From assembly GCA_003220495.1 (NCBI GenBank), contig QHSP01000026.1, positions 1 through 64,000 of the forward strand: a DNA stretch of 64,000 nt. Reading direction: 5' to 3'. The notes below the pieces were generated by a model. The model was not told where the DNA came from. It saw only the letters and a program-made list of their open reading frames with translations, and did not search any database. This stretch comes from Candidatus Rokuibacteriota bacterium (GTDB lineage: Bacteria > Methylomirabilota > Methylomirabilia > Rokubacteriales > CSP1-6). The position numbers and the translations under genes are program-made. Shown piece by piece: positions 1-64,000 of the stretch (the stretch's first letter is position 1; every line of letters begins with the position of its first letter).

Positions 1-412
1 TGATCTCGTCGTACCAGCCGCCTTGCTCCTTGCCCACCGCCTCGGCGACGTCGGACACGTCCACCAGGGCGTCGCGGTAGAGCCACTCCTGCTGAACCCA
101 GGCCAGGTCGGCGCCCGACTTGTTCTCGACCATCGAGACCAGCTGGGGCACCGCGCTGCCACCGGCGGCCTGGATCTGGTAGTCGATCTTGATGCCGGTG
201 GCCTTCTGGTAGGCCGGGATCATCACCTTGATGAAGTGCTCGTCGAAGTTTTTCACGTAGGAGCTCTCGCGCGCGAAGACGATCGTCGACGGCTTGGCCT
301 CGACCTTGCGCGCGACCCAGGGAGCCCCGGCGATGCCTGCGGCGCCGGCAGCCCCGGCGGCGAGCTTCAGAAAATCACGACGGCCGGTCTTGGATTTTGC
401 GGATTGTGCCAT
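1..412 (-). CDS. ABC transporter solute-binding protein, N-terminal part (runs off window start)
   Basis: This is the first 137 codons of an exported solute-binding protein; the rest lies beyond base 1. The ATG at 412 is followed by a twin-arginine signal (GRRDFLK near residues 11-17), an Ala/Gly-rich hydrophobic core and a likely cleavage after the KVEA region. The mature start (STIVFARESSYVKNFDEHF) and the following text about a population of extended polypeptide (YQKATGIKIDYQIQAAGG) resemble family 1 extracellular binding proteins for sugars or polyols. Tat export implies folding before secretion. It probably heads or belongs to an ABC uptake operon to the left. The substrate cannot be told from this fragment. 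Confidence 0.85.
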   Translation of the reverse strand, partial: MAQSAKSKTGRRDFLKLAAGAAGAAGIAGAPWVARKVEAKPSTIVFARESSYVKNFDEHFIKVMIPAYQKATGIKIDYQIQAAGGSAVPQLVSMVENKSGADLAWVQQEWLYRDALVDVSDVAEAVGKEQGGWYDEI

Positions 413-635
413 CCCTTGTCCCCTTATGTACCGCGTCGTTGCCATGCGACACCAGCTCGCATCACGCCGGCCTGGAGCCTCTGTGCGGCGAGGGCATTCT
501 ACTGCGGAACCGAACGTGCCCCCGGTGTCGATGCCGATGCGGAAGAGGCGACTCACAGCTGGCCGCACATCGGGCGAGAGTATATGAAGAGGGCGATGGG
601 CGGTCAAACGCGGCCGGGGCGCGCCGCGAGCTCGC

Positions 636-1784
636 TCAGCGCATGTTGCCGGTGTGGCCGAGCGAGTAGCGACCGGGCTGTGGCCACACCGTGAGGCCGT
701 GCGGCTCCTTGCCCACGGGAATCGTGACGACCTCGCCCGTGGCGGTATCGATCACGTACACGACGTTGTCGTAGCGCCCCGAGAGCCAGAGACGCTTGCC
801 GTCGGCGCTCACGTTGCCCATGTCGGGGCTGCCGCCCTTCGGGATGGGCCACGTGGTCACGACCTTACGCGTCGCGAAGTCGATCACCGCGACGCTGCCC
901 GGGCCGCGCGGCTGGCCGCCGATCCGAGACGAGCCGCGGTTGGCGACGTAGAGCTTCGTCCCATCCCGGCTCGGATAGAGCCCGTGAGTGCCGACGCCGG
1001 TCTTGACGAAACCGATCTCCTTGAACGCGTCGCCATCGATCAGGTAGACGCCGCCTCGCCGCAGCTCGGCCACGTAGAAGATCTTGCCGTCGGGGCTGAT
1101 TCGGATGTCCTGGGGAATGCCACCGCCTGAGAGCTTGAGGTAGCCGAGCACCTTGCGATTGATCCAGTCGATCTTCGCCAGGCGCCCCTGATATTCGCAG
1201 GTCATGATGAGATACCGCCCGTCGCTCGAGTAGTCGCCGTGGTTGATGCCGGCACAGCCGGGGGCCGCCAGCGACCCCTGCAGGGCCATCGTCTTCGGGT
1301 CGCGAAAGTCGAGGCGCTTGAGCGCCTCGGCCACGACGATCGCCGACCGCCCGTCCGGCGTGAAGTACATGTTGTACGGGTCGTCGACGGCCACCGGGGG
1401 GCCCGGCTTGCCCGTGAGCGGATCGATCGGCGTCAGCGTTCCGTCGGTGCGGTGCTCGGCGTTGTTGGTGACCCACAAGGTCGTGAGGTCCCAGGATGGG
1501 ACGACGTGCTGCGGGTTCACGCCCACGGGGAATCTGTCGATGACCTTGAGTGTCGCCGGATCGATCACCGTGACGTCGTTGGATTGCAGATTGGGGACGT
1601 ACACGCGTGGCAGCGCCTTGGCGGCCGTGGGACTCAGCTTATCGGCCGTCGTCTCGCTATAGAGATTGGCCGGGTCGATCACCGGTGGCATTCCGGGCAC
1701 GGTCTCGACGGCCGCCACGGTGTCGAGGGCGGCCAGGAGGAGGCCGAGGACGAGCACGAGCCTCGCGAGACAAGTCATGGGCAC
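636..1784 (-). CDS. Exported YVTN/YncE-type beta-propeller protein
   Basis: The 382-residue product starts with a Sec signal peptide (hydrophobic residues about 8-24, Ala-rich cleavage site). The mature part consists of repeated blades with the motif pattern YVPN...VTVIDPATLKVID...P.GVNPQHV, VYVIDTATGEVV and LYVANRGSSRI, the hallmark of YVTN/YncE-like seven-bladed propellers. These bind partners or cofactors in the periplasm; no catalytic residues can be assigned from sequence. It ends with a G-K-E-P-H-G-L blade, as such proteins commonly do. The creatininase-like gene lies only 4 bp upstream on the same strand, so the two are probably co-transcribed. Confidence 0.82.
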   Translation of the reverse strand: MPMTCLARLVLVLGLLLAALDTVAAVETVPGMPPVIDPANLYSETTADKLSPTAAKALPRVYVPNLQSNDVTVIDPATLKVIDRFPVGVNPQHVVPSWDLTTLWVTNNAEHRTDGTLTPIDPLTGKPGPPVAVDDPYNMYFTPDGRSAIVVAEALKRLDFRDPKTMALQGSLAAPGCAGINHGDYSSDGRYLIMTCEYQGRLAKIDWINRKVLGYLKLSGGGIPQDIRISPDGKIFYVAELRRGGVYLIDGDAFKEIGFVKTGVGTHGLYPSRDGTKLYVANRGSSRIGGQPRGPGSVAVIDFATRKVVTTWPIPKGGSPDMGNVSADGKRLWLSGRYDNVVYVIDTATGEVVTIPVGKEPHGLTVWPQPGRYSLGHTGNMR

Positions 1785-1788
1785 GTTT

Positions 1789-2598
1789 TCACCGCCTGGA
1801 GCTCTCGATCGATTTGCGAATCGCCGTTACGGACTGCGTGACGATCAAGTCGACGCCGAGCCGGCCGAGGTCGGCGCTGGCGCGCCGTGGGTCGCCCTCG
1901 ACGCCGCTCGGCTCGCCGGATGCCGGCGCCTCGCGCGGCGTCGCGCGCACCAGACGCGGCTCGAGCGCGAGCGTGAGCGAGGTGTCGGAGAGTCCGGCGT
2001 GCTGGCCGATCTCCTCGGCGCGGTACCCGCGTGCTTTCAGCAGCGCTTCGAACCCGGCGGTCGCCGCCCGGTAGTACGCCTCGACGGCGTGCACGCGCGC
2101 CGGTGACGCCGCCCACTCGCGGTTCAGGCGAGCCGCGACGTCGCGCTCGCCGGCCTGGGTCGAGCCGTGATCGCCGAGGAAGACGATGTCACGGAAGCCG
2201 TGAAGACGGAAGCTGCGCGCCGCCGAGTCCAGCGTCTGGCGAAATGTCTCTTCGCGGACGGTGATCGTTCCGGGGAATCGCATGTGGCCGGTCGGGGGCT
2301 CCATGGCGCCCTCGGGAACATAGGCCAATACCGGCGCGACGAGCGCGTTGCCGAGGTCCCGCGCGATCCGCTCGGCGAGGGCTTTGACCCGGACGTTGTG
2401 TTTGCCGAGCGCCATATGAGGGCCGTTCTGCTCGGTACCGCCGATGGGCATGAGCACGGACGTTTTCCCAGCGCGCACGAATGCCCGCAGCTCCGTCCAC
2501 GTCAAATCCTCGAGCCCGATCGTCTGGGGAGTCTGGGCCCAACCGGGCGCGGCGAAGGCCAGGGCGAGACATAGCGCCGCAAGGGGTGACGTCCTCAC
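1789..2598 (-). CDS. Exported creatininase-family protein (variant metal site)
   Basis: The product is about 269 residues from a GTG at 2598. I chose this start because it opens directly into a signal peptide (hydrophobic residues about 5-20, ending GWAQ); the longer frame up to 2733 adds only Arg-rich shadow sequence. The creatininase signature is at residues 53-67 (GGTEQNGPHMALGKH). A second loop reads GDHGST near residue 120. Compared with classical creatininase (EQHGPH...GTD and NGH), His is replaced by Asn and the Asp by His, so metal ligation may differ. Family members hydrolyse cyclic amides such as creatinine or modified cofactors; the substrate here is unknown. An exported member is less usual than a cytoplasmic one. 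Confidence 0.8.
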   Translation of the reverse strand: MRTSPLAALCLALAFAAPGWAQTPQTIGLEDLTWTELRAFVRAGKTSVLMPIGGTEQNGPHMALGKHNVRVKALAERIARDLGNALVAPVLAYVPEGAMEPPTGHMRFPGTITVREETFRQTLDSAARSFRLHGFRDIVFLGDHGSTQAGERDVAARLNREWAASPARVHAVEAYYRAATAGFEALLKARGYRAEEIGQHAGLSDTSLTLALEPRLVRATPREAPASGEPSGVEGDPRRASADLGRLGVDLIVTQSVTAIRKSIESSRR

Positions 2599-2886
2599 CC
2601 CTTCGTACTTAGCGCACCGGGCGGCGCACCGTCTACAAATTAGTCCCGAACCAGCTCGCGCCTGGCCGCGCGCCCGGTGCGGCCCACGAAAGGATCGGCC
2701 CGCGATGGCGGCTCCAAAAATTGCCCTAGCCATGTCAATCGTCCGTGTACTAATTACTCGCTGGGAATGTCAGCCGGTCGACACATTCGATCGCCCCCCA
2801 CCGAAGTCAGCGTGTTTCAACACTGGCAAGACGTGGCCCGTGTGGCATGTCACTTGCGACAAACTCCCAACTCCTGTGGACCGCCT

Positions 2887-4803
2887 ATGAACCTGGCCGC
2901 GTTCTCGAGCGACGTCGCCGCTTCCGTCGCGCGCCTCCGCCTCCTGGCCCGAGCGCTCGGCTACTTCCGGGCTGACGCCGGGCGAGTCGGCCTTGCGATG
3001 GGTCTCCTCCTGGCCAGCATAGGGATAAACCTGCTCAAGCCGTGGCCACTGGCCATCCTCGTCGACAGCGTTCTTGGCACCAAGCCGTACCCCTCCTGGC
3101 TGCCGAGCCAGATGCCTGAGTGGACGCAGCCCGGCCAGCTCATCGCGATCATCGCGGCGTCGCTGGCGCTCCATCTGGCCCACTCCGCCGTCTGCGCCGG
3201 GCACGTGTACCTCTCGATCAGCGTGGGACTTCGTGGCTTGCGGCGGGTCCGCGACGAGGTGTTCGGCCGGCTGCAGCGCCTCTCGCTCCGCTATCACCAC
3301 GGCACCGAGGCCGGGGACGTCATCTTCCGGGCCGGGACCGATACCGCCGCCTTTCAGATCCTGTTCCAGCAGGGGTTGCTGATCGTCGTCAGCGCCACCG
3401 GCACCCTCCTGTTCATGGCCGTCATGATGGCCCAGCTGAACCTGTATCTCACGGCGGTCGCTCTGGTCGCGGTGCCGGTCCTCCTCGTGTCGCTCAAGGT
3501 CTTCGGCGGCGCGATGCGGTCGCGGGCGATGATCGCCCAGCGGGCGGAGGGCAAGGTCTACTCGCTCATTCACCAGGGCATCATCGCGCTCCCGCTCGTC
3601 CAGAGCCACGCGCGCGAGAGCCATGAGCAGCGGCGCTTCACCGCGCACACCGAGCAGGCCCGGCAGCAGAAGATGGCGCAGCAGGGTCTGGAAGTCTTCT
3701 TCTGGTGCGCGATCTCGGTGGTCCTGGCCGCATGCACGCTCGGCGTGACCTGGGTGGGCGCACAGCAGGTGCTGGCCGCGAAGCTGACCCTGGGGGAGCT
3801 GCTGGTCTTCCTCGCGTACGTCGCTCAGCTCTTCGAGCCGCTCCATCAGCTCTCGCAGGTGGGCGCGACCTTGTCGAGCGCGAGCGCCAGCACGCGGCGC
3901 GTGTTCGAGATCCTCGATACGCCCGAAGAGGTGAAGAACCGCCCGGATGCGCGACCGGTCCACCAGGGACGGGACGCCGATGGACCGGCGGGATTGCCCA
4001 CGTCCGCCGACGACATGTTCGCCCCCGCCGGCGCTCCCGCCATGCGACCGGGGCAGCCGCTCGAGATCTACGGCAACATCGCGTACGACGACGTCTCCTT
4101 CGACTACGATCCGTCGCGGCCCGCGCTCCGCCACGTGAGCTTCAAGCTCCTGGCGGGGACGTCGGCCGCCATCATCGGGCCGAGCGGCGCCGGTAAGACG
4201 ACGCTGTTGAATCTGTTGCCGCGGTTCTTCGACCCGGCAACTGGCGCGGTGCTCCTGGAGGGCGTGGACCTGCGTGACCTCCGCCTCGAAGACCTGAGAG
4301 CACAGATCGGCCTCGTGCTGCAGAATCCGATCATCCTTCCCGCCACCGTGGCCGAGAACATCGCCTACGGAAAGCCTCACGCCACCATGGCGGAGATCGA
4401 GGCCGCCGCGCACTACGCCAATGCCAGCGCGTTCATCGAGAAGCTGCCCCAGCAATACCGAACGGTCGTCGGCGACGGCGGCGCGCGCTTGAGCGTGGGT
4501 GAAAAGCAGCGGATCAATCTGGCCCGCGCGTTCCTGAAGGACGCGCCCATCTTGCTGATGGACGAGCCGACGAGCGCACTCGACGTCGAGAGCGAGGCCC
4601 AGGTGGTGGCCAGCCTCTTCGCGCTCATGCGCGGGCGCACGACGTTGATGGTCGCCCACCGGCTCACCACCATCCGGCGCGTCGACAAGATCCTGGTCGT
4701 GGAGAACGGGCGCCTGACCGAGATGGGCACCCCCGACGATCTCATCGCCGAGGCGGGCTACTACGCTCGGGTCGTCAGCGGCCAGCTCGACCCGAAGTCG
4801 TGA
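2887..4803 (+). CDS. ABC exporter, fused permease and ATPase (MsbA/multidrug type)
   Basis: This is a 638-residue half-transporter. Residues about 15-330 form a six-helix ABC_membrane domain; the rest is the nucleotide-binding domain. Walker A is GPSGAGKTT at about 431, the signature LSVGE at 535 (Val replaces the usual first Gly), Walker B/D-loop LLMDEPTSALD at about 555-566, followed by the H-loop AHRLTT. A Pro/Gly-rich linker of roughly 40 residues separates the domains. The ATG at 2887 begins immediately before the first plausible cytoplasmic segment; the open frame from 2677 upstream has no homologous character. It should act as a homodimer exporting a lipid or drug-like substrate. It stands alone and converges with the coiled-coil pair at 4819. 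Confidence 0.9.
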   Translation: MNLAAFSSDVAASVARLRLLARALGYFRADAGRVGLAMGLLLASIGINLLKPWPLAILVDSVLGTKPYPSWLPSQMPEWTQPGQLIAIIAASLALHLAHSAVCAGHVYLSISVGLRGLRRVRDEVFGRLQRLSLRYHHGTEAGDVIFRAGTDTAAFQILFQQGLLIVVSATGTLLFMAVMMAQLNLYLTAVALVAVPVLLVSLKVFGGAMRSRAMIAQRAEGKVYSLIHQGIIALPLVQSHARESHEQRRFTAHTEQARQQKMAQQGLEVFFWCAISVVLAACTLGVTWVGAQQVLAAKLTLGELLVFLAYVAQLFEPLHQLSQVGATLSSASASTRRVFEILDTPEEVKNRPDARPVHQGRDADGPAGLPTSADDMFAPAGAPAMRPGQPLEIYGNIAYDDVSFDYDPSRPALRHVSFKLLAGTSAAIIGPSGAGKTTLLNLLPRFFDPATGAVLLEGVDLRDLRLEDLRAQIGLVLQNPIILPATVAENIAYGKPHATMAEIEAAAHYANASAFIEKLPQQYRTVVGDGGARLSVGEKQRINLARAFLKDAPILLMDEPTSALDVESEAQVVASLFALMRGRTTLMVAHRLTTIRRVDKILVVENGRLTEMGTPDDLIAEAGYYARVVSGQLDPKS

Positions 4804-4818
4804 CGCCCGCGCCGCCTC

Positions 4819-5484
4819 TCACTTCGCGCCCGAGATCCGCGCACGCTCCGCGGCTTCGCGCTCTCTCTGTTTGCTCTCGCGCTCTCGCGCGGCTTGCTCG
4901 AGCTGCCATCGGGCTCTGAGCCGTTCGCCGGCCTCGTTCACCGCCGCTTCGATCTGCGCCGCCTTCTCGAGCGCCTCCGACGAGTGCACGCGCGAGATCG
5001 CCTTGGCCGCCCTGGTCAGGTTCGCATTCACACGCTCGATGCCCTTCTGCGCGGCAGCCGTGGCTTCTCGGAGTCTTTTTCGCTCGGCGCCCTCGGCTCC
5101 CCAGTCGCTCATGACGGCGTCGAGATACTTGCTCTGTTCCCTGGACAGGTCGGCCAGCGCCCCCGGGTCATCGGACGCCTTCTCGGCAGCCTCGGCGAGG
5201 CTCTTGCCTGTTCGGTCGCCCTTCAGCGAGGCACGGATCGAGGCGACCTTGTCCCGCGTGATCTTGTCCGCACGCTGCTGCTGATCCGGAATCCCGCGCT
5301 CCTTCGCCTCGATCTCCTGGATCCGCTTCTCGTTGGCCTTGAGCGCGTTCTCGTAGCTCTCACGGATCGTGTCCCACTCGCCGGGCACTGCGTCGGAGAC
5401 GCCGATCAGCGTGAACAGAAAGCCGCCAGCCAGGGTGGCGAGACATCGTGTCCCGGGGCCGCCGTCATGCATCTTCGGCCTCAC
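4819..5484 (-). CDS. Predicted exported coiled-coil protein of unknown function
   Basis: The 221-residue product has a hydrophobic signal-like segment at about residues 14-32. The rest is highly charged helical sequence rich in Glu, Lys, Arg, Ala and Gln, ending in a long Arg/Glu coiled coil (QAARERESKQREREAAER). No family is recognised. The start ATGA overlaps the stop of the upstream lipoprotein gene by 4 bp (5481-5484), which indicates translational coupling. The pair probably forms an envelope complex; no catalytic motif is visible. Confidence 0.62.
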   Translation of the reverse strand: MRPKMHDGGPGTRCLATLAGGFLFTLIGVSDAVPGEWDTIRESYENALKANEKRIQEIEAKERGIPDQQQRADKITRDKVASIRASLKGDRTGKSLAEAAEKASDDPGALADLSREQSKYLDAVMSDWGAEGAERKRLREATAAAQKGIERVNANLTRAAKAISRVHSSEALEKAAQIEAAVNEAGERLRARWQLEQAARERESKQREREAAERARISGAK

Positions 5485-6257
5485 TTGAGGTTCTGGATTT
5501 TGTTTTGAATGGCATCGAGCCGGGCCGCCAGGTCCTTGAGCTGGCCGGCGAGGCCTTCCGAAAGCTGGCGTATGGTCTCTTCCAGCTTTGCCGAGCTCGC
5601 GGTGAGCTCCTGGCTGGCCGTCGTCATCCTGCGTATGCCGCTCGCGTTCTCTTGAACCAGCTCGTGATTGAGCCAGCCGAGCTGGGCCGTCTGCAGCATG
5701 AACTTGCGGGCCGCCCCCAGATCCTCAGCGAGCGCGCGCATGTCGGCGACCGCCTTGTCCGTGTCCTGCTTGGTCGAGGCGAGGTCGCGCTGCATGACGC
5801 CCAATTTTTCCTCGAGACGCCCCAGCTCGATCGCGAGGGCGGCCACGGAGGTGCGCTGCGTGTGTTGCTGTTGCAGGGCGCTGTGGGTGACGGTTTCGGG
5901 AGCCTTGGGTATGTCGGTCCGGTATACGAACGTGACCACCGCCGGCATCGAGATGGGACTGCCCTCACTCTCCGGCGAGGCCGTGTACCGCGCCCACGCA
6001 TCGGTCGGACTGTCGCCCGGCAAGACCACCAGGTGGCCGTCCCCGACGTCGAGAAACGCCAGGGCGCCCACCTTCCCGGACTGTCTCACCGCGGCCTGAA
6101 TGGCATCCGCGTGGGAGGCGAGCGCGCGCTCCCGGTCCTTGATGGCCCCCGACTGCGCGGCGGGTATCAGCGAGTGGCTCGCGCAACCGACGACGCCCAG
6201 CGAGAGGATGATCAGGTAAAGACCTGATCTCAGAACCTTTGGAACCTCCGTCCGCAT
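5481..6257 (-). CDS. Predicted lipoprotein with long helical C-terminus
   Basis: From the ATG at 6257 the product is 258 residues. It begins with a lipoprotein signal peptide whose lipobox is GVVGC (about residues 23-27), so it should be anchored in the membrane by lipidated Cys. I prefer this start to the frame opening at 6305 because it places the signal at the extreme N-terminus. A short globular region of about 90 residues (GALAFLDVGDGHLVVLPGD, WARYTAS) is followed by more than 130 residues of predicted coiled coil ending LAARLDAIQNKIQNL. It is coupled by ATGA overlap to the coiled-coil gene at 4819. Function is unknown. Confidence 0.62.
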   Translation of the reverse strand: MRTEVPKVLRSGLYLIILSLGVVGCASHSLIPAAQSGAIKDRERALASHADAIQAAVRQSGKVGALAFLDVGDGHLVVLPGDSPTDAWARYTASPESEGSPISMPAVVTFVYRTDIPKAPETVTHSALQQQHTQRTSVAALAIELGRLEEKLGVMQRDLASTKQDTDKAVADMRALAEDLGAARKFMLQTAQLGWLNHELVQENASGIRRMTTASQELTASSAKLEETIRQLSEGLAGQLKDLAARLDAIQNKIQNLK

Positions 6258-6455
6258 GCGTCCGGGCAAGACGTCCCATAAAATCAACACGTGAGCCCCC
6301 TCCATGGATCATTATTGCAGGGTGGTCCAAGCGAGCGCCTTCGATGGCTCGCCGCCGCGAAACCGCTGTCGCGTCCTTCTGACGCCCGCGTGATCGCCTC
6401 GCGGGCGATCGCCGCTCGTCATTGATGTCATACACGAAGTCTCCGCTGGCGTCTC

Positions 6456-8243
6456 GTGGATAGAAAGCTGGGTAATTCCTCTAGGACGAATCTCCGGCAA
6501 ACGCTTCCCCGCGCGTGGGCGATGATCAGCCCGTACTGGTCCTCGGACGATCGGTGGGCGGCGCGGGGGCTCCTGCTCGGTGTCGTGCTCCTCACCCTCG
6601 GCATGGTCTACCTCACCGTGCTGTTGAATCAGTGGAACAACGCGTTCTACAGCGCGCTCCAGGACAAGAACATGGCCGCGTTTCGCGGCCAGCTCTTCCG
6701 CGTGACGTGGCTGATCACCATCTTCATCTTCCTCGCCGTGTACCAGGTCTACCTCAACCAGATGCTGGAGATCCGCTGGCGACGCTGGTTGACCGACCGC
6801 TACCTCCGCGCCTGGCTTTCCGATGGCGCGTACTATCGGATGCAGCTGCAGGCGAGCGAGACCGACAATCCCGACCAGCGCATCGCGGAGGACGTGCAGC
6901 TGCTCGCATCCCACACGCTCGGCCTGTTCACGGGAGGCCTGCGGGCGACCGTCACGTTGGTGACCTTCGTGGCGATCCTCTGGGGACTTTCTGGATCTCT
7001 CATCGTCCCGGTGGGCGAATTCTCCATCCGTCTGCCCGGCTACATGGTGTGGGTGGCCGTTCTCTACGCGATCCTCGGCACGTGGGTGACCGACTGGCTC
7101 GGCCGCCCGCTGGTCCGTTTGAACTTCGATCGCCAGCGATACGAGGCCGACTTTCGGTTCAGCCTGGTCCGCTTCCGCGAAAACACCGAGGGCGTGGCCC
7201 TCTACCGGGGCGAGGCGGACGAGTTCCGCGGCTTTCGCGAACGGTTCGAGGACGTGGTGCGCAACTGGTGGGGCATCATGCTCCGGCAGAAGCGCATGAC
7301 GTACTTCACCTCCGGCTACGGGCTCGGGGCATGGATCGTCCCGTCCATCGTCGCCGCACCGCGCTACTTCCGGGGCGAGCTCGGGCTCGGCGGGCTCATG
7401 CAGACGAGCCAGGCCTTCCAGCAGGTGCAGGACGCGCTCAGCTTCTTCGTCCAGTCGTACAAGGAGATCGCGGCCTGGTGCGCGGTGGTCGAGCGGCTCG
7501 CCGGCTTCGAGCGCACGCTCGACGGGGTGCGCCACCAGGGGACGGGCGGCTTCCGACGCGTCGAGGGGCGCGCCACGCACCTGAGCGTGGCGGGCGTCGA
7601 CCTCGATCGACCCGACGGTCACCACCTCATGGCGAACATCAACTTCTCGCTCCGGCGCGGCGACACGGTCCTCCTCAGTGGCGCGTCGGGCTTGGGCAAG
7701 AGCACGCTCGTCCGTGCCATCGCCGGCATCTGGCCGTTCGGGCGCGGCGAGATCCGCGCCGCGCGAGACGCCCGGATCCTGTTTCTGCCTCAGCGGCCGT
7801 ACCTGCCGATCGGCAAGCTCCGCGACGTCGTGAGCTATCCGATGCCGGCCAGCGGTGTCGCCGACGAAACCCTGCGCGAGGTGCTCGAGGCCGTCGGACT
7901 CAACCAGCTCGCCGGGCGCCTCGACGAGGACACGCACTGGGCGCTTCAGCTCTCCCCGGGCGAGCAGCAGCGCATCGCCTTCGCGCGCGCCCTGGTGCAG
8001 AAGCCCGAGTGGCTCTTTCTCGACGAGGCGACCTCGGCGCTGGACGAGGCGACGGAGGCGCGCCTCTATCGACTGGTGCGCGAGCGGCTCGCGGAGACGA
8101 CCGTGTTCAGCGTCGGTCATCGGGCGACCCTGCGCCGCTTCCACACGCGCCGGCTCATGGCGCAGCCCGCGGGCACCGGCCTCGCCTCCATCGTGGAAGT
8201 GCCGGCTGCGACCGACGTCGGATCGGAAATGATCCACCCTTGA
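6456..8243 (+). CDS. SbmA/BacA-like ABC transporter (fused permease-ATPase)
   Basis: The 595-residue product starts at a GTG. Residues about 35-330 form the SbmA/BacA-type membrane domain, recognisable from LLNQWNNAFYSALQDKN and the RWRRWLTDRYLRAWL segment that also marks ABCD-type and YddA proteins. The ATPase domain has Walker A GASGLGKST at 409, signature LSPGEQQR at 499, and FLDEATSALDEATE with a following GHRATL switch histidine. BacA-like ABC proteins with ATPase domains import peptides or cobalamin in some bacteria and move very-long-chain acyl-CoAs in others, so direction and substrate are open. The gene is monocistronic; the promoter of the next operon overlaps its stop codon. Confidence 0.85.
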   Translation: MDRKLGNSSRTNLRQTLPRAWAMISPYWSSDDRWAARGLLLGVVLLTLGMVYLTVLLNQWNNAFYSALQDKNMAAFRGQLFRVTWLITIFIFLAVYQVYLNQMLEIRWRRWLTDRYLRAWLSDGAYYRMQLQASETDNPDQRIAEDVQLLASHTLGLFTGGLRATVTLVTFVAILWGLSGSLIVPVGEFSIRLPGYMVWVAVLYAILGTWVTDWLGRPLVRLNFDRQRYEADFRFSLVRFRENTEGVALYRGEADEFRGFRERFEDVVRNWWGIMLRQKRMTYFTSGYGLGAWIVPSIVAAPRYFRGELGLGGLMQTSQAFQQVQDALSFFVQSYKEIAAWCAVVERLAGFERTLDGVRHQGTGGFRRVEGRATHLSVAGVDLDRPDGHHLMANINFSLRRGDTVLLSGASGLGKSTLVRAIAGIWPFGRGEIRAARDARILFLPQRPYLPIGKLRDVVSYPMPASGVADETLREVLEAVGLNQLAGRLDEDTHWALQLSPGEQQRIAFARALVQKPEWLFLDEATSALDEATEARLYRLVRERLAETTVFSVGHRATLRRFHTRRLMAQPAGTGLASIVEVPAATDVGSEMIHP

Positions 8244-8268
8244 CAGCCCTGGGGGTCTCCCAAATAAT
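8240..8268 (+). promoter_or_regulatory. Sigma70-type promoter for the 8297-11396 transporter operon
   Basis: TTGACA (8240-8245), a 17-base spacer, then AATAAT (8263-8268): a perfect -35 and a one-mismatch -10 at ideal spacing. The -35 overlaps the stop codon of the preceding ABC gene. Transcription should begin near 8275, about 20 nt before the GAGAGGAGA ribosome-binding site and the ATG at 8297. Confidence 0.75.
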
Positions 8269-8296
8269 CACGCCACCTCGGAGAGGAGACACTCCT

Positions 8297-9592
8297 ATGA
8301 AGCCCACCACTCGGCGGAGCTTTCTCCGGACCACGGGCCTCCTCGGCGCCTCGGCGGTCCTCGCCGACGGATTCTTCGGCGAGACGCGCGCGGACAAGCC
8401 GATCAACTTCGCCGGCTGGGTCTTCAAGCCCGACACGGTCAAGGACTACGTCGACGTCTACAACCAGAAGTTCGGCGGCCAGGTGAAGTACGAGGCGATC
8501 CCGTGGGCCCAGTACCACCCGACGATGGAGACGCGCGCCTTCGGCGGCGAAGTCTTCGACGTCATGTACTGCGCCCACAACTTCCGCGAGCGCTGGTACG
8601 CGAACGGGCTCATCCGCTCGCTCGACGATCTGCCCGGGATCGACGAGATGAAGAAGAAGATGAACCCGCAAAACCTCGAGAGCCTCAAGGCCAAGGACGG
8701 CAAGCTCGCCGGCCTGCCCTACTTCACGAGCCTCTTCGTCCTCGTCTACAACGAGCCGATGCTCCAGCAGGCCGGCATCAAAGCGCCGGCGAAGAGCTGG
8801 GACGAGCTGGTCGAGCACAGCCTGAAGCTGAAAAGGGACAAGGTGAGCGACTATCCGTTCCTGCCCAACTGGAACGTGAGCCCCTCCGGAACCATGCCGC
8901 AGTTCATGACCGACGCCTTCTCGGAGGGCGCGAACGTCTTCGACGCCAAGAACCGGGTCATCGTGGACCAGGAGCCCGGCGTCGCTCGCGCGATGGAGCG
9001 CTGGCAAAAGGTCTGGAAGGCCGAGCTCGTCAACCCGGAGGTGCTGACCAAGACCTCCTCGACCGACACGCACCGTCTCTTCTGGACCGGCCGCTACGCG
9101 TACCACACGAACCATTCCTACTACCTCAAGACCATCGCCGGCGAGCCCGAGAACTCCAAGCTCGCGCCCAAGAAGGCGAAGATGACGATGTACCCCGGGA
9201 CCGGCCAGACGTATATGTGGACGGACTCCTACACGATCAACGCCAAGACGAAGACCCTGGACGATGCGTGGAAGCTCGCCCGCTTCCTCGGCGGTAACCT
9301 CGCGGGCGACTGGTACGTCCAGCGTCAGTGGTGCCTGATCTCGGGCCTCGACAACCCCTATCCCGAGATGTACGAGCACCCGGAGATCATCGCGTCCTAC
9401 GACCGCTGGGTGGACCTGAAGCTCCTGCGCAAGCAGTACGAGAAGGGCAGGGTCATCGCGGCCTACAAGGAGCCCTGGTACAGCGAGTACGACGTCAAGG
9501 CCGTGCCGATCGTCCACAACATGATCCGCGGCGGCACGACCGTGCCCCAGGGGCTCAAGGAGCTGGTGAAGCTCCAGAAATCGCTGGAGTGA
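8297..9592 (+). CDS. Tat-exported ABC solute-binding protein (family 1)
   Basis: The 431-residue periplasmic binding protein begins at an ATG with a strong Shine-Dalgarno (GAGAGGAGA, 8281-8289). Residues 6-11 (RRSFLR) and the following hydrophobic stretch are a twin-arginine signal. The mature protein has the family 1 (sugar/polyol/polyamine) binding-protein pattern, including VYNQKFGGQVKYE, DVMYCAHNFRERWY, a central AGLPYFTSLFVLVYN and WTDSYTINAKTK. Two permease genes follow with overlapping start/stop codons, so this is the substrate receptor of the operon. The ligand is probably a sugar, polyol or other small organic compound. No ATPase is encoded nearby. Confidence 0.88.
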   Translation: MKPTTRRSFLRTTGLLGASAVLADGFFGETRADKPINFAGWVFKPDTVKDYVDVYNQKFGGQVKYEAIPWAQYHPTMETRAFGGEVFDVMYCAHNFRERWYANGLIRSLDDLPGIDEMKKKMNPQNLESLKAKDGKLAGLPYFTSLFVLVYNEPMLQQAGIKAPAKSWDELVEHSLKLKRDKVSDYPFLPNWNVSPSGTMPQFMTDAFSEGANVFDAKNRVIVDQEPGVARAMERWQKVWKAELVNPEVLTKTSSTDTHRLFWTGRYAYHTNHSYYLKTIAGEPENSKLAPKKAKMTMYPGTGQTYMWTDSYTINAKTKTLDDAWKLARFLGGNLAGDWYVQRQWCLISGLDNPYPEMYEHPEIIASYDRWVDLKLLRKQYEKGRVIAAYKEPWYSEYDVKAVPIVHNMIRGGTTVPQGLKELVKLQKSLE

Positions 9593-10527
9593 CGGTCCGG
9601 CGGTTCCGACTCTCCGAGCGATGCTTTGCGTCGCTCCTGATTCTCCCCGTCTTTCTCGCGATCTCCCTCGTCGTCCTGTTCCCGCTCGCGTACTCGCTCT
9701 GGATGAGCTTCGCCGACGTGAACCTCCTGCGCGCCACGGGCCCCGCCCTCGAGCTGCTCGGCCTGCGCATCCCGCTCTTCCGCTACGTCGGCCTGCAGAA
9801 CTACCTCCGGCTCCTCTCCGATCCCCTGTACTGGGACTCGTTCGGGCGGACAGCGTACTTCGTCGGCGCGTTCGTCCTCGAGACCACGGTGGTGGGACTC
9901 GGCATGGCCCTGGTCCTTCACGAGCGCTTCGTGGGGCGGCCGGTGATGCGAAGCCTGCTCTTGATTCCCTGGTCGCTCTCCCGCGTCGTCGTGGGGCTTC
10001 TCTGGGTCGGCCTCCTCGACGTCGAGTTCGGCGCGCTGAACGGCTTCCTCTACAAGGCCGGGCTCATCGACCGCTACATCTCGTTCCTCAAGTCCGGCTT
10101 CAGCGCGCTCAACGTCCTCGTCTCCGTCTACATGTGGAACCAGGCGCCGTTCGCGACCTTGCTCCTGCTCGCGGGGATGCAATCCATTCCGATCGAGCTC
10201 TACATGGCGGCCGAGGCGGACGGCGCCGGCTACTGGCAGCGCTTGCGCTACGTGACCTTGCCGGCCCTGCGCGGGATTCTCTTCCTCGTGCTCGTCGTGT
10301 CCACGGTCAACGGGTTCCTGATGCTGGACCTGATCTACGTCCTGACGATGGGCGGCCCCGGCAACGAGACGACGACGATCTCCTGGCTCGGGTTCCAGAC
10401 CGCATTTCAGTTCTTCAAGTTCGGGCCGGGCACGGCGATCCTGTACACGCTCACGGTCTTTTGCCTCCTCCTGACCGTCCTCTACCAAAAGGTGATGTTT
10501 CGCAAGCTCGAGGCCGAGGAAGCCTGA
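9589..10527 (+). CDS. ABC transporter permease (MalF/UgpA type)
   Basis: The 312-residue integral membrane protein has six predicted helices. The start is a GTG whose bases overlap the stop of the binding-protein gene (GTGA, 9589-9592), so translation is coupled. The EAA loop that contacts the ATPase is visible as YMAAEADGAGYWQRLRYVTLPAL (about residues 204-226), and the downstream MGGPGNETTTISW segment is typical of MalF/UgpA-like permeases. It pairs with the next gene to form the membrane channel. A shared MsmX-type ATPase encoded elsewhere would have to energise it. Confidence 0.88.
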   Translation: MTVRRFRLSERCFASLLILPVFLAISLVVLFPLAYSLWMSFADVNLLRATGPALELLGLRIPLFRYVGLQNYLRLLSDPLYWDSFGRTAYFVGAFVLETTVVGLGMALVLHERFVGRPVMRSLLLIPWSLSRVVVGLLWVGLLDVEFGALNGFLYKAGLIDRYISFLKSGFSALNVLVSVYMWNQAPFATLLLLAGMQSIPIELYMAAEADGAGYWQRLRYVTLPALRGILFLVLVVSTVNGFLMLDLIYVLTMGGPGNETTTISWLGFQTAFQFFKFGPGTAILYTLTVFCLLLTVLYQKVMFRKLEAEEA

Positions 10528-11396
10528 TGCCGCCCGCCATGCTCCGGCGACTCGCGAGCCGGACGGTCGTCTACGCGCTGCTCGCCCTGATCGCGCTCTG
10601 GCTGGTCGGCCCGTTCCTCTGGCTCTTCGTCACGAGCGTCTCCTACCAGCGCAACTTGCTGGCGCGTCCGCTGGCGTTCATCCCACCGGAGGTCACGCTG
10701 GACAACTACCGGATGGTCGTCGGCGTGGTCCGCTTCCATGCCGAGGGGCAGGCCGCCAAGATCCTGCCCTCCATGCTCAACAGCCTGATCGTCGCGACGG
10801 CGGTCACGGTCGTGAACCTGGTCATTGGCACGACGGCCGGCTACGCCTACGCCCGCTTCCGGGTGCCGCTGAAGACGTTCTCCCTCTTCGCGCTCTTGTT
10901 CACCCGCATGCTGCCGACGGTGGTCCTGATCCCCGCGTACTTCCTCCTCTTCAAGGCCCTCGGCCTCCAGAACACGCTGACGGGCCTCGTGCTCGCGTAT
11001 TGCTCGTTCACGCTCCCGTTCACCGTCTGGATCATGAAGGCCTATTTCGAGACGATCCCAACCGATCTCGACAAGAGCGCGCTCGTGGACGGGTGCAACC
11101 GCCTGCAGGCGTACTACTGGGTCGTCCTCCCGGTCTCGGGCCCCGGGCTCGTTGCGAGCGGTGCCTTCACGTTCATGCTCTGCTGGAACGAGTTCATCGT
11201 GGCCCAGGTGCTGAACACGAAGCTCGGGACGACCACGCTGCCGCCGGTGATCGCCGGGATGAACGCGCAGATCAACATCGACTACTCCGTGATCGCCGCC
11301 TCCGGCTTCCTGGCCGCCCTCCCCGCCGTGCTCCTCGTGCTCGGCTTTCAGAAGTACATGGTCCAGGGCCTGACGGCAGGCTCGATCAAGGGGTAG
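10527..11396 (+). CDS. ABC transporter permease (MalG/UgpE type)
   Basis: The 289-residue second permease has its ATG overlapping the previous stop by one base (TGATG). Six hydrophobic segments are visible. The EAA-like loop is at about residues 178-200 (TDLDKSALVDGCNRLQAYYW), with the DGC replacing the more usual DGA. The C-terminus ends VQGLTAGSIKG, the standard MalG-family ending. It completes a binding-protein/permease/permease operon lacking a local ATPase gene. Confidence 0.88.
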   Translation: MPPAMLRRLASRTVVYALLALIALWLVGPFLWLFVTSVSYQRNLLARPLAFIPPEVTLDNYRMVVGVVRFHAEGQAAKILPSMLNSLIVATAVTVVNLVIGTTAGYAYARFRVPLKTFSLFALLFTRMLPTVVLIPAYFLLFKALGLQNTLTGLVLAYCSFTLPFTVWIMKAYFETIPTDLDKSALVDGCNRLQAYYWVVLPVSGPGLVASGAFTFMLCWNEFIVAQVLNTKLGTTTLPPVIAGMNAQINIDYSVIAASGFLAALPAVLLVLGFQKYMVQGLTAGSIKG

Positions 11397-11397
11397 G

Positions 11398-11403
11398 TAT
11401 AAT
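11398..11403 (+). promoter_or_regulatory. -10 element (TATAAT) immediately upstream of the DUF6524-like gene
   Basis: A perfect TATAAT, preceded by TAGG, ends 7 bases before the ATG at 11411. A start site 7 bases downstream of this -10 would fall on or next to the ATG itself, giving a leaderless mRNA. No good -35 sits at 16-18 bp, and there is no ribosome-binding site. Confidence 0.5.
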
Positions 11404-11410
11404 CGCGGCG

Positions 11411-11815
11411 ATGGCGGCCAGGGCCCCGCTCACGCTCGGCGGTTTCCTCGCCCGGTTCGCCTTCGCGGTGCTCGTGGTCGGCGCCACCTACAATCCCACC
11501 CGTTACTCGTACTACGCGTGGGTCAAGAGCACCGGCTTCGAGTGGCGGCCGCCGGCCGTGTTCGTCGGCGTCGTCCTGCTGGTCGGATGGTTCGTCTGCT
11601 TGCGGCTCGCCCTGCGCTCATATGGCGGCCTCGGCCTGCTGCTGGCCAACGCGTTCCTGGCCGCGCTCTACTGGCTCGTGGCCAGCTGGGGCTGGCTGCC
11701 GATCGAGAACGTCGCGGCGATCTCATGGCTCGGCATGTTCAGCGTCGCCGCCATCCTGGCCGTCGGTATGTCGTGGACGCACTGGCGCCGGGCTCGCTTC
11801 ACGCCTCCTGGCTGA
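11411..11815 (+). CDS. Small four-helix membrane protein (DUF6524-like)
   Basis: The 134-residue product has four predicted transmembrane segments (about residues 10-24, 44-64, 70-90, 100-120) and a basic C-terminus (HWRRARF). The N-terminal VVGATYNPTRYSYYAWV segment matches my memory of the DUF6524 family (NPTGYSY-like), of unknown function; I could not search. It lies 14 bp after the transporter operon but has its own TATAAT at the expected distance for a leaderless transcript. Its C-terminus converges with the gene at 11829. Confidence 0.72.
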   Translation: MAARAPLTLGGFLARFAFAVLVVGATYNPTRYSYYAWVKSTGFEWRPPAVFVGVVLLVGWFVCLRLALRSYGGLGLLLANAFLAALYWLVASWGWLPIENVAAISWLGMFSVAAILAVGMSWTHWRRARFTPPG

Positions 11816-11828
11816 GCGCGCGCGCGTC

Positions 11829-13049
11829 TCAGCGCAGCCGCGGGCCCGGGTCCATGTTCAGCAAGACCCGGCCGCCGATCGGATACCACTCCGGCGCGAC
11901 CGCCGCCGCCTGGCCGACCACGTGGAGATCACGCCAGCACTCGGCCAGGCGACTCTCGCGGCGGTACGACGTGCTGCCACCGTGCCGGAAGACCAGATCC
12001 ATTGCCTCGCGCGCGCTGTCGGCGGCATGGACCGCGGCTAGCCGGCAGCGGGCGCGCTGCTCGAGGGTGGTGTCCTCGCCGGCCGCGACCGTATTCCAGA
12101 GCTCGGTGACCATCGCGCTGCGGTACGCGCGGCCGGCGTTCAGGATCGCGTCGGCCCGACCGACCGAGTCCTGCACCTGTGGATTCTCGCAGAGCCGACC
12201 CGTCCGGCCGCGCGGCGTCTTCTCGGCGGCCAGCTCGATCAGGGCGTCGATGCCGGCCCGGGCGATTCCGGTGATCACGGCGCTGTGGTGGGGCCCGACC
12301 CACGCCTGGGCCGGCAGCGCGTACGAGACTCCCGGCCAGCGCTTCCACTGGTTGTCGAGCGGGACGCCGGCGTGGACCATCGTCCGCCGCTCCGGCAGGA
12401 AGACCTCGTCGACGGTCCAGTCGAAGCTGCCGGTGGCACGCATCCCGGTCACGTCCCAGCTCCCCCCGACGATCTGCGCCTCCGAACGGGCGAAGAGCCC
12501 GCGCCAGTAGGCCGAGGCGCCATCCGGGCTGCGGCGCGGCTGGTCGCCGTCGAAAATCTGGAAGCTTCCCAGCATCCAGGAGCTCTCCTGGCAGCCGGTG
12601 CCGAAGGGCCAGCGACCGGTGACCCGATAGCCACCATCGACGGGCACGGCGCGTCCGCCTCCCATCACGGCGGTGCCGGCGATGACGGTGTCGGCCCCGT
12701 CCACGTAAATTTCCTGGACGCCCTCGTCCGGCAACCCGAGCGTGACGAGCTGGCCGACGCTGTTGTTGGCGACGTTCCAGCCGACCGAGCCAACGGCCTC
12801 GGCCAGCAGCTCCACGATGCGCACATAGGTTAGGGGGTCGGCCTGGAGGCCGCCCAGCTCACGCGGCATGACCAGCCGGTAGAAGCCGGCGGCATGAAGC
12901 TCTTCGACCAGCGCCTTCGGCAAGCGCTGCTCTCGCTCGAGCTCGTCGTGATAGCCGCGGATGACCGACTGCAGTGCGGCCGCGGCCCGCACCAGAGGCT
13001 GAGCGTCGATATCGGCCGGCAAGCGGTTCTCTTCGGCAACCTGCCCCAT
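11829..13049 (-). CDS. Acyl-CoA dehydrogenase-fold flavin enzyme (HpaH/HsaA-like monooxygenase type)
   Basis: The 406-residue product has the acyl-CoA dehydrogenase architecture: an N-terminal helical domain (RLPKALVEELHAAGFYRLVMPRELGG, about residues 42-67), a middle beta domain (GGYRVTGRWPFGTGCQESSW, WDVTGMRATGSFDW) and a C-terminal helical domain with QDSVGRADAILNAGRAYRSA and FRHGGSTSY. The spacing, the WNVANNS segment and the lack of the usual catalytic Glu loop resemble the flavin-dependent monooxygenase/C-terminal-hydrolase-like branch (HsaA, DszC, HpaB-like) more than true acyl-CoA dehydrogenases. ATG at 13049 is preferred over one 13 codons upstream because it fits the family N-terminus. 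The reductase partner is not visible here. Confidence 0.8.
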   Translation of the reverse strand: MGQVAEENRLPADIDAQPLVRAAAALQSVIRGYHDELEREQRLPKALVEELHAAGFYRLVMPRELGGLQADPLTYVRIVELLAEAVGSVGWNVANNSVGQLVTLGLPDEGVQEIYVDGADTVIAGTAVMGGGRAVPVDGGYRVTGRWPFGTGCQESSWMLGSFQIFDGDQPRRSPDGASAYWRGLFARSEAQIVGGSWDVTGMRATGSFDWTVDEVFLPERRTMVHAGVPLDNQWKRWPGVSYALPAQAWVGPHHSAVITGIARAGIDALIELAAEKTPRGRTGRLCENPQVQDSVGRADAILNAGRAYRSAMVTELWNTVAAGEDTTLEQRARCRLAAVHAADSAREAMDLVFRHGGSTSYRRESRLAECWRDLHVVGQAAAVAPEWYPIGGRVLLNMDPGPRLR

Positions 13050-13124
13050 GGTAAACGCGATGTTCCGCTGGCGAACGCGAGGTGTCAAGAGGCCTTCGCA
13101 CGTCGGTCATTCTCGTCCGAGCGT

Positions 13125-13153
13125 TTGACAAGGACGCCGCGGGTTCCTATAGT
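13125..13153 (+). promoter_or_regulatory. Sigma70-type promoter for the binding-protein gene at 13213
   Basis: TTGACA (13125-13130), exactly 17 bases, then TATAGT (13148-13153): a near-consensus promoter. It lies in the divergent interval between the flavin enzyme (start 13049, opposite strand) and the binding protein, giving a leader of about 50 nt. Confidence 0.78.
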
Positions 13154-13212
13154 TCCGCGCAACAGTTCCGCACGATCGACGACCCGACCGACATTCCAGG
13201 GAGGTATTCGCG

Positions 13213-14385
13213 ATGAAGCGATGGGTTCCTCTGGCCTCGGCCATGCTCTTCGCCGCGGCGGCGTTCGTCGTCGCGAGCTCGGGCCCTTCATACGCGGCGG
13301 ACGTCATCAAGTTCGGCATCTCGACGCCCCTCTCAGGGCCCGCGGCGCCCTGGGGTATTCCCCACAAGCAGGCGACCGAGCTGGTCTTCGATGAGATCAA
13401 CAGCCAGGGGGGCCTCGAGGTCGGCGGCAAGAAGTACCGCCTCGAGGTCGTCGCCTACGATCACAAGTACGTGATCGCCGAGGGCGTCGCCACCGTCAAC
13501 CGGCTGATCGCCAAGGACGGCGTGAAGTACGTCTCCATCCTCGGCGGCGCGGTCGCCAAAGCCAACGAGGAAGCCGTCAACGAAGCCGGTGTCCTCGGGT
13601 TGACCCTCGCGTATGCGGAGGGGCTCGTGAGCCCGAAGAATCCCCTCACCTTCCAGTGCTTCCCGGCGCCGCCCGAGACCACGACGTTCTGGAGGTGGAT
13701 CAAGGAGCATCAGCCACAGATCAAGCGCGTGGCCTCGATCGCGCCAAACGACGACACGGGTTGGTGGTCGGTGAAGGTGGAGACGGCGTACGTGCAGAAG
13801 CTCGGGTACGCGGTCGTCGCCAAGGAATTCTTCGAGCGCAGCATGACGGACTTCAATCCGATCCTGTTGCGGATGCTCGCCCAGAAGCCGGACGCGATCA
13901 GCGTCATGGCCTCGCCGGCGGGCAGCGTCGGCTTGATCATCAAGCAGGCGCGTGAGCTCGGCTTCAAGGGTCGATTCGTCGCGCTCCACCAGATCGACAG
14001 CTCGGTGGTGGCGGGTATCGCCGGCCGGGACAATACCGAGGGCATGTGGGTGCACGGCTACGTGCAAACCCCGCTGCCGGATAAGTTGAAGAGCTGGCAG
14101 CAGCGCTATACGAAGAAATTCGGCGAGTGGAACGCCACGAGCATCGACTTCACCAATCCCGCGTTCGCCTTCGTGGCCGCCGTCCGGAAGGCGCAGAGCC
14201 TCGACCCGAAGAAGGTCGGCGAGGCCATGCGCACCGTGGAGTTCGACAACCTGTGGGGCAAGGCGCACTTCGGGGGCAAGGACTTCTACGGCGTCGGCCA
14301 GCAGATCATCTACCCGATGCCGTTCTCGGAGGTGAAGGACGGCGTGGCGACGCTCCTCCTTCAGCTGCCGCCGCCGCACAACTGA
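13213..14385 (+). CDS. ABC transporter substrate-binding protein, branched-chain amino acid type (Peripla_BP_6)
   Basis: The 390-residue binding protein has a Sec signal peptide (residues 1-28, ending SYAA) and a good ribosome-binding site (CAGGGAGG) ahead of the ATG. The mature start, IKFGISTPLSGPAAPWG, and following VFDEINSQGGLEVGGKKYRLEVVAYDHKY are the classic LivJ/Peripla_BP_6 opening. The domain binds amino acids, amides or aromatic acids in related systems. No permease or ATPase genes adjoin, so it is an orphan receptor or serves a transporter elsewhere. The remnant of an amidohydrolase gene follows 12 bp downstream, which suggests that a once longer operon has decayed. Confidence 0.88.
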   Translation: MKRWVPLASAMLFAAAAFVVASSGPSYAADVIKFGISTPLSGPAAPWGIPHKQATELVFDEINSQGGLEVGGKKYRLEVVAYDHKYVIAEGVATVNRLIAKDGVKYVSILGGAVAKANEEAVNEAGVLGLTLAYAEGLVSPKNPLTFQCFPAPPETTTFWRWIKEHQPQIKRVASIAPNDDTGWWSVKVETAYVQKLGYAVVAKEFFERSMTDFNPILLRMLAQKPDAISVMASPAGSVGLIIKQARELGFKGRFVALHQIDSSVVAGIAGRDNTEGMWVHGYVQTPLPDKLKSWQQRYTKKFGEWNATSIDFTNPAFAFVAAVRKAQSLDPKKVGEAMRTVEFDNLWGKAHFGGKDFYGVGQQIIYPMPFSEVKDGVATLLLQLPPPHN

Positions 14386-14397
14386 GGCACGGGTTCA

Positions 14398-14778
14398 TTG
14401 ATCTCTCGCCGCGACTTCCTCACCACGTCGACCGCCGCCGGTCTCGCCACCGGAGCGCTGGCGGGCGTCGCGATGACGGCCTGCGCATCCGCTGACTCCG
14501 CGTAGGCCCCTCCGGCAGGCGGCGGGCCCGGACAGCGCCTCCTGCTCAAGGACGGAGTGGTCCTGACGATGGACCCGAACGGCGCGGTCGTGCTCGGCAT
14601 GGATGCTAGCAACGTCGACACGGTCTTCGTCGGCGGCAAGCCCCGGAAGTGGAAGGGCGCGCTCGTCGGCGTCGACGTCGCTCAGCTACGGCGTCAGGTA
14701 GAACACTCGCGTGACTGGCTGCTGACGCAGGCGAAGTGGCCGAAGACCGTGCTCGGCGGATATCTGCCGGGACACTGA
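14398..14778 (+). pseudogene. Amidohydrolase pseudogene: internal in-frame deletion plus a nonsense codon
   Basis: One reading frame (from TTG 14398 to TGA 14778) carries three pieces of a Tat-exported amidohydrolase. First is a twin-arginine signal (ISRRDFLTTSTAAG) ending in a TAG at 14503-14505. Next, in the same frame, is the N-terminal composite-domain strand LLLKDGVVLTMDPNGAVV. That is joined directly to a C-terminal segment (LGMDASNVDTVFVGGKPRKW, then ALVGVDVAQLRR) that in SsnA/cytosine-deaminase-like proteins lies some 350 residues later. The whole metal-binding TIM barrel is missing, so no activity is possible. The remnant follows the binding-protein gene in the same orientation. The family assignment is from motif recognition. 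Confidence 0.78.
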
Positions 14779-14825
14779 GGCGCGGGCAGGCGCTCGCGTA
14801 CGGGGCCTCGGGACCGACGTGCCCC

Positions 14826-14861
14826 GAAGAAAAAGGGGCCGCCCCCGGCGGGAGCGGCCCC
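14826..14861 (-). terminator. Rho-independent terminator after the TPP enzyme gene
   Basis: Read on the minus strand, GGGGCCGC (14861-14854) pairs perfectly with GCGGCCCC (14842-14835) across an 11-base loop and is followed by TTTTTCTTC. It begins 23 bp after the stop codon of the gene at 14885-16543. It also lies between that gene and the pseudogene, blocking read-through into it. Confidence 0.88.
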
Positions 14862-14884
14862 GTACCACGTGAGCCCTCAGGCGA

Positions 14885-16543
14885 TCAGCTGTGCCAGCGG
14901 AACTGTTGCGGCTTGCGCGCCGACTCCTGGGAGATCATGACGTTGACCAGCGCCGGGCCGCGGAACGCCGTCGCCTGCTCCAGCGCGGACTTCAGATCTT
15001 TCGGGTTCTCGACGAACCAGCCCTTGCCGCCGAACGCCTCCATCATCTTGTCGTAGCGCGCGCCGTAGATCAGCGCGTTTGGCTTCATGGTCTTGAGCGG
15101 ATTGGCCGGCGGTGTCGCGTGGCCCGGGCCGATGCCGCCGTTGTTGAAGACGACGATCTTGACCGGCAGCTGATAGCGACAGACCGTCTCCATCTCCATG
15201 CCGGAGAAGCCGATCGCCGAGTCGCCCGAGACCGAGATGATCGGCTTGTCGGGATGCACCACCGCGGCGGCGATGACAAAGCCCATGCCGATGCCCATCG
15301 TGCCGTAGCTGCCGGCGTCGAGCCGGTGCCGCGGCCTCGAGTTGAACAGCTGGGTGCGGCCGATGTCCATCGTGCTGGCACCCTCGCCGATGATGATTGC
15401 GTCTTCCGGCGTCCAGGCGGCCACGTCCTTGAGCGCGCGGTAGTAGTTTGCCGGCGCCGCGTCGTCGACGAGCTGGGGCGCGATCTGCGCCGCGTTCGCC
15501 GCCGCTTTTTCGGCGATCGCGGTGTGCCACGGCGTGTCCTTGGGGTAGACCCACTCGCGCTTGCCGAGCGACTGGTTGAGCTGCGCGACGATCGCTTTGC
15601 CGTCGCCGACCAGCGCGACCTCGGTCGGCGCGTTCTGGCCGATCGACTCCGGCGCGATGTCGAGCTGGATGATGCGCACGTCCTTGTTGTAGCGGGGCGG
15701 CAGACCGAAATGCATGATCCAGTTGAGCCTGGCACCCATCAGGAACACGACGTCAGCATTCTGCAGCGCGTGGCTGCGCGCCGCGCCGACCGACAGCGGA
15801 TGGTTGTCGGGCATCACGCCCTTGCCCATCGGCGAGGCGAGGAACGGCACCTTGGTGCGCTCGATGAAGGCGCGTACCTCGTTCTCGGCGCGCGAGTAGG
15901 CCATGCCCTTGCCGATGATGACCAGCGGTCGCTCGGCCGACCGCAGCACGTTCAACGCCTTTTCGACATCATCCGGTACGGCCTGAGTGCGCGGCGGGTC
16001 TGGGCAGCGCGCCGGCTCGTCCACCCTCGACTCGTCGACCTTTCCAGTGATGATGTCGTCCGCGATGTCGAGATAGCTCGCGCCCGGCCGGCCGTAGATC
16101 GAGTTCCTGACCGCCATCTCGACATAGAACGGAATGCGGTGGACGTGCTCGATCGCATGCGCGAACTTGGAGAACGGCGTCGCGATCAGCACCTGGCGCT
16201 CTTCCTGGAACGCCCCCATGCCGTTGCGCCACGTCTCGGACGCGCCGCCGATGAGAACCATCGGCCAGCCATTCTGCTGCGCGTTGGCGAGGCCGGCCAG
16301 GGCGTGGACGACGCCGGGGCCCGACACGACGAGGCAGGCGCCGGGACGCCCGGTCAGATAGCCCACGGCCTGAGCGGCATACGAGGCCGACTGCTCGTTG
16401 CGCATCCCGACGTAGGTGATCCCTTCCTTCTGCGCGGCCGCGGCGATCGGCTGCACCGGGAACCCGACGATTCCGAACATGTACTGGACGCCCTGCTTTT
16501 TGAGGCTTCTCGCGACTAAGGTTGCGCCGTCGACTTCGGCCAT
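14885..16543 (-). CDS. Thiamine-pyrophosphate enzyme, 2-hydroxyacyl-CoA lyase / oxalyl-CoA decarboxylase type
   Basis: The 552-residue TPP enzyme has the usual three domains. The cofactor-activating Glu is E50 in VGMRNEQSASYAAQAVGYLTG. The Mg/TPP motif starts at about 440 (GDSAIGFSGMEMETVCRY, ending VVFNNGG). Segments SIYGRPGA, PMGKGVMPDNHP, GARLNWIMHFGLPPRY and GEGASTMDIGRT match the pattern I recall for human HACL1 and oxalyl-CoA decarboxylases. Such enzymes cleave 2-hydroxyacyl-CoAs to formyl-CoA plus an aldehyde, or decarboxylate oxalyl-CoA. The ATG at 16543 has a GGAGGG ribosome-binding site 6 bases upstream, and a clear terminator follows. There is no neighbouring frc gene; a class III CoA-transferase lies at 52 kb, too far away to count as an operon partner. 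Confidence 0.88.
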   Translation of the reverse strand: MAEVDGATLVARSLKKQGVQYMFGIVGFPVQPIAAAAQKEGITYVGMRNEQSASYAAQAVGYLTGRPGACLVVSGPGVVHALAGLANAQQNGWPMVLIGGASETWRNGMGAFQEERQVLIATPFSKFAHAIEHVHRIPFYVEMAVRNSIYGRPGASYLDIADDIITGKVDESRVDEPARCPDPPRTQAVPDDVEKALNVLRSAERPLVIIGKGMAYSRAENEVRAFIERTKVPFLASPMGKGVMPDNHPLSVGAARSHALQNADVVFLMGARLNWIMHFGLPPRYNKDVRIIQLDIAPESIGQNAPTEVALVGDGKAIVAQLNQSLGKREWVYPKDTPWHTAIAEKAAANAAQIAPQLVDDAAPANYYRALKDVAAWTPEDAIIIGEGASTMDIGRTQLFNSRPRHRLDAGSYGTMGIGMGFVIAAAVVHPDKPIISVSGDSAIGFSGMEMETVCRYQLPVKIVVFNNGGIGPGHATPPANPLKTMKPNALIYGARYDKMMEAFGGKGWFVENPKDLKSALEQATAFRGPALVNVMISQESARKPQQFRWHS

Positions 16544-16659
16544 GAGGTCCCTCCTGTAAGAGTGGGGCCTAAGATCGCGCCGCGGGGAGCCGGAGTCAAG
16601 CCCCGGGGGAGGGTCGCGTCGGCCGCCGGCGGGGGGGCGCGCGTCTGGGCCCGCTCGGC

Positions 16660-17493
16660 TCAGGGCCAGGCGTGCGGCAAGCCGAGCAACGTCTCGGAGA
16701 TGAACGCCTCTGGCTTGTTCTGCTTGCCGATCGGTTGGCTCAAATCGGATGGCGGGAAGTAGTCACCGTGGTCGTATAGATCGCCCGAAATCTGCGCGTG
16801 AAGCACCTGCTCCGCGCGTGGGTGCGGACCGTGATAGCCGAGCGCGTGTCCCGTGGGATTGTCCTCATCGTGGAAGAAGACGTCCGACAAGAAGTCGCCG
16901 GCCGGATAGGCGAGCCGTAGCACCCGATCTCCCTTCGAGGCGAGCACGCTGATCCGCTTCGCGTTCTTGCGCGCGGCATCGTATTGCCGGCTGGTGAGGC
17001 AGTCGTCATCGACGGCGGCCGCGAGCACGCAGACTTCCCGCGCCGGGCGATCGAGCTGCTTCACGGTTTCGAGCACCAGCCGCCCGCCGAGGCTGTGCGA
17101 GACGAGCGAGACGTCCGCGGCGGCGGACAGACTCGTGTTGATGAACTTGGCGAGCAACCGCCCGCACCGGACGGCGTCTCCGGCTTCGGCGGGGTAGTTG
17201 ACGGCCGGGATCCACCAGTCCCCGGGCCAGAGAACGCCGACGAAGACGAAGGCCTGCGGGAGAGTCAAGTCGTGCTCCAGCCGCGCCAGCGCGTGCACAC
17301 CCGCGCGGCGAGATACGTTGAAGCCGTGTGTCACGAAGACGACCTCGCGACCGGCGATCCGATCGGCCGGGAGCGTCTGGCCGAGGTGCCGCAGCTCCGG
17401 CGGGTCGACCAGGCCGTTGCCCTCGAGGACGCGTGGCTCGTCGAGGATGCCCCCGCCCACGCCATCGGTACGAAAGTCGAGGAAGAACGTCAC
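16660..17493 (-). CDS. Alpha/beta hydrolase (DUF900-like esterase/lipase)
   Basis: The 277-residue product starts at a GTG 7 bp after the stop of the lipoprotein gene. The frame is open up to 17862, but those extra residues are Arg/Ser-rich shadow of the neighbouring gene. Hydrolase features are the oxyanion strand EVVFVTHGFNV, the nucleophile elbow SLVSHSLGGRL (G/S-x-S-x-G with Ser nucleophile), an acidic AAAVDDDC loop and a C-terminal GDYFPPSDL. The arrangement HGFNVSRRAG resembles the DUF900 family of lipase-like proteins. It has no signal peptide, so it probably acts in the cytoplasm, encoded with a membrane lipoprotein. Confidence 0.75.
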   Translation of the reverse strand: MTFFLDFRTDGVGGGILDEPRVLEGNGLVDPPELRHLGQTLPADRIAGREVVFVTHGFNVSRRAGVHALARLEHDLTLPQAFVFVGVLWPGDWWIPAVNYPAEAGDAVRCGRLLAKFINTSLSAAADVSLVSHSLGGRLVLETVKQLDRPAREVCVLAAAVDDDCLTSRQYDAARKNAKRISVLASKGDRVLRLAYPAGDFLSDVFFHDEDNPTGHALGYHGPHPRAEQVLHAQISGDLYDHGDYFPPSDLSQPIGKQNKPEAFISETLLGLPHAWP

Positions 17494-17500
17494 ACGCCAG

Positions 17501-18301
17501 TCACTTGGCCGCCCGCATCGCGGCAGCCGCCGCCTGGAGCGACGAGGCGAGGTCCTTGGCGATGGGCGCGAGGGGGACCGCCAGGAGTCCCACCACGAGC
17601 GCCAACGCCCAGCGATCCAATCCGAGGGCCCACGTTGCGAGGTACGCCAGTCCGATCGAGAAAACCCCGGCGAACACGCGTGAGACGTTCCGATAGAGCT
17701 GATCCGCGCGGTCGAAGGCGGCGTCGAGCTGTGCCTCGACCGAGGCGTCGAGCCGGCCGAGGACGTTGAGATCGATCTCGGTGAGCACACCTCCTTTGTG
17801 GAGCTTCTCCGCAGCCGCCTTGAGCGCATCCGGCGCGACGTGACCGGCCTTGGCGAGCGCACCCGCCGTGTCCGGGTCGAGGCCGAGACGGATCAGTGAC
17901 TTCACGATCGCCTTCTGCTCGTCGCGTGGTCGACCGTTGATCCAGTGTGAACGGACAACCCGGCGCCACTCGGCTTTCCCCTTGTTCGTGCCCAGAGCCC
18001 GATCGAGCGCGGCCGAGAAGCGAGCCGCGGTGTCGAGGAGACCGGGAAGGCCGAAGTTCGACACGCCGCCCCAGAACGCCTTGGTCGCGTCGACCAGGGC
18101 GAAGGCTGCTGTCCCGAGCGCTCCGATCGCGGTGATGATGGCGACCAGACGCGTGCTGCCGATGTCGCCGGTCGTCGCCTCCTTCGCCCCCGTGGTGGCG
18201 CTGGTTCCGGCGGTCGTCGGCGTCGTTGCCGTGCACGCCGCTAACGCGACGAGGGAGATCGCCAACAGGAGCGAAACCAGATGTCGCGCGCGTGTTGTCA
18301 T
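17501..18301 (-). CDS. Lipoprotein with C-terminal membrane segments, unknown function
   Basis: From the ATG at 18301 the product is 266 residues. A lipobox (LVALAAC, Cys at about residue 22) is followed by a Thr/Ala/Gly-rich linker. After that come a hydrophobic segment at about 50-70 (LVAIITAIGALGTAAFALV) and two more near residues 210-245. The middle is soluble and helical. An alternative GTG at 18313 would add four residues; the AGGGG in front of 18301 favours the later start. It is co-transcribed with the downstream hydrolase. No family was recognised. Confidence 0.62.
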   Translation of the reverse strand: MTTRARHLVSLLLAISLVALAACTATTPTTAGTSATTGAKEATTGDIGSTRLVAIITAIGALGTAAFALVDATKAFWGGVSNFGLPGLLDTAARFSAALDRALGTNKGKAEWRRVVRSHWINGRPRDEQKAIVKSLIRLGLDPDTAGALAKAGHVAPDALKAAAEKLHKGGVLTEIDLNVLGRLDASVEAQLDAAFDRADQLYRNVSRVFAGVFSIGLAYLATWALGLDRWALALVVGLLAVPLAPIAKDLASSLQAAAAAMRAAK

Positions 18302-18377
18302 AGCGCCCCTCACCCTCTCCTTGGGAGGTGAGTTTCCCGGCTCAGAGCCATGCCGTCCAGAGACCGAGCTGCTGATC

Positions 18378-20615
18378 TCAGGGATCGACCTGCAACAGGT
18401 TGCGCCTCACGCGCTCTGGCGTGAACGGCAACGCGCGCAGGCGCTTGCCGGTGGCATTCGCAAGGGCGTTGGCGATCGCGGCGGCCGCTGGGCCCTGCGC
18501 GCCCTCCCCAACACCGAGAAAGCGTTCGTCGGGTCGATCGAGCAGGACGACGTCGACCTCGGGCACCTCGGTGAAGCGCAGGATCGGATAGTCGGCCCAC
18601 GACCGGGTCGTCACCTGCGTGCGATCGAAGCGCACGGATTCCTTCAGGGTCCAGCTCGTCGACTGGATGATACCGCCCTCGATCTGGTTGACCACGCCGT
18701 CCGGGTTGACGATCTGCCCGGCGTCCACCGCCGCCACCACCCGCGCGACGCGCACGAGACCGGTTTTGCGCTCGACCTCGACGTCGGCGGCCATGGCGCA
18801 GTAGCAGGCGAGGTTCTTGTACCTGGCGAACGCGAAGCCGCGACCCCGCTCACCGTCACCCTTGGCGCTCGGTCGCCACCCGGCGCGCTGAGCGGCCGCC
18901 TCGATGACGGCGCGGGCGCGGGCGTCGTTCAAGTGACGCAAGCGGAACTCCACGGGATCGGCGCCCGCCGCGGCGGCCAGCTCGTCGACGAACGACTCCA
19001 GGGCGAAGACGTTGGCGTAGCCGCCAAGCGTGCGGAGCGCGGAGGTACGGATGGGCGCATCCGCGATGTAGTGCTTGACGACTTTCACATTGGGGAAGTC
19101 GTACAGCGGAATCGCGTTTCGGTCCGAGCCGCCGGACGGCTGCGGCACATCCGCCGGGGGGACCAGCGGACGCGGCGTCGCCAGATGCCGGGCGGCGAGG
19201 AGGTTCACTCCTGCGGAGGCGCCGGGCCGAGTGTTGTGCGACTGGCTCCACAGCTCGTGCGACCAGGTGACCACGTTCCCTTGCGCATCGATGCCGCCCG
19301 AGAGCTTCATTACCATGGCCGAGCCGTACGGCTCCCACGCGAATTCGTCGTCGCGCATCCACTGGAGCTTCACCGGCCGCGCCCCGGTTGCCCGCGCGAC
19401 GAGCGCGGCGTCGAGCACCACGTCGTCGGCGCCGTTGTGGCCGTAGCATCCGGCCCCCTCGGCGTGGATGCACCGGATGTCTTGAGGACTCATGTCGAAC
19501 ACCTTGGCCAGCTCGGCGCGCAGCGGGAACACGCCCTGGCTGTGCGTCCAGACGACGAGCTTGCCTTCCTGCCACCGGGCGACCGCGCACGAGGGTCCCA
19601 TCGAGGCGTGGCACTGGTAGGGGCGGGTATAGAGCGCTTCCAGCGTCTTCGCAGGCGCGGCGGCGGTGACCGACGTCTTCTCGGACACCGTCTGGCCCGG
19701 GACCGGCAGGCTCATGAGATGGCGATACAGCGCCTCGTCGGCGGGCGGCAATGACACGGTTTCCGTCCAGCGCGCGCTGCGCTTGAGCGCCTCACGGGCG
19801 CCAATCGCCTGCTCCTCTCGCACGGCGGCCACGGCGAGGAAACTTCCATCTCGCACGACGGCGACGACGCCGGGCAGGCGGCGCGCCGCCGCCTCGTCGA
19901 CGGACCGGAGCCGCGCGCCGGGCGAGGGCGGGCGCACGACGCGTCCGAATACCATGCCAGGCAGCCGGATGTCCTGCACGTAGGCGGCACCCCCGGTGAA
20001 TTTCTTCGGGATGTCCCGGCGGGGAACGCTGCGGCCGACCCAGTGGTGCTCGGCGGCGGGCTTCGGCTTGGTCTGCGCGGTCGCTTCCCGGTTCAGACCG
20101 GCGCTTCCCGCGAGCTCCCAGTACGTCGCGGTCGCGCCGCCCGGCGCGGTGACGGCGCCGTCGCTCACCGTCAGGCCGGGCGCGGCGACACCGAGCTTCG
20201 CCGCGGCAGCCGAGACGAGGACATCGCGCGCTTCGGCGCACGCGAAGCGCAGCGCGGTGCCGCTCTGCTCCACGGAAAGGCTGCCGGCGGTCTGCCCTTC
20301 GTTCGGCGTACGCGCGGTGTCGCCGCTGACGACCTGGATGCGCTGAAGATCCACGTCGAGCTCGTCGGCCGCGATCTGCGACAGCGCGGTGCCGATCCCC
20401 TGCCCGAGCTCGATCTTTCCGGTGAAGATCGTCACCGTGCCGTTCGGATCGATCCGGAGCCAGGCGTCGAGCATGCGATTCGTGTTGAGACTTGCCGGCA
20501 ACGGCGCCGGCCTGCCCTGCGCGAGCGCGACGCGCGGAGCGAGGGCGAATCCGATGACGAGCGCCCCGCCCGTCTTGACGAAGTCACGGCGAGAGACGTC
20601 GGGCACGACGCTCAT
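18378..20615 (-). CDS. Molybdenum hydroxylase large subunit (isoquinoline 1-oxidoreductase-beta type)
   Basis: The 745-residue molybdopterin-binding subunit begins with a twin-arginine signal (SRRDFVKTGG, residues 8-17), so it is exported folded with cofactor. Motifs include GKIELGQGIGTALSQIAADEL, QCHASMGPSCAVARW and HAEGAGCYGHNGADDV in the molybdopterin-binding part. The C-terminal GVGEGAQGPAAAAIANA holds the catalytic Glu region of xanthine-dehydrogenase-family enzymes. The domain order matches two-subunit IorAB-like hydroxylases that oxidise N-heterocycles or aldehydes. ATG at 20615 overlaps the stop of the iron-sulfur subunit gene by four bases (ATGA). There is no FAD subunit, so electrons probably go to a cytochrome or the membrane. 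Confidence 0.9.
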   Translation of the reverse strand: MSVVPDVSRRDFVKTGGALVIGFALAPRVALAQGRPAPLPASLNTNRMLDAWLRIDPNGTVTIFTGKIELGQGIGTALSQIAADELDVDLQRIQVVSGDTARTPNEGQTAGSLSVEQSGTALRFACAEARDVLVSAAAAKLGVAAPGLTVSDGAVTAPGGATATYWELAGSAGLNREATAQTKPKPAAEHHWVGRSVPRRDIPKKFTGGAAYVQDIRLPGMVFGRVVRPPSPGARLRSVDEAAARRLPGVVAVVRDGSFLAVAAVREEQAIGAREALKRSARWTETVSLPPADEALYRHLMSLPVPGQTVSEKTSVTAAAPAKTLEALYTRPYQCHASMGPSCAVARWQEGKLVVWTHSQGVFPLRAELAKVFDMSPQDIRCIHAEGAGCYGHNGADDVVLDAALVARATGARPVKLQWMRDDEFAWEPYGSAMVMKLSGGIDAQGNVVTWSHELWSQSHNTRPGASAGVNLLAARHLATPRPLVPPADVPQPSGGSDRNAIPLYDFPNVKVVKHYIADAPIRTSALRTLGGYANVFALESFVDELAAAAGADPVEFRLRHLNDARARAVIEAAAQRAGWRPSAKGDGERGRGFAFARYKNLACYCAMAADVEVERKTGLVRVARVVAAVDAGQIVNPDGVVNQIEGGIIQSTSWTLKESVRFDRTQVTTRSWADYPILRFTEVPEVDVVLLDRPDERFLGVGEGAQGPAAAAIANALANATGKRLRALPFTPERVRRNLLQVDP

Positions 20616-21079
20616 GACCGCATCTCCTTGGCGGCGCGCTGTACGGCGCGGACGATCCGATTGTGTGAGGCGCACCGGCAGAGGTGTCCGTTCAGCGCCT
20701 GTTTGATCTCCAGCTCGCTCGGCCCCGGATTCCGGTCGAGCAGCGCCTTCGCCGACATCACCATCCCGTTCCCGCAGTAGCCGCACTGACACGCCTGCTC
20801 CTCGATGAAGGCGCGCTGAAGCGGATGCAGCCGCTCGAGCGTGCCCAGGCTCTCGATCGTGGTGACACGCGTGTTCGCTGCGGCCGAGACCGGCGTCACG
20901 CACGACCGCACGGGCTTGCCGTCCATCAGCACCGTGCAGGCGCCACACTGGGCGAGCCCGCAACCGAACTTCGGCCCGTTCAGCTCGAGATCGTTCCTGA
21001 GCACGTACAGAAGTGGAGTGCCCGGCTCGACCGACACCGTCGTCGTCTTGCCGTTCACGTGCAGGCGGAAGCTCGCCAT
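20612..21079 (-). CDS. (2Fe-2S) subunit of the molybdenum hydroxylase
   Basis: The 155-residue iron-sulfur protein carries both clusters of this family. The plant-ferredoxin-type cluster is ligated by Cys in GCGLAQCGACTVLMDG with a later Cys (VRSC). The second cluster has QACQCGYCGNGM and GHLCRCASHNRIV. The ATG at 21079 has a GAGGAGG ribosome-binding site. It is the first gene of a two-gene operon with the Mo subunit (coupled by ATGA). It has no signal of its own and would be co-exported with the Tat-tagged large subunit. The promoter must lie in the 64 bp shared with the divergent permease gene. Confidence 0.92.
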   Translation of the reverse strand: MASFRLHVNGKTTTVSVEPGTPLLYVLRNDLELNGPKFGCGLAQCGACTVLMDGKPVRSCVTPVSAAANTRVTTIESLGTLERLHPLQRAFIEEQACQCGYCGNGMVMSAKALLDRNPGPSELEIKQALNGHLCRCASHNRIVRAVQRAAKEMRS

Positions 21080-21143
21080 CGTTCGCCTCCTCGGTCGGCC
21101 ACGTCCTTGCGGGAGCCCGGGCCCGTCTTTCTCATAGTACGAA

Positions 21144-22049
21144 ATGGGCCCCGGGGCAATTCCCGCGGTCCTTTGCCTTGACACTCGCCGCCGCTCCCGC
21201 CTAGTCTCCTGCTCGCGGAGGATCGCGACGAAGAGTCTGCGGCGGGCGGCGCGCAGCACCGTAGTGGTGGTCGGCGCGGTCTTCGCGCTGGTGATCGTCG
21301 GCATGGCGCTGTTCGCCGGCGGCCTCGCGCCGCATCCCCCCGACGAGCAGAACTTCGATCTGATCGAGGCGAAACCGGGAGCGCACGCTCTATTTGGCAC
21401 GGATCGGTTCGGCCGCGACGTCCTGAGCCGGGTGATCTACGGCGCACGGATCTCGCTCTACGTGGCGGTGACGTCGATCGCGTTGGCGATGCTCGTCGGA
21501 GGGGCGCTGGGGCTGACGGCGGGCTACGCCGGCGGCCTGTGGGACAACGCGATCAACCGCGTCATGGACATCTTCTTCAGTATCCCGGGGTTGTTGCTGG
21601 CGGTCGGTGTGGCGGCGATGCGCGGGCCGGGAGTGAACAGCGCGGTCGTGGCCATCACGATCGTCTACACGCCGCTCTTCGCCCGCGTCATGCGGGGGCC
21701 GGTCCTGGCCGAGCGCGAGAAGGAGTACATCGAGGCGGTGCGGGCGCTGGGCGCCGGCCGGCTGGTGGTGGCGATCAAGCACCTCTTGCCGAACGTGCTG
21801 TCCCCGTTCGTGGTGCAAGGCACCGTCGCCTTCTCGCAGGCGATCCTCATCGAGGCCTCGCTGAGTTACCTCGGACTGTCGGCTCAGCCACCCACTCCGT
21901 CGTGGGGCAACATGCTGAACGAGGGACGGACGTATCTGGAGACCGCGCCGTGGATCTCGGTGTTCCCGGGCGTGGCGATCATGACCGCCGTGCTGGCGTT
22001 CAACCTGATCGGCGACGGACTCCGCGACATTCTCGACCCGAACGCATAA
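21144..22049 (+). CDS. ABC transporter permease (DppC/OppC type)
   Basis: This is a six-helix permease of the peptide/nickel family: an N-terminal helix (about residues 40-60), an FGTDRFGRDVLSRVIYGARISL periplasmic loop typical of DppC, and the EAA loop EREKEYIEAVRALGAGRLVVAIKHLLPN. The C-terminus DGLRDILDPNA is standard. The start is uncertain: ATG 21144 is the only ATG, but a TTGACA-N18-TAGTCT promoter at 21178-21207 lies inside this reading. A start downstream (for instance CTG 21237 or an ATC 21222 after GCGGAGG) would then be used, shortening the protein by 26-31 residues. Confidence 0.87.
   Translation: MGPGAIPAVLCLDTRRRSRLVSCSRRIATKSLRRAARSTVVVVGAVFALVIVGMALFAGGLAPHPPDEQNFDLIEAKPGAHALFGTDRFGRDVLSRVIYGARISLYVAVTSIALAMLVGGALGLTAGYAGGLWDNAINRVMDIFFSIPGLLLAVGVAAMRGPGVNSAVVAITIVYTPLFARVMRGPVLAEREKEYIEAVRALGAGRLVVAIKHLLPNVLSPFVVQGTVAFSQAILIEASLSYLGLSAQPPTPSWGNMLNEGRTYLETAPWISVFPGVAIMTAVLAFNLIGDGLRDILDPNA
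21178..21207 (+). promoter_or_regulatory. Candidate promoter for the peptide-type transporter operon
   Basis: TTGACA (21178-21183), 18 bases, TAGTCT (21202-21207): a perfect -35 with a weak -10. It overlaps the 5' end of the longest reading of the permease gene, so if it is real the annotated start must move downstream. Confidence 0.45.
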
Positions 22050-22112
22050 GGTCGTGCGCGCGGCAGGCCGGGGCCCCGCCGGCCGAGGCGCGCACAATAA
22101 AAGGAGACCGAC

Positions 22113-23654
22113 ATGACCGCATCTCTGACCCGCCGCCAGCTCCTCCAGGCCGGCGGCCTCACGCTCGGCGCGCTCTCGCTCGGTCGCCACGCGGCCGGCC
22201 AGGCGCCGAAGGACGGTGGGACCTTCACCTCCGCGCGGACCACGGAAGCGACGGGGCTCGACCCGCAGCTCGTCCCGGCGTTCTCGCGGAGCGCCCGCTC
22301 ACCGATGATGTACAACCAGCTCGTCCGGTTCGAGCCGGACATGACGCCGGTGCCGGAGCTGGCCGAGTCGTGGCAGGTGAGCTCCGACGGGCTGCAGTGG
22401 ACGTTCAAGCTGCGCCAGGGCGTCAAGTTCCACGACGGCCAGGAGCTGACCTCCGCCGACGTGAAGTTCACGTTCGATCGACTCTTTGAAAAGTCGCCTG
22501 GTAAATCGGACTTCATCGCGGTCGACAAGGTCGAGCCGAGCGGGAAGTACGCGGTGAAGTTCGTCACCAAGGAGCCATTCGCGGGATTGCTCGCGGCGCT
22601 CGGCGGCTTCTGGGGTTTCATCATCAGCGAGGCCGGCGTGAAGAAGCACGGCGACCTCAACAAGGCCGCCGTCGGCACCGGCCCGTTCATGCTGGAGGAC
22701 TGGAAGGTCGAGCAGCAGATGGTCCTCAAGAAGCACGCGGGCTACTTCAAGAAGGGGTTGCCCTACGTCGACCAGGTGATCCTGCGCGTCATCCCCGACG
22801 AGGCCAGCATCGTCGCCGCGCTGCGCACGGGCCAGATCCACCACGCCTTCATCGAGGACAACAAGAACAACAACCTCCTCAAGGAGGAGAAGTCGCTGAC
22901 CGGCTATCGCTCCTCGCGGCTCGGCTACGACTTTCTCAACATCAACGCCAGCCGCGGGCCGCTGAAGGACGTGCGCGTGCGCCAGGCGATCTCGTATGCG
23001 GTGGACCGGGCCCAGATACTGCGCGTGGCCGCCTCGGGCTTCGGTCGTCTCACCGCGCCGGCCACCGCGCCGATGAAGCAGTGGCAACTCCCCGAGGAAC
23101 AGTGGATGAAGTACTACAGGCCCGATGTCGACAAGGCCAAGAAGCTCATGGCCGAGGCCGGCCAGACGGCCGGCTTCACCGTGAAGCTCGGCGTGATCCC
23201 GACCTTCCCCACGATGGTCTCGGGCGCGCCGGTCGTTGCCGCCCAGCTCAAGCGCATCGGCATCACCGCAGAGATCGAGAACGTCGAGTACGCGGTGTGG
23301 ATCAAGCGGTGGCTGGCCAAGGACTTCGACATGACGATGAACACCACGCCGGGCTACGCCGATCCCGACACCGCGTTCTTTCGCGCCCTGCACTCGACGA
23401 AGGGCCAGAACTGGAATTCCTGGAGCGTGCCCGAGCTCGACGCGCTGCTGGAGGAGGGCCGGCGCACGATGGATCAGAAAAAGCGCAAGGAGATCTACGA
23501 CCGCGTCCAGATCATGATCCTCGAGAACGTGCCGCACCTGTGGCTCTTCTCGGCCGACACGATCGACTTCACCCAGGCCTCGGTGAAAGGCTTCCGCCAG
23601 CATCCGACGACGCTCCTCTACGGCTTCGAAGGAGTGTGGCTCGACAAAGCGTAA
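22113..23654 (+). CDS. Tat-exported ABC substrate-binding protein (peptide/nickel family, SBP_bac_5)
   Basis: The 513-residue family 5 binding protein has a good ribosome-binding site (AAAAGGAG). The Tat signal is at residues 6-28 (TRRQLLQAGG). Family hallmarks include PELAESWQVSSDGLQWTFKL, RQGVKFHDGQELTSADVKFT, NASRGPLKDVRVRQAISYAVDR and a C-terminal WSVPELDALLEEGR. It is placed between the DppC-type and DppB-type permease genes and upstream of a luciferase-like monooxygenase and two CMD-fold proteins. From memory this is the arrangement associated with the TIGRFAMs KPN_01854 binding-protein group. The ligand is unknown; sulfur-containing or flavin-oxidised small molecules are plausible. Confidence 0.88.
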   Translation: MTASLTRRQLLQAGGLTLGALSLGRHAAGQAPKDGGTFTSARTTEATGLDPQLVPAFSRSARSPMMYNQLVRFEPDMTPVPELAESWQVSSDGLQWTFKLRQGVKFHDGQELTSADVKFTFDRLFEKSPGKSDFIAVDKVEPSGKYAVKFVTKEPFAGLLAALGGFWGFIISEAGVKKHGDLNKAAVGTGPFMLEDWKVEQQMVLKKHAGYFKKGLPYVDQVILRVIPDEASIVAALRTGQIHHAFIEDNKNNNLLKEEKSLTGYRSSRLGYDFLNINASRGPLKDVRVRQAISYAVDRAQILRVAASGFGRLTAPATAPMKQWQLPEEQWMKYYRPDVDKAKKLMAEAGQTAGFTVKLGVIPTFPTMVSGAPVVAAQLKRIGITAEIENVEYAVWIKRWLAKDFDMTMNTTPGYADPDTAFFRALHSTKGQNWNSWSVPELDALLEEGRRTMDQKKRKEIYDRVQIMILENVPHLWLFSADTIDFTQASVKGFRQHPTTLLYGFEGVWLDKA

Positions 23655-23668
23655 GTAAGGCGCAGCGC

Positions 23669-24622
23669 TTGACCCGTTACGTCATGGTCCGTCTCTACTC
23701 GATGGCCCTCACGCTCCTGGGGCTCTCGCTGCTCGTGTTCTTGATGTTGCGTCTGGTGCCGGGCACGGTGGTCGAGCAGATGATCGGCGCCGACGCCATC
23801 GTGAGCCCGGCCATGGTGGCGGAGCTGAAACGATTCTTCGGCCTCGACCAGCCGTGGTGGCGGCAATACGGACTCTGGGTCGCCGGCCTGACCCACGGCG
23901 ATCTCGGCACCTCGTGGCGGACCGGCAAACCCGTGGTCGCGCTGATCCTCGAGCGTCTGCCGGTCACGATGGAGCTGACCGCGTTGGCCGTCGCGTGCGC
24001 GATGGTGCTCGGCATCCCGGCCGGGATCCTGTCCGCGACCCGACGCGACAGGGCGATCGACAACATCACCCGCGTCGGCACGCTCCTTGGTCTGTCCATC
24101 CCGGTGTTCTGGCAGGGCACGATGCTCATCCTGTTCTTCTCGATCTACCTGCGCTGGATGCCGCCGGTCGTGTGGGTCGACTTCTTCACGGACCCGCGCC
24201 GGAACCTCACCATCATGCTGCTGCCGGCGCTGTGCCTGGGCACCGCCAGCGCGGCCAACATCGCGCGGACCACCCGGGCCTGCATGCTCGACGTGCTGCG
24301 CTCGGAGTACATCCGCACCGCGGCAGCCAAGGGGCTGACCGACCGGGTGGTCATCCTCAAGCACGCGCTCAAGAACGCGCTGATTCCGATCGTGACGGTG
24401 GCCGGTTTGCAGATGGGGATCCTGCTCGGCGGTACTGTCGTCGTGGAGGAGGTGTTCACGCTGCCCGGCATCGGGCGACTGGTGCTGTGGGCGATCTACC
24501 AGCGCGACTACCCGCTGACCCAGTCGACCATCCTGTTCATCGCCGTGATGTTCATGACCATCAACCTGGCCGTGGACGTGCTGTACGGGTATCTCGATCC
24601 CCGGATTCGTTACAGCGCGTAA
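23669..24622 (+). CDS. ABC transporter permease (DppB/OppB type)
   Basis: The 317-residue product starts at a TTG. I chose it because it gives the canonical DppB opening (TRYVMVRLYSMALTLLGLSLLVF) and is preceded by TAAGG; the first ATG is five codons later. Other marks are RLVPGTVVEQMIG, the GDLGTSWRTGKPV periplasmic motif, LPVTMELTALAVACA and the EAA loop LDVLRSEYIRTAAAKGLTDRVVILKHALKN. The C-terminus (DVLYGYLDPRIRYSA) is also typical. It forms the channel with the DppC-type permease. No DppD/F ATPases follow. Confidence 0.88.
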   Translation: MTRYVMVRLYSMALTLLGLSLLVFLMLRLVPGTVVEQMIGADAIVSPAMVAELKRFFGLDQPWWRQYGLWVAGLTHGDLGTSWRTGKPVVALILERLPVTMELTALAVACAMVLGIPAGILSATRRDRAIDNITRVGTLLGLSIPVFWQGTMLILFFSIYLRWMPPVVWVDFFTDPRRNLTIMLLPALCLGTASAANIARTTRACMLDVLRSEYIRTAAAKGLTDRVVILKHALKNALIPIVTVAGLQMGILLGGTVVVEEVFTLPGIGRLVLWAIYQRDYPLTQSTILFIAVMFMTINLAVDVLYGYLDPRIRYSA

Positions 24623-24646
24623 CCGAAAATCCATCGAGGAGACGTC

Positions 24647-25729
24647 ATGCGAGCCGCGGACGCGGCCTCGCTGATGCATAATAGCCGGCACATGACGATC
24701 GCGACCTCGCCGAAACGCCTGGGGTTCTTCACGCGCCTGCTCGATCAGGCGGATCCCGCCGAACGCTACCGGCTGGCGACCGCGCAGATCATCCACGCCG
24801 AACGGTTGGGCTTCGACTCGGCGTGGATCGCCCAGCACCATTTCCACGAAGACGAGGGCGGCCTTCCCGCGCCGTTCGTCTTCCTCGCCCAGGTCGCCGC
24901 CCAGACATCGCGGATCCGCCTCGGGACGGGGATCGTGACTCTGCCGCTGGAGCTGCCGATCCGGGTCGCGGAGGACTCCGCCGTGCTCGACCTGATGTGT
25001 GGCGGGCGCCTGGAAGTGGGCGTCGGAGGTGGGGGCAACCTTTCCTCGTACGCGGCGTTCGGCCAGAGCAGTGCCGAGCGCACGACTTTGCTCGTCGAGC
25101 ACCTTCAAGTGCTGCGCGACGCCTGGGCCGGGCTGCCGCTTCCCGGAGGGAAGGATCGGCTGTATCCGGCGAATCCGAGCCTGGTCGAGCGCGTCTGGCA
25201 GGCGACGTTCACGGTCGAGGGAGCCAGACGGGCCGGCGCGGCGGGGGACGGTCTCATGCTGTCGCGCACGCAGCCCCGTCCGGCCGAGGCTCCCGATCTC
25301 TCGCTGCCCGAGATCCAGAACCCGATGATCGACGCCTACGTGGAGGCGCTGCCCGAGGGCCGCGAGCCCCGTATCCTCGCCTCGCGCACCGTGTTCGTTG
25401 CGGATGACGACAGGGAAGCCCGGCGTCTCGCCGAAATCGGGCTCGGGCGACATCGCGCGCGCCTGGCCCGGTTGGGCCGCGCGACCGGAGATGGATCGCT
25501 GGACGCGATGATCGCCGCCATGGATGTGCATCTCGGCACGTCAGACGATGTGATCGCCTCGCTCAAGACGGACAGCGCGCTCGCCAGGGCGACGGACCTG
25601 GCGGTTCAGGTGCATTCGATCGATCCGCCGCATCCCTTCATCCTCAGATCGATCGAGCTGGTCGCCGAGGTGGTGGCGCCCGCGCTCGGCTGGGGACGGG
25701 ATGCCGCGGGAGTGCAGCGTGTCGCGTGA
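24647..25729 (+). CDS. Luciferase-like FMN-dependent monooxygenase (KPN_01858-like)
   Basis: The 360-residue product has the bacterial-luciferase (LLM) TIM-barrel fold: KRLGFFTRLLDQADPAERY, GFDSAWIAQHHFHEDEGGLP, RIRLGTGIVTLPLELPIRVAEDSAVLDLMCGGRLEVGVG and a late SDDVIASLKTD helix. The pattern fits the putative FMN-dependent KPN_01858-type group (TIGRFAM naming, recalled). An ATG at 24647 with GAGGAGA 5 bases upstream is the best initiation site by sequence. The family-like N-terminus begins at the ATG at 24692, so 15 extra residues may be present. The two following CMD-fold genes are its usual companions. The likely role is oxidation of a small imported compound. Confidence 0.87.
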   Translation: MRAADAASLMHNSRHMTIATSPKRLGFFTRLLDQADPAERYRLATAQIIHAERLGFDSAWIAQHHFHEDEGGLPAPFVFLAQVAAQTSRIRLGTGIVTLPLELPIRVAEDSAVLDLMCGGRLEVGVGGGGNLSSYAAFGQSSAERTTLLVEHLQVLRDAWAGLPLPGGKDRLYPANPSLVERVWQATFTVEGARRAGAAGDGLMLSRTQPRPAEAPDLSLPEIQNPMIDAYVEALPEGREPRILASRTVFVADDDREARRLAEIGLGRHRARLARLGRATGDGSLDAMIAAMDVHLGTSDDVIASLKTDSALARATDLAVQVHSIDPPHPFILRSIELVAEVVAPALGWGRDAAGVQRVA

Positions 25730-25750
25730 CCGGACGCTCGTGACCGCACG

Positions 25751-26359
25751 ATGAAGATGTCAGGGACCGACGCCGACGTCATCGATGCGCTGGTCGGGAT
25801 CACGCCGGGATCTTCTCTGGATGGGATCCGCGAGCGGAGGCCGGAGGCGCGCGCTCACGCGCAGGCGACGTACCGGGCGTTGTTCGCCCCGAAGGAACCG
25901 GGCAACGTCACCGCGCAGGAGCGTTTCGCGGTGGGCGGATTCGTCGCCGGCCTGCATGGGGCCACGGCGATTGCGGTCGCCTATGCCGCGCGCCTCGCCG
26001 ACAGCGGAGCCTCGGCGGCGCTGCCGGACGCGATCGACGCGGCCATCAAGGAAGCCAAGACCCGCGGCCCGTATGGCACGTATCCGGCGGGGCCGCTGAG
26101 CCACGAAGATACTGCCGGTCCGGTCTATCGCGTGGGAGCCGCGACCCGTCGGGCGCTCGGTCCGCGCCTCTCCGCAGCATTCGAGCACGTGCACATGCTC
26201 GTCTTCCACCCGCGCGACGCCGCGCCGGCGTCGCTGCAGGCGCTGCTGGACGCCGGCTGGTCCACGACCGACATCGTCACGCTCTCGCAGATCGTCGCGT
26301 TCCTGTCGTTCCAGATCCGGGTGGTCGCCGGATTGCGCACCCTGGCTGGCCGTCCCTGA
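25751..26359 (+). CDS. CMD-domain protein (Avi_7170-like)
   Basis: The 202-residue mostly helical protein resembles the carboxymuconolactone-decarboxylase/AhpD fold but lacks a CxxC redox pair. It has ALFAPKEPGNVTAQERFAVGGFVAGLHG at about residues 43-70 and a C-terminal WSTTDIVTLSQIVAFLSFQIRVVAGLRTL helix pair. In the KPN_01858-type neighbourhoods it is paired with an alkylhydroperoxidase-like protein (the next gene), and the two may form a complex. Start codon ATG 25751, 21 bp after the monooxygenase; the ribosome-binding site is weak and ATG 25757 is an alternative. Confidence 0.82.
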   Translation: MKMSGTDADVIDALVGITPGSSLDGIRERRPEARAHAQATYRALFAPKEPGNVTAQERFAVGGFVAGLHGATAIAVAYAARLADSGASAALPDAIDAAIKEAKTRGPYGTYPAGPLSHEDTAGPVYRVGAATRRALGPRLSAAFEHVHMLVFHPRDAAPASLQALLDAGWSTTDIVTLSQIVAFLSFQIRVVAGLRTLAGRP

Positions 26360-26373
26360 CGCGAGGTCCCGAC

Positions 26374-26982
26374 ATGGCCGAGACCGTCCTCGTGCCCCCG
26401 GAGCACACGGTTCCGACCGCGTTCACCCGGGCCCAGCTCGACTGGCTCCCCTGGCTCGAGCCGCTCGCCGTCGAGGCGATGACCGAGCGCCACATGGCGA
26501 GCCTCGTGGACGCCGCGCGCGTGAAATCGCCGTACTTCCGTCTCCTCGCCCGCGACCCGGACGCGCTGGAGGCCAGGACGCGAACCGACAAGGACATCTT
26601 CTACAACCCCGATGCCGGCCTGCCGCGGGCGGAGCGCGAGCTGGCCGCCGCCGCGACGTCCCGCTTCAACGGGTGCCTCTACTGCGCCTCGGTGCATGCG
26701 CGCCACGCCGCGACCTACTCGAGGCGCGAGGCCGACGTGCAGCGGCTGCTCGACGCCGGCGTCACCGTCGATCTCGGAGAACGCTGGAATGCCATCGTCG
26801 CGGCCGCGGTAGCGCTGACCGCGACGCCGATCGCGTTCGGGCCCGAGCACGTCGACCGCCTGCGCCGCTCGGGGCTCGACGATCTGGCGATCTCCGACGT
26901 CATCCACGCCGCGGCCTTCTTCAACTGGGCCAATCGCCTGATGCTCTCGCTCGGTGAACCGGCGGCCACGGCCGGGCCGTAG
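26374..26982 (+). CDS. AhpD-like alkylhydroperoxidase-domain protein (Avi_7169-like)
   Basis: The 202-residue product has the AhpD/CMD redox motif: FNGCLYCASVHARHA at about residues 90-104 gives the CxxC plus His that form the peroxidatic/proton-relay site in AhpD. A second helical signature is SDVIHAAAFFNWANRLML near the C-terminus. It follows the CMD protein by 14 bp, forming the last gene of the module that starts at the DppC permease. The role may be to remove peroxides or to act on the product of the luciferase-like oxygenase. Confidence 0.86.
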   Translation: MAETVLVPPEHTVPTAFTRAQLDWLPWLEPLAVEAMTERHMASLVDAARVKSPYFRLLARDPDALEARTRTDKDIFYNPDAGLPRAERELAAAATSRFNGCLYCASVHARHAATYSRREADVQRLLDAGVTVDLGERWNAIVAAAVALTATPIAFGPEHVDRLRRSGLDDLAISDVIHAAAFFNWANRLMLSLGEPAATAGP

Positions 26983-27009
26983 GCCCGATGCACTGACGAG
27001 CCGCCGCAT

Positions 27010-27315
27010 TCACTCCTCCGAAGCGACAGCAGCGAACCAGAAGGCGCCGGCAAGCAGCACGGTAGCGCACGCCACCGTGTATGCCAGCCGCGTGCCGTGC
27101 CACAAGCTGTCCAACCACTGCCTGAGCTGCGCCGCGAGCACGTTCGCTTTTCCGCCATAGAGCTCCATGGCGCGCAAATACTGCTTCGACTCCTCGGGGG
27201 TGTATCCGAGGGCGTCACGGTCCGAGGACGCGGCGTTCAGGTAGATCCAGATCGCGCTCGCGAGGCCGACGATCAAGATCGCTGCGGCGGCGAACCGAAG
27301 ACGTCGGCCCACCAA
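27010..27315 (-). CDS. Small two-helix membrane protein downstream of the pseudokinase
   Basis: The 101-residue product has two hydrophobic segments (about residues 7-27 and 79-97) flanking a soluble helical loop (TPEESKQYLRAMELYGGKANVL). The reading begins at TTG 27315 or GTG 27312, 4 bp after the stop of the kinase-like gene, and GAAGGA lies about 15 bases upstream. No family is recognised. Close spacing makes it part of the pseudokinase transcript and thus of the divergent motor-like locus. Confidence 0.6.
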   Translation of the reverse strand: MVGRRLRFAAAAILIVGLASAIWIYLNAASSDRDALGYTPEESKQYLRAMELYGGKANVLAAQLRQWLDSLWHGTRLAYTVACATVLLAGAFWFAAVASEE

Positions 27316-27319
27316 ACGG

Positions 27320-28726
27320 TCAGCGACGGTCCTTCAGCAGCCAGTCGATGACGGCACCGCCGTCCCCCACTTCGGTGTCGCTCCGTTCCATTCTTGCCGG
27401 TCGCTCGGCCGAGGTCCGGCGCTCGATTGCAACCTCGGACTCGGCCGGAGCGCGGGACTCGACGGCAGGGCGCGGAGGACTGCTAAGCGCGGAAGGCGCA
27501 ATAGCCGGCTGCCGAACGATCACCGGCACGGGAACCGGATTGGCGACCGCCGGAACCAGCGGTTCCACCATTGATTCGTCCTTGACGGCGCGGGATTCGG
27601 GGGGCCTCCAGCTCGGCTCGCGAGTGACCGATGCTGGCGCAGGCACAGCCGATGGCCGTGGAAGGTCCCGGTGGACCGGAACGGCGGTGACGGGAGGCGG
27701 CGTGACTTCGCCGTGGAAGCGCGAGACGATTCGATCGAGCCCCGTGACCCAGACAACCGCCGCGATGAGGCCGGCGGTGGCGACGGCCGCCGTCATACGG
27801 AGGGTGAACGGGCGTCGGCGCCGGCGCACTCGTCGACGGGGGTTGCCTCGAACCTTCACGGAGCGCGGGCGAGACTCCGGTTCGGGCAGAACCGCCGTCG
27901 CGCCCCAGATATCGTTCACCATCACGCTGATGTCCGGGTAGCGACGCGCCGGTCGCGCTTCGAGTGCCGTCGTGATGATCCGCTGGATGGTCGGCGACAG
28001 AGGCGGCGTCGCGGCGAGGGCGCTCCCGGTCTGACCCGCCTTGCCTGCCGTCAACAGCTGCCGCAGCAGCATTCCCAGCGCGTACACGTCGGTCGCCTCG
28101 GTCGTTTCACCCCGCTCGACCTGTTCGGGCGCACGATACGCTTGGGCAAATGCGTCGCGCAGGCGAAGCCCGATCGGCGTGCAGTACGCCGCGGTCAGCT
28201 CGGCCCCCACGAGCCGGATTCGTTCGCCGTCGTTGACCATCAGCACCGAGTCGGGTCCGAGCTGACCGTGAACGAGCCGATTGTGATGAAGCGCCTCGAG
28301 CGCCTCCCCGACCCGGATGGCGACGCGCAGCGCGGTCGACACGTCGAGCGCACCGCCGGCATCGAGAACTTCACGGAGCGTGGCGCCCTCGACCCACTCG
28401 AGCGCGACGAAGCACTGGCCGGTGTCGGTCACGCCGCATTCGTACACCCGCTGCACGCCGCGCAGGGCGTGGGCCGCGACCGCGAGCGCGCTGGCCTGAT
28501 TCCGCACCGCGGCCACGAACCGCGCATCACGGGCGAACTCGTCTCGCACGACCTTGAGCGCGATCGATCGGCCGTGTCCGACGTGCTCGGCGCTGTACAG
28601 GACCACATCGCGGTTCACCGAGGAGACAGCGTTGACGCGGTAGCGCGACTGGACGACGGTGCCCGCGAGGGACAGGGAGAATTCGGGTGTGGCCGCCGCC
28701 GACAGTCGCTGAGCGCCGACCGTCAC
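27320..28726 (-). CDS. Membrane-anchored Ser/Thr pseudokinase
   Basis: The 468-residue product has an N-terminal protein-kinase-like fold, a basic stretch (about residues 297-306), one transmembrane helix (about 309-329) and a Pro-rich extracytoplasmic tail of about 140 residues. The ATP-site lysine is present (ALKV, K58) and the activation segment ends in YRAPEQ. The catalytic core is broken: HRDLKPxN reads HGQLGPDS (153-160), so Asp is Gln, Lys is Gly and Asn is Ser. DFG reads GAE (174-176), removing the Mg-binding Asp. The TDVYALGMLLRQLLT helix is intact. The architecture copies PknB-type receptors, but phosphotransfer should be impossible. It probably binds nucleotide or partners. It diverges from the motor-like operon. 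Confidence 0.82.
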   Translation of the reverse strand: MTVGAQRLSAAATPEFSLSLAGTVVQSRYRVNAVSSVNRDVVLYSAEHVGHGRSIALKVVRDEFARDARFVAAVRNQASALAVAAHALRGVQRVYECGVTDTGQCFVALEWVEGATLREVLDAGGALDVSTALRVAIRVGEALEALHHNRLVHGQLGPDSVLMVNDGERIRLVGAELTAAYCTPIGLRLRDAFAQAYRAPEQVERGETTEATDVYALGMLLRQLLTAGKAGQTGSALAATPPLSPTIQRIITTALEARPARRYPDISVMVNDIWGATAVLPEPESRPRSVKVRGNPRRRVRRRRRPFTLRMTAAVATAGLIAAVVWVTGLDRIVSRFHGEVTPPPVTAVPVHRDLPRPSAVPAPASVTREPSWRPPESRAVKDESMVEPLVPAVANPVPVPVIVRQPAIAPSALSSPPRPAVESRAPAESEVAIERRTSAERPARMERSDTEVGDGGAVIDWLLKDRR

Positions 28727-28942
28727 GCGCTAGTCACCCGGCTGAATCCTCGCGGGGTCGGTCTCGACGCGGGCAACGAAGCGCGTCGAACCGCGCGCTG
28801 CCGAGCAGGATCGCTGCAGGTCTGGCGATCCAGAATCTCGTGCGCATACGTCCTTTTGCCGGTCGCCGCTCCGTCCTTGCAGGGCATCATCAGATCACTG
28901 CCCGCGGCCCGCGTCAAGAGCGGAATGCGAAAGAGAAAACAC

Positions 28943-28971
28943 TTGCCGAATTCCGAATGATGTCCTAAATC
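28943..28971 (+). promoter_or_regulatory. Candidate promoter for the motor-like operon
   Basis: TTGCCG (28943-28948), 17 bases, TAAATC (28966-28971) in the only A+T-rich part of the 315-bp divergent interval. The match is moderate. It would give a leader of roughly 65 nt before the ATG at 29042. Confidence 0.38.
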
Positions 28972-29041
28972 TAAACCACCCCGGGGAAGCTCGGGCCCAA
29001 CAGTGCGTACCGAAGAGACCCTGACCGCAGGAGCCCCCGTA

Positions 29042-30517
29042 ATGCAGAAGCTCGTGGAGATGGCGCGTCGGACACTCGATGTCGATCAGAAGGCGGCCGA
29101 CGCGGCCCGTCACGACAATCCCAAGACGTTGAGCGCCGCGCTCGATGTCACGGAATCGGAGATTTGCGCGCACTTCATCGCTCTGGCTCGACAGCGCAGA
29201 GAACGCTGCGACGTGACCAAGGGCCGGCTGCAGCTCGACCGTAAGGCGACGGCGGCGAAGATCGACGTCGAGCAAACACGAGATTCCTTCGCACGCTTGC
29301 TCACGGCCGTCGAACCGAGCCTCGAAAAGCTCAGATCGGACCACGCGGCGGCGCTCTATCAGGCCAAGGAGAACGAGGCCCGAGCCCTCAAGCATCTCCG
29401 ATGGTTCCAGCAGAAGCACGGCCTGCATTATCGGGCCGCGTCGTATCCCCAGTCCCCGTTCTACCACTTCGCCATCGTGGCCGCCCTGGCCCTGGTCGAA
29501 TGGGTTTCGCTCGCGGCGTTCTACGCCGAGGGCAGCGACTTCGGGCTGTTGGGTGGCGTTCTGATCGCCATGACGCTCTCGGTGGTCAACGTCAGCCTGG
29601 CGATTCTGTCGGGGGGCCTCCTTCGGTACGTGAACCACCGAAGCACCCGCCGGAAGGCGCTCGCATTCACCGGGGTCGCGTTTCTCTATACGTGCTTTCT
29701 CCTCGTGACGCTCGCCGCCGCTCACTATCGCGTGGCCACCAATGACATCGCGCAGTCGCAGCCGGAAATGTCGGCGCCAGGCACGAGCGCGTTGCCGCCT
29801 CACATCGCCGCGGACTTCGATCAGTGGCGCGCGGCCAAACTGGCGTGGCAACGCTTCGCGCGGAACCCGGTCGGCTTCGAGGATGTCTTTTCCTGGATCC
29901 TGGTGATGCTCGCGGTCATATTCGGCATCTTCGCCTCGTACAAAGGCTACCGGATCGACGACCCCTACCCCGGCTATGGCGAGCTCGATCGCGAGCTCAA
30001 CGCGAGGCGGGCCCGCTACGAGGCGGTCAAGGCCGAGTACTGCCGCCTGGTCGATCAGGTCTTCGATCGAATCCTGGACGAACAGGCCCATCTCCTCTCG
30101 GACGTGAAGGCGAACATCGAATACTATGAGCAGCTCATCAGCCGGAGCGATGACCAGCGCCGAACGTTCGTCCATGAGGTCGCCGAGATCCAGGATGCGT
30201 GCAACATCCTGCTGAAGCGCTACCGACAGACCAACGCGCGCGTGCGAGTGTCCCCCGCGCCGTACTATTTCGGCAACAGCTTCACGTTCGAGGGCCATCT
30301 CGTGCGGCCGCCCGACGCGATCTCGGAGGACGAGGAGCGACTGTCCCGGTCCTACGAGAGCGCCATGAAAGACTTCAGCGAGATCGCTCGGCAGAACGAC
30401 GCGACGGTCCAGAATCTCCGGACCGCCGAAATTCGACGTCGCGACTATCACTTCAATAAGCTCGAGCGCGATGTCCGCGAACGGCTCATTCGCGAGGCGT
30501 GGGAGATCAAGAGCTGA
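29042..30517 (+). CDS. Four-helix membrane protein with cytoplasmic coiled coils, unknown family
   Basis: The 491-residue product starts at ATG 29042, chosen over GTG 29003 because GGAG sits 8 bases upstream. An N-terminal helical/coiled-coil domain (residues 1-135) precedes three membrane helices at about 140-161, 166-193 and 205-228. An extracytoplasmic segment of about 50 residues and a fourth helix (about 281-300, WILVMLAVIFGIFASYKGY) follow, then a C-terminal coiled coil of about 190 residues. There is a conspicuous YYFGNSFTFEGHL patch at about 403-415. No catalytic motif is visible. It is the first gene of a tightly packed operon with the VWA-like and MotA/MotB-like genes (4 bp to the next start), so it is probably a structural part of the same membrane complex. 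Confidence 0.75.
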   Translation: MQKLVEMARRTLDVDQKAADAARHDNPKTLSAALDVTESEICAHFIALARQRRERCDVTKGRLQLDRKATAAKIDVEQTRDSFARLLTAVEPSLEKLRSDHAAALYQAKENEARALKHLRWFQQKHGLHYRAASYPQSPFYHFAIVAALALVEWVSLAAFYAEGSDFGLLGGVLIAMTLSVVNVSLAILSGGLLRYVNHRSTRRKALAFTGVAFLYTCFLLVTLAAAHYRVATNDIAQSQPEMSAPGTSALPPHIAADFDQWRAAKLAWQRFARNPVGFEDVFSWILVMLAVIFGIFASYKGYRIDDPYPGYGELDRELNARRARYEAVKAEYCRLVDQVFDRILDEQAHLLSDVKANIEYYEQLISRSDDQRRTFVHEVAEIQDACNILLKRYRQTNARVRVSPAPYYFGNSFTFEGHLVRPPDAISEDEERLSRSYESAMKDFSEIARQNDATVQNLRTAEIRRRDYHFNKLERDVRERLIREAWEIKS

Positions 30518-30521
30518 CGCT

Positions 30522-31340
30522 GTGCCGTTGAGCAGTTTGGATCGGCGGGGCATCGTTATTCTGGGTGGCATTGGCGCCTTCGCGGTCGTATTGCTGGCGA
30601 CCGTCGTCGGGGTCACGTGGACCCGCCCCATCATCGGGCCCGACAACTGTGTCTACCGGGACAAGCGATTCCTCGGCCGGGCAACGACCGACCAGACCGT
30701 GATCCTCGTCGACCAGTCGGAGGCCTTGACCGAGACTCATCGGAGATTCGCCCTCAACTTCGTCAAGGACTACGTCGCCGACGACTCGAAATTCGCCGTC
30801 CGCTCGCGGATCGCGTTGTTCACGTTCAGCAAGGTGACCTTCGAATCTCGGAACGGCTCGGGGCTGCGCCCGAGCTCGGACCTATGCCGGCCGCCCTCGC
30901 GCGGGAACGACCTGTATGAAAACAATCGGAAGATCACGAAGGACTTCTACCAGCGATTTCTGATCCCGGTCACCGCGGCGCTCGAAGAAAGCCTCACGAC
31001 CGAGGTCGGGGAGCAATCGCCGATTCTCGAGACGCTGCAGCTCATTTCGCGCTCGCAGGAGATCGACGACGGCGGCCGTAAGACCCTGATTCTCGTCTCG
31101 GACATGCTTCAGCACACCGGGGCGTTCAATCACTATGGGCCGCGTCGCGGCTACGAGGACTTTTGGCGCTCGGGATTCGCCGCCGACGTGAAGGCGGACT
31201 TCCGGGACTGGAACGTCATCGTCATCTATCTCCGGCGTTATCACGATCGCCAGCTGCAGCACGCCGCGCATATCGACTTCTGGCAGCGCTATTTCCACGA
31301 GGCCGGCGCGAAGATCACTCGCTGGGCCGGGGTCGACTGA
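30522..31340 (+). CDS. Membrane-anchored VWA-like protein
   Basis: The 272-residue product starts at GTG, 4 bp after the preceding stop. One N-terminal membrane helix (about residues 11-33) is followed by a Rossmann-like domain. Strand 1 is TVILVDQSEALT (59-70), a degenerate MIDAS motif: Asp64 and Ser66 are present, but the second Ser is Ala. A later strand KTLILVSDMLQHTG (188-200) holds the other conserved Asp. The spacing resembles von Willebrand factor A domains, which bind metal and protein ligands. The domain should face the periplasm. It may link the motor subunits to a partner. Family recognition is from motifs only. Confidence 0.7.
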   Translation: MPLSSLDRRGIVILGGIGAFAVVLLATVVGVTWTRPIIGPDNCVYRDKRFLGRATTDQTVILVDQSEALTETHRRFALNFVKDYVADDSKFAVRSRIALFTFSKVTFESRNGSGLRPSSDLCRPPSRGNDLYENNRKITKDFYQRFLIPVTAALEESLTTEVGEQSPILETLQLISRSQEIDDGGRKTLILVSDMLQHTGAFNHYGPRRGYEDFWRSGFAADVKADFRDWNVIVIYLRRYHDRQLQHAAHIDFWQRYFHEAGAKITRWAGVD

Positions 31341-31342
31341 GC

Positions 31343-33037
31343 ATGGTGACGCGCCTCGTGGCCAGTCTGCCCTCCACGTTCCTCGGCTTCATCGCCGTCG
31401 GGGTCGGGGTGATTTTGACGTTCAGCTGGTCCTCTCGGGGCACCCCGGGCGCGCTACGGCACTGGACGATGACGGGCCTCGTCGTGGGGCTGATGGTCGT
31501 CTACGGAGTCCTCCTGTGGATCAGGTCGAGGACGACGGACGCCTCCGAAGCCGATGGGGAGACCTTCTATTATCTGGGTTTCATCTACACGCTCGCGACT
31601 CTGGTCGCGACGTTTGCGCCGCTGCTCAATTCGGCGGAGCGTCCGGAAAGCCGACAGGTGTTGGGGTTCTTTGGCCTCGGCCTCATTACGACGTTTGTCG
31701 GCCTGGCGGGGCGCATCGTCTTCGCCCAGACGGCGCCCGGAGCACTCGCAAGGCCAGAGGATGACGCGCGTCGACTGGGAGACGCCTATGCGGAAGCGGC
31801 GCGCGCCATCGAGAGGAGCACGGTTCGAATCGTGCATGCTCAGCAGCGCGCCGAAGGACACCTGAGCGAGTCATATTCCGGTGCGGTCGAGGCGATTCGC
31901 ATCCTGTCGGGTCGCGTCACGCAGCAATTCGACTCGATGAGCGCTCAGGTGTTGAAACAGTTCGCGGCGGTGATCGAACGCGTCGGCGGAGACGCCGAAT
32001 CCGCCTTCGCCGAGGTCCGCAATCGCGCGGCCCGGGACATCGACGCCGCGTCTCGCCAGGCGGCGAAGACTCACGACATGGCCAGGGAGCAGTTCGAGAG
32101 CCTCACGGTCGGGACGAGCAGTGCGGTTCGCACCGTGACGGAACAAGCCGTCCAGGACGTCACCCGGGTCGCACGAGAATCGGCCGCGGAGCTCAGCGAG
32201 TTTCTCCGTCGCACGAACGGCACTGTGGAGACCACCCTCCAGCAATTCGAGGCACGTCTCGGGGCGTTTCGATTGCCACCCGAGGACATCAACGAGAAGC
32301 TCCTGAGGGTCCTGACGGAGCTGGCCGAGCGCGCCGACCTGCTGCGGCGTACGACCGCGAGCGTGGGCGCTGCGTACAGCGAGCTCGAGGGCACCCTGGC
32401 CACCGCGGTCAACGGCGCACGAGACGGGAGCCGGGCGTTCAGTGCCCTGGCCGTCTCGGCAGACGCGGCCACATCGGCGGTCACGTCGGTGAAGACGAAC
32501 GTCGAACAATTCGCGACGCACCTGAACCAGATCGGCGAGGCGACGGCGGGCCTGAAACAGTTGCCTCAAGAGGCGGCGACCATCATCGCCACGCTCGGCG
32601 ACCTGCGGGCGAACCTCGGGGACGCCAACCGCGCATGGGCGGCGGTGGCCGGCGTGACCGACGGGGCGAGCAAATCGATGGCAAGAGCCGGAGCGGCATT
32701 GTCGGCGTTCGAGCAAGGGGCGCGTGCGGCAGAGCAGTCGGTGCTCAACTGGAGCGGCGGCTTGATGAAAGCCGGTGTTGGCCTGCACGCGCTGACCGAC
32801 ATCACGGAGCGGGCCGTGCGGCTTGGTCAGGAGGCCGTCGCCACCCAGGTCCAGCTGTCCAGGCAGATCTCCGGGCCTCTGGCCGATCAGTTGCGCCAAC
32901 ACAGTGAGGCGGCCGGCGCGCTGGCGAATCGGCTCCAGGAGGACCTCCGCGCGTCGGAAGAGGCCGTGAGAAAAGTCCATCATCATCTCATCGATGCCTC
33001 TCGCTTCATTCTGAGCAAGGTCGAATACCGCCGGTGA
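31343..33037 (+). CDS. MotA/TolQ/ExbB-like channel subunit with very long helical tail (ZorA-like)
   Basis: The 564-residue product starts at ATG, 2 bp after the previous stop. Four membrane helices lie at about 11-29, 43-60, 75-95 and 106-128. Helices 3 and 4 carry the MotA/ExbB-style pattern: YYLGFIYTLATLVATF corresponds to the LGLLGTVxGM helix and GLGLITTFVGLAGRIVF to the TT-GL helix lining the ion path. The remaining roughly 430 residues are Ala/Glu/Gln-rich with few prolines and almost continuous helix or coiled coil (SVRTVTEQAVQDVTRVA), resembling the long cytoplasmic tail of ZorA. The next gene overlaps by 4 bp. It is inferred to form an ion-driven stator or motor with that partner. 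Confidence 0.76.
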   Translation: MVTRLVASLPSTFLGFIAVGVGVILTFSWSSRGTPGALRHWTMTGLVVGLMVVYGVLLWIRSRTTDASEADGETFYYLGFIYTLATLVATFAPLLNSAERPESRQVLGFFGLGLITTFVGLAGRIVFAQTAPGALARPEDDARRLGDAYAEAARAIERSTVRIVHAQQRAEGHLSESYSGAVEAIRILSGRVTQQFDSMSAQVLKQFAAVIERVGGDAESAFAEVRNRAARDIDAASRQAAKTHDMAREQFESLTVGTSSAVRTVTEQAVQDVTRVARESAAELSEFLRRTNGTVETTLQQFEARLGAFRLPPEDINEKLLRVLTELAERADLLRRTTASVGAAYSELEGTLATAVNGARDGSRAFSALAVSADAATSAVTSVKTNVEQFATHLNQIGEATAGLKQLPQEAATIIATLGDLRANLGDANRAWAAVAGVTDGASKSMARAGAALSAFEQGARAAEQSVLNWSGGLMKAGVGLHALTDITERAVRLGQEAVATQVQLSRQISGPLADQLRQHSEAAGALANRLQEDLRASEEAVRKVHHHLIDASRFILSKVEYRR

Positions 33038-33693
33038 TCCGGAGGAACCGACTTGCCCGGCACCGCGACATCGCGCTCACCACGCTCATCGATCTGCTCG
33101 TCCAGATCATTTTCGTGTTCACCCTCATCCTGATTTCCGCCGACGTGATGGGGAATGAGTCGCACGAGCGGGGCTGGGTGACGCCCGAGGCGTGGAAAAC
33201 GTTGATCAGCATCTTCGACATCGATCCCCGGAGCCTGCGCGACCCGGGCGCCCAGGTCACGGAGATCAAGGGCAAGTACGAGAAGCTGAAAGACGATCTG
33301 CAGGCCTGTGACGCCAAAACCGGCGCGTGCGAGAAACAAGCGGGCAGAGGGCCGGGTAACGCTCCATGCCGAGATGCGGCCGGGGTCGAAATGGTCGTGG
33401 CCGACGCGACGATCGACCAGGAAGGACGGATTGTCGTCGCGCTGGGCCGCCACGCTCGAGAGCTCCAAAGTGGTCAGCCGCTCAGCGCCAAGGCGCTCGG
33501 TGTGCCGCTTTCCGTCGAGCAGTTTGGATCACTGTTCCGGTCGTGGCGCGAGCACGGCCTGGCGCGTCAGCCTGCGTGCGCCTTCAAGGCCGAGGTCAGT
33601 TACGATGCACGCGCCAGGGCCGGCGACTACGAGCCGGCACGCCGGGCAATCGCCAACTACTTCACCCTGTCGGCGCCGCCGAAGCGCTTCTGA
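33034..33693 (+). CDS. MotB/ExbD-like partner subunit (ZorB-like, no OmpA domain seen)
   Basis: The 219-residue product starts at a GTG overlapping the channel subunit stop (GTGA). A short basic cytoplasmic N-terminus (RRNRLARHRDIA) precedes one transmembrane helix (about 14-36) containing a single buried acidic residue, Asp20, in TTLIDLLVQIIFVFTLILI. This is the ion-carrying Asp expected in MotB/ExbD/ZorB. The periplasmic part has a short helix, a Cys-containing low-complexity linker (QACDAKTGACEKQ) and a C-terminal alpha/beta module (RIVVALGRHARELQSGQPLS, ACAFKAEVSYDARA). I do not see the peptidoglycan-binding OmpA motif of MotB or ZorB. The order of the gene pair matches motAB, exbBD and zorAB. 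Confidence 0.76.
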   Translation: MIRRNRLARHRDIALTTLIDLLVQIIFVFTLILISADVMGNESHERGWVTPEAWKTLISIFDIDPRSLRDPGAQVTEIKGKYEKLKDDLQACDAKTGACEKQAGRGPGNAPCRDAAGVEMVVADATIDQEGRIVVALGRHARELQSGQPLSAKALGVPLSVEQFGSLFRSWREHGLARQPACAFKAEVSYDARARAGDYEPARRAIANYFTLSAPPKRF

Positions 33694-33705
33694 GGCCTTG
33701 ATCGC

Positions 33706-33969
33706 GTGGCGCTGAAGACACACCGGGATCTCGCCGATCAGCTATCTGCGTCGCTGGGCGCTCTCGACGCCGCCATCCGGACGCGGTTGCCGGAGCTGGG
33801 CAGGCGGCAAACCAGGCGGCGACTGGAGACAGCTCGAAGCGACAAAGGGCTCCGCGGCGCCGTGGTGGCAGCCCTTCGCTGGTTCACCGGCTCAGCGGGG
33901 TCTCAGCCGACGGTTCCGCGTGCGCGCTCCGCTCACGCGAGATCGCGAACCCGGCGCGGCACTCCTTAG
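33706..33969 (+). CDS. Small basic protein at the end of the motor-like operon (uncertain)
   Basis: An 87-codon frame starts at GTG 33706, 12 bp after the MotB-like stop. The first 60 residues look like protein (LADQLSASLGALDAAIRTRL, LRGAVVAALRWFTG). The last 25 are Arg/Ser/Pro-rich and may be spurious. The stop codon overlaps the start of an 18-bp tandem repeat. It may be a real small subunit or simply an open frame in G+C-rich DNA. Confidence 0.42.
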   Translation: MALKTHRDLADQLSASLGALDAAIRTRLPELGRRQTRRRLETARSDKGLRGAVVAALRWFTGSAGSQPTVPRARSAHARSRTRRGTP

Positions 33970-34003
33970 CTTCTGCCCGAACGCGAGCTTCTGCCCGAAC
34001 GCG
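33968..34003. repeat. Perfect tandem duplication, 2 x 18 bp
   Basis: AGCTTCTGCCCGAACGCG occurs twice head to tail (33968-33985 and 33986-34003). It fills the interval between the stop of the small operon-terminal frame and the stop of the opposing alcohol dehydrogenase gene. Confidence 0.9.
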
Positions 34004-34008
34004 CCGGC

Positions 34009-35061
34009 TCAGGACGGCAGGATGACCGCCTTGCCTGTCGTCTGTGTGTCGAAGAGCTTGTAGGCTTCCTCCGCCTGCTCGAGCTTCCAGCGGTGCGTGA
34101 AGAGCTTCTCGACGTCCACGCTCTGGTCGGCGACGAACTCGGCGCATTCGGCCTGGCCTTGTTTCGAGAACGTCCAGGACCCGACGAGCGTCACCTGCCG
34201 GCGCAAGAGATCCGGGCTCACGTCGAGCGTCACCTGGCCGCGCTCGCCGACGAAGCAGGCCGTCCCCCACGAGCGCACCGCACGCACGGCCGCGGCGCGG
34301 GCGTCCGGTGCCGAGGAGGCGTCCAGCGTCTTGTGCGCGCCCTCGCCGTGCGTCAGGTCGCGAATCGCCGCCACCACATCGCCCGTTTTGGGATCGATCA
34401 CCTCGTGCGCGCCGAACGCCTGGGCGAGCTTGCGCCGCTCGGGCGCCACGTCGATGGCGATGACCCGTGCGCCCATGGCGACGGCGAACTGCGTCGCCGA
34501 CAGGCCCACCGGCCCCTGGCCGAAGATGGCGATCGTCTCTCCACCCTGCAGGTTGATCCGCTTCAAGGCGCCCCAGGCCGTGCCGGTGCCGCAAGCGATC
34601 GCCGCGCCGGTCACGAAGGAGAGCGAGTCCGGCAGCGGCACCAGGGTCGACACCGGCACCTTCATGTATTTCGCGTGGCCGCCGTGGCCGCCCGAGCCGT
34701 AGACCACCGTGCCCGCGAGACACATCTGCGTCCATCCCGCCCGGCAATGCTTGCAGGTGCCGCAGCCGTCGTAATGGTGGTCCATCACGCGCTGGCCGAC
34801 ACGCGCCTCCTTCTCGGTGACACCCGCGCCCACCGCGGCGACGACGCCGCAGGGCTCGTGGCCGGCGATCATGCCGGCCGCCCGCTTGATGCCGCCGGTC
34901 ACCGCCGCGCCCGGGTTGGCCGGGGCGCGATAATTGTGCAGGTCGCTGCCGCACATGCCCGAGGCCTTGATCTCGAGGATCACGTCCCTGGGGCCGGGTG
35001 TCGGATCGGGGAACTCTCTGAGCTCCAGCTTTCGGTCTCCGAGAAACACGACGCCTTTCAT
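34009..35061 (-). CDS. Zinc-dependent medium-chain alcohol dehydrogenase
   Basis: The 350-residue MDR-family dehydrogenase has the catalytic zinc ligands in GMCGSD (C37) and AGHE (H68, E69). The structural zinc site is the four-Cys GCGTCKHCRAGWTQMC. The Rossmann NAD(P) motif is IFGQGPVGLSATQFA, and TGTAWGALKRINL precedes it. It should interconvert an alcohol or polyol with the carbonyl compound; the substrate cannot be read from sequence. ATG 35061 has GGAGGCAGCG as ribosome-binding site. It appears monocistronic, about 110 bp from the next gene on the same strand. Confidence 0.92.
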   Translation of the reverse strand: MKGVVFLGDRKLELREFPDPTPGPRDVILEIKASGMCGSDLHNYRAPANPGAAVTGGIKRAAGMIAGHEPCGVVAAVGAGVTEKEARVGQRVMDHHYDGCGTCKHCRAGWTQMCLAGTVVYGSGGHGGHAKYMKVPVSTLVPLPDSLSFVTGAAIACGTGTAWGALKRINLQGGETIAIFGQGPVGLSATQFAVAMGARVIAIDVAPERRKLAQAFGAHEVIDPKTGDVVAAIRDLTHGEGAHKTLDASSAPDARAAAVRAVRSWGTACFVGERGQVTLDVSPDLLRRQVTLVGSWTFSKQGQAECAEFVADQSVDVEKLFTHRWKLEQAEEAYKLFDTQTTGKAVILPS

Positions 35062-35168
35062 CGCTGCCTCCGTGGCGACATTCTGCCAGATTCCTTGACC
35101 GCCGTGGGCCAGCGCACTCCGCTCTTGCGGCCTGCGCCGAGCCTTTCCGCGCGTGAGCCCCGGCTACT

Positions 35169-36041
35169 CTAGACGCCGTCGAGCACCGGCTTCATCTTCA
35201 AGACCGCGTCGATGTGGCCGCGTGGGCTGAGGCCTGCGCCCATCGTATTGACCGAGAGGTGCGTGGCGCCGAGGTCGCGCCACTCCCGGGCTCGCTTCGC
35301 CCACTCGCCTGGGCCGCCGATCCCATAGGCGAATCGTCCCTCGATCCCCACGGCAGAGAGCGGGCGGCTCGCCTCCTTCATGTACGCGCGCACGCGATCG
35401 AGCGTGTGGCTCGCCTCGTCACCGGGCTGAAACTGAGGGAACCAGCCGTCGGAAATCTGGGCCACCCGCTTGAGCACGGGCTCGGCCATACCGCCCATCC
35501 ATACCGGGATGGGGCGTTGCACGGGCAGAGGATTGATGCCGGCGCGGTCGAGGTGATGATACGAGCCCTTGAAGGTCACCACCGGCTCGGTCCAGAGCTT
35601 GCGCATGACGGCGATCTGCTCGCTGACGCGGCGGCCTCGCGTGTGGAAGTTCTCGTTCAGGGCCTCGTACTCGACATGGTTCCAGCCGATACCCACGCCG
35701 AGGCGCAGGCGCCCGCCGGTGAGAACGTCCACCGCCGCGGCCTGCTTGGCCACCAGCGCAGTCTGGCGCTGGGGCAGAATCACGATGCCGGTGACGAGCT
35801 CGAGACGTTGAGTGCAGGCGCCCAGATAACCGAACAGAACGAAGACCTCGTGGAAGGGGCTTTCGTCGGTGTAGGGCGGGCGGCGGCCGAGCTTGTCGAA
35901 GCGCTCCAGCTTTCCGCCCAGCACGTGGTCGAAGACGAGCAGGTGATCGTAGCCGGCGCTCTCGGCAGCCTGGGCGTAATCGCGGATCACCACAGGATCC
36001 GAGCCGATCTCCGTCTGGGGAAACACCACGCCGAGTTTCAT
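35169..36041 (-). CDS. LLM-class oxidoreductase, probably F420-dependent
   Basis: The 290-residue product is a luciferase-like TIM barrel: MKLGVVFPQTEIGSDPVVIRDYAQAAESAGYDHL, RLELVTGIVILPQRQTALVAKQAA, GGRLRLGVGIGWNHVEYEALNENF and PIPVWMGGMAEPVLKR. The sequence pattern resembles the F420-dependent Rv2161c-like group (TIGR03619), which I recall and could not search. The ATG at 36041 is preceded by GGAGGAAG; a longer open frame up to 36389 is Arg/Ser-rich shadow. It hydroxylates or reduces an unknown small molecule. It sits downstream of the methyltransferase gene by 43 bp. Confidence 0.86.
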   Translation of the reverse strand: MKLGVVFPQTEIGSDPVVIRDYAQAAESAGYDHLLVFDHVLGGKLERFDKLGRRPPYTDESPFHEVFVLFGYLGACTQRLELVTGIVILPQRQTALVAKQAAAVDVLTGGRLRLGVGIGWNHVEYEALNENFHTRGRRVSEQIAVMRKLWTEPVVTFKGSYHHLDRAGINPLPVQRPIPVWMGGMAEPVLKRVAQISDGWFPQFQPGDEASHTLDRVRAYMKEASRPLSAVGIEGRFAYGIGGPGEWAKRAREWRDLGATHLSVNTMGAGLSPRGHIDAVLKMKPVLDGV

Positions 36042-36084
36042 ATCGGGTTCTTCCTCCGTTGTCTGTTCGCGTCGTGCATCCTCA

Positions 36085-36909
36085 TCAGCGCCGGGCGACC
36101 ACCACGCTGATGGGATAGAGACAGTAGTAGTCTGGATCGTCCAGGATGAACGTCGCCGACGCCGCCTCGCAGAGCGCGGAGCGCCGTGTCCAATCATCCG
36201 GGGCCAGGCGATCGCGCAGGCGCGGGCCCCAGTTGCGCTCGAAGACGACATGCTGGATGTAGTCGCGCGCGGCGTGGGGAAGCGGCGCCCGGCGCTCCAG
36301 CAGATACGTCCGGAAGCTCTCCACGGACAGTCCGGCCGCGCGCAGTGACGCGAGGGTGCGCTGGCGGCGCTCCTCGAAGGAGAACTCACCGCTCTCGTGG
36401 CGGCTCCACTCCATCTCGGCCTGCCGCAGGCGACGCTCGAGGGCGGGATGACCGGGCAGGAACGCCCCGTGCAGGAGCTGGGACTCCTTCACGACGATCT
36501 GGCCACCCGGGCGCACGACGCGCGCAAACTCACCCAGCGCCCGGCCCGTCTCCTGGACGTGGTGGAGCACGTCGCCGCACCAGATCCAGTCGAACGACCC
36601 GTCGGGCGCGTCCAGCTTGGTGGCGTCACCCTCGCGGAACTCGAGGCGCGAGGCGAAGGGCTCGCGGCCGACCAGCGCGCGCGCCGCTTCCACGCGCTCC
36701 GCCGATGGCTCGATGCCCACCACGCGCCCTCGTGGCCCGATCGCCTCGGCGAGCCACCGGGCGAAGAGCCCGACGCCGCACCCGACGTCGAGGCCACGGG
36801 ATCCCTCGGGCAAGCCGAGGTCCGCGATGAGGACGCGCGCCTCGGGCTCCTGGAAGAGATTCATGCGCTCCAGGGACTTCGTGAACGGCTCGGTCTCGGG
36901 CTGTGTCAT
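36085..36909 (-). CDS. Class I SAM-dependent methyltransferase
   Basis: The 274-residue product has the class I methyltransferase motif I GLDVGCGVGLFARWLA (about residues 39-54), motif II VVGIEPSAERVEAAR, and the later FDWIWCGDVLHHVQETGRAL and RVVRPGGQIVVKES. The C-terminal half (YLLERRAPLPHAARDYIQHVVFERNWGPRLRD) probably confers substrate choice. The ATG overlaps the stop of the Gfo/Idh/MocA-like gene by four bases, so the pair is translationally coupled. The acceptor is unknown. Confidence 0.88.
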   Translation of the reverse strand: MTQPETEPFTKSLERMNLFQEPEARVLIADLGLPEGSRGLDVGCGVGLFARWLAEAIGPRGRVVGIEPSAERVEAARALVGREPFASRLEFREGDATKLDAPDGSFDWIWCGDVLHHVQETGRALGEFARVVRPGGQIVVKESQLLHGAFLPGHPALERRLRQAEMEWSRHESGEFSFEERRQRTLASLRAAGLSVESFRTYLLERRAPLPHAARDYIQHVVFERNWGPRLRDRLAPDDWTRRSALCEAASATFILDDPDYYCLYPISVVVARR

Positions 36910-38162
36910 CGGAGCTCCCCCGTCCTGGCCGCGGCCTCGGCGAGCAGCGTGTACTTGGCCAGCGTGCGCTCGGCGAGCGCGGTGGGCCAGCAGTGATCGT
37001 CCACGATTCTCAGGAACTCGTCGAGGACCCGGGCGAAGTGTGTCTCGTGGCCTCCTTCGAGCTGGGGCGGCACGGTCACCTCGTACGTGTCCGAACCGGC
37101 GGACACGACCTCGAGGCCGGGGAGCTCGGCCTGCCACGCCGCGGCCATGTCGCGCAGCGCGCGCGCAACTCCGGCGGCATCGGTGCGGGGCTCGATGAAC
37201 ACTCTGCGGCGGTGGCCGGTGCGGGCGCTCTGCTCCAGACGGATGTCGGCACGAGTTCCGTGAGCGACGCTGTGGGAGGCGTCTCCCCCACCCGGCGACG
37301 GCGAGAGGTTCCAGCGCGTCGCGGCGCTCGCGACGACGCGACCGATCCGGTATGCGAGCTCGGCGTTGCATCGATAGCTGAGCGCGTCGCCGTCGACGAA
37401 GGGCTCGAGCTCCCGCGGGAACTCCGCCTCTCCGGTGATCCGCCGGAACGCGTCCGCGGGCACGCGCGTCGACCACGCGCGGGCCGAGAGGAGCGCCGGC
37501 GCCGCGGCATCGCCGTCCACGAGCCACTGCGCCTGGTCCACGACGTGGGTGGGAATGTCGACCGGACCACTCCCCTGCACGCGCACGTCGAAGAACCACC
37601 AGGGTCGTCTGAGGGGGGCGCCATCCACGAGCTTCTCCAGATGGTGCACGCTCTCCTGCTCGATGGCCGGCCCGTCGTCATCGCGGAAGGCGCCGAAGAG
37701 CGCGGGAGCACCGACGAGCCTCTTGACCAGTCCGGCGGCGACGTCGTGACGCCCCGTCATGATCTCGGCGGCCAGCGGCCAGCCATCGAGGCTCGCCCGC
37801 ACGTGCTCGAGGTCGGCCGGCGTCACGAGCCACGGCTTGTCGGCAAGCACGTGGAAGCCTGATTCGTGCAGCCGTCGTATGGTGTGCGCCTTGCCCCCGT
37901 TCTTGCCCGCGAGGACCACCACGTCTCCACGTCGCTCGTCGACGAGCCGCCCGAGCGGGTCATCGGACGTCGTCACGACGAGCCGCCAGCGCGTGGGGTG
38001 TGGGGAGCGCCGGTTGAAGCGCTCGACGAGGGCGAGGAAGTCGCGCAGCTCGGCGCCCTCGCGCGCGTAGACGAACACCTCGTCGGCCGTGCGCGCCTGC
38101 GGCACGCGCAGGGTCAGCGCGGCGTGGAAGTGGCCCGGGTCGAGGAAGAGCAGCGCATGCAT
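36906..38162 (-). CDS. Gfo/Idh/MocA-like oxidoreductase with putative oxidoreductase C-terminal domain
   Basis: The 418-residue product has an N-terminal Rossmann-like half with GDVVVLAGKNGGKAHTIRRLHESGFHVLADKPWLV, matching the EKP-type loop (here ADKP) of Gfo/Idh/MocA enzymes. The C-terminal half includes PIEQESVHHLEKLV-like and PVDIPTHVVDQAQWLVDGD, as in the putative oxidoreductase C-terminal domain family. It lacks the usual GxGxxG start: the first strand reads ALLFLDPGHFHAALTL. NAD(P)-linked oxidation of a sugar or related polyol is likely. It is coupled to the methyltransferase gene. Confidence 0.8.
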   Translation of the reverse strand: MHALLFLDPGHFHAALTLRVPQARTADEVFVYAREGAELRDFLALVERFNRRSPHPTRWRLVVTTSDDPLGRLVDERRGDVVVLAGKNGGKAHTIRRLHESGFHVLADKPWLVTPADLEHVRASLDGWPLAAEIMTGRHDVAAGLVKRLVGAPALFGAFRDDDGPAIEQESVHHLEKLVDGAPLRRPWWFFDVRVQGSGPVDIPTHVVDQAQWLVDGDAAAPALLSARAWSTRVPADAFRRITGEAEFPRELEPFVDGDALSYRCNAELAYRIGRVVASAATRWNLSPSPGGGDASHSVAHGTRADIRLEQSARTGHRRRVFIEPRTDAAGVARALRDMAAAWQAELPGLEVVSAGSDTYEVTVPPQLEGGHETHFARVLDEFLRIVDDHCWPTALAERTLAKYTLLAEAAARTGELR

Positions 38163-38289
38163 GGGTGCTCAGCGATGGTACCGCACCTGCAATCTCCTGC
38201 CTCGTCGACGAAGCCCGCGAGGTCGGCTACTGTGTGGCAGCGACTTCCTGGCGCTGACTTTCAGCCCGGGAAAGGAGGATGTAAATGCC

Positions 38290-38700
38290 ATGGCATATTG
38301 GCTCCTGAAGTCCGAGCCTGACGAATGGTCGTGGGCCGAGCAGGTCGCGGAAGGGCGTGACGGGGCGGAGTGGACAGGCATCCGCAACTTCTCGGCCCAG
38401 CACAACCTGCGCGCCATGAAGAAGGGCGAGCAGGCGTTCTTCTATCACACCGGCAAGGAGCGCGCGATCGTCGGCATCGTCAGGGTGGTCGGGGAGGCGC
38501 ATCCGGATTCGACCGACTCCGCCTGGCGCGCCGTCGACGTCGCCGCGGTGAAAAAGCTTCCGACACCAGTCGGCCTCGACCGGATCAAGGCGGACCGCCG
38601 CCTCGCCGGCATGGCGCTGGTCAGGCTCCCGCGTCTGTCGGTCCAGCCGGTTTCGGATTCCGAGTGGCGGATCCTCTGCGAGATGGGAGGGCTCGGCTGA
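38290..38700 (+). CDS. EVE-domain protein
   Basis: The 136-residue product is a stand-alone EVE/PUA-like domain. It opens with MAYWLLKSEPDEWSWAEQ and has EWTGIRNFSAQHNLRAMKKGEQAFFYHTGKERAIVGIV, which is highly typical. EVE domains bind modified nucleotides in DNA or RNA, and single-domain bacterial versions are often housekeeping or linked to restriction and haem-related loci. AAAGGAGG (38270-38277) lies 12 bases before the ATG. The gene is isolated, and no restriction genes are nearby. Confidence 0.92.
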   Translation: MAYWLLKSEPDEWSWAEQVAEGRDGAEWTGIRNFSAQHNLRAMKKGEQAFFYHTGKERAIVGIVRVVGEAHPDSTDSAWRAVDVAAVKKLPTPVGLDRIKADRRLAGMALVRLPRLSVQPVSDSEWRILCEMGGLG

Positions 38701-38743
38701 ACCACGGGTAGACGAACGTGGTTCGCGGGGTCACGCGGATGGG

Positions 38744-39970
38744 TCACTGGCGGCGGAAGAGCGGATCTTCCGGATACAGGGTGCGCGTCCACTTGAGGCC
38801 GATCCGTGACAGATCGCGCGCGAGCACGTCCTCGCCTTCCGGTCGCACACCGCGCTCGATCCAGGCGACGAGATCGTCGAAGGCGCGCTCGCGCGTCTCG
38901 CCGTCAAATCCACAGTGACTCGGCGCGCGGATCACGCGCTGCACCAGCAGGTGATCGGTGCCGGCCGCGACCGCCCGGCGCCGGTACGACTGCTCGAGGC
39001 TCAGCGGCACCCGGGCGTCGCCCGTCTCGTGTAGCGTGAGCAGCGGCGCCGTGAGTCGTCCGGTCCGTTCGGCGTACACCGGATTCGCGCTCGGCGACCG
39101 GGCGTCCTTGGCCGGACGCAGCCGCCGGACGCGCGCGTTGAGCTCGTTCTCGCCGAGCCCGAGGCCGGGATCGATCCGGTACCTGATGTGGAGGGTGCTG
39201 CCGGCGCGCCTGACGGGCGTCGGCTCCTTCTCCACGTCGGGGTCGCGGTGCGTCATGCTCATGAGGTAGTCGCGCTCGAGGCCCCGAACCCGGAGCGGAA
39301 GATCGTTGCCCGCCCCGTCGGCGCCCATCAGGTACTTCACGACGCTGTCGAACTGCCGTCCGCGCGCGGTATACGAGCCGGGCGTGCCGAGTGCCGGCAC
39401 GACGCGCTCGTTCAGCAGCCGCGCGAAGGTCTGCCGGTCGCGCGCATCGAGCAACGCCACGCCGGCGATGAGCTCGGCCGCGGCGGTATAGGCCAGCAGG
39501 TAATCGGCGATGCCGATCCCGTCGACGGCGCCGCACTCCGCCAGTCCGCCCTGGTAGAGGCCCGGCCGCAGCTCCAGCGATGCGACGACGACGTGCTCCC
39601 CTAGCGCCTGGCCGTAGATGATCGTCCACCGTGGCTGGCCGATCTCCTTGAGGAAGAGCTCGCGGAGCGCGACCAGATCCTCGATGAACAGGTGCGGCTG
39701 ATACTCGCGCGCGCGAAAGCCGGACGCGATCCAGGCGTGGCCTTGGGCGGCGATATGGCTTCCGATCGGCGGAGCCCCGACCGTGCCCGCGCCGGGACCG
39801 CGCTGGACCCCATGCGCGAAGACAACGAGGCCGCCGCGCCAGTTCGCCGGCGCCTCGATGAGGTAGTCCGCGCCGCCGTGTAGGCCGCTTCGGCTGATCG
39901 CCGCGCGCGGCGGCTCGGCGCGCGACGCGGCAGACCACGGCGCAGGCGGCACGAGGAGCGCGAGACCCAC
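38744..39970 (-). CDS. Exported alpha/beta-hydrolase-fold protein lacking the nucleophile serine
   Basis: A 408-residue reading from GTG 39970, with hydrophobic sequence continuing upstream in frame (ALIALLTVGLALLVPP), so the true start may be a non-ATG codon around 40004 giving a full signal peptide. The fold signatures are GLVVFAHGVQRGPG, the elbow IIYGQALGEHVVVASLE, then GLAECGAVDG, and a late LLTLHETGDARVPLSLEQSYRR with SHCGF His. In related proteins the elbow is G-x-S-x-G; here the third position is GCG (Ala), read clearly at 39606-39604. The acid and His look preserved. It is either non-catalytic or has changed chemistry. Confidence 0.72.
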   Translation of the reverse strand: MGLALLVPPAPWSAASRAEPPRAAISRSGLHGGADYLIEAPANWRGGLVVFAHGVQRGPGAGTVGAPPIGSHIAAQGHAWIASGFRAREYQPHLFIEDLVALRELFLKEIGQPRWTIIYGQALGEHVVVASLELRPGLYQGGLAECGAVDGIGIADYLLAYTAAAELIAGVALLDARDRQTFARLLNERVVPALGTPGSYTARGRQFDSVVKYLMGADGAGNDLPLRVRGLERDYLMSMTHRDPDVEKEPTPVRRAGSTLHIRYRIDPGLGLGENELNARVRRLRPAKDARSPSANPVYAERTGRLTAPLLTLHETGDARVPLSLEQSYRRRAVAAGTDHLLVQRVIRAPSHCGFDGETRERAFDDLVAWIERGVRPEGEDVLARDLSRIGLKWTRTLYPEDPLFRRQ

Positions 39971-40085
39971 GGTAAGCAGGGCGATGAGCGCGTGTTGCAG
40001 CGTCAGGCGGTCAATCCAGCGGTGCCGGGTAAACGAAGGGGGCGAGCGGCTGAGCCGACGACCTCTGGGCCGATGGCCCGAAAGG

Positions 40086-40301
40086 TCAGCGCCGGCGGAG
40101 ATGGGAGGTCGACCGTCGCCAGCTCACGGGCTCGGATCGATCGATCACGTTCATCGCGGCGAGCTTTTTCTCTCCATGCGCCACCGCGGCGCCGATGGAC
40201 GGGAAACGCTCGCGGGATTCGGCGATCGTGTCGCCGGCATAGTTGACGATTCGCCAACGCCAATCGGCACTCCCCGCCGTGTTGACGGCCGCGACCTGCA
40301 T
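40086..40301 (-). CDS. Small protein of unknown function (71 aa)
   Basis: The 71-residue product has a strong ribosome-binding site (AAGGAGA, 8 bases before the ATG at 40301). The sequence ADWRWRIVNYAGDTIAESRE followed by FPSIGAAVAHGEKKLAAMNVID looks like a compact two-strand/one-helix domain of the kind found in small DUF1508-like or double-stranded-RNA-binding-like proteins. This is resemblance only. The C-terminus is Arg/Ser-rich. It precedes a second small gene on another transcript. Confidence 0.66.
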   Translation of the reverse strand: MQVAAVNTAGSADWRWRIVNYAGDTIAESRERFPSIGAAVAHGEKKLAAMNVIDRSEPVSWRRSTSHLRRR

Positions 40302-40374
40302 TTGCCCGTCTCCTTCCGGGGGCAGAGGGTGGCTGCGGGTGCCGCCCCGGCGCTTGCTGTCGCCCGCGGCGACG

Positions 40375-40590
40375 TCAGGGGGTCGACGTGCGCGTCACCA
40401 TCAGCGTCTGACCGCAGACGGAACAGCGCCCGTGTCCGCGGTCCATCGATGCAGACTCGCCATCGAGCGCATGCTGTACGTCGAGACGGCCGACGTGAAG
40501 CTCGACGGCAAGGCAGCCGTCACAGAAAGGCTGTCCATTCGCCTGTTGCAAGAATCCGGCGAGGGTATCCCGCAAGCCGCCCCTCAACAC
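40375..40590 (-). CDS. Small zinc-ribbon protein
   Basis: The 71-residue reading from GTG 40590 contains two Cys pairs, PFCDGCLAVELHV and HGRCSVCGQTLMV, separated by about 30 residues. This is the spacing of a zinc ribbon or rubredoxin-like knuckle. Small proteins of this kind bind nucleic acid or act as adaptors. The first 20 residues (RGGLRDTLAGFLQQANGQ) are helical. No clear ribosome-binding site was found; the start is approximate. Confidence 0.62.
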   Translation of the reverse strand: MLRGGLRDTLAGFLQQANGQPFCDGCLAVELHVGRLDVQHALDGESASMDRGHGRCSVCGQTLMVTRTSTP

Positions 40591-40750
40591 GTTCGAGTCA
40601 CCGCCTCGCTCAAATCTCTCGCCATGCGCGCCGTCTCACCTTCGATGCTCTAAAGGCCGCCTGCCCGGAGGGCGGGGACGACTCCGAAGTGACCAGGTCA
40701 TCGAGGGATGATGCAGAACGCGCGTAGTGTACCAGATCAGGCATCGGAGG

Positions 40751-40792
40751 GTCTGATAATCTATATGTGAGATATATGATATATATGCATTG
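40751..40792 (+). promoter_or_regulatory. A+T-rich promoter/operator with GATATAT repeats
   Basis: In otherwise G+C-rich DNA this 42-bp block is mainly A and T. It holds two GATATAT copies (40771-40777 and 40779-40785) in a run of alternating ATAT. It ends 14 bases before the ATG of the ribbon-helix-helix-like gene, with GAGGT between. Short direct repeats of this kind are typical operators of such regulators, so autoregulation is possible. The -10 could be any of several TATATG/TATAAT-like hexamers. Confidence 0.45.
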
Positions 40793-40806
40793 AGGTAATT
40801 GAACGA

Positions 40807-41103
40807 ATGTTCGAGAACGCGACGCGGGTTCTCATCATCCTGCCCCGGGATCTGGTCGATCGCGCGAGAGGTCTCGCCGGCCGCGCGACGATATCCATGA
40901 AGCTGCCGGTGAGCCTGCAGATCGTGCTTCGAGCGCTGATCGACGAGGGGTTGAAGCGGCCGACGAACCCTGACCTCCTGGCGAACGTGAGCCGCCAGGC
41001 CGAGACGGTCCGCCGGATTCGCCGCGAGGCGCGCCGCCGGCCGATGGCGCTGCAGGGGCCTCCCCACCGGGTAAGCCGGCAGCGATCGAGATCCGGCTCA
41101 TGA
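40807..41103 (+). CDS. Ribbon-helix-helix-like small protein coupled to the desaturase
   Basis: The 98-residue product has a central region, TRVLIILPRDLVDRARGLAGRATIS, followed by LPVSLQIVLRALIDEGLKR, which resembles a strand-helix-helix (CopG/Arc-like) DNA-binding unit. The C-terminus is strongly basic (RRIRREARRRP). GAGG lies 9 bases ahead of the ATG. The stop overlaps the desaturase start (ATGA, 41100-41103), so both come from one mRNA. It is plausibly a regulator sensing lipid state, but DNA binding has only been guessed from pattern. Confidence 0.62.
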   Translation: MFENATRVLIILPRDLVDRARGLAGRATISMKLPVSLQIVLRALIDEGLKRPTNPDLLANVSRQAETVRRIRREARRRPMALQGPPHRVSRQRSRSGS

Positions 41104-41855
41104 CCGCAGCGTGGGCCGTGCCGTTCGTCACTATCGCGCTGACCCAAACCGCCGTGATCGCGACATCCATCTACCTGCACCGGGCGCTGGCGCACCGGTC
41201 ACTGGATCTACACCCGATCGCCGATGTGGCGTTCCGGGTCGCACTGTGGTTGACGACGGGACAGTGCCGGCGGCAATGGGTGGCGGTTCATCGCAAGCAC
41301 CACACCTTCACCGATCGGCCGGGAGATCCCCACAGCCCACGTCTGCTCGGCTTCTGGCGCGTCCAGCTCTTCAACGTCGCCTATTACATGCGGGAGGCGA
41401 GAAACGCCAAGACCCTGGAGGCGTTCGCCCCGGATCTCCAACCGGATCGGCTCGATCGGCTGCTTTTCTCGCGCGGGTACCTCGGCATCGGGATCGGACT
41501 GAGCCTGCTCTGTATGCTCATCGGGCTCTGGGCCGGCCTCATCGCCGGGCTCCTGCACGCGGGCCTCTATGTCTTCGTGATGGCGCCGCTCATCAATGCG
41601 CTCGGCCACTGGCGCGGCAGCAAGAACTTCGAGAACACCGCCTACAACTGGCGGCTCCTGGCCTGGATTACCGGGGGCGAGAGTCTTCACAACAACCATC
41701 ACGCCCACCCCCGATCCGCGAAGTTCAGCGTACGCCGGTCAGAGTTCGATCCTTCGTGGCCGATCATCCGGTCGCTGGCAATGGCGGGCTTGCTGGTCAT
41801 CTCGGGGCCGCCGGTCGCATGGGCGCGCGTCGCCGCGGGCCGGTGTACGCCGTGA
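41100..41855 (+). CDS. Fatty acyl-CoA desaturase (delta-9 type)
   Basis: The 251-residue membrane di-iron enzyme has all three histidine boxes: HRALAH (H27-H32), HRKHH (64-68) and HNNHH (197-201, within GESLHNNHHAHPRSAKFS). Additional marks are WVAVHRKHHTFTDRPGDPHSP and the NALGHWRGSKNFENTAYN motif of stearoyl-CoA desaturases. It introduces a double bond into saturated acyl-CoA or phospholipid acyl chains using O2 and an electron donor, adjusting membrane fluidity. It is short compared with usual desaturases (about 300 residues or more), mainly in loop regions. It is coupled to the upstream small regulator-like gene. Confidence 0.9.
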   Translation: MTAAWAVPFVTIALTQTAVIATSIYLHRALAHRSLDLHPIADVAFRVALWLTTGQCRRQWVAVHRKHHTFTDRPGDPHSPRLLGFWRVQLFNVAYYMREARNAKTLEAFAPDLQPDRLDRLLFSRGYLGIGIGLSLLCMLIGLWAGLIAGLLHAGLYVFVMAPLINALGHWRGSKNFENTAYNWRLLAWITGGESLHNNHHAHPRSAKFSVRRSEFDPSWPIIRSLAMAGLLVISGPPVAWARVAAGRCTP

Positions 41856-41937
41856 ACGCCCTCGCCTTTTTCTACCGCGATCGTCCGCTTCCTCCGCGAC
41901 TGCCATGGCGCCGCCGCGACTGATCGAACAGGCAGTG

Positions 41938-42372
41938 ATGGCGACGGAGGTCAGCACTCGGGACTTTGCGTGGCCCGACTTCGACCGCTGGCAAGCCGCC
42001 TTTGCGGCCGCCCGGATCTTTCCGCCTCGGTGGGAGGGCCTCCACCGAGCCCCTCCGGCGCACACGCCTGAAGCGGAGGCGTACCGGCTCCGCAAACTCG
42101 GTCTGCTTGCCGAGTGGCTCGATATGCTTGCCCGCCGGTCAACCGTGCATGCGCACTTCGCTCGTCAGGGGATCCGAGCCCGCGTCGAGCGCCAGGACAG
42201 GCGCCTGCCGTGCCCCGCGTGCGACCCCCTCAATATGCGCGAGGTCGGGGCCCAGCTCGATGCGATGCCGCCCTTTCATCCGGGCTGCCGCTGCGTGGTC
42301 GTGGCGGTACCCATAGAGCCCGCCGGCCGACGCCGGAAATCATACGAGCGCCTGAGACCACGAATCGAGTGA
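41938..42372 (+). CDS. Small protein with a HPxCRC motif (phage Mu F-like C-terminus)
   Basis: The reading is 144 residues from ATG 41938; an in-frame ATG at 41905 would add 11. The N-terminal half is helical (DFDRWQAAFAAARIFPP, LRKLGLLAEWLDMLARR). The C-terminal part has paired cysteines LPCPACDPLN, then PFHPGCRCVVV. The combination CxxC...P-x-HP-x-CRC is the zinc-like signature seen at the end of Mu F / SPP1 gp7-type minor head proteins. No other phage gene lies near. It could be a domesticated remnant or an independent zinc-binding protein. Confidence 0.55.
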   Translation: MATEVSTRDFAWPDFDRWQAAFAAARIFPPRWEGLHRAPPAHTPEAEAYRLRKLGLLAEWLDMLARRSTVHAHFARQGIRARVERQDRRLPCPACDPLNMREVGAQLDAMPPFHPGCRCVVVAVPIEPAGRRRKSYERLRPRIE

Positions 42373-42388
42373 GCGCGGGCGCGCCGCG

Positions 42389-42721
42389 CTAGAATCCCCG
42401 CTTTCGCATGCACACACGGTAGGCCGCGCGATACGCCGCGTCGGTCGCACCCTGGGCATCCATCCCGTGGATCTGAGGATCCTCCGACTGCGTGACGGCC
42501 CCTGTCGCTCCTGGCAGGACCGCTTTGGCATCACGCCCCCGGCGGGCGGTTGCCGCGTCAACTTCGTCTCTCGAGGTCGGGGAGGCGGACCGGTTCCGGT
42601 AGCCCTCCCGCGCTTCCTGGTTACACGCGCTCATGTCGCCGATGGTCGGGACATCAGCGTGAGCGATGACTGACGCCAGATGAAGAGCCACGCCGAGAAT
42701 GATGGCGATGAGCTTCGCCAT
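42389..42721 (-). CDS. Small exported protein of unknown function
   Basis: The 110-residue product has a Sec signal peptide (hydrophobic residues 4-18, cleavage after VIAHA). The mature part is hydrophilic (MSACNQEAREGYRN) and ends AAYRAAYRVCMRKRGF, leaving two Cys that may form a periplasmic disulfide. GAGGGAAG precedes the ATG at 42721. No family was recognised. Confidence 0.68.
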   Translation of the reverse strand: MAKLIAIILGVALHLASVIAHADVPTIGDMSACNQEAREGYRNRSASPTSRDEVDAATARRGRDAKAVLPGATGAVTQSEDPQIHGMDAQGATDAAYRAAYRVCMRKRGF

Positions 42722-43070
42722 GCGCTTCTTCCCTCATCAGCGCGGCGTCTCGTCGAACCGGCGTACGGCCGGAAGAATGACCAGCAGTCCGAGTCCGTTT
42801 CGTCGAGCGGCGCAGGTCCGTTGTTTGCGAGAGGCCCTCTGATCGCCGCGGCCACGACGCGTGCTGCGTCAACCCGAAGGCCGACGGCGATGGCGCGCCT
42901 AGTATACTGCAGTTGTATATCATTTATTTTTTATATAACTTATGGTATGCTTCGCCTTGCCTGCCTTCCGGCGCACACTCGTGCCTCGCCAGGCCAGGGC
43001 TCCAGTGACGGTCCACGTGGCTCTGGAGTGTTCGAACTCACAGCGTGGAAGCAGCCAAGGGAGGCTCGCT
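42722..43070. other. Divergent intergenic region with an A+T-rich promoter block
   Basis: This 349-bp interval separates the exported protein (minus strand) from the RRM gene (plus strand). Most of it is featureless. Positions 42902-42950 form a striking A+T-rich island with TTGTAT (42913-42918), a run of T residues, TATAAC (42934-42939) and TAACTT (42936-42941, 17 bp from the TTGTAT). It is almost certainly the promoter for the RRM gene and implies a leader of about 120 nt, similar in length to those of cold-shock RNA-binding protein genes. Confidence 0.5.
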
Positions 43071-43385
43071 ATGGCGCAAAAGTTGTTCATCGGCGGTCTC
43101 GCGTTCTCCACCTCGACGGACCGGCTTCGGGAGGTGTTCGCGGCGGCCGGCCAGGTCGAATCGGCTGCCGTCGTGACCGATCGTGACACCGGCCGCTCGC
43201 GCGGCTTCGGTTTCGTCGAGATGGCTACGGTGGAAGAGGCTGATCGGGCGATCGCGCAGTTCAACGGCAAGGACCTCGACGGCCGGCAACTGAGGGTGGA
43301 GAAGGCCTCGGCCGGTGGCGCCCGTAGCGGCGGTGGGGGAAGCTCGCGGGGCTTCGGCACATCCTCGCGCGGCGGCCGCTGGTAG
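43071..43385 (+). CDS. RRM-type RNA-binding protein
   Basis: The 104-residue product is a single RNA-recognition motif followed by a short Gly/Ser/Arg tail (GGARSGGGGSSRG). RNP2 is KLFIGGL (residues 4-10) and RNP1 is RGFGFVEM (about 45-52). This is the bacterial Rbp-like, glycine-rich form seen in cyanobacteria and many proteobacteria, generally induced by cold. The ATG at 43071 is in the middle of a longer open frame. AGGGAGG lies upstream at 43059-43065. Confidence 0.93.
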   Translation: MAQKLFIGGLAFSTSTDRLREVFAAAGQVESAAVVTDRDTGRSRGFGFVEMATVEEADRAIAQFNGKDLDGRQLRVEKASAGGARSGGGGSSRGFGTSSRGGRW

Positions 43386-43434
43386 CGCGGCCTGACTCGA
43401 TGAAGTCTTACTTCGACAACCGGAGAGGTGTCAC

Positions 43435-43791
43435 ATGAACCTGCAAGTACCGTGGCTCAAACCCGCTGCTTGGGGTGTGGTCGTCGGCTCCATTGCAACC
43501 ATGTTCGTCGGCTTTACCTGGGTGGGCTGGACCCTGGGCAGCACCGCGGAGCGGATGGCGGCAGAACGAACCAACGCCGCCGTGGTCGTCGCGCTCACGC
43601 CATCCTGCGTCACGAGATTCATGCAGCAGCCGGGTGCGGCCGCAAAGCTCGCGGAATTTCAGAAGATCGAGTCGTGGAGACAGCGTGAGTTCATCGAAGC
43701 GGGTGGATGGGCCACTCCGCGGGGGGATAAGGCCCCCACCGTGGGCCTGGCGAGCGCCTGCGCTGAGGAGCTCGCGAAAACCAAGACATAG
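43435..43791 (+). CDS. Small membrane-anchored protein, unknown function
   Basis: The 118-residue product has one N-terminal transmembrane helix (about residues 12-35, WGVVVGSIATMFVGFTWVGWTL). It is followed by an extracytoplasmic helical domain with two Cys (TPSCVTRFM, ASACAEELA) that could pair. GGAGAGG precedes the ATG by 6 bases. Proteins with this shape and a PSCVTRF-type motif are common hypotheticals in soil bacteria. It lies 49 bp after the RRM gene and may share its transcript. Confidence 0.7.
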   Translation: MNLQVPWLKPAAWGVVVGSIATMFVGFTWVGWTLGSTAERMAAERTNAAVVVALTPSCVTRFMQQPGAAAKLAEFQKIESWRQREFIEAGGWATPRGDKAPTVGLASACAEELAKTKT

Positions 43792-44147
43792 CATCTGGTC
43801 ACTCGAACTCGAGCGGACCGGGAAGGTCGTCCACCTGGGCGGCAGCGCGTGTGTCTCTCTCAGCGGATGGGGGCTCTATGGCCACGCACTCGAAAACTAA
43901 TCGAGCTGTCCAACGACTCCGACGACTCGCGCGGCGACGTCGCGTAGCCGAGTTGAAAGAGGCTCGCCGTGGTAAGTCCGCGCCCTCTTCCGGCGAGCTC
44001 TCTCAGCGCCGCGACGCCAGCTGACTGGCGGAAGCCTCGGTTCGACTCTCCTCGTTCTCGAGAGCCAGGATCTTCCCGACACAATGCTGGACGTCCATGG
44101 CGACTCATGTCATGTCTGATTCGGGTCGAGGAACCCAGGAGGCCGAA
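43792..44147. other. 356-bp interval without a convincing gene
   Basis: Open frames here are short and have no ribosome-binding sites. I see no terminator, repeat or promoter of note. The last bases contain AGGAGG (44137-44142) serving the next small gene. Confidence 0.5.
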
Positions 44148-44408
44148 ATGGACCGAGCGACAGCGATGCTGGCGGTTGTCATGGAAATCTACGAAGGAGG
44201 TAAGGATCTGATTCCGGACTGGGAGCTGAAGGAACAAGCGGAAAGCGCGCTGGCGGCAGGCGGCACCGACGGCCTCAGGCGCTACTACGACGCGTGTCTG
44301 GCGCGTTGGAGTCACCAGATAAGGACGACGCTCGAACGCGATCGACGAAAGACGCTCGAATCGGAGCGCGAGCGCTTCATGTCGATTTACCTGGGCGCCG
44401 CACGATGA
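44148..44408 (+). CDS. Small helical protein, unknown function (86 aa)
   Basis: The ATG at 44148 is chosen because AGGAGG lies 5 bases upstream; the frame opens earlier at 44097 without such a site. The product is helical and charged (MLAVVMEIYEGGKDLIPDWELKEQAESALAAGG), ending with ERFMSIYLGAAR. No family was recognised. Its 3' end overlaps the 3' end of the opposing small gene by 22 bp. Confidence 0.6.
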   Translation: MDRATAMLAVVMEIYEGGKDLIPDWELKEQAESALAAGGTDGLRRYYDACLARWSHQIRTTLERDRRKTLESERERFMSIYLGAAR

Positions 44409-44644
44409 AGAGAGGCTCCGGGATGGTGAGGCGCTCGCGCTCCGTGGCCCTGGAAGGCCGCGGTCCTTCGTTTGAGTAGCACGCCGCAACGGATCAAAAG
44501 CGCTCGGCTCCGGCTGATGATGTCACGGCTCCGCTCGACTGAGGCACGGCTCTGTCGGCCGAGGCGAACGCACGATGAGATGAGGTCGCGGCTGTCTGTG
44601 GCGACCTGTTCGCGGATGCGGAGATCGAGTGTCGCTTGGTCCAC
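44387..44644 (-). CDS. Small protein rich in Arg/Ser helix, unknown function (85 aa)
   Basis: The reading from GTG 44644 has GAGAGG 5 bases upstream. The first 55 residues (DLRIREQVATDSRDLISSCV, SRDIISRSRALLIRC) form a plausible amphipathic helix with repeated S-R-x-L spacing. The last 30 residues are Pro/His-rich and overlap the opposing gene. Such Ser/Arg heptad proteins recur as short hypotheticals in related metagenomic genomes, as far as I recall. The function is unknown. Confidence 0.5.
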   Translation of the reverse strand: MDQATLDLRIREQVATDSRDLISSCVRLGRQSRASVERSRDIISRSRALLIRCGVLLKRRTAAFQGHGARAPHHPGASLHRAAPR

Positions 44645-44944
44645 GTAGGCCTCTCGGGTAATACACAGGGAGAATGCGCCAAATTCACCGGGACTCGACG
44701 CCGACGAGCGCCAACCCGAGAGGCCAAGGTGCAGGCGTATTCAAGATAGCACGTCGGTCGACGACGCGCCGTTGCCAGGACGGCGCGGCCGGCGCGCTCG
44801 ACCAGGGCCCAGCTCCTGCGTCGGCTGTCGGTTTCGCCGAGCTCCCGCTCCCGTGTCACGACGGCCTGTTATCCTGCCCTCGCTATCGCACGATTCGCCA
44901 GGCAAGACAGACGTGCGTCGCGAACGCGCGACGGAGGAGAGCAC
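44645..44944. other. 300-bp interval with no supported gene
   Basis: Frames on both strands are Arg-rich shadows. Only the GGAGGAG ribosome-binding site at 44931-44937, serving the 56-residue gene, is recognisable. Confidence 0.5.
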
Positions 44945-45115
44945 ATGAACGCGGAGACTGAAACAGCCATCCAGAACTTGAGCAAAGCCTTCGCGGACGC
45001 CGCCGAGCTGGTCTCGGTCATGAACCGGATCGCGAAGTCGCTCGCAAACATCGAGCTCCATCTGCAGGCGATGAGGCCGCCGAGCATGCAGACGATCCGA
45101 GGTCCAGCCCGCTGA
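44945..45115 (+). CDS. Very small helical protein (56 aa)
   Basis: ATG 44945 to TGA 45113-45115. The strong ribosome-binding site GACGGAGGAG is 7 bases upstream, and the codon use is normal for the region. The product is an amphipathic helix (ETAIQNLSKAFADAAELVSV, IAKSLANIELHLQAM). No family was recognised. It ends 2 bp before the stop of the convergent MFS gene. Confidence 0.66.
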   Translation: MNAETETAIQNLSKAFADAAELVSVMNRIAKSLANIELHLQAMRPPSMQTIRGPAR

Positions 45116-45117
45116 CT

Positions 45118-46389
45118 TCAACGGTCTGCCGCTGTCTGCCGAGGCGGCAGAGCCGCGGCCAACGAACGATCCCCGGGAAGATCGGCCGGGCCCAGCCACA
45201 CGAACGCTAGCGCTCCGAGAAGCAGGGCGACCGTGACGTGGCCGAATGCCACTCCCCATCCCATCACGCTCGCGCCGCCGAGGAGATCGAGCGTCGCGCC
45301 GAGCGCCAGCGGGCCGAGAAAACCGCCGGCGTAGCCGAGCGTCGAGTGGACGGCCAGCGTCGCGCCACGCCGGCCCGGCTCGGCACTGCCGGCGCTCCCC
45401 GCCGTCAGCGACGACGAGTCCGACCAGATCAGCAGCGCGTACAGCAGGACGAGCCCGGCGGCGGCCGCGTAGGGCAGCGCCGCACTAAAGCCGATCACTG
45501 CCGCCAGCGCCGCGGAGGTGAGCATCGTGCCAAGGATGAAGCGGCGGCGGCCGAATCGAATGGCCAGCTCGTTGCCCCAGACGCTCGCCCACACGCCGAT
45601 CAGGCCCATCACGCTGGCAACAGTGGCGGGGGCCAGCGGCGTCCAGGTGCCGGATCTCTGGGCCGCCACGAACGTCAGAAACGCGACGACCCAGCCGCGC
45701 AGCGCAGACATCTCCCAAGTGTGCACGCAGTACGCGACCGAGTAAGCGAGCGCCGATCGGTTGCGAAAGATCGGTCGGAAGTCGAGCAGCGCGCCACGCG
45801 GACCGGGGACAGTCCTGAGGGGTCGGGCCGGCACGCCGACCAGTACCAGCACGAATGCCAGCGCGGCGCCCAGCGCGCCCGGCACCAGAGCCCATTGCCA
45901 GCCGAGCCAGGCGTTGACGGCGCCGGCGATGCCGAACGAGAGCGCCCCGCTCACGCCGACCGCCGCCGCGTGCGCGGCGACGGCTCGGGACTGCTGCGGA
46001 CCCTCCGTCAGGTCGCTCAAGGCTTTGAGCCCCGGCATGTAGCTGCCCGCCCAGCCGGCGCCCATCAGCGCCCGGAACATGAGCGCCGACCAGAAACCGG
46101 TCGCGACCCATGCGAATCCGGCGAAGGCCACGGCGGTCAGGGCGACAGAGCCGAGATACACGCGCTTTGGGTCCACGCGATCGGTCAGCGAAGAGAGCAG
46201 CGGCACGACGACCGTATACGCCGCGTAGTAGATCCCGCTGATCCACCCAGCCTCGGTGTTGCTGAGCGACCAGGCGGTGATCAGTGTCGGCAGGAGCGCT
46301 GCCACGCCGAAGGCACCGATCTGCGCGCACGCCTGGGCGGCGCACATCGCGACCGCGCCGCGGCTCAGCGTCATCCCGTGAGGGGCCAC
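45118..46389 (-). CDS. MFS transporter, third gene of the arsenic operon
   Basis: The 423-residue product (GTG 46389; ATG 46374 would remove five residues) has twelve predicted helices. The MFS motif A-like loop between helices 2 and 3 reads SSLTDRVDPKRVYLG, and GAGWAGSYMPGLKAL matches motif C-like helix 5 surroundings. A central basic loop separates two six-helix halves. Position downstream of arsR and arsI suggests that it exports an organoarsenical or arsenite. It is not obviously ArsJ or ArsK, so the arsenic role is contextual. A stable hairpin lies between arsI and this gene. Confidence 0.85.
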   Translation of the reverse strand: MAPHGMTLSRGAVAMCAAQACAQIGAFGVAALLPTLITAWSLSNTEAGWISGIYYAAYTVVVPLLSSLTDRVDPKRVYLGSVALTAVAFAGFAWVATGFWSALMFRALMGAGWAGSYMPGLKALSDLTEGPQQSRAVAAHAAAVGVSGALSFGIAGAVNAWLGWQWALVPGALGAALAFVLVLVGVPARPLRTVPGPRGALLDFRPIFRNRSALAYSVAYCVHTWEMSALRGWVVAFLTFVAAQRSGTWTPLAPATVASVMGLIGVWASVWGNELAIRFGRRRFILGTMLTSAALAAVIGFSAALPYAAAAGLVLLYALLIWSDSSSLTAGSAGSAEPGRRGATLAVHSTLGYAGGFLGPLALGATLDLLGGASVMGWGVAFGHVTVALLLGALAFVWLGPADLPGDRSLAAALPPRQTAADR

Positions 46390-46426
46390 AACCGGTTCGA
46401 ACGGCGCCGCTTAGCAGCAGTCATGA

Positions 46427-46449
46427 GGCGCGGGCTCCTCACCCGCGCC
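46427..46449 (-). promoter_or_regulatory. Intergenic RNA hairpin between arsI and the MFS gene
   Basis: GGCGCGGG (46427-46434) and CCCGCGCC (46442-46449) form a perfect 8-bp G+C stem with a 7-base loop, 14 bp after the arsI stop. No U-tract follows, so it is more likely an mRNA-stability or partial-attenuation element setting lower MFS expression than a full terminator. Confidence 0.55.
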
Positions 46450-46463
46450 CCACGAGAAATCGA

Positions 46464-46922
46464 TCACGCGCAGCTCGTGCCGCCACAGCAGGCGGTCGTC
46501 CCGACGACTGCCAGCCCGCTCGGTCGACCTTGCGCCACGGCTTCGTCGCCCTCGAGGTCGTAGTTGAGGTGGTAGACCTCCCATTCGACGCCGTCGGGGT
46601 CCTTCACCCAGAACTTGTCCTGGTTGGCGTGACAGCAGTCGACTCCCATCTCCTCCGTCACCGCGAGTCCGGCGGCCTTGACGCGAGTCAGCTGCGCTAT
46701 CACGGTCTCGACCGAGTCGACCTGGACACCGACGTGGTCGATGGTGCCCGGGCCGATGTGGCCGCCGGTAGACAGAGCGAGGTTGACCGGCGCCCATTCG
46801 GGAAGGAACTTTACGTAGCCCTGCTTGATCTTGACGGGATCCCCCCCGAGGAACTTCTCGTAGAACTCCCGGCTCTTGACGAGGTCCGACACGTGCATGT
46901 GGAGATGAACCTTTGCGCTCAT
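46464..46922 (-). CDS. arsI: ArsI/CadI-family dioxygenase (C-As lyase)
   Basis: The 152-residue protein of the vicinal-oxygen-chelate fold begins MSAKVHLHMHVSDL, with the metal-binding His in the first beta-alpha-beta-beta-beta module, and continues with IDHVGVQVDSV and GVEWEVYHLNYD. The paired Cys at residues 96-97 (VDCCHANQDKFW) match the vicinal thiols that bind trivalent organoarsenicals in ArsI. More Cys occur at the C-terminus (ACCGGTSC). It cleaves the C-As bond of methylarsenite or reduced roxarsone using Fe(II) and O2. ATG 46922 has GGGGGAG upstream, 8 bp after the arsR stop. Together with ArsR and the MFS protein it forms an organoarsenical resistance operon. Confidence 0.88.
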   Translation of the reverse strand: MSAKVHLHMHVSDLVKSREFYEKFLGGDPVKIKQGYVKFLPEWAPVNLALSTGGHIGPGTIDHVGVQVDSVETVIAQLTRVKAAGLAVTEEMGVDCCHANQDKFWVKDPDGVEWEVYHLNYDLEGDEAVAQGRPSGLAVVGTTACCGGTSCA

Positions 46923-46930
46923 GGCTCCCC

Positions 46931-47239
46931 CTAGCAGCACGCGGTGAGCAGGCGCACCAAGGCGGTGACCCGCTCCCGCTGCACTGAATAATAGATGTAC
47001 CGCTCTTCCTTCCGGTTCTCGACGAGCCCAGCCCGTCGCAGGATGTCGAGGTGGTGTGACAGCGTCGGCCCCGGAATCTCGAGCGCCTCCTGGATCTCTC
47101 CGACTGACATCTCCCGCCCCGCCTTCACGAGGAGGAAGAAGACCTGGAGGCGGCTCAGATGTGCGAGCGCCCTGAAGGCCTCGACGTGCGTCTCATCGGC
47201 TGACAACTGCGCCAGCGGGAGCCGAGCTATCGTCTTCAT
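46931..47239 (-). CDS. arsR: ArsR/SmtB-family repressor
   Basis: The 102-residue winged-helix repressor reads HVEAFRALAHLSRLQVFFLLVKAGREMSVGEIQEALEIPGPTLSHHLDILRRAGLVENRKEERYIYYSV, with the typical recognition helix and wing. It lacks the classical ELCVCDL arsenite site in the recognition helix. A C-terminal Cys pair (residues 101-102) may form an alternative thiol sensor site, as in other ArsR types. The ATG at 47239 lies inside a perfect palindromic operator. It is the first gene of the operon with arsI and the MFS gene, and so autoregulates it. Confidence 0.9.
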   Translation of the reverse strand: MKTIARLPLAQLSADETHVEAFRALAHLSRLQVFFLLVKAGREMSVGEIQEALEIPGPTLSHHLDILRRAGLVENRKEERYIYYSVQRERVTALVRLLTACC

Positions 47240-47261
47240 ATTTCCAACTCTATGGAAATAT
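47238..47261 (-). promoter_or_regulatory. ArsR operator: perfect 9-bp inverted repeat
   Basis: ATATTTCCA (47238-47246) and TGGAAATAT (47253-47261) are exact reverse complements separated by six bases. The palindrome begins within the arsR start codon and extends upstream, so bound repressor would block transcription or initiation. A+T-rich arms of this length are typical of ArsR-family operators. Confidence 0.8.
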
Positions 47262-47756
47262 CGAATCTTTGTCAAGTCCCCTTCGCGAGGGCATCGAGGT
47301 CGGCGGGTCCGCCGGGCATTTCGGGATTCGTCAGGCACAACGCCCGATTGATTCTCGCGAATCACCGAGCGCGCGCCCTCGTGATCGACGCGCGAGGTCG
47401 GGGCGCCCGCGAGGCTGGCGCCGCGCGGTCACCCACTGGCCAGGTCCGGCATGGCTACTGCCTCGGCGGCCAAGACAATGACGGGCCAATCACCCTGTCC
47501 GAGCCGAGGACATCACCGAAATCGCCACCTTATCGCACGCCGTGGTCCTAAGACCTGTCCCCGTTCCACGGAGATTCTTCGAGGAATCCTGCGACGCTCT
47601 CCGGTGGCGCATTGAGCCTCTATCCGCGGTCCGACCGACGAGCGCGGGTCGTCGTCCGCACCTTGTTCTCGCTGCCTTCCCCTTTGGCATTGTTGTTGCC
47701 AGTTCTTTGGATCGTAGGCGGGCAACGGACATTCGATTTCGCGGAGGGAGGACAGG
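47262..47756. other. 495-bp interval, no supported gene
   Basis: This is the space between the ars operator and the next small gene. Frames are short and Arg/Pro-rich. The interval should contain the arsR promoter on the minus strand near the operator and a promoter for the plus-strand gene, but I could not fix either convincingly. Confidence 0.45.
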
Positions 47757-48008
47757 ATGATGAACAGGACTCGGCGGACGATCGGTGTTAGTGCTTTCGC
47801 GATGCTCGTCGTGCTCGGTACGGGCTGGGCTCTCGAGAAGGCGTCCAGCAACTCTCACCGGCAAGGCGGAGCGGCGGTCAGCGAGCCCGCGGATGCGGGC
47901 GACGCGGCACCCACGCCTCTCTCGCGCGAGCCCTTGGACGTGCAGCCGGCCTCGACCGACTCGACCCAGGAGTACGACCGGTCGGATCTCATCCTCAGCC
48001 AAGGGTAG
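47757..48008 (+). CDS. Small exported or membrane-anchored protein (83 aa)
   Basis: ATG 47757 is preceded by an excellent ribosome-binding site (GGAGGGAGGA). A basic N-terminus and a hydrophobic segment (residues 9-25, IGVSAFAMLVVLGTGWAL) form a signal peptide or anchor. The rest is Ala/Ser/Pro/Asp-rich and probably disordered. No family was recognised. Confidence 0.64.
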   Translation: MMNRTRRTIGVSAFAMLVVLGTGWALEKASSNSHRQGGAAVSEPADAGDAAPTPLSREPLDVQPASTDSTQEYDRSDLILSQG

Positions 48009-48193
48009 GTCGCAGGATCAGAAGCCGTTCCGGTTGCTGAGCGGGAGCCGCGTCGGCAGTGGTGCGGTTCGCGATGCCGGCCGTGGGGGCATGCACGTGG
48101 CAGTTGCCAGGATCACGCGGCGGCGCGTGATCGGTTGTGGCCGCGCCTCTCGTCGAGGCAGGCGGCCGCACACGCGATGCGGCTGTTAGAGCG

Positions 48194-48967
48194 CTAGACT
48201 CGTCCTGGACGTCCGGCTGTGACGGGTTCGTGCGCCTTGAGGAAGCGCCGCGCGTGCTCCACGACCTCGTCGATGTGCTCCGGCGAATCTTTCCAGGGGT
48301 AGATGGTCACCTCGGCGTTCGGGGCGAGGCTGGCCACCTCCATCGCGACCTTGTACGGATGCGCGGGCACGTCGTCAGGTGCGATCAACAGCGGCGTCTG
48401 GATGGAGCGCACGAAATCGCGCGACACCGTGAAGACGAAGTCGGCGCGTTTGGTGTACATGCTGGTGAGGAAGTCGTGGACCCTGTCCATCGTGATGTCC
48501 GGGCGCTTCTGGCAAAGCGGCGGCCCCCAGCCTTTGATGTTGTTCTGGTAGAAAAGGTCCGGGATCTCAGGCCTGAAGCCGCTGGGCTGCATCATCGCGG
48601 CGGCGACGATGCGCTCCGGAGCCCGCCGAATGAGGTTGTGAATCATCGGCCCGCCGATGCAAAAGCCCATGACCATGAACTCGCGAATGCCGAGGTGGTC
48701 CATCAGCCCGAGCTGGTCGTCGGCGTAGGCGTCCCAGGGACGGTCGATCTCGAGCGGGCCGCTGGACTGGCCGGGGTTGGCGTTGCGCAGGTCCGCGCAG
48801 ATAGCGCGGAAGTCGTCCCTGTACCTTTCCATCGGGTTGAAGGGCGACGCTGTCTGCCATGACGAGAGGGCTGAATTGAGCCCGCCGCCCGGGATGAGCA
48901 GCAGCGGGAAGCCGGAACCGACCTCCTGGTAGTGGATGCGAACGGGGCCTCTTTCGTAGAACGGCAT
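48194..48967 (-). CDS. Alpha/beta hydrolase with Cys at the nucleophile position
   Basis: The 257-residue hydrolase-fold protein has GSGFPLLLIPGGG (oxyanion strand), REFMVMGFCIGGPMIHNLI (nucleophile elbow), and a late TPLLIAPDDVPAHPYKV with KDSPEHIDEVVEHARRFL giving the acid and His. The elbow reads G-F-C-I-G, so Cys replaces the usual Ser. This occurs in dienelactone-hydrolase-like and some haloperoxidase-like enzymes and suggests a thiol nucleophile. ATG 48967 has GGGAGGAG upstream. Substrate unknown; it stands alone. Confidence 0.84.
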   Translation of the reverse strand: MPFYERGPVRIHYQEVGSGFPLLLIPGGGLNSALSSWQTASPFNPMERYRDDFRAICADLRNANPGQSSGPLEIDRPWDAYADDQLGLMDHLGIREFMVMGFCIGGPMIHNLIRRAPERIVAAAMMQPSGFRPEIPDLFYQNNIKGWGPPLCQKRPDITMDRVHDFLTSMYTKRADFVFTVSRDFVRSIQTPLLIAPDDVPAHPYKVAMEVASLAPNAEVTIYPWKDSPEHIDEVVEHARRFLKAHEPVTAGRPGRV

Positions 48968-49364
48968 GGCGATTCTCCTCCCTCAGCAAGTCGCCCTTAC
49001 TCTAGCTCACGGCGACGTTCGGTCGTGTCCCTTCCACGCTCTTTCGCCTTCACCACCCCCGCGCCGTGCGCAACGATCGCGCCCTCGGCGGCCGAAGTCA
49101 AGCGCGCCGGACGAACGAGAGCGGAATTCGCGTGGCTCTCGGCGCCGACAGTACGCGCCGTCTTCGCGCCTTTGGCACCGGAGGCTCGACGGCTCCGCGC
49201 TCTGCTGCCGCGCCTTCCGTCGCGTCCCAGCCGTCGCTGCCTGACGGCGTTATGGTGCAGGCGCGTCAGCCGCCGTTGTGCGTCAGCCCACGCCGTTGTG
49301 CCCAACGCGCGCAGGGCTTTGGCGCCCGGGCCCACAGAGGGTCCAGCTCTCGGTGCACTCGGAA
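48968..49364. other. 397-bp interval, low-complexity and without a clear gene
   Basis: The sequence is G+C-rich with many short repeats, including two imperfect copies of a GCGTCAGCC/CGCCGTTGTG unit around 49262-49302. All six frames give Ala/Arg-rich peptides with no ribosome-binding site. The promoter of the hydrolase gene at 48967 should lie in its first 60 bp, where TAGAGT occurs on the minus strand. Confidence 0.45.
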
Positions 49365-50648
49365 TCAGGACTGGAAGATTCCCCGCGGCACCGTCATCGA
49401 CACCACCCAGTTCGGGACATCGACGATCTCGCTGATCTTGAGGTCGCCGGCAACGCTGCAGATAGCGTACGCCTCGTGCAGGCTCAGGCCTTGATCGCGC
49501 ACCAGCCACTCGATCATCGCCCTCACCGCATGCTTGGCATCCGACATCAGATCAGGCCCGACCCCGGTCGTCTGATAGAAGCCCTTGGCCCGCATCTCCG
49601 CACTCAACGCGAAATCACTTGGATTAGCGAGGGGAACGATCGCCTGCGGTGACTCGATGATGGTGTTCTTGATGACCTTGAAGCGACAGGTGACACTCAT
49701 CAAGGTCTCGATGGCGGTCACGCAGACCTCGCCGTCACCCTGCGCCATGTGCCCGTCGCCCACCGAGAACTTCGCGCCCTTCACGTACACCGGATAGTAG
49801 AGCTTCGATCCCTTGGTGAACTGCTTGATGTCGGTATTCCCGCCCATCCCGCCGCTGACGTTCGGCGGGACGGTCCGGTACATGCCCTTGCGCAGCGGGG
49901 CAACACCGTAGATCCCCATGAATGGCGCGATCGGGATCTGGGCCTTCCGGCCCGTGTCCTTCCCCACGAAGCTCGCGAACCCGGTGTTCTGCCCCTTGTT
50001 GAACGTGAAGATCTGGACGAACGGCGCACCCGTGTTGAATGGTTGATTGTCGGGGATGGCGCCGGTCACTTTCCCGGGCGTCGGATCGCTGAGCTGCGAG
50101 GCCTCGGTGAAGGCGTGAAACGGCGCGAGGATGTCGGGCTGCAGGCTCCCGAACAGGCCCAGCACCGGCCCGATGGTGACGTAACCGAAGTCGACGAGCG
50201 GCGCAACGTCCAGAATCTCGACTTCGAGCATGTCGCCCGGCTCGGCGCCTTCGACGCTGACCGGCCCCGTAAGAGGATGGACCTTGCCGAGGTCGAGGGT
50301 GAGAATGCCGTCCGGCGTCAGCGATCTCGCCGCTGTCCCGATGTCGAGGGCATCCCGGCATTGGAACTGTACGGCCTCACCTTCCTTCACGGTGATGGCA
50401 GCCGGGATGTCCTGGTTGAAGCGGTTGTGCATCACCCTCGAGAACCCGTCGAGTGTCTTGGCGCCAGCCGCCCCCGGAGGCGCCTGCGCCACGATCAGAT
50501 CCGGCTTGTCCACGCCAGCCGCGGGGACTCCTTCCGCAGCGGTCGCCAGCATCGTGCCGACTCCGGACACCGCGGCCGCAGCGGCCGACCCCAGGGAGAT
50601 CTGCTCGATAAACGTTCTCCGCGAAATGTCTGCGTGAACGAAGCACAC
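49365..50648 (-). CDS. Tat-exported acetamidase/formamidase-family protein
   Basis: The 427-residue product from GTG 50648 was chosen because GAGGAGG lies 6 bases upstream and just 14 bp separate it from the leader-peptide stop. The N-terminus contains a twin-arginine motif (SRRTFIEQISLG) and signal. Family motifs are HPLTGPVSVEGAEPGDMLEVEILDV, GDGHMAQGDGEVCVTAIET and NPSDFALSAEMRAKGF. Members hydrolyse formamide, acetamide or related amides to ammonia and an acid with a metal. Periplasmic localisation is unusual, as FmdA/AmdA are usually cytoplasmic. Expression is probably attenuated by the leader element immediately upstream. Confidence 0.86.
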   Translation of the reverse strand: MCFVHADISRRTFIEQISLGSAAAAAVSGVGTMLATAAEGVPAAGVDKPDLIVAQAPPGAAGAKTLDGFSRVMHNRFNQDIPAAITVKEGEAVQFQCRDALDIGTAARSLTPDGILTLDLGKVHPLTGPVSVEGAEPGDMLEVEILDVAPLVDFGYVTIGPVLGLFGSLQPDILAPFHAFTEASQLSDPTPGKVTGAIPDNQPFNTGAPFVQIFTFNKGQNTGFASFVGKDTGRKAQIPIAPFMGIYGVAPLRKGMYRTVPPNVSGGMGGNTDIKQFTKGSKLYYPVYVKGAKFSVGDGHMAQGDGEVCVTAIETLMSVTCRFKVIKNTIIESPQAIVPLANPSDFALSAEMRAKGFYQTTGVGPDLMSDAKHAVRAMIEWLVRDQGLSLHEAYAICSVAGDLKISEIVDVPNWVVSMTVPRGIFQS

Positions 50649-50662
50649 GGCGCACCTCCTCG

Positions 50663-50737
50663 TTAGACGGTTGAAGCACAAAAGCCCCGGGCGACCACCG
50701 AGTGGTCACGTCGGGGCTTCTGCGACACGCGAGCCAT
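50663..50737 (-). CDS. Leader peptide (24 codons) upstream of the acetamidase/formamidase gene
   Basis: ATG 50737 has an ideal ribosome-binding site (TTAGGAGGG, 5 bases upstream). The frame ends at TAA 50665-50663, 14 nt before the acetamidase start. The peptide is very basic (MARVSQKPRRDHS at the start, GFCASTV at the end). Its codons 7-20 overlap the terminator-like hairpin, the geometry of a translational attenuator in which ribosome position decides whether the hairpin forms. The inducing signal is unknown; the Arg pair or the single Cys codon could sense amino-acid supply. Confidence 0.62.
   Translation of the reverse strand: MARVSQKPRRDHSVVARGFCASTV
50680..50718 (-). terminator. Attenuator-like terminator inside the leader
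   Basis: On the minus strand AGCCCCG (50718-50712) pairs with CGGGGCT (50689-50683) around an inner stem GACCAC/GTGGTC (50707-50702 with 50698-50693) and a 3-base loop, followed by TTTT and GTGC. It lies between the promoter and the structural gene and within the leader-peptide frame, as in transcription attenuators. Confidence 0.72.
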
Positions 50738-50795
50738 GCGGCCCTCCTAAGGGTGGGAGCCGAGTTACAACCTCACCGTGATCACGCCTACCGGC

Positions 50796-50824
50796 TCTAT
50801 AGGAGACCGCACGGTCAGAGTCAA
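50796..50824 (-). promoter_or_regulatory. Sigma70-type promoter for the leader peptide and acetamidase gene
   Basis: Minus strand TTGACT (50824-50819), exactly 17 bases, TATAGA (50801-50796). The start site should be near 50789, giving about 52 nt before the leader peptide ATG. Confidence 0.76.
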
Positions 50825-50897
50825 GCGTGATTCGCAGCTTGGTGGCGGATGATATCCGCGGTGGCCCACGCGATGCGCTGTGTGGTACCGGGCGCGC

Positions 50898-51206
50898 CTA
50901 CGATGCGCGCTGCATGAACGAGCGGTCTTCCACCAGAATCACGCCGGACTGCGCGGCGCGCCGCGCCACGTCCAAGTGCTCGGAATCTACGGCCAGAGCC
51001 TCGCGGTAGCGCTCGTAGGCGGCGAGACTCGGGAAATCGATGAGTGAGAGCCCGACGTTCGTGGGCCCGGCGAACTTCGTCGGAGCGAAGTAGCCGACGA
51101 CCTTGCCGCCGCAGCGCTCGATGGGACCGGCCACGCCACGCGCGTAGGCCTCGAAATCGGCGAGCTTGGTGGAGTCCAACGTGTAGCGGATGCACAGTGT
51201 GAGCAT
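50898..51206 (-). CDS. NIPSNAP-family small protein
   Basis: The 102-residue product (LTLCIRYTLDSTKLADFEAYARGVAGPIERCGG, VVGYFAPTKFAGPTNVGLSLIDFPSLAAYERYREAL) has the ferredoxin-like NIPSNAP/dimeric alpha-beta-barrel pattern. Such proteins are dimers of unknown role that often accompany catabolic enzymes. ATG 51206 has AAAGGAGG upstream. It is divergent from the regulator gene at 51331, which may control it. Confidence 0.85.
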   Translation of the reverse strand: MLTLCIRYTLDSTKLADFEAYARGVAGPIERCGGKVVGYFAPTKFAGPTNVGLSLIDFPSLAAYERYREALAVDSEHLDVARRAAQSGVILVEDRSFMQRAS

Positions 51207-51330
51207 GACGTCCTCCTTTCCTCGGAGTATGGTCACGCGACGCGCGCCCGTCCACGCGGAACGCTTCGATCCAGCCCGAAGCGTCCAGACTTGCCGCGAA
51301 TGCTCCCGCACCCTAGAGTTAGTCTCAGTG

Positions 51331-52050
51331 ATGGGCGACACGGACATGCTCTCCACGGTGGCGGCGCTCCTGGGCGAGCCCGCCCGGACCCGCATCCTGA
51401 CCGCGCTGCTCACCGGCCGCGCGATGACCGCGAAGGAGTTGGCCTACTTCGCGGGGGTCACGGCGGCGACGGCGAGCAGCCATCTCTCCCGCCTGCTCGC
51501 CGGCCACCTGCTGGTGATGGAGAAGCAGGGCCGCTGCCACTACTACCGGCTGCGCTCCGCGGAGGTTGCCCGAGCCATCGAGGGGCTGATGACGGTGGCG
51601 ACCATCCCGTCCAACGGCTGGCCGCCCCACCATCACGTCGAGCCGGCGCTCCGGGAAGCGCGAATGTGCTACGACCACATGGCGGGACACCTGGGCGTCG
51701 CCGTGTGCGACATGCTCCTGCGCCGTCACCACGTCGTGCTCGTCGACGGTGGTGGGGAAGTCACTCCGAGCGGTGAGCGATTCCTCGCGGGACTCGGCGT
51801 CGATCTCCCGAAGGCGCGGGGCGCGAAGCGTCAGTACTGCCGCGGCTGCATCGACTGGACCGAGCGACGCCACCACATCTCCGGCGCCGTGGGCGCCGCC
51901 CTGGCGGAGGCTTTCCTCGCCCGACGCCTGGTCGCGCGCATTCCCGACAGCCGGGCCCTCGCCGTCACGCCACTCGGCGGGAAGACGCTCGCCGCGATGG
52001 GCGTGGCCCAGTACCGAGCGACCGCGCCTCGGTCCGCGAGCGCGGGCTAG
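51331..52050 (+). CDS. ArsR-type winged-helix regulator with C-terminal sensing domain
   Basis: The 239-residue product (ATG 51331; GTG 51328 is possible) has an N-terminal ArsR-like HTH at about residues 5-80 (LGEPARTRILTALLTGRAMTAKELAYFAGVTAATASSHLSRL, then HYYRLRS). A long C-terminal region contains many His and Cys (HHHVEPALREARMCYDHMAG, QYCRGCIDWTERRHH). RxMCYDHMAGxLG is a signature of two-domain ArsR regulators of the PA2780-like type. The CxxC and nearby His may bind metal or a ligand. It is probably the regulator of the divergent NIPSNAP gene. Confidence 0.85.
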   Translation: MGDTDMLSTVAALLGEPARTRILTALLTGRAMTAKELAYFAGVTAATASSHLSRLLAGHLLVMEKQGRCHYYRLRSAEVARAIEGLMTVATIPSNGWPPHHHVEPALREARMCYDHMAGHLGVAVCDMLLRRHHVVLVDGGGEVTPSGERFLAGLGVDLPKARGAKRQYCRGCIDWTERRHHISGAVGAALAEAFLARRLVARIPDSRALAVTPLGGKTLAAMGVAQYRATAPRSASAG

Positions 52051-52099
52051 CGCTCCGCGGGCTCCCCTCGTGCGCGGCGCGGAGCCGTCGCAGGAGTTA

Positions 52100-53314
52100 T
52101 CAGATGATGTCCTGGGCCTTGAGATCCTCCAGCTCGCGTGCGCTGAAGCCCAGCCACTCGCCATAGATGTGGGCATTGTGCTCGCCGAGCAGCGGTGAGC
52201 GGTCCACGGCGACGTGCGATTCGGACATCTTGACCGGCCACCCGGGCAGGGTGAATTTGCCGCGCTTGGGGTGATCAACCGTGACGATCATCTCGCGCTT
52301 CTGCAGAGCCGGATCCTGCGTGATCTCCATCGTGTCGTACACGGCCCCGGCGGGGACGCCGGCGTCGCCCAGGACCTGCATGACCTCGGCCTTGGTGCGG
52401 CTCTGGGTGAACTCGTTCAGGATGCGGTCCACCTCATCGTGGTTGGCCCAGCGCTTCTCCGGCGAGTTGAAGCGCTCGTCGCCGATCAGGTCACCCCGGC
52501 CGATGGCCTTCAGCAGCCGGTCCCAATGCCGGTTGCCCGCTCGGGTCGTATAGATGAAGCAGTAGTCGTTGAGACCTCCCCCCTTGCACTTGTAGAGGCC
52601 GCTGGGGGCGGTCGTGCCCAGCGCGCTGCGATTGCCCGAGCGCACCGCCGCCTTGCCGCTCGCGGCCTGGCGCGCGAAGGCAATGCGGCTGAAGTTGATC
52701 ACGGCATCCTGCATGGCCACTTTGATGTGCTGGCCCCGGCCAGTACGCTCACGCTGATGCAGGGCGGCCAGGATGCCGATGGCGCAGTGCAGCCCGGTGC
52801 CCGTGTCGCCGATGGTCGGTCCCGGCTTGAGGGGCTCGGTTTCCGTCGTGCCCGTCAAGCTCAGGGCTCCGCCCACGGACTGGGCGATCATGTCGAAGCT
52901 CACGTAGTTCTCGTATGGACCGTCGCCAAAACCCTTGACCTGCGCATAGATGAGCCGGGGATTGACCTGCCGGACGACGTCGTAGCCGAAGCCCAGCCGC
53001 TCGATGGCGCCGGGGGCGAAATTCTCGATCATGACGTCGGCCTTCTTCAACATCTCCGTGAAGATTTCGCGACCGCGCGGGGTGCCGAGGTTCAGGGTGA
53101 CGCTGCGCTTGTTGGCGTTGAGCAGCATGAAGTAGTGCGAATCCACCCCTGGCTTGTCGGTGGACGCCCCGCGCCCCTGGTCGCCGCCCTTGGGATTCTC
53201 GACCTTGATGACGTTGGCGCCGAGCCATGCAAGCGCCTCGGTGCACGAGGTACCGGCCTCGAACTGGGTCAGATCGAGGACCTTCACGTCCTCCAGCGCG
53301 GTCTTCTGTGACAT
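52100..53314 (-). CDS. Class III CoA-transferase (CaiB/BaiF family)
   Basis: The 404-residue product opens with VKVLDLTQFEAGTSCTEALAWLGANVIKVENPKGGDQGRG. Typical family motifs follow: SHYFMLLNANKRSVTLNLGTPRGREIFTEMLKKADVMIENFAPGAIERLGFGYD and GDTGTGLHCAIGILAALHQRERTGRGQ. The catalytic Asp is expected in the ADVMIENF/GDTGTG region. It transfers CoA between carboxylic acids; formyl-CoA:oxalate, succinyl-CoA:carnitine and related activities occur in the family. ATG 53314 has CAGGAGAG upstream. It is followed by a hotdog hydratase gene in the same orientation, 109 bp away, suggesting a joint acyl-CoA pathway. Confidence 0.92.
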   Translation of the reverse strand: MSQKTALEDVKVLDLTQFEAGTSCTEALAWLGANVIKVENPKGGDQGRGASTDKPGVDSHYFMLLNANKRSVTLNLGTPRGREIFTEMLKKADVMIENFAPGAIERLGFGYDVVRQVNPRLIYAQVKGFGDGPYENYVSFDMIAQSVGGALSLTGTTETEPLKPGPTIGDTGTGLHCAIGILAALHQRERTGRGQHIKVAMQDAVINFSRIAFARQAASGKAAVRSGNRSALGTTAPSGLYKCKGGGLNDYCFIYTTRAGNRHWDRLLKAIGRGDLIGDERFNSPEKRWANHDEVDRILNEFTQSRTKAEVMQVLGDAGVPAGAVYDTMEITQDPALQKREMIVTVDHPKRGKFTLPGWPVKMSESHVAVDRSPLLGEHNAHIYGEWLGFSARELEDLKAQDII

Positions 53315-53423
53315 GGTGTGAACTCTCCTGTCAGCGCGAACGGTTAGGTGCGTGCCTCCCTGCCCCCTACGTGCGCACTATCTTAGTCCGAGACGCCGCT
53401 GAAGGCCACGCGGCCCGCCCTCG

Positions 53424-54287
53424 TCAACACTCTTCAAGAGCACTCGCGCTGGCCACGATGATCTTCGTTCCGTCGGCCTTCTCACAGAAAACCGTGACCT
53501 CCGCGCGCGTCTGGCCGCCCTCGGCGCGACGGCCCGTGATGATCCCCCGCGTAGTGAAGGGCTCGTTCGGCCAGAGCACGTTGGTGAACTTCACGTCCAG
53601 GCGGCCGCCCAGGTAGAAGCCGCGGCCGAAATGTCGCGTCAGAAGCTCGGTGACGCACGAGATCGTCATGCGGCCTCCGATCACCGTGTCGCCGAAGCCG
53701 AGCTCCTTCGAGGCGGCCTTGTCGTTGTGATAGTTCCGGCTCCGGTAGAAGAACTCGTCGCACATCTCGGGAGTGAAGGTCTTGCGGAGCTCGAGCGACA
53801 GCGGCTCGCCGGAGAGCTCTGCCCCTTGCCGGGCACCTTCCTTGGCGGCCGGATCGCGCAAGCTGACCTCGCCGCTGGTCTGCTCCGCCAGGAAGCTCTG
53901 GTGATGTACGCTGCGCGCGATCAGGTGCCCGGACTCGTCTCGGACCAACATCTCCTGCGCGACGACGGCGCGATCGCGCCTCCGGTAGCGCTCGGCCACC
54001 CGCGCGCTGCAGCGCAGGACCTGTCCAACGCGCGTCGGCGCATGGATCTCCCACTCCTGACGCCGCCACAGGTTGCCGAAGAGATTGTCGAGGTACCAGC
54101 CCTTGAACTCGCTGTCCGCCTGCTGGTAGACGATCACCGGAGCGACCGGTCCGCCAAAGGGCGACGACGCTGTGTACCAGGGATTCGGCTCGTCGAGCCC
54201 TTTGATGTAGTGCTGGACCATCTCGTCGGTGATCGTGAGCTCGAGCGTGCCGAGATCCTTGCCCGGATACACGTCCGTCGCCATCAT
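53424..54287 (-). CDS. MaoC-like double-hotdog acyl dehydratase
   Basis: The 287-residue product from ATG 54287 (AGGAGG upstream) has two hotdog halves. The N-terminal half starts LTITDEMVQHYIKGLDEPNPWYTASSPFGGPVAP, and the C-terminal half holds FTPEMCDEFFYRSRNYHNDKAASKELGFGDTVIGGRMTISCV. The latter is a MaoC-type active-site segment with Asn/His/Asp in place of the usual D-x-N-P-x-H. It hydrates or dehydrates an enoyl-CoA or binds an acyl thioester. It may act with the neighbouring CoA-transferase. It is divergent from the dioxygenase gene at 54453. Confidence 0.84.
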   Translation of the reverse strand: MMATDVYPGKDLGTLELTITDEMVQHYIKGLDEPNPWYTASSPFGGPVAPVIVYQQADSEFKGWYLDNLFGNLWRRQEWEIHAPTRVGQVLRCSARVAERYRRRDRAVVAQEMLVRDESGHLIARSVHHQSFLAEQTSGEVSLRDPAAKEGARQGAELSGEPLSLELRKTFTPEMCDEFFYRSRNYHNDKAASKELGFGDTVIGGRMTISCVTELLTRHFGRGFYLGGRLDVKFTNVLWPNEPFTTRGIITGRRAEGGQTRAEVTVFCEKADGTKIIVASASALEEC

Positions 54288-54452
54288 GAGTGCGATCCTC
54301 CTGGTCGGGCTCCCGCTGCTGTGACCTGCCTTCTGATACAGCAAACGCACGACGTCGGCAAGAGCCTAGCGGTCGTCCTTGACGAACGAGCGCGCCACCA
54401 TTATGTATGTGCCTATGTACGAGCCTGGGCTATCGAACCGCGGGAGGATCAA

Positions 54453-55301
54453 GTGATTACTGACACTCCGACGCTTCGTCCGATCGGGGGCACGTTTGCT
54501 GCTGAGGCGCTAGGCATTGAGGTGGCGCAGCCGCTGGATGGGGGAACCCTGGCCTGGATCGAACAAGCCTTCGCGGATCATCCCGTCCTGGTATTCCGCG
54601 ACCAGGATTTGGGGCCGGCCGCACTGGCGGCGTTCGGACGCTGCTTTGGCAAGCCGAAGCTTCACTCGCTGGTCGACTATCGTCACGCTGAGTATCCGGA
54701 GGTGTCGTGGTTGACCAATGTCGACAAGGACGGCAACGTCGACTGGTTTGGTGTCAAGCGCGCAACCGATTGGCATACCGACTCACCGTACGAGGACGAA
54801 CCGCCTCGGCTGGCAATTCTGCATGCCAAGGAAGTGCCGTCCTCGAAGGGCGGGACGATGTTCGCCGACATGCGGGCCGCCTATGACGCGCTGTCCGGCG
54901 AGATGAAGCAACGGCTGGCCAGCATGGTCGGGCTGCACGGCCGCCACGACGGGCCCGCCGGCATCCGGCTGTACAAGGGCGACCCCGACCAGCGGATCGA
55001 TCGAGCATATCCCGAAAAGGCGCGTCCGGCCGTCGTCACCCACCCGGTGACCGGGCGGCCAATTCTCTTCGTCAATCCGCTGCATACACACGGCTTCCAA
55101 GGAATGCCCCGCGACGAAGCCTGGACTCTCATCGAGGAGCTCGCCGAACATTCGACCCGGGACCAGTTCATCTACTACCACCAATGGCGGGTTGGCGACG
55201 TGCTGATGTGGGACGAGCTGGCAACGATGCACCGCGGCGCCGGCGACTATCGACCTGATGAGCGTCGTGTCTTGCTACGTACGATCGTCTACTCGAAGTA
55301 G
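54453..55301 (+). CDS. TauD/TfdA-family Fe(II)/2-oxoglutarate dioxygenase
   Basis: The 282-residue product from GTG 54453 (GGGAGGATC upstream) has the iron triad H108-x-D110 (TDWHTDSPYEDEPP) and H260 (TMHRGAGDYRPDERRVLLRT), plus the 2-oxoglutarate-binding Arg that follows it. The opening PIGGTFAAEALGIEVAQPLDGGTLAWIEQAFADHPVLVFRDQ is typical of TauD/TfdA. It hydroxylates a substrate such as a sulfonate, phenoxy acid or amino acid derivative with O2 and 2-oxoglutarate. Only 26 bp separate it from the TetR regulator gene, so the two may form a regulatory pair. Confidence 0.92.
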   Translation: MITDTPTLRPIGGTFAAEALGIEVAQPLDGGTLAWIEQAFADHPVLVFRDQDLGPAALAAFGRCFGKPKLHSLVDYRHAEYPEVSWLTNVDKDGNVDWFGVKRATDWHTDSPYEDEPPRLAILHAKEVPSSKGGTMFADMRAAYDALSGEMKQRLASMVGLHGRHDGPAGIRLYKGDPDQRIDRAYPEKARPAVVTHPVTGRPILFVNPLHTHGFQGMPRDEAWTLIEELAEHSTRDQFIYYHQWRVGDVLMWDELATMHRGAGDYRPDERRVLLRTIVYSK

Positions 55302-55327
55302 GACCGACGATCCCGAGGGGGGTAGGC

Positions 55328-55933
55328 ATGGCCAACCTCGAGGAGATCATCGCGGCGGCGGCGAAGGTGTTTCAGACGAAGGGCTATCACGCCGCCACGG
55401 TCCAGGACATCGCCGACGCGGTCGGGATCCTGAAGGGCAGCCTCTACCATCACGTCAAGAGCAAGGAAGACCTGCTCTACCTGATCGTCAAGGAACCGAT
55501 CGCGCGGATGTACGAGCGGATGACGGAGATCGTGGCCAGCGATCTGCCGGCGGCGGAGAAGCTTCGACGCGCGATCCTCGCTCACCTCGAAGCGTTCGAT
55601 CAGCACTACCCTCACCTGTTCGTCTACCTCCACGAGCGAGAGGAGATGAAGCGCCGGTTCCGCGAGCAGTTCAAGCTCTCGCCGAAACAGTACGAACGGT
55701 CATGGCAGCAGATCCTGCGTGAGGGCGTGAAGTCCGGCGAGTTCCGGCCAGACCTCGATGTGCCGGTAGTCTCCTACGGTCTGCTCGGGATGTTGAATTG
55801 GCTCTACAAGTGGTACGACCCTCGCGGGCGGCTCGGCGTGCGCGAGGTCGCCGGCCAGTTCTCGACGCTGGCACTTGCCGGCCTCGCTGCCGTGGCGCCG
55901 AACGCACGGTCCTCTCGCAAGCGTCGGCACTGA
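55328..55933 (+). CDS. TetR-family regulator
   Basis: The 201-residue regulator has the N-terminal HTH EIIAAAAKVFQTKGYHAATVQDIADAVGILKGSLYHHVKSKEDLL (about residues 5-50), the characteristic TetR/AcrR motif. The all-helical C-terminal ligand domain includes LRRAILAHLEAFDQHYPHLFVYLHE and a GMLNWLYKWYDPRGRL segment, typical of KstR2/FadR-like members that sense acyl-CoA. ATG has GGGGGGTAGG upstream. It is downstream of the dioxygenase and convergent with the D-aminoacylase gene. The target genes probably include the flanking acyl-CoA or oxygenase genes. Confidence 0.92.
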   Translation: MANLEEIIAAAAKVFQTKGYHAATVQDIADAVGILKGSLYHHVKSKEDLLYLIVKEPIARMYERMTEIVASDLPAAEKLRRAILAHLEAFDQHYPHLFVYLHEREEMKRRFREQFKLSPKQYERSWQQILREGVKSGEFRPDLDVPVVSYGLLGMLNWLYKWYDPRGRLGVREVAGQFSTLALAGLAAVAPNARSSRKRRH

Positions 55934-55940
55934 CGCAAGG

Positions 55941-55962
55941 CACCGGGTGTCATCGCCCGGTG
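55941..55962. terminator. Hairpin between convergent genes
   Basis: CACCGGG (55941-55947) pairs perfectly with CCCGGTG (55956-55962) over an 8-base loop, midway between the TetR stop and the aminoacylase stop. No clear U-tract occurs on either strand, so it is a weak bidirectional terminator or 3' stabiliser. Confidence 0.5.
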
Positions 55963-55982
55963 AAGTTCCCGCCCGGCGCTCG

Positions 55983-57695
55983 TCACCGGGACGTCCCCGC
56001 GGCGAGGGGCCCGCGCAGGAGACGGCCGGGATGCGCCCCAGTATGCTCTCCGTCGCGCAGCACCACCTGGCCGTTCACGATCGAGGCGTGGAAGCCGGTG
56101 GCCTTCTGGCGCAGGCGCCGGGCGCCGGCGGGCAGGTCGTTCACCACCTCGGGCATGTCGGGCGCCACGCGGTCGGGATCGAAGACGATCACGTCGGCGG
56201 CCAACCCCTCGCGGAGCAGTCCGCGCTCGTGGAGGCCCCAGGCCGACGCCGGCTCGAAGCTCAGCATCCGCACGCCCTCCTCGAGGGTGAGCGCCTGGCG
56301 TCGGCGCACCCAGTAGGCGAGCACCTGGGTTTGCAGCGACGAGTCCATGATCTGGGAGACGTGCGCGCCGGAATCGGAGAACGTCACCACCGAGCGCGGG
56401 TGCTTCATCATCTCGAGCACGTCGTCGAAGTTCTCATTGAACAGTGGTTGGACGAAGAACGCCTTGAGGTCGCGCTCCAGCGCGACCTGGATCAGGGCCT
56501 CCACGGGGTCGACGCCACGCTCGCGCGCGATCTCGGCGATGGGCCGGTGCGGCCCGCACGGATCCTCCATGAGCATCGTCCACTCGTAGTCGGGCTTCCG
56601 GGCCTCGGCGCCGACGACGCGGCCGTACTCGGCCTCGGCGGCCGCCTTCACCAGCCGCCGGCGCACCTCGGCGTCGCGCAGGAGCGCGCGCTGCTCGTCG
56701 AGGGGACGCTGGCGCACCTCGCGCCACTCGGGCAGGCGATCGAAGGGCAACCGTGTCTCGAACGAGAGCACGACCGCGAGGGAGCGACTGTGCACCTGGG
56801 CGAACATGCGCCCGCCGGCGCGCGCGGTCTCGTCGAGCATGGCGAAGTACGCGCGCCACGCATCCGGCATGAAGCGCGAGCTGAACATGCCCCACGTGAC
56901 CGGCACGCCGGTCTCCACGGCGAGGTCGCGCAGCCGTACGAGGTAGTCACGCTGGCGGTCGAGGTCGCGGCCCGTGTCCTCGCCCGCGATTTCGAAGATA
57001 CCGGCGCCGAGGTCGCCCATCACCCGCACCAGCTCGCGCACCTCGCTCCACTCGGCGACGCGGCTGGCGACGGGCCGCCGGTCCGCCGTCTCGTGGTTGC
57101 GCGTGCGCGACGTCGTGAACCCCATCGCCCCCGCGGCCAGTGCGTCAGCCAGCTCGCGCTTCATCACCGCCAGGTCCTCGGCGCTGGCCGCCTCGGAGAA
57201 CGCGCGCTCCCCCATGGCGTAGGTGCGCAGCGCCGAGTGGCCGACGTACCCCGCGTAGTTGATCCCCTTCGGCCAGCGGGCGACAGCGTCGAGGTACTGC
57301 GCGTACGTCTCCCACGTCCACTCGATCCCGGCCTGCATCGCCTCGGCTGGGATGTCCTCCGCGCGCTCGAGGTTGCGGACGACCAGGTGCTTCTCGTCGG
57401 GCCGGCACGGCGCCAAGGTGAAGCCGCAGTTGCCCATGACGACGCTGGTCACTCCGTGCCAGCACGAGCACGTGCCGAGCGGATCCCACGCCACCTGCGC
57501 GTCCATGTGGGTGTGGCCGTCGACGAAGCCGGGCGCGACGACCTGATGGCGCGCGTCGACCTCCTCGCGCCCGCGCGCGTGGATGGTGCCGATCCGCACG
57601 ATGCGATCGCCACGGATGCCGACGTCGGCGCTGTAGCGCGGGAGCCCGGAGCCATCCACCACGGTGCCGCCGCGGATCACGAGATCGTAGGTCAT
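55983..57695 (-). CDS. N-acyl-D-amino-acid deacylase-like amidohydrolase
   Basis: The 570-residue amidohydrolase-superfamily protein begins YDLVIRGGTVVDGSGLPRYSADVGIRGDRI (composite beta domain). APGFVDGHTHMDAQ with metal ligands H61 and H63 follows, then TSVVMGNCGFTLAP with the Cys found in D-aminoacylases. VVTFSDSGAHVSQIMD supplies the catalytic Asp, and GLAADVIVFDPDRVAP completes the C-terminal beta domain. It should hydrolyse N-acyl-D-amino acids or related carbamoyl compounds. ATG 57695 with GGGAGG upstream, 23 bp from the luciferase-like gene; it is last in a three-gene operon. Confidence 0.9.
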   Translation of the reverse strand: MTYDLVIRGGTVVDGSGLPRYSADVGIRGDRIVRIGTIHARGREEVDARHQVVAPGFVDGHTHMDAQVAWDPLGTCSCWHGVTSVVMGNCGFTLAPCRPDEKHLVVRNLERAEDIPAEAMQAGIEWTWETYAQYLDAVARWPKGINYAGYVGHSALRTYAMGERAFSEAASAEDLAVMKRELADALAAGAMGFTTSRTRNHETADRRPVASRVAEWSEVRELVRVMGDLGAGIFEIAGEDTGRDLDRQRDYLVRLRDLAVETGVPVTWGMFSSRFMPDAWRAYFAMLDETARAGGRMFAQVHSRSLAVVLSFETRLPFDRLPEWREVRQRPLDEQRALLRDAEVRRRLVKAAAEAEYGRVVGAEARKPDYEWTMLMEDPCGPHRPIAEIARERGVDPVEALIQVALERDLKAFFVQPLFNENFDDVLEMMKHPRSVVTFSDSGAHVSQIMDSSLQTQVLAYWVRRRQALTLEEGVRMLSFEPASAWGLHERGLLREGLAADVIVFDPDRVAPDMPEVVNDLPAGARRLRQKATGFHASIVNGQVVLRDGEHTGAHPGRLLRGPLAAGTSR

Positions 57696-57718
57696 GTCAG
57701 CCTCCCGGCGTGGACGGC

Positions 57719-58861
57719 CTACGCGGGCACGAAGACGCCCGCCGCTGTCGACGGCGCGCCGCCGCCGGCTACGGTCTCGGCGCGGGTGAACGCCGGGTCG
57801 CGCTGGAGCACGGGCATCACGCGCTCGGCGAACAGCCGCATGTTCAGCTCCGCCTGCTCGTGGGGCATGGCGCCGTAGCCGAACTCGGTGGCCAGATGAT
57901 CGGTGCCCGTCAGCCGGCGCAGCTCGGCGATCTGCTGCAGACACTCGTCCGGCGTGCCGACGATCTGGATCTTGACGTAGAACTCCGCCGCCTTCTCGCG
58001 GTAGCTGGCGTCCTTCATCTTCGAGTAGGTCTTGGCCATCTTGCCGTAGAACTCGTAGCCCTTCACCGACGCCAGGTGTCCGTCCGAGAAGTGGTAATGA
58101 TTGTCGATGGAGTCGAATTTGCGGCTGAGGTAGGTCACCGCGCGCTCGTGCGCCTCCTCGCGACTCTCCGCCACCGAGATGTTGGTCAGGATGATCGGCG
58201 GCCGCGGCGTGTGGCCGACGCTGACCGCGATGTCGCGATAGCGCTGGATGTCGGCCGCCGCCACCGGCCACTCGTTCTGCATCACCATCAGGACGCCGAA
58301 GCCGAGCTTGGCCATGATCTCGGCCGACTCCGGGCTCACCGACGACGCATAGAACCGCCGCTCGGGATGCGAGATCGGGCGTGGCCGGATCGACGTGGCC
58401 GGGATCTTGTAGAACTCGCCGTCCCAGTCGAAGACATCGTGGGTCAGCGCCTTGACCACGATCTGCGCCGATTCCACGAAGCGCGGGCGCGCCTCCTCCA
58501 TCGGAACGCGGAAGCCCGCGTACTCGACGCTGGCGGCACCGCGGCCGAAGCCGAAGAGGCAGCGGCCGCCCGAGATGACGTCCAGCAGCGCGATCTCCTC
58601 GGCCACGCGCACCGGATCGTGCCAGGGCAGCACGATGACGGCGGTGCCCAGCGTGATGCGCTTCGTGCGCCCGGCGTAGTAGCTGAGCAGCTGCGTGGGG
58701 GACGGCGACATCGCATAGCCGGTGAAGTGGTGCTCGAGGGCGAAGAGCGAGTCGAAGCCCAGCGGCTCGGCGAGGTCGCCGAGCGCCATGTGCTCGGCGA
58801 ACACGGCCGCGTCGGAGAGCCCCGGCTTCTGGAGCATGTTGAGGGCGATGCCGACTTTCAT
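57719..58861 (-). CDS. LLM-class flavin-dependent oxidoreductase
   Basis: The 380-residue product is a luciferase-like monooxygenase: MKVGIALNMLQKPG, EPLGFDSLFALEHHFTGYAMSPSPTQLLSYYAGRTKRITLGTAVIVLPWHDPVRVAEEIALLDVISGGRCLFGFGRG and VGTPDECLQQIAEL. The HHF and PxxLLSYYAG pattern fits bacterial-luciferase-like alkanal or sulfonate monooxygenases. It uses FMNH2 and O2 on an unknown substrate; the reductase is not adjacent. ATGA overlap (58858-58861) couples it to the upstream amidohydrolase gene. Such amidohydrolase/LLM pairs recur in related genomes, as far as I recall. Confidence 0.9.
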   Translation of the reverse strand: MKVGIALNMLQKPGLSDAAVFAEHMALGDLAEPLGFDSLFALEHHFTGYAMSPSPTQLLSYYAGRTKRITLGTAVIVLPWHDPVRVAEEIALLDVISGGRCLFGFGRGAASVEYAGFRVPMEEARPRFVESAQIVVKALTHDVFDWDGEFYKIPATSIRPRPISHPERRFYASSVSPESAEIMAKLGFGVLMVMQNEWPVAAADIQRYRDIAVSVGHTPRPPIILTNISVAESREEAHERAVTYLSRKFDSIDNHYHFSDGHLASVKGYEFYGKMAKTYSKMKDASYREKAAEFYVKIQIVGTPDECLQQIAELRRLTGTDHLATEFGYGAMPHEQAELNMRLFAERVMPVLQRDPAFTRAETVAGGGAPSTAAGVFVPA

Positions 58862-59979
58862 GATGCGCCTCCTCCCGTCTGCGCGGCGCCGAGCCCGTAG
58901 AGCTCGGCGACGTTGTCGTGGAGCACTAGGTCGCGCTCCTCCTCGGTCAGGTGCGCGGCGTGCGTCGCCAGCACGGCTTGCGAGTTCGGCCATGTGGAAT
59001 CGCTGTGCGGGAAGTCGTTCGCCCACATGAGCCGGCGGACGTTGCAGAGGTCCTTCACCTGGAAGGCGACCCAGTCGTCCTGGAACGTGGTGTAGACGTG
59101 CTCGCGGAAGTACTCGCTGGGCAGCCTGGTGAGTGGCCCACCCGTCAGCCAGTAGCGGTGGCGCTCCCACGCGTGGTCCATGCGGTACATGAAGTGGGGC
59201 ACCCAGCCCGCGTCGGCCTCGACGCACACCAGCCTCAGTCTCGGATGGCGCTCGAACACGCCACTGAAGATGAACGCGCCGATGATGTCCTGGCAGCCAC
59301 GGATGATCGACATGAACGCGTTGATCTTCGGCCCCCGCGTCTTGAACGTATCGCTCGTGCTCGTGAGGATGTGGAACGACAGCGGCAGCTTCAGATCGAC
59401 GGCGGCCTCCCAGAACGGATCGTACATCGGATCATCGTAGTCCGCGAGCGCCGGGTTCCCCGGCATCATCACGCCGCGAAGTCCGAGCGCCTTGATGCGT
59501 TCGAGGTCGCGGATCCCATCGTCGACCGAGCGCATCGCGGTCTGCCCGATGCCGAGCAAACGGTCCGGATGCGCCGACGCATACTCGCCGATCCACTCGT
59601 TGTAGGCCGCGAAGCACGCGTGCTTGAAGTCGAAGTCCGGATGGTTGCACAGCATCATCCCGACGGTCGGGTACAGGATCTCGGCGGCCACGCCGTCGCG
59701 ATCCTGATCGGCGAGCCGCGCGTGCGGATCCCAGCCGCCGCGATGGAGCTCCTCGAACCGGACGCCGAACACGGTCAGGTCCTCCGCGCGCTTCCCGGCG
59801 GCGGCCACGAGACCCATCGGAATCGGCTTCGCGAGGCCCTCGATGATGAAGAGATCGCCGCGCTGCGGATCACGCACGACGTGCGGCGCGCGATCGCGGA
59901 ATTTCACATCGATCCGGTCGACGTACGTGTTCGGCGGCTCGGTGATGTGCGAGTCGGCGGAGATGATCGGTTTCGCCAT
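58858..59979 (-). CDS. Amidohydrolase 2-family protein (ACMSD/OHCU-like TIM barrel)
   Basis: The 373-residue product begins with IISADSHITEPPNTYVDRI, in which D-x-H supplies metal ligands of the amidohydrolase-2 family. FHILTSTSDTFKTRGPK, RLVCVEADAGWVPHFMYRMDHAWERH and WANDFPHSDSTWPNS are further signature segments, with the D-F-P-H motif carrying the catalytic Asp/His. Family members decarboxylate or hydrolyse aromatic or amide compounds. It is first of a three-gene operon, coupled to the LLM gene. A probable operator is located 63 bp upstream. Confidence 0.9.
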   Translation of the reverse strand: MAKPIISADSHITEPPNTYVDRIDVKFRDRAPHVVRDPQRGDLFIIEGLAKPIPMGLVAAAGKRAEDLTVFGVRFEELHRGGWDPHARLADQDRDGVAAEILYPTVGMMLCNHPDFDFKHACFAAYNEWIGEYASAHPDRLLGIGQTAMRSVDDGIRDLERIKALGLRGVMMPGNPALADYDDPMYDPFWEAAVDLKLPLSFHILTSTSDTFKTRGPKINAFMSIIRGCQDIIGAFIFSGVFERHPRLRLVCVEADAGWVPHFMYRMDHAWERHRYWLTGGPLTRLPSEYFREHVYTTFQDDWVAFQVKDLCNVRRLMWANDFPHSDSTWPNSQAVLATHAAHLTEEERDLVLHDNVAELYGLGAAQTGGGAS

Positions 59980-60041
59980 GCTGAGCTCCCCTCGCCAACC
60001 TCGTGTCTCCGGCCTCGAGCGCGGCCCCGGCCAGAGCGTGT

Positions 60042-60061
60042 GACCAATCGTTTGGTTGGTC
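60042..60061. promoter_or_regulatory. Candidate TetR-type operator between divergent genes
   Basis: GACCAA (60042-60047) and TTGGTC (60056-60061) are perfect inverted arms with an 8-base centre, and an inner CCAA-TCGT-TTGG half-palindrome overlaps the left arm. It is placed between the amidohydrolase (start 59979) and the binding-protein-like gene (start 60149), in about the right spot to control either. The CCAAxxxxTTGG pattern resembles operators of TetR regulators. Confidence 0.45.
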
Positions 60062-60148
60062 CGGAACAGTAGGATACCGGGAGCCGCCTCTCAACTCAAC
60101 GGCACGCGAGTGTCCTCAATGTATCCTCGGTCTTGGAGAGGTCCCGAC

Positions 60149-61261
60149 GTGTGCGCATCGACCTCACGCGAACCCGTCGTCGTCGGAGTCTCGGTATCGT
60201 TGAGCGGACCGTTGCGCCGCCAGGGGCAAGACGCTTACGACGGCATCCGCCTCTGGATCGAGCACTGCTCGAGCGCGGGAGGACTGCCACTGCGCCTCGT
60301 CGCCCTCGACGATGCCAGCAGCGCGTCCCACGCTCGGGAAAACGTCGCGCGGTTGCTGACCGAGGAGCGCGTGGATCTCCTTCTCGGACCGTACGGGAGC
60401 GGATCGACTCTTGCCGTCGCGCCCCTCGCCGCGGCTCACGGAAAGATCCTCTGGAACCACGGCGGCGCGTCCGACGCGGTTGCCGAGGCCGGCTCCGGGT
60501 ATGTCGTCAGCGTGCTGAGCCCGGCCAGCGACTATCTTCGACACCTGCCGAGACTCGTGCGGCATCGCACGGGTGCGCAGCGGGCAACGGTCCTCTACGC
60601 CGGCCGCGGTACTTTCGCTTCGAGCATCCGGCGCGGCCTAGAAGCGGGAGCCCGGACGGCCGGCTTCGATACCGTGCGCGCCATCGCATTCGACAGCCCG
60701 CTTCGCAACACGAAAGCGGCCATAGACGCCGCGCTGGCCGACCGTCCCCCCCTCCTCGTTGTCGCCGGACGATTCGAGGACGACGTCGCCATCATCCGGG
60801 AGAGACAGATGCTCGAGGCGGTCGGTACCGTCGCGTGTGTCGCCGCCGGGGTGGACGGCTTCCACCGGGAGCTCGGGGTGCTTGCCGAGGGCGTGATCGG
60901 ACCGAGCCAATGGGAGCCTCAGCTGCACGAGCGACCGTTGATCGGGCCATCCTCGGCCTGGTTCTGCTCCGAATTTCGCCGAGTGTTCCAGCGCGATCCC
61001 GGCTACGTCGCTGCGCAGGCGTACACGGTCGGCCTCATTGTCGGAGAGTGCATCCGGCACGCGGAGAGTCTCGAGGACCGTGAGCTTTTAGCCGTCGCTC
61101 GTCAACTCGACGCGACGACGCTCTACGGTCGATTCCGACTCGAGCCGGGCTCCTCGCGACAGGTCGGGCACGAGATCACCCTCGTCGAATGGCGCGACGG
61201 TCGAAAGCGTCCGTTAGAGGCCCCTCCGTTCGCTCCGACCTCTCCTCACGGAAGGCCATGA
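60149..61261 (+). CDS. Periplasmic-binding-fold protein (Peripla_BP_6/LivJ-like) without an obvious signal peptide
   Basis: From GTG 60149 (GGAGAGG 7 bases upstream) the product is 370 residues. It opens EPVVVGVSVSLSGPLRRQGQDAYDGIRLWIEHCSSAGGLPLRLVALDDASS and continues LLTEERVDLLLGPYGSGSTLAVAPLAAAHGKILWNHGGASDAV, the branched-chain-amino-acid/amide receptor pattern. There is no hydrophobic signal upstream even in the longest frame from 60056, so it may be a cytoplasmic sensor like AmiC rather than a transport receptor. No permease genes adjoin. A missed signal on an unusual start cannot be excluded. Confidence 0.8.
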   Translation: MCASTSREPVVVGVSVSLSGPLRRQGQDAYDGIRLWIEHCSSAGGLPLRLVALDDASSASHARENVARLLTEERVDLLLGPYGSGSTLAVAPLAAAHGKILWNHGGASDAVAEAGSGYVVSVLSPASDYLRHLPRLVRHRTGAQRATVLYAGRGTFASSIRRGLEAGARTAGFDTVRAIAFDSPLRNTKAAIDAALADRPPLLVVAGRFEDDVAIIRERQMLEAVGTVACVAAGVDGFHRELGVLAEGVIGPSQWEPQLHERPLIGPSSAWFCSEFRRVFQRDPGYVAAQAYTVGLIVGECIRHAESLEDRELLAVARQLDATTLYGRFRLEPGSSRQVGHEITLVEWRDGRKRPLEAPPFAPTSPHGRP

Positions 61262-61294
61262 AGAGCGGCAGGAGCGAACGGAGAGTTTTCATCG

Positions 61295-62395
61295 CTAGAG
61301 ATTGGCCTGGAAATCGACGTAGTCGCGAACCTTGCGGTATATCTGCAAGCGATTCCGCTGGCTGTCGGCTACGATGATGCGATCGGTTTCCGGATCGAAG
61401 TCGACCGCCGTCGGGAAGCAGAAGCGATATTCGGGCTCCAGGCTTCGCACCCGACGACGAGCTTTCATCATGTCGGGGTTGGCGTCGATGCTCATCTGGC
61501 CCCACTTCGACATCACCTGGGCATCGCCGATGAGATTGGCGACGGGGCTTCCCTCGGCGTCGAAGACACAGACCCGATGATTACCCCAGTCGGCCACGTA
61601 GATATCGCCGTCGGTATCCACGGCGACGTCGGTGGGATGATTGAGCAAGCCTGCCCTAGGATAGCCGGGCGTGCCCGCGGGCGACATGTACGGGCCCATG
61701 TAGGAGACGGCGAAGGCTCCTGCCGGCGCAGGAACGGTCCCGTATTCGCCGATCTTCATCATGAACTTGCCCTGAGGCGACAGCTTCTGGATGCGATGAT
61801 TCTTCCAGTCCGCGACGTAGATGTTGCCCGCCTGGTCGAGGGTGACCCCCCAGGGCTGGTTGAACTCTCCGTCCCCGCTCCCGGCCTTGCCGCACTTCGC
61901 CAGGAACTTTCCCTCGCCGTTGAATACTTGAAGTCGATTGTTGCCGCTGTCCACAACGATCAGGTTGCCGTTCTTCTCGCACACCAGACCGGCCGGGCGC
62001 ATGAGCTCGCCATCGCCACTGCCCGTCTTTCCCCACTTCCGCTGAAACTTGCCCTTGCTGTCGAACACCGAGATGGTGTTGTTCCACTCGTCCGAGACGT
62101 ACACCTGGTCCCGTCCATCGGTCGCGACCCCGAACGGCCAGGTCGAACGGCCGTCTCCTTCGCCCCACTGGAAGAACTCGGCGAGCAGCTCCTCTTCGCC
62201 GGGGCCGCCGATCTTCACCTCGTTGACACGCATCCCGAAGTTGTTCTCGTTGCCGCGATTGGCGACGTAGGCGACGCCCCCCTTCGCGAGGCACATCGTC
62301 TGGGGATAGTTGAATCCCGTGCCCGACTGCGCGCCCCGCCCGACGGCGTGGCTCCACTCGTAAACTCTTCCGCGCGCTACGGTTGTAAGCGGCAT
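61295..62395 (-). CDS. NHL-repeat beta-propeller protein
   Basis: The 366-residue product has about six NHL blades, each with the pattern GVATDGRDQVYVSDEWNNTISVFDSKGKF, GLVCEKNGNLIVVDSGNNRLQVF, GVTLDQAGNIYVADWKNHRIQKL and DVAVDTDGDIYVADWGNHRVCVF. These form a six-bladed propeller that mediates protein or ligand binding, or works as a peptidyl-hydroxyglycine lyase-like enzyme. No signal peptide is evident. It lies 12 bp downstream of the DUF1501 gene (same strand), so it belongs to that operon. Its arrangement resembles environmental DUF1501/DUF1800/NHL clusters. Confidence 0.85.
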   Translation of the reverse strand: MPLTTVARGRVYEWSHAVGRGAQSGTGFNYPQTMCLAKGGVAYVANRGNENNFGMRVNEVKIGGPGEEELLAEFFQWGEGDGRSTWPFGVATDGRDQVYVSDEWNNTISVFDSKGKFQRKWGKTGSGDGELMRPAGLVCEKNGNLIVVDSGNNRLQVFNGEGKFLAKCGKAGSGDGEFNQPWGVTLDQAGNIYVADWKNHRIQKLSPQGKFMMKIGEYGTVPAPAGAFAVSYMGPYMSPAGTPGYPRAGLLNHPTDVAVDTDGDIYVADWGNHRVCVFDAEGSPVANLIGDAQVMSKWGQMSIDANPDMMKARRRVRSLEPEYRFCFPTAVDFDPETDRIIVADSQRNRLQIYRKVRDYVDFQANL

Positions 62396-62407
62396 TGTTT
62401 CCCCCCG

Positions 62408-63538
62408 CTAGTTCAGGAAGGCCGGTTGCTCGAATCTGCCACCGGTGATCGGTTTGGGATCCAACTTCAACCACTTCTCTAGGACTGTCGAGTAGATGCT
62501 ACGGAAGTCCGTGCTCGGGTTCAGGTCGCCCTGAACCAACTTTTCCGCCTTGAGGGAGGGATACTCGCCGTAGTGACCACCTTTGACCTTGTCACCGAGG
62601 ATGAAGGCCGGCCCGGCAGCACCGTGGTCCGTCCCCGAGCCGTTGTCGTGGACGCGGCGGCCGAACTCCGAGAACAGCAGGATGATGACATTGTCGGCGT
62701 GGTCGTGCTCGCGGAGGTCGGCCATGAAGGCCTCGAGACCCTCGCACACGGCGCTCCACAGCTGTCCGTGGCCCGGGTTCTGGCCGGCGTGGGTATCGAA
62801 GCTTCCGTGATCACAGTAGAAGATCCGGCTACCCAGATCGGCGAAATGCACCTGGGCGATCCCGCGGAGCTTGCGGGCGATCGGGGTGTCGGGGTACTTG
62901 ACGGTGGACGCGTACTTCTGCGGCGCCACCTTCAGGATATCCGCGCCCTTCAACGAATCCAGGCCCGTGGTGCCGAGGTATTCCATCACCCCGGTCCCCG
63001 CGACGGGCGCATACATCTTCGCGAAGCGATCGAGCACTTGCAGGCGCTGCGCCCGCTCCTGAATGTTCGGTAGGAACCCGTACTTCTCCAGGGGCCCGGC
63101 CACGCAGGCCACGGGAACTCCCGGTGCGACCAGAGCCCGGAACAGGCTTGGTCCGAAGCTCACGACCGTGACAACGTTCTCCTTCTTGGGGTCGTATTCG
63201 CGCGCCACCTGACCCAACCAGCCCTGGGTCCCCACCTTCTCCGGCTCGCAGGTGTGCCAGATGTCCATGGAACGGAAGTGGGAGCGCGGCGAGTTGGCGT
63301 AGCCCACGCCGTGCACGATGGCGAGCTTGCCCTGATCCCAGACCTTCTTCAGCGGGGCCATCGCCGGATGGAAGCCATAGGTCTTGTCGAATCTCAAGAT
63401 CTGGTCGTCGGGGATCCCGACCGCTGGCCGGTTGTCGCGGTACAGCGGCTCATTGAACGGAATCACCGTGTTGAGATAGTCGTTCCCGCCCGAGAGCTGT
63501 ACCGTCACCAGCACGGGGTCCTTTTGCGTCGCGGCCAT
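62408..63538 (-). CDS. DUF1501 protein (sulfatase/alkaline-phosphatase-like fold)
   Basis: The 376-residue product starts DPVLVTVQLSGGNDYLNTVIPFNEPLYRDNRPAVGIPDD and contains AIVHGVGYANSPRSHFRSMDIWHTCEP, GSFDTHAGQNPGHGQLWSAVCEGLEAF and NVIILLFSEFGRRVHDNGSGTDHGAAGPAFILGDKV, all classic DUF1501 motifs. The G-S/D-T-H and TDHG segments resemble metal sites of alkaline phosphatase-like enzymes. No N-terminal Tat signal is visible, unlike many relatives. The DUF1800 gene is immediately upstream; pairs of these two are very common in environmental genomes, but their chemical role is still unknown. Confidence 0.92.
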   Translation of the reverse strand: MAATQKDPVLVTVQLSGGNDYLNTVIPFNEPLYRDNRPAVGIPDDQILRFDKTYGFHPAMAPLKKVWDQGKLAIVHGVGYANSPRSHFRSMDIWHTCEPEKVGTQGWLGQVAREYDPKKENVVTVVSFGPSLFRALVAPGVPVACVAGPLEKYGFLPNIQERAQRLQVLDRFAKMYAPVAGTGVMEYLGTTGLDSLKGADILKVAPQKYASTVKYPDTPIARKLRGIAQVHFADLGSRIFYCDHGSFDTHAGQNPGHGQLWSAVCEGLEAFMADLREHDHADNVIILLFSEFGRRVHDNGSGTDHGAAGPAFILGDKVKGGHYGEYPSLKAEKLVQGDLNPSTDFRSIYSTVLEKWLKLDPKPITGGRFEQPAFLN

Positions 63539-63572
63539 ACGTAGTCCTCCTCACCCGATGAGACTCATGACG

Positions 63573-64000
63573 TTAGGCGAACTGATACTCTCTCGTCGCC
63601 ACGATCAACTGCAGCATCTCGCCAACACGCTTGTCGGCCGTCTTGGCGCTTGTCTCACTTGCCCAGCCCGTCTGGCCCCACTCCTTGGCCTGCGCGACGA
63701 GCTCTCGCCGCGTTTCGGAGCTCACCTCCACCGGGCCGAGCAGGTCCAGACACCCGTCGACCAGTTGCTCCGGGCTCAGCGAACCCCTGGTCTTCAGTCG
63801 GTCGATGATGGCGCGGACGCCCGGCAGCGACGGATCACCGACCAGTTCCGCCACGAAGTTGATCCGGGCCATCAGGGAGCCGCTGTTGATCCACTCGGGA
63901 CCCGTATGCCATCCCTCGACGCTCGGAGGATTGAGCAGGTCCTGACCCATGTAGGCGGGCTGCATCGACAGGTCGCCGTACCCAGGTCTCGGGAGCTCAT
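63573..64000 (-). CDS. DUF1800 protein, C-terminal part (runs off window end)
   Basis: This is the last 141 residues of a DUF1800-family protein whose 5' end lies beyond base 64000; the frame is open to the window edge (ELPRPGYGDLSMQPAYMGQ). GQDLLNPPSVEGWHTGPEWINSGSLMARINFVAEL is the signature C-terminal segment. DUF1800 proteins are usually about 450-600 residues, partner DUF1501 proteins and are of unknown function. The 34-bp gap to the DUF1501 gene supports one operon with NHL protein. Confidence 0.85.
   Translation of the reverse strand, partial: ELPRPGYGDLSMQPAYMGQDLLNPPSVEGWHTGPEWINSGSLMARINFVAELVGDPSLPGVRAIIDRLKTRGSLSPEQLVDGCLDLLGPVEVSSETRRELVAQAKEWGQTGWASETSAKTADKRVGEMLQLIVATREYQFA

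Follow-up and report, generated by a model that had tools for sequence, protein, structure and literature searches.

Among known immune systems, Zorya is the principal one to rely on a rotary ion motor; it consists of ZorAB together with ZorCD, ZorE or ZorFG. It is thought to sense perturbation of the envelope at phage entry, with ZorB gripping the peptidoglycan and ion flow turning ZorA; a ring of Ser/Thr residues surrounds an Asp of ZorB, and both this Asp and the ZorA tail are required for defence (PMC11890865). Membrane-tethered vWA proteins encoded beside TolQ-like motors have been proposed to act as force transducers; these carry either an SHLS/His motif, or an acidic pore helix in the absence of a TolR/ExbD/MotB gene (PMC12204202).

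We analysed a stretch of 64,000 nucleotides (the window) from a contig of Candidatus Rokuibacteriota, in which four plus-strand genes, A (29042–30517), B (30522–31340), C (31343–33037) and D (33034–33693), are followed by a small open reading frame, with spacings of 4, 2, −4 and 12 bp. The start of A is placed at ATG 29042, since its orthologues open with MQKL or MMQR, and GTG 29003 lies upstream; B starts at GTG 30522, C at 31343 and D at 33034. The reading frames, coordinates, order, spacings, helix counts and helical tail described in an initial annotation of this DNA were all found again. We propose, with a probability of about 0.6, that 27320–33693, which includes a pseudokinase gene besides A to D, encodes an inner-membrane ion motor of the ZorAB/MotAB kind that would serve as an optional envelope guard against phage or foreign DNA. 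Of the components of this proposal, a ZorAB-like motor is quite likely, and a defensive role somewhat favoured by the genomic settings described below.

As in Zorya, a motor-like subunit with a long helical tail precedes a one-helix partner with an acidic transmembrane (TM) residue, the plasmid versions have a ZorB-type OmpA domain, the distribution is sporadic and defence genes occur nearby. Unlike Zorya, the cassette lacks genes for ZorC to ZorG: the corresponding PADLOC models matched neither the products of the block nor the genes scanned in the S. fredii copy, in agreement with the earlier statement that ZorC/D/E are missing nearby. It has instead two extra core genes, A (a 4-TM coiled coil) and B (vWA-like), and its accessory gene encodes a pseudokinase or a secreted SNase. 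In addition, ZorA models miss the membrane part of C, and the D protein of the window has no OmpA domain. Because the effector genes are absent and the ZorA models match only the tail, the cassette is not Zorya by membership; it is probably a variant of the ZorAB-type motors whose conserved set of partners is new.

The cassette shares with MotAB, ExbBD and TolQR the two-subunit layout, a Thr pair in TM3 and TM4 and an acidic residue in the partner helix, but differs from them in lacking PF01618 and PF02472 matches and flagellar, TonB or TolA genes, and in the long tail and short TM2–TM3 loop of C. The pair appears ZorAB-like, and neither flagellar nor Ton/Tol, as had been annotated. With the vWA force transducers (PMC12204202) it has in common a vWA protein that is anchored in the inner membrane and whose gene lies next to that of a motor subunit, whereas the helix of B is plain, D is separate and A is always present. 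SNIPE (PD-Lambda-1), which adjoins the S. fredii copy, is likewise a membrane-level nuclease defence at DNA entry, but is a single DUF4041/GIY-YIG protein facing the cytoplasm, while the SNases of the cassette have apparent signal peptides. No description of the gene set was found in the open-licence papers to which our search was limited, which accords with the initial annotation.

An optional insert in one Rokubacterial genus

The system lies in an insert at 26986–34006, between a CMD-domain gene ending at about 26982 and an alcohol dehydrogenase gene from 34009. Congener G008 has an empty site, in which window position 26985 is directly joined to 34007; no convincing terminal repeats were found at the insert. 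G001 has only window 27318–33949 in common, with other surroundings, and the unit can therefore be narrowed to the pseudokinase and A, B, C and D, perhaps with the small reading frame. The cassette is present in 4 of 95 genomes of the phylum Methylomirabilota, all of one genus, in which 4 of 9 genomes have A; a profile including distant homologues did not find A in the other 86. The pseudokinase tracks the cassette, being present in all four genomes of the genus that bear it and in none of the five that do not. Given this distribution, the empty site and the different flanks in G001, the block is an optional, mobile insert. A scan of the genome collection with A of the window returned congeners only (Ca. 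Rokuibacteriota soil MAGs), and viral contigs and phage records contained no relatives of A. The Rokubacterial copies have metabolic genes around them and no flanking defence genes. The site between 26985 and 34007 is itself variable: it is empty in G008, occupied by another gene in G004 and in G007, and holds the system in G000 and G003. Gene C of G003 (L013:12344–13820) has a net 215-nt deletion and a frameshift in the tail, reflecting decay or an assembly error.

Among four genomes dN/dS was 0.12–0.20 for A–C, 0.15–0.27 for D and 0.33–0.43 for the pseudokinase, and this purifying selection indicates that the genes of the block are real. The 87-aa reading frame that ends the conserved block (33706–33969, plus strand) had a dN/dS of 0.39–0.76, and its start codon is absent in G006; its coding status is uncertain, and it is a weak candidate for a gene. 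A two-helix small protein (27010–27315, minus strand), originally counted as a member of the locus, lies within the insert and outside the conserved unit: it is missing beside the unit in G001 and occurs in G005 without the cassette (G005:C183:4258–4557).

The motor-like pair and its partner proteins

C has four N-terminal helices and a helical, presumably cytoplasmic, tail of ~430 residues. Its TM3 and TM4 (31547–31726, plus strand) each contain an invariant Thr, T83 and T117; in alignment with ZorA, T83 pairs with the Thr of the GTF motif and T116/T117 with the TS motif, making T83 and T117 putative positions of an ion-path ring. The TM module aligned in register with the ZorA profile (35% probability, score 32.2, while none of 60 shuffled decoys exceeded 25.5). 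The alignment is only suggestive, because family A, which is not considered a motor, also reached 30.1 in comparison with ZorA, within a stretch of 29 columns. PADLOC ZorA models matched the tail of C alone (2e-4 to 1e-5). C did not match MotA_ExbB (PF01618), and its comparisons with TolQ/ExbB and MotA profiles were not significant. Structure models of B and C were built from 3–4 close orthologues; with a pLDDT of 43, the AlphaFold model for C is too poor for comparison with motor folds, and we discarded its Foldseek matches as coiled-coil matching without meaning. In PDB profile searches the tail matched coiled coils of a generic kind, chemoreceptors among them, and a homologue of C bears the annotation of a methyl-accepting chemotaxis protein.

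D has one TM helix with a single acidic residue, D20 here and Glu in the alphaproteobacterial versions. The plasmid D proteins contain an OmpA domain (Pfam), and that of Paracoccus matches PADLOC ZorB2 (5.7e-25) and has E. coli ZorB2 among its nearest relatives outside the cassette. The comparison of D with the ZorB profile gave 97%. In the window's D no OmpA domain, no Pfam match (ExbD/TolR, PF02472, included) and no PADLOC ZorB match were detected. An ExbD-like identity of this protein, suggested by eye from TTLIDLLV, was not supported, as hhalign with 28 relatives and E. coli TolR/ExbD was not significant. The match of plasmid D to ZorB and, suggestively, the in-register alignment of C with ZorA support the earlier description of an ion-motor-like pair with a long tail.

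B consists of one TM helix and a domain with the vWA-type order of strands and helices. Foldseek matched its model mostly to vWA/I domains (E ~4e-4 at a pLDDT of 40), in line with the initial annotation of a membrane-anchored VWA-like protein; the model thus predicts a vWA-like fold. No match was found in Pfam, and comparison with a home-made vWA profile gave no significant result. The MIDAS is degenerate (DQSEA here; DxTDP, DxSDA and similar in plasmid versions), so that B lacks a complete one (DxSxS). Two Cys residues are invariant in 14 of 14 B proteins and the N-terminus is positively charged, which makes it likely that the domain is periplasmic and disulfide-bonded. The helix, IVILGGIGAFAVVLLATVVGV, has neither an SHLS/His motif nor an acidic residue.

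A is the most conserved part of the system, with 27 invariant residues that include those in the GLLGG and DPYPG motifs. All 11 members examined have four hydrophobic helices, flanked by coiled coils on both sides. Positive charge precedes TM1 and lies between TM2 and TM3, a pattern that would place both coiled coils in the cytoplasm. With no Pfam, NCBIfam or PADLOC family matching it, A is to be regarded as a new family.

The divergent gene (27320–28726, minus strand) encodes a protein with a Pkinase fold (Pfam Pkinase, 4.9e-14), one TM helix and a Pro-rich periplasmic part. The catalytic HRD and DFG residues of active Ser/Thr kinases are absent in all four orthologues, where HRD is replaced by HGQ and DFG by VGA or VGV, confirming the protein as the pseudokinase it was first taken for. 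PADLOC matches to PD-T4-6 and similar systems were dismissed as evidence of defence, as they are generic to the kinase fold. The periplasmic end carries a conserved C-terminal IDWLLKD after a variable Pro-rich linker, and its conservation beyond that linker suggests a binding peptide.

Alphaproteobacterial plasmid copies and their neighbours

In a tblastn search of plasmids, 24 records gave a match to A and 21 to B; they come from Rhizobium, Sinorhizobium, Paracoccus, Microvirga and Tistrella. The plasmid homologues of the core are 20–26% identical to the Rokubacterial proteins, and the order A-B-C-D, with short spacings or overlaps, is kept in all copies examined. Across both phyla 21 residues of B and 19 of C are invariant, in addition to those of A, and Rokubacterial and plasmid profiles matched at 99.7% for B and 98.8% for C. 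For D no significant match between the two profiles was obtained; the periplasmic parts differ, being OmpA-type in plasmids. The linkage of the genes, claimed at the outset, is conserved for the core in plasmids and Rokubacterial orthologues alike, and A-B-C-D is an ancient unit spanning two phyla.

The accessory gene differs by lineage: a pseudokinase in Rokubacteria, a secreted SNase in most rhizobial copies. An SNase gene adjoins the cassette in 14 of 24 plasmid records. In Rhizobium and S. fredii it lies downstream in convergent orientation; in R. ruizarguesonis, BG4 and 05631 it is upstream and in Microvirga downstream, in both cases on the strand of the cassette; none lies beside the examined Paracoccus, Tistrella, Sinorhizobium B11 and Rokubacterial copies. 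The cassette-linked SNases have in common what looks like a signal peptide, and the segment CPIKGN...GERWFC...AGWR is conserved at their C-terminal end. Such SNases (E <= 1e-20) occur at only 85 places in 72,556 plasmids, so that their link to the cassette is not due to chance.

Recognised defence systems lie within 10 kb of the cassette in 4 of ~11 distinct plasmid settings. The S. fredii copy adjoins SNIPE/PD-Lambda-1 (5.8e-170), GajA/GajB (Gabija; 1e-227 and 2e-176) lie ~7 kb from the cassette of Sinorhizobium 05631, GmrSD/HEC-06 (1.9e-79), 'beta' and 'cll' lie upstream of that of BG4, and the Tistrella copy is immediately followed by AbiEi/AbiEii. The Paracoccus, Microvirga and Sinorhizobium B11 copies have no flanking defence genes. 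The background was gauged from just two 50-kb control stretches, one with no obvious defence genes and one with a BREX locus, and is accordingly not zero. Over half of the copies found on plasmids are on conjugative or mobilizable replicons and several on non-mobilizable ones; some are near ArdC, relaxase or HipA genes. The small plasmid pSS05631d of Sinorhizobium CCBAU 05631 carries BREX, Gabija and the cassette together (L115, L127).

Possible modes of action

The initial annotation left the complex as either defensive or mechanical; the plasmid neighbourhoods appear to favour defence, and we keep the mechanical reading as a rival. In the guard that we propose, whose logic would follow that of Zorya, five C and two D subunits would form the ion channel and rotor, while the vWA domain of B, like D, could read the periplasm or the peptidoglycan, B being an additional periplasmic sensor. 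Envelope damage at phage entry might open the ion path and turn C against D; the tail of C and the coiled coils of A would then pass the motion into the cytoplasm, A acting as a membrane adaptor. The effector or regulator would act last, as a periplasmic nuclease in rhizobia. The Rokubacterial pseudokinase is more likely to be a sensor or a brake. A bolder reading, less likely than not, is a new class of immunity powered by a motor, in which a rotary ZorAB-like complex would sense the periplasm through the vWA protein, drive A as a four-helix coiled-coil adaptor and switch on interchangeable effectors or regulators; one of these would be a periplasmic nuclease cutting phage DNA ahead of its entry into the cytoplasm, and in Rokubacteria the pseudokinase would gate the motor. 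No kinase gene accompanies the alphaproteobacterial cassettes, so the gating by a pseudokinase put forward earlier may apply to the Rokubacterial lineage and does not extend to plasmids.

The defence neighbours and the SNase, both of which recur, are less readily explained by a non-defensive force-transducing machine, in which ion flow would pull or rotate the vWA and peptidoglycan-binding parts in the periplasm, whether to maintain the envelope, to sense surfaces, to adhere or to secrete. The patchy, insert-like distribution of the cassette and its carriage on plasmids are also unlike those of a housekeeping system of the envelope. The layout of B matches that of the vWA proteins proposed as force transducers beside TolQ-like motors (PMC12204202), and the copies of Rokubacteria, Paracoccus and Microvirga, being without defence neighbours, would suit such a machine; B, however, has no acidic TM residue and D is separate, unlike both families described there. 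Overall we consider such a machine rather unlikely. The frequency of conjugative or mobilizable replicons, the occasional proximity of ArdC, relaxase or HipA genes and the apparent signal peptides of the SNases would also suit a barrier to incoming plasmid or conjugative DNA, or a role in surface exclusion or plasmid stability, which would explain both the rhizobial plasmids and the secreted nuclease. The metabolic surroundings of the Rokubacterial copies and the several copies on non-mobilizable replicons speak against this, and we regard it as improbable.

The motor itself could be questioned, with A–D forming a static membrane scaffold or a chemoreceptor-like array, C contributing a helical receptor tail and the pseudokinase acting as signalling partner. 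The chemoreceptors among the generic coiled coils matched by the C tail, in PDB profiles as in low-confidence Foldseek searches, the chemotaxis annotation of its homologue and the missing PF01618 match are consistent with such an arrangement. It is nevertheless very improbable, as a D protein with MotB/ZorB features adjoins C in all copies, and the TM module of C, in register with ZorA, keeps the Thr pair.

If the locus does encode an ion-driven guard, it would be a second, widely dispersed cassette that combines a similar motor with other conserved partners, and such motors would constitute a reusable immune module. As the cassette is present in culturable rhizobia, the roles of motor, sensor and effector are directly testable, as is the way in which movement of the motor results in DNA damage. 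The S. fredii NXT3 plasmid carries, in the same region as the cassette, a second set of three genes (L029:2502–5935) without a motor gene or detectable sequence likeness to A or B. They encode a 427-aa coiled-coil multi-TM protein, a 407-aa vWA-like secreted protein and a 303-aa OmpA protein, a layout like that of A, B and D.
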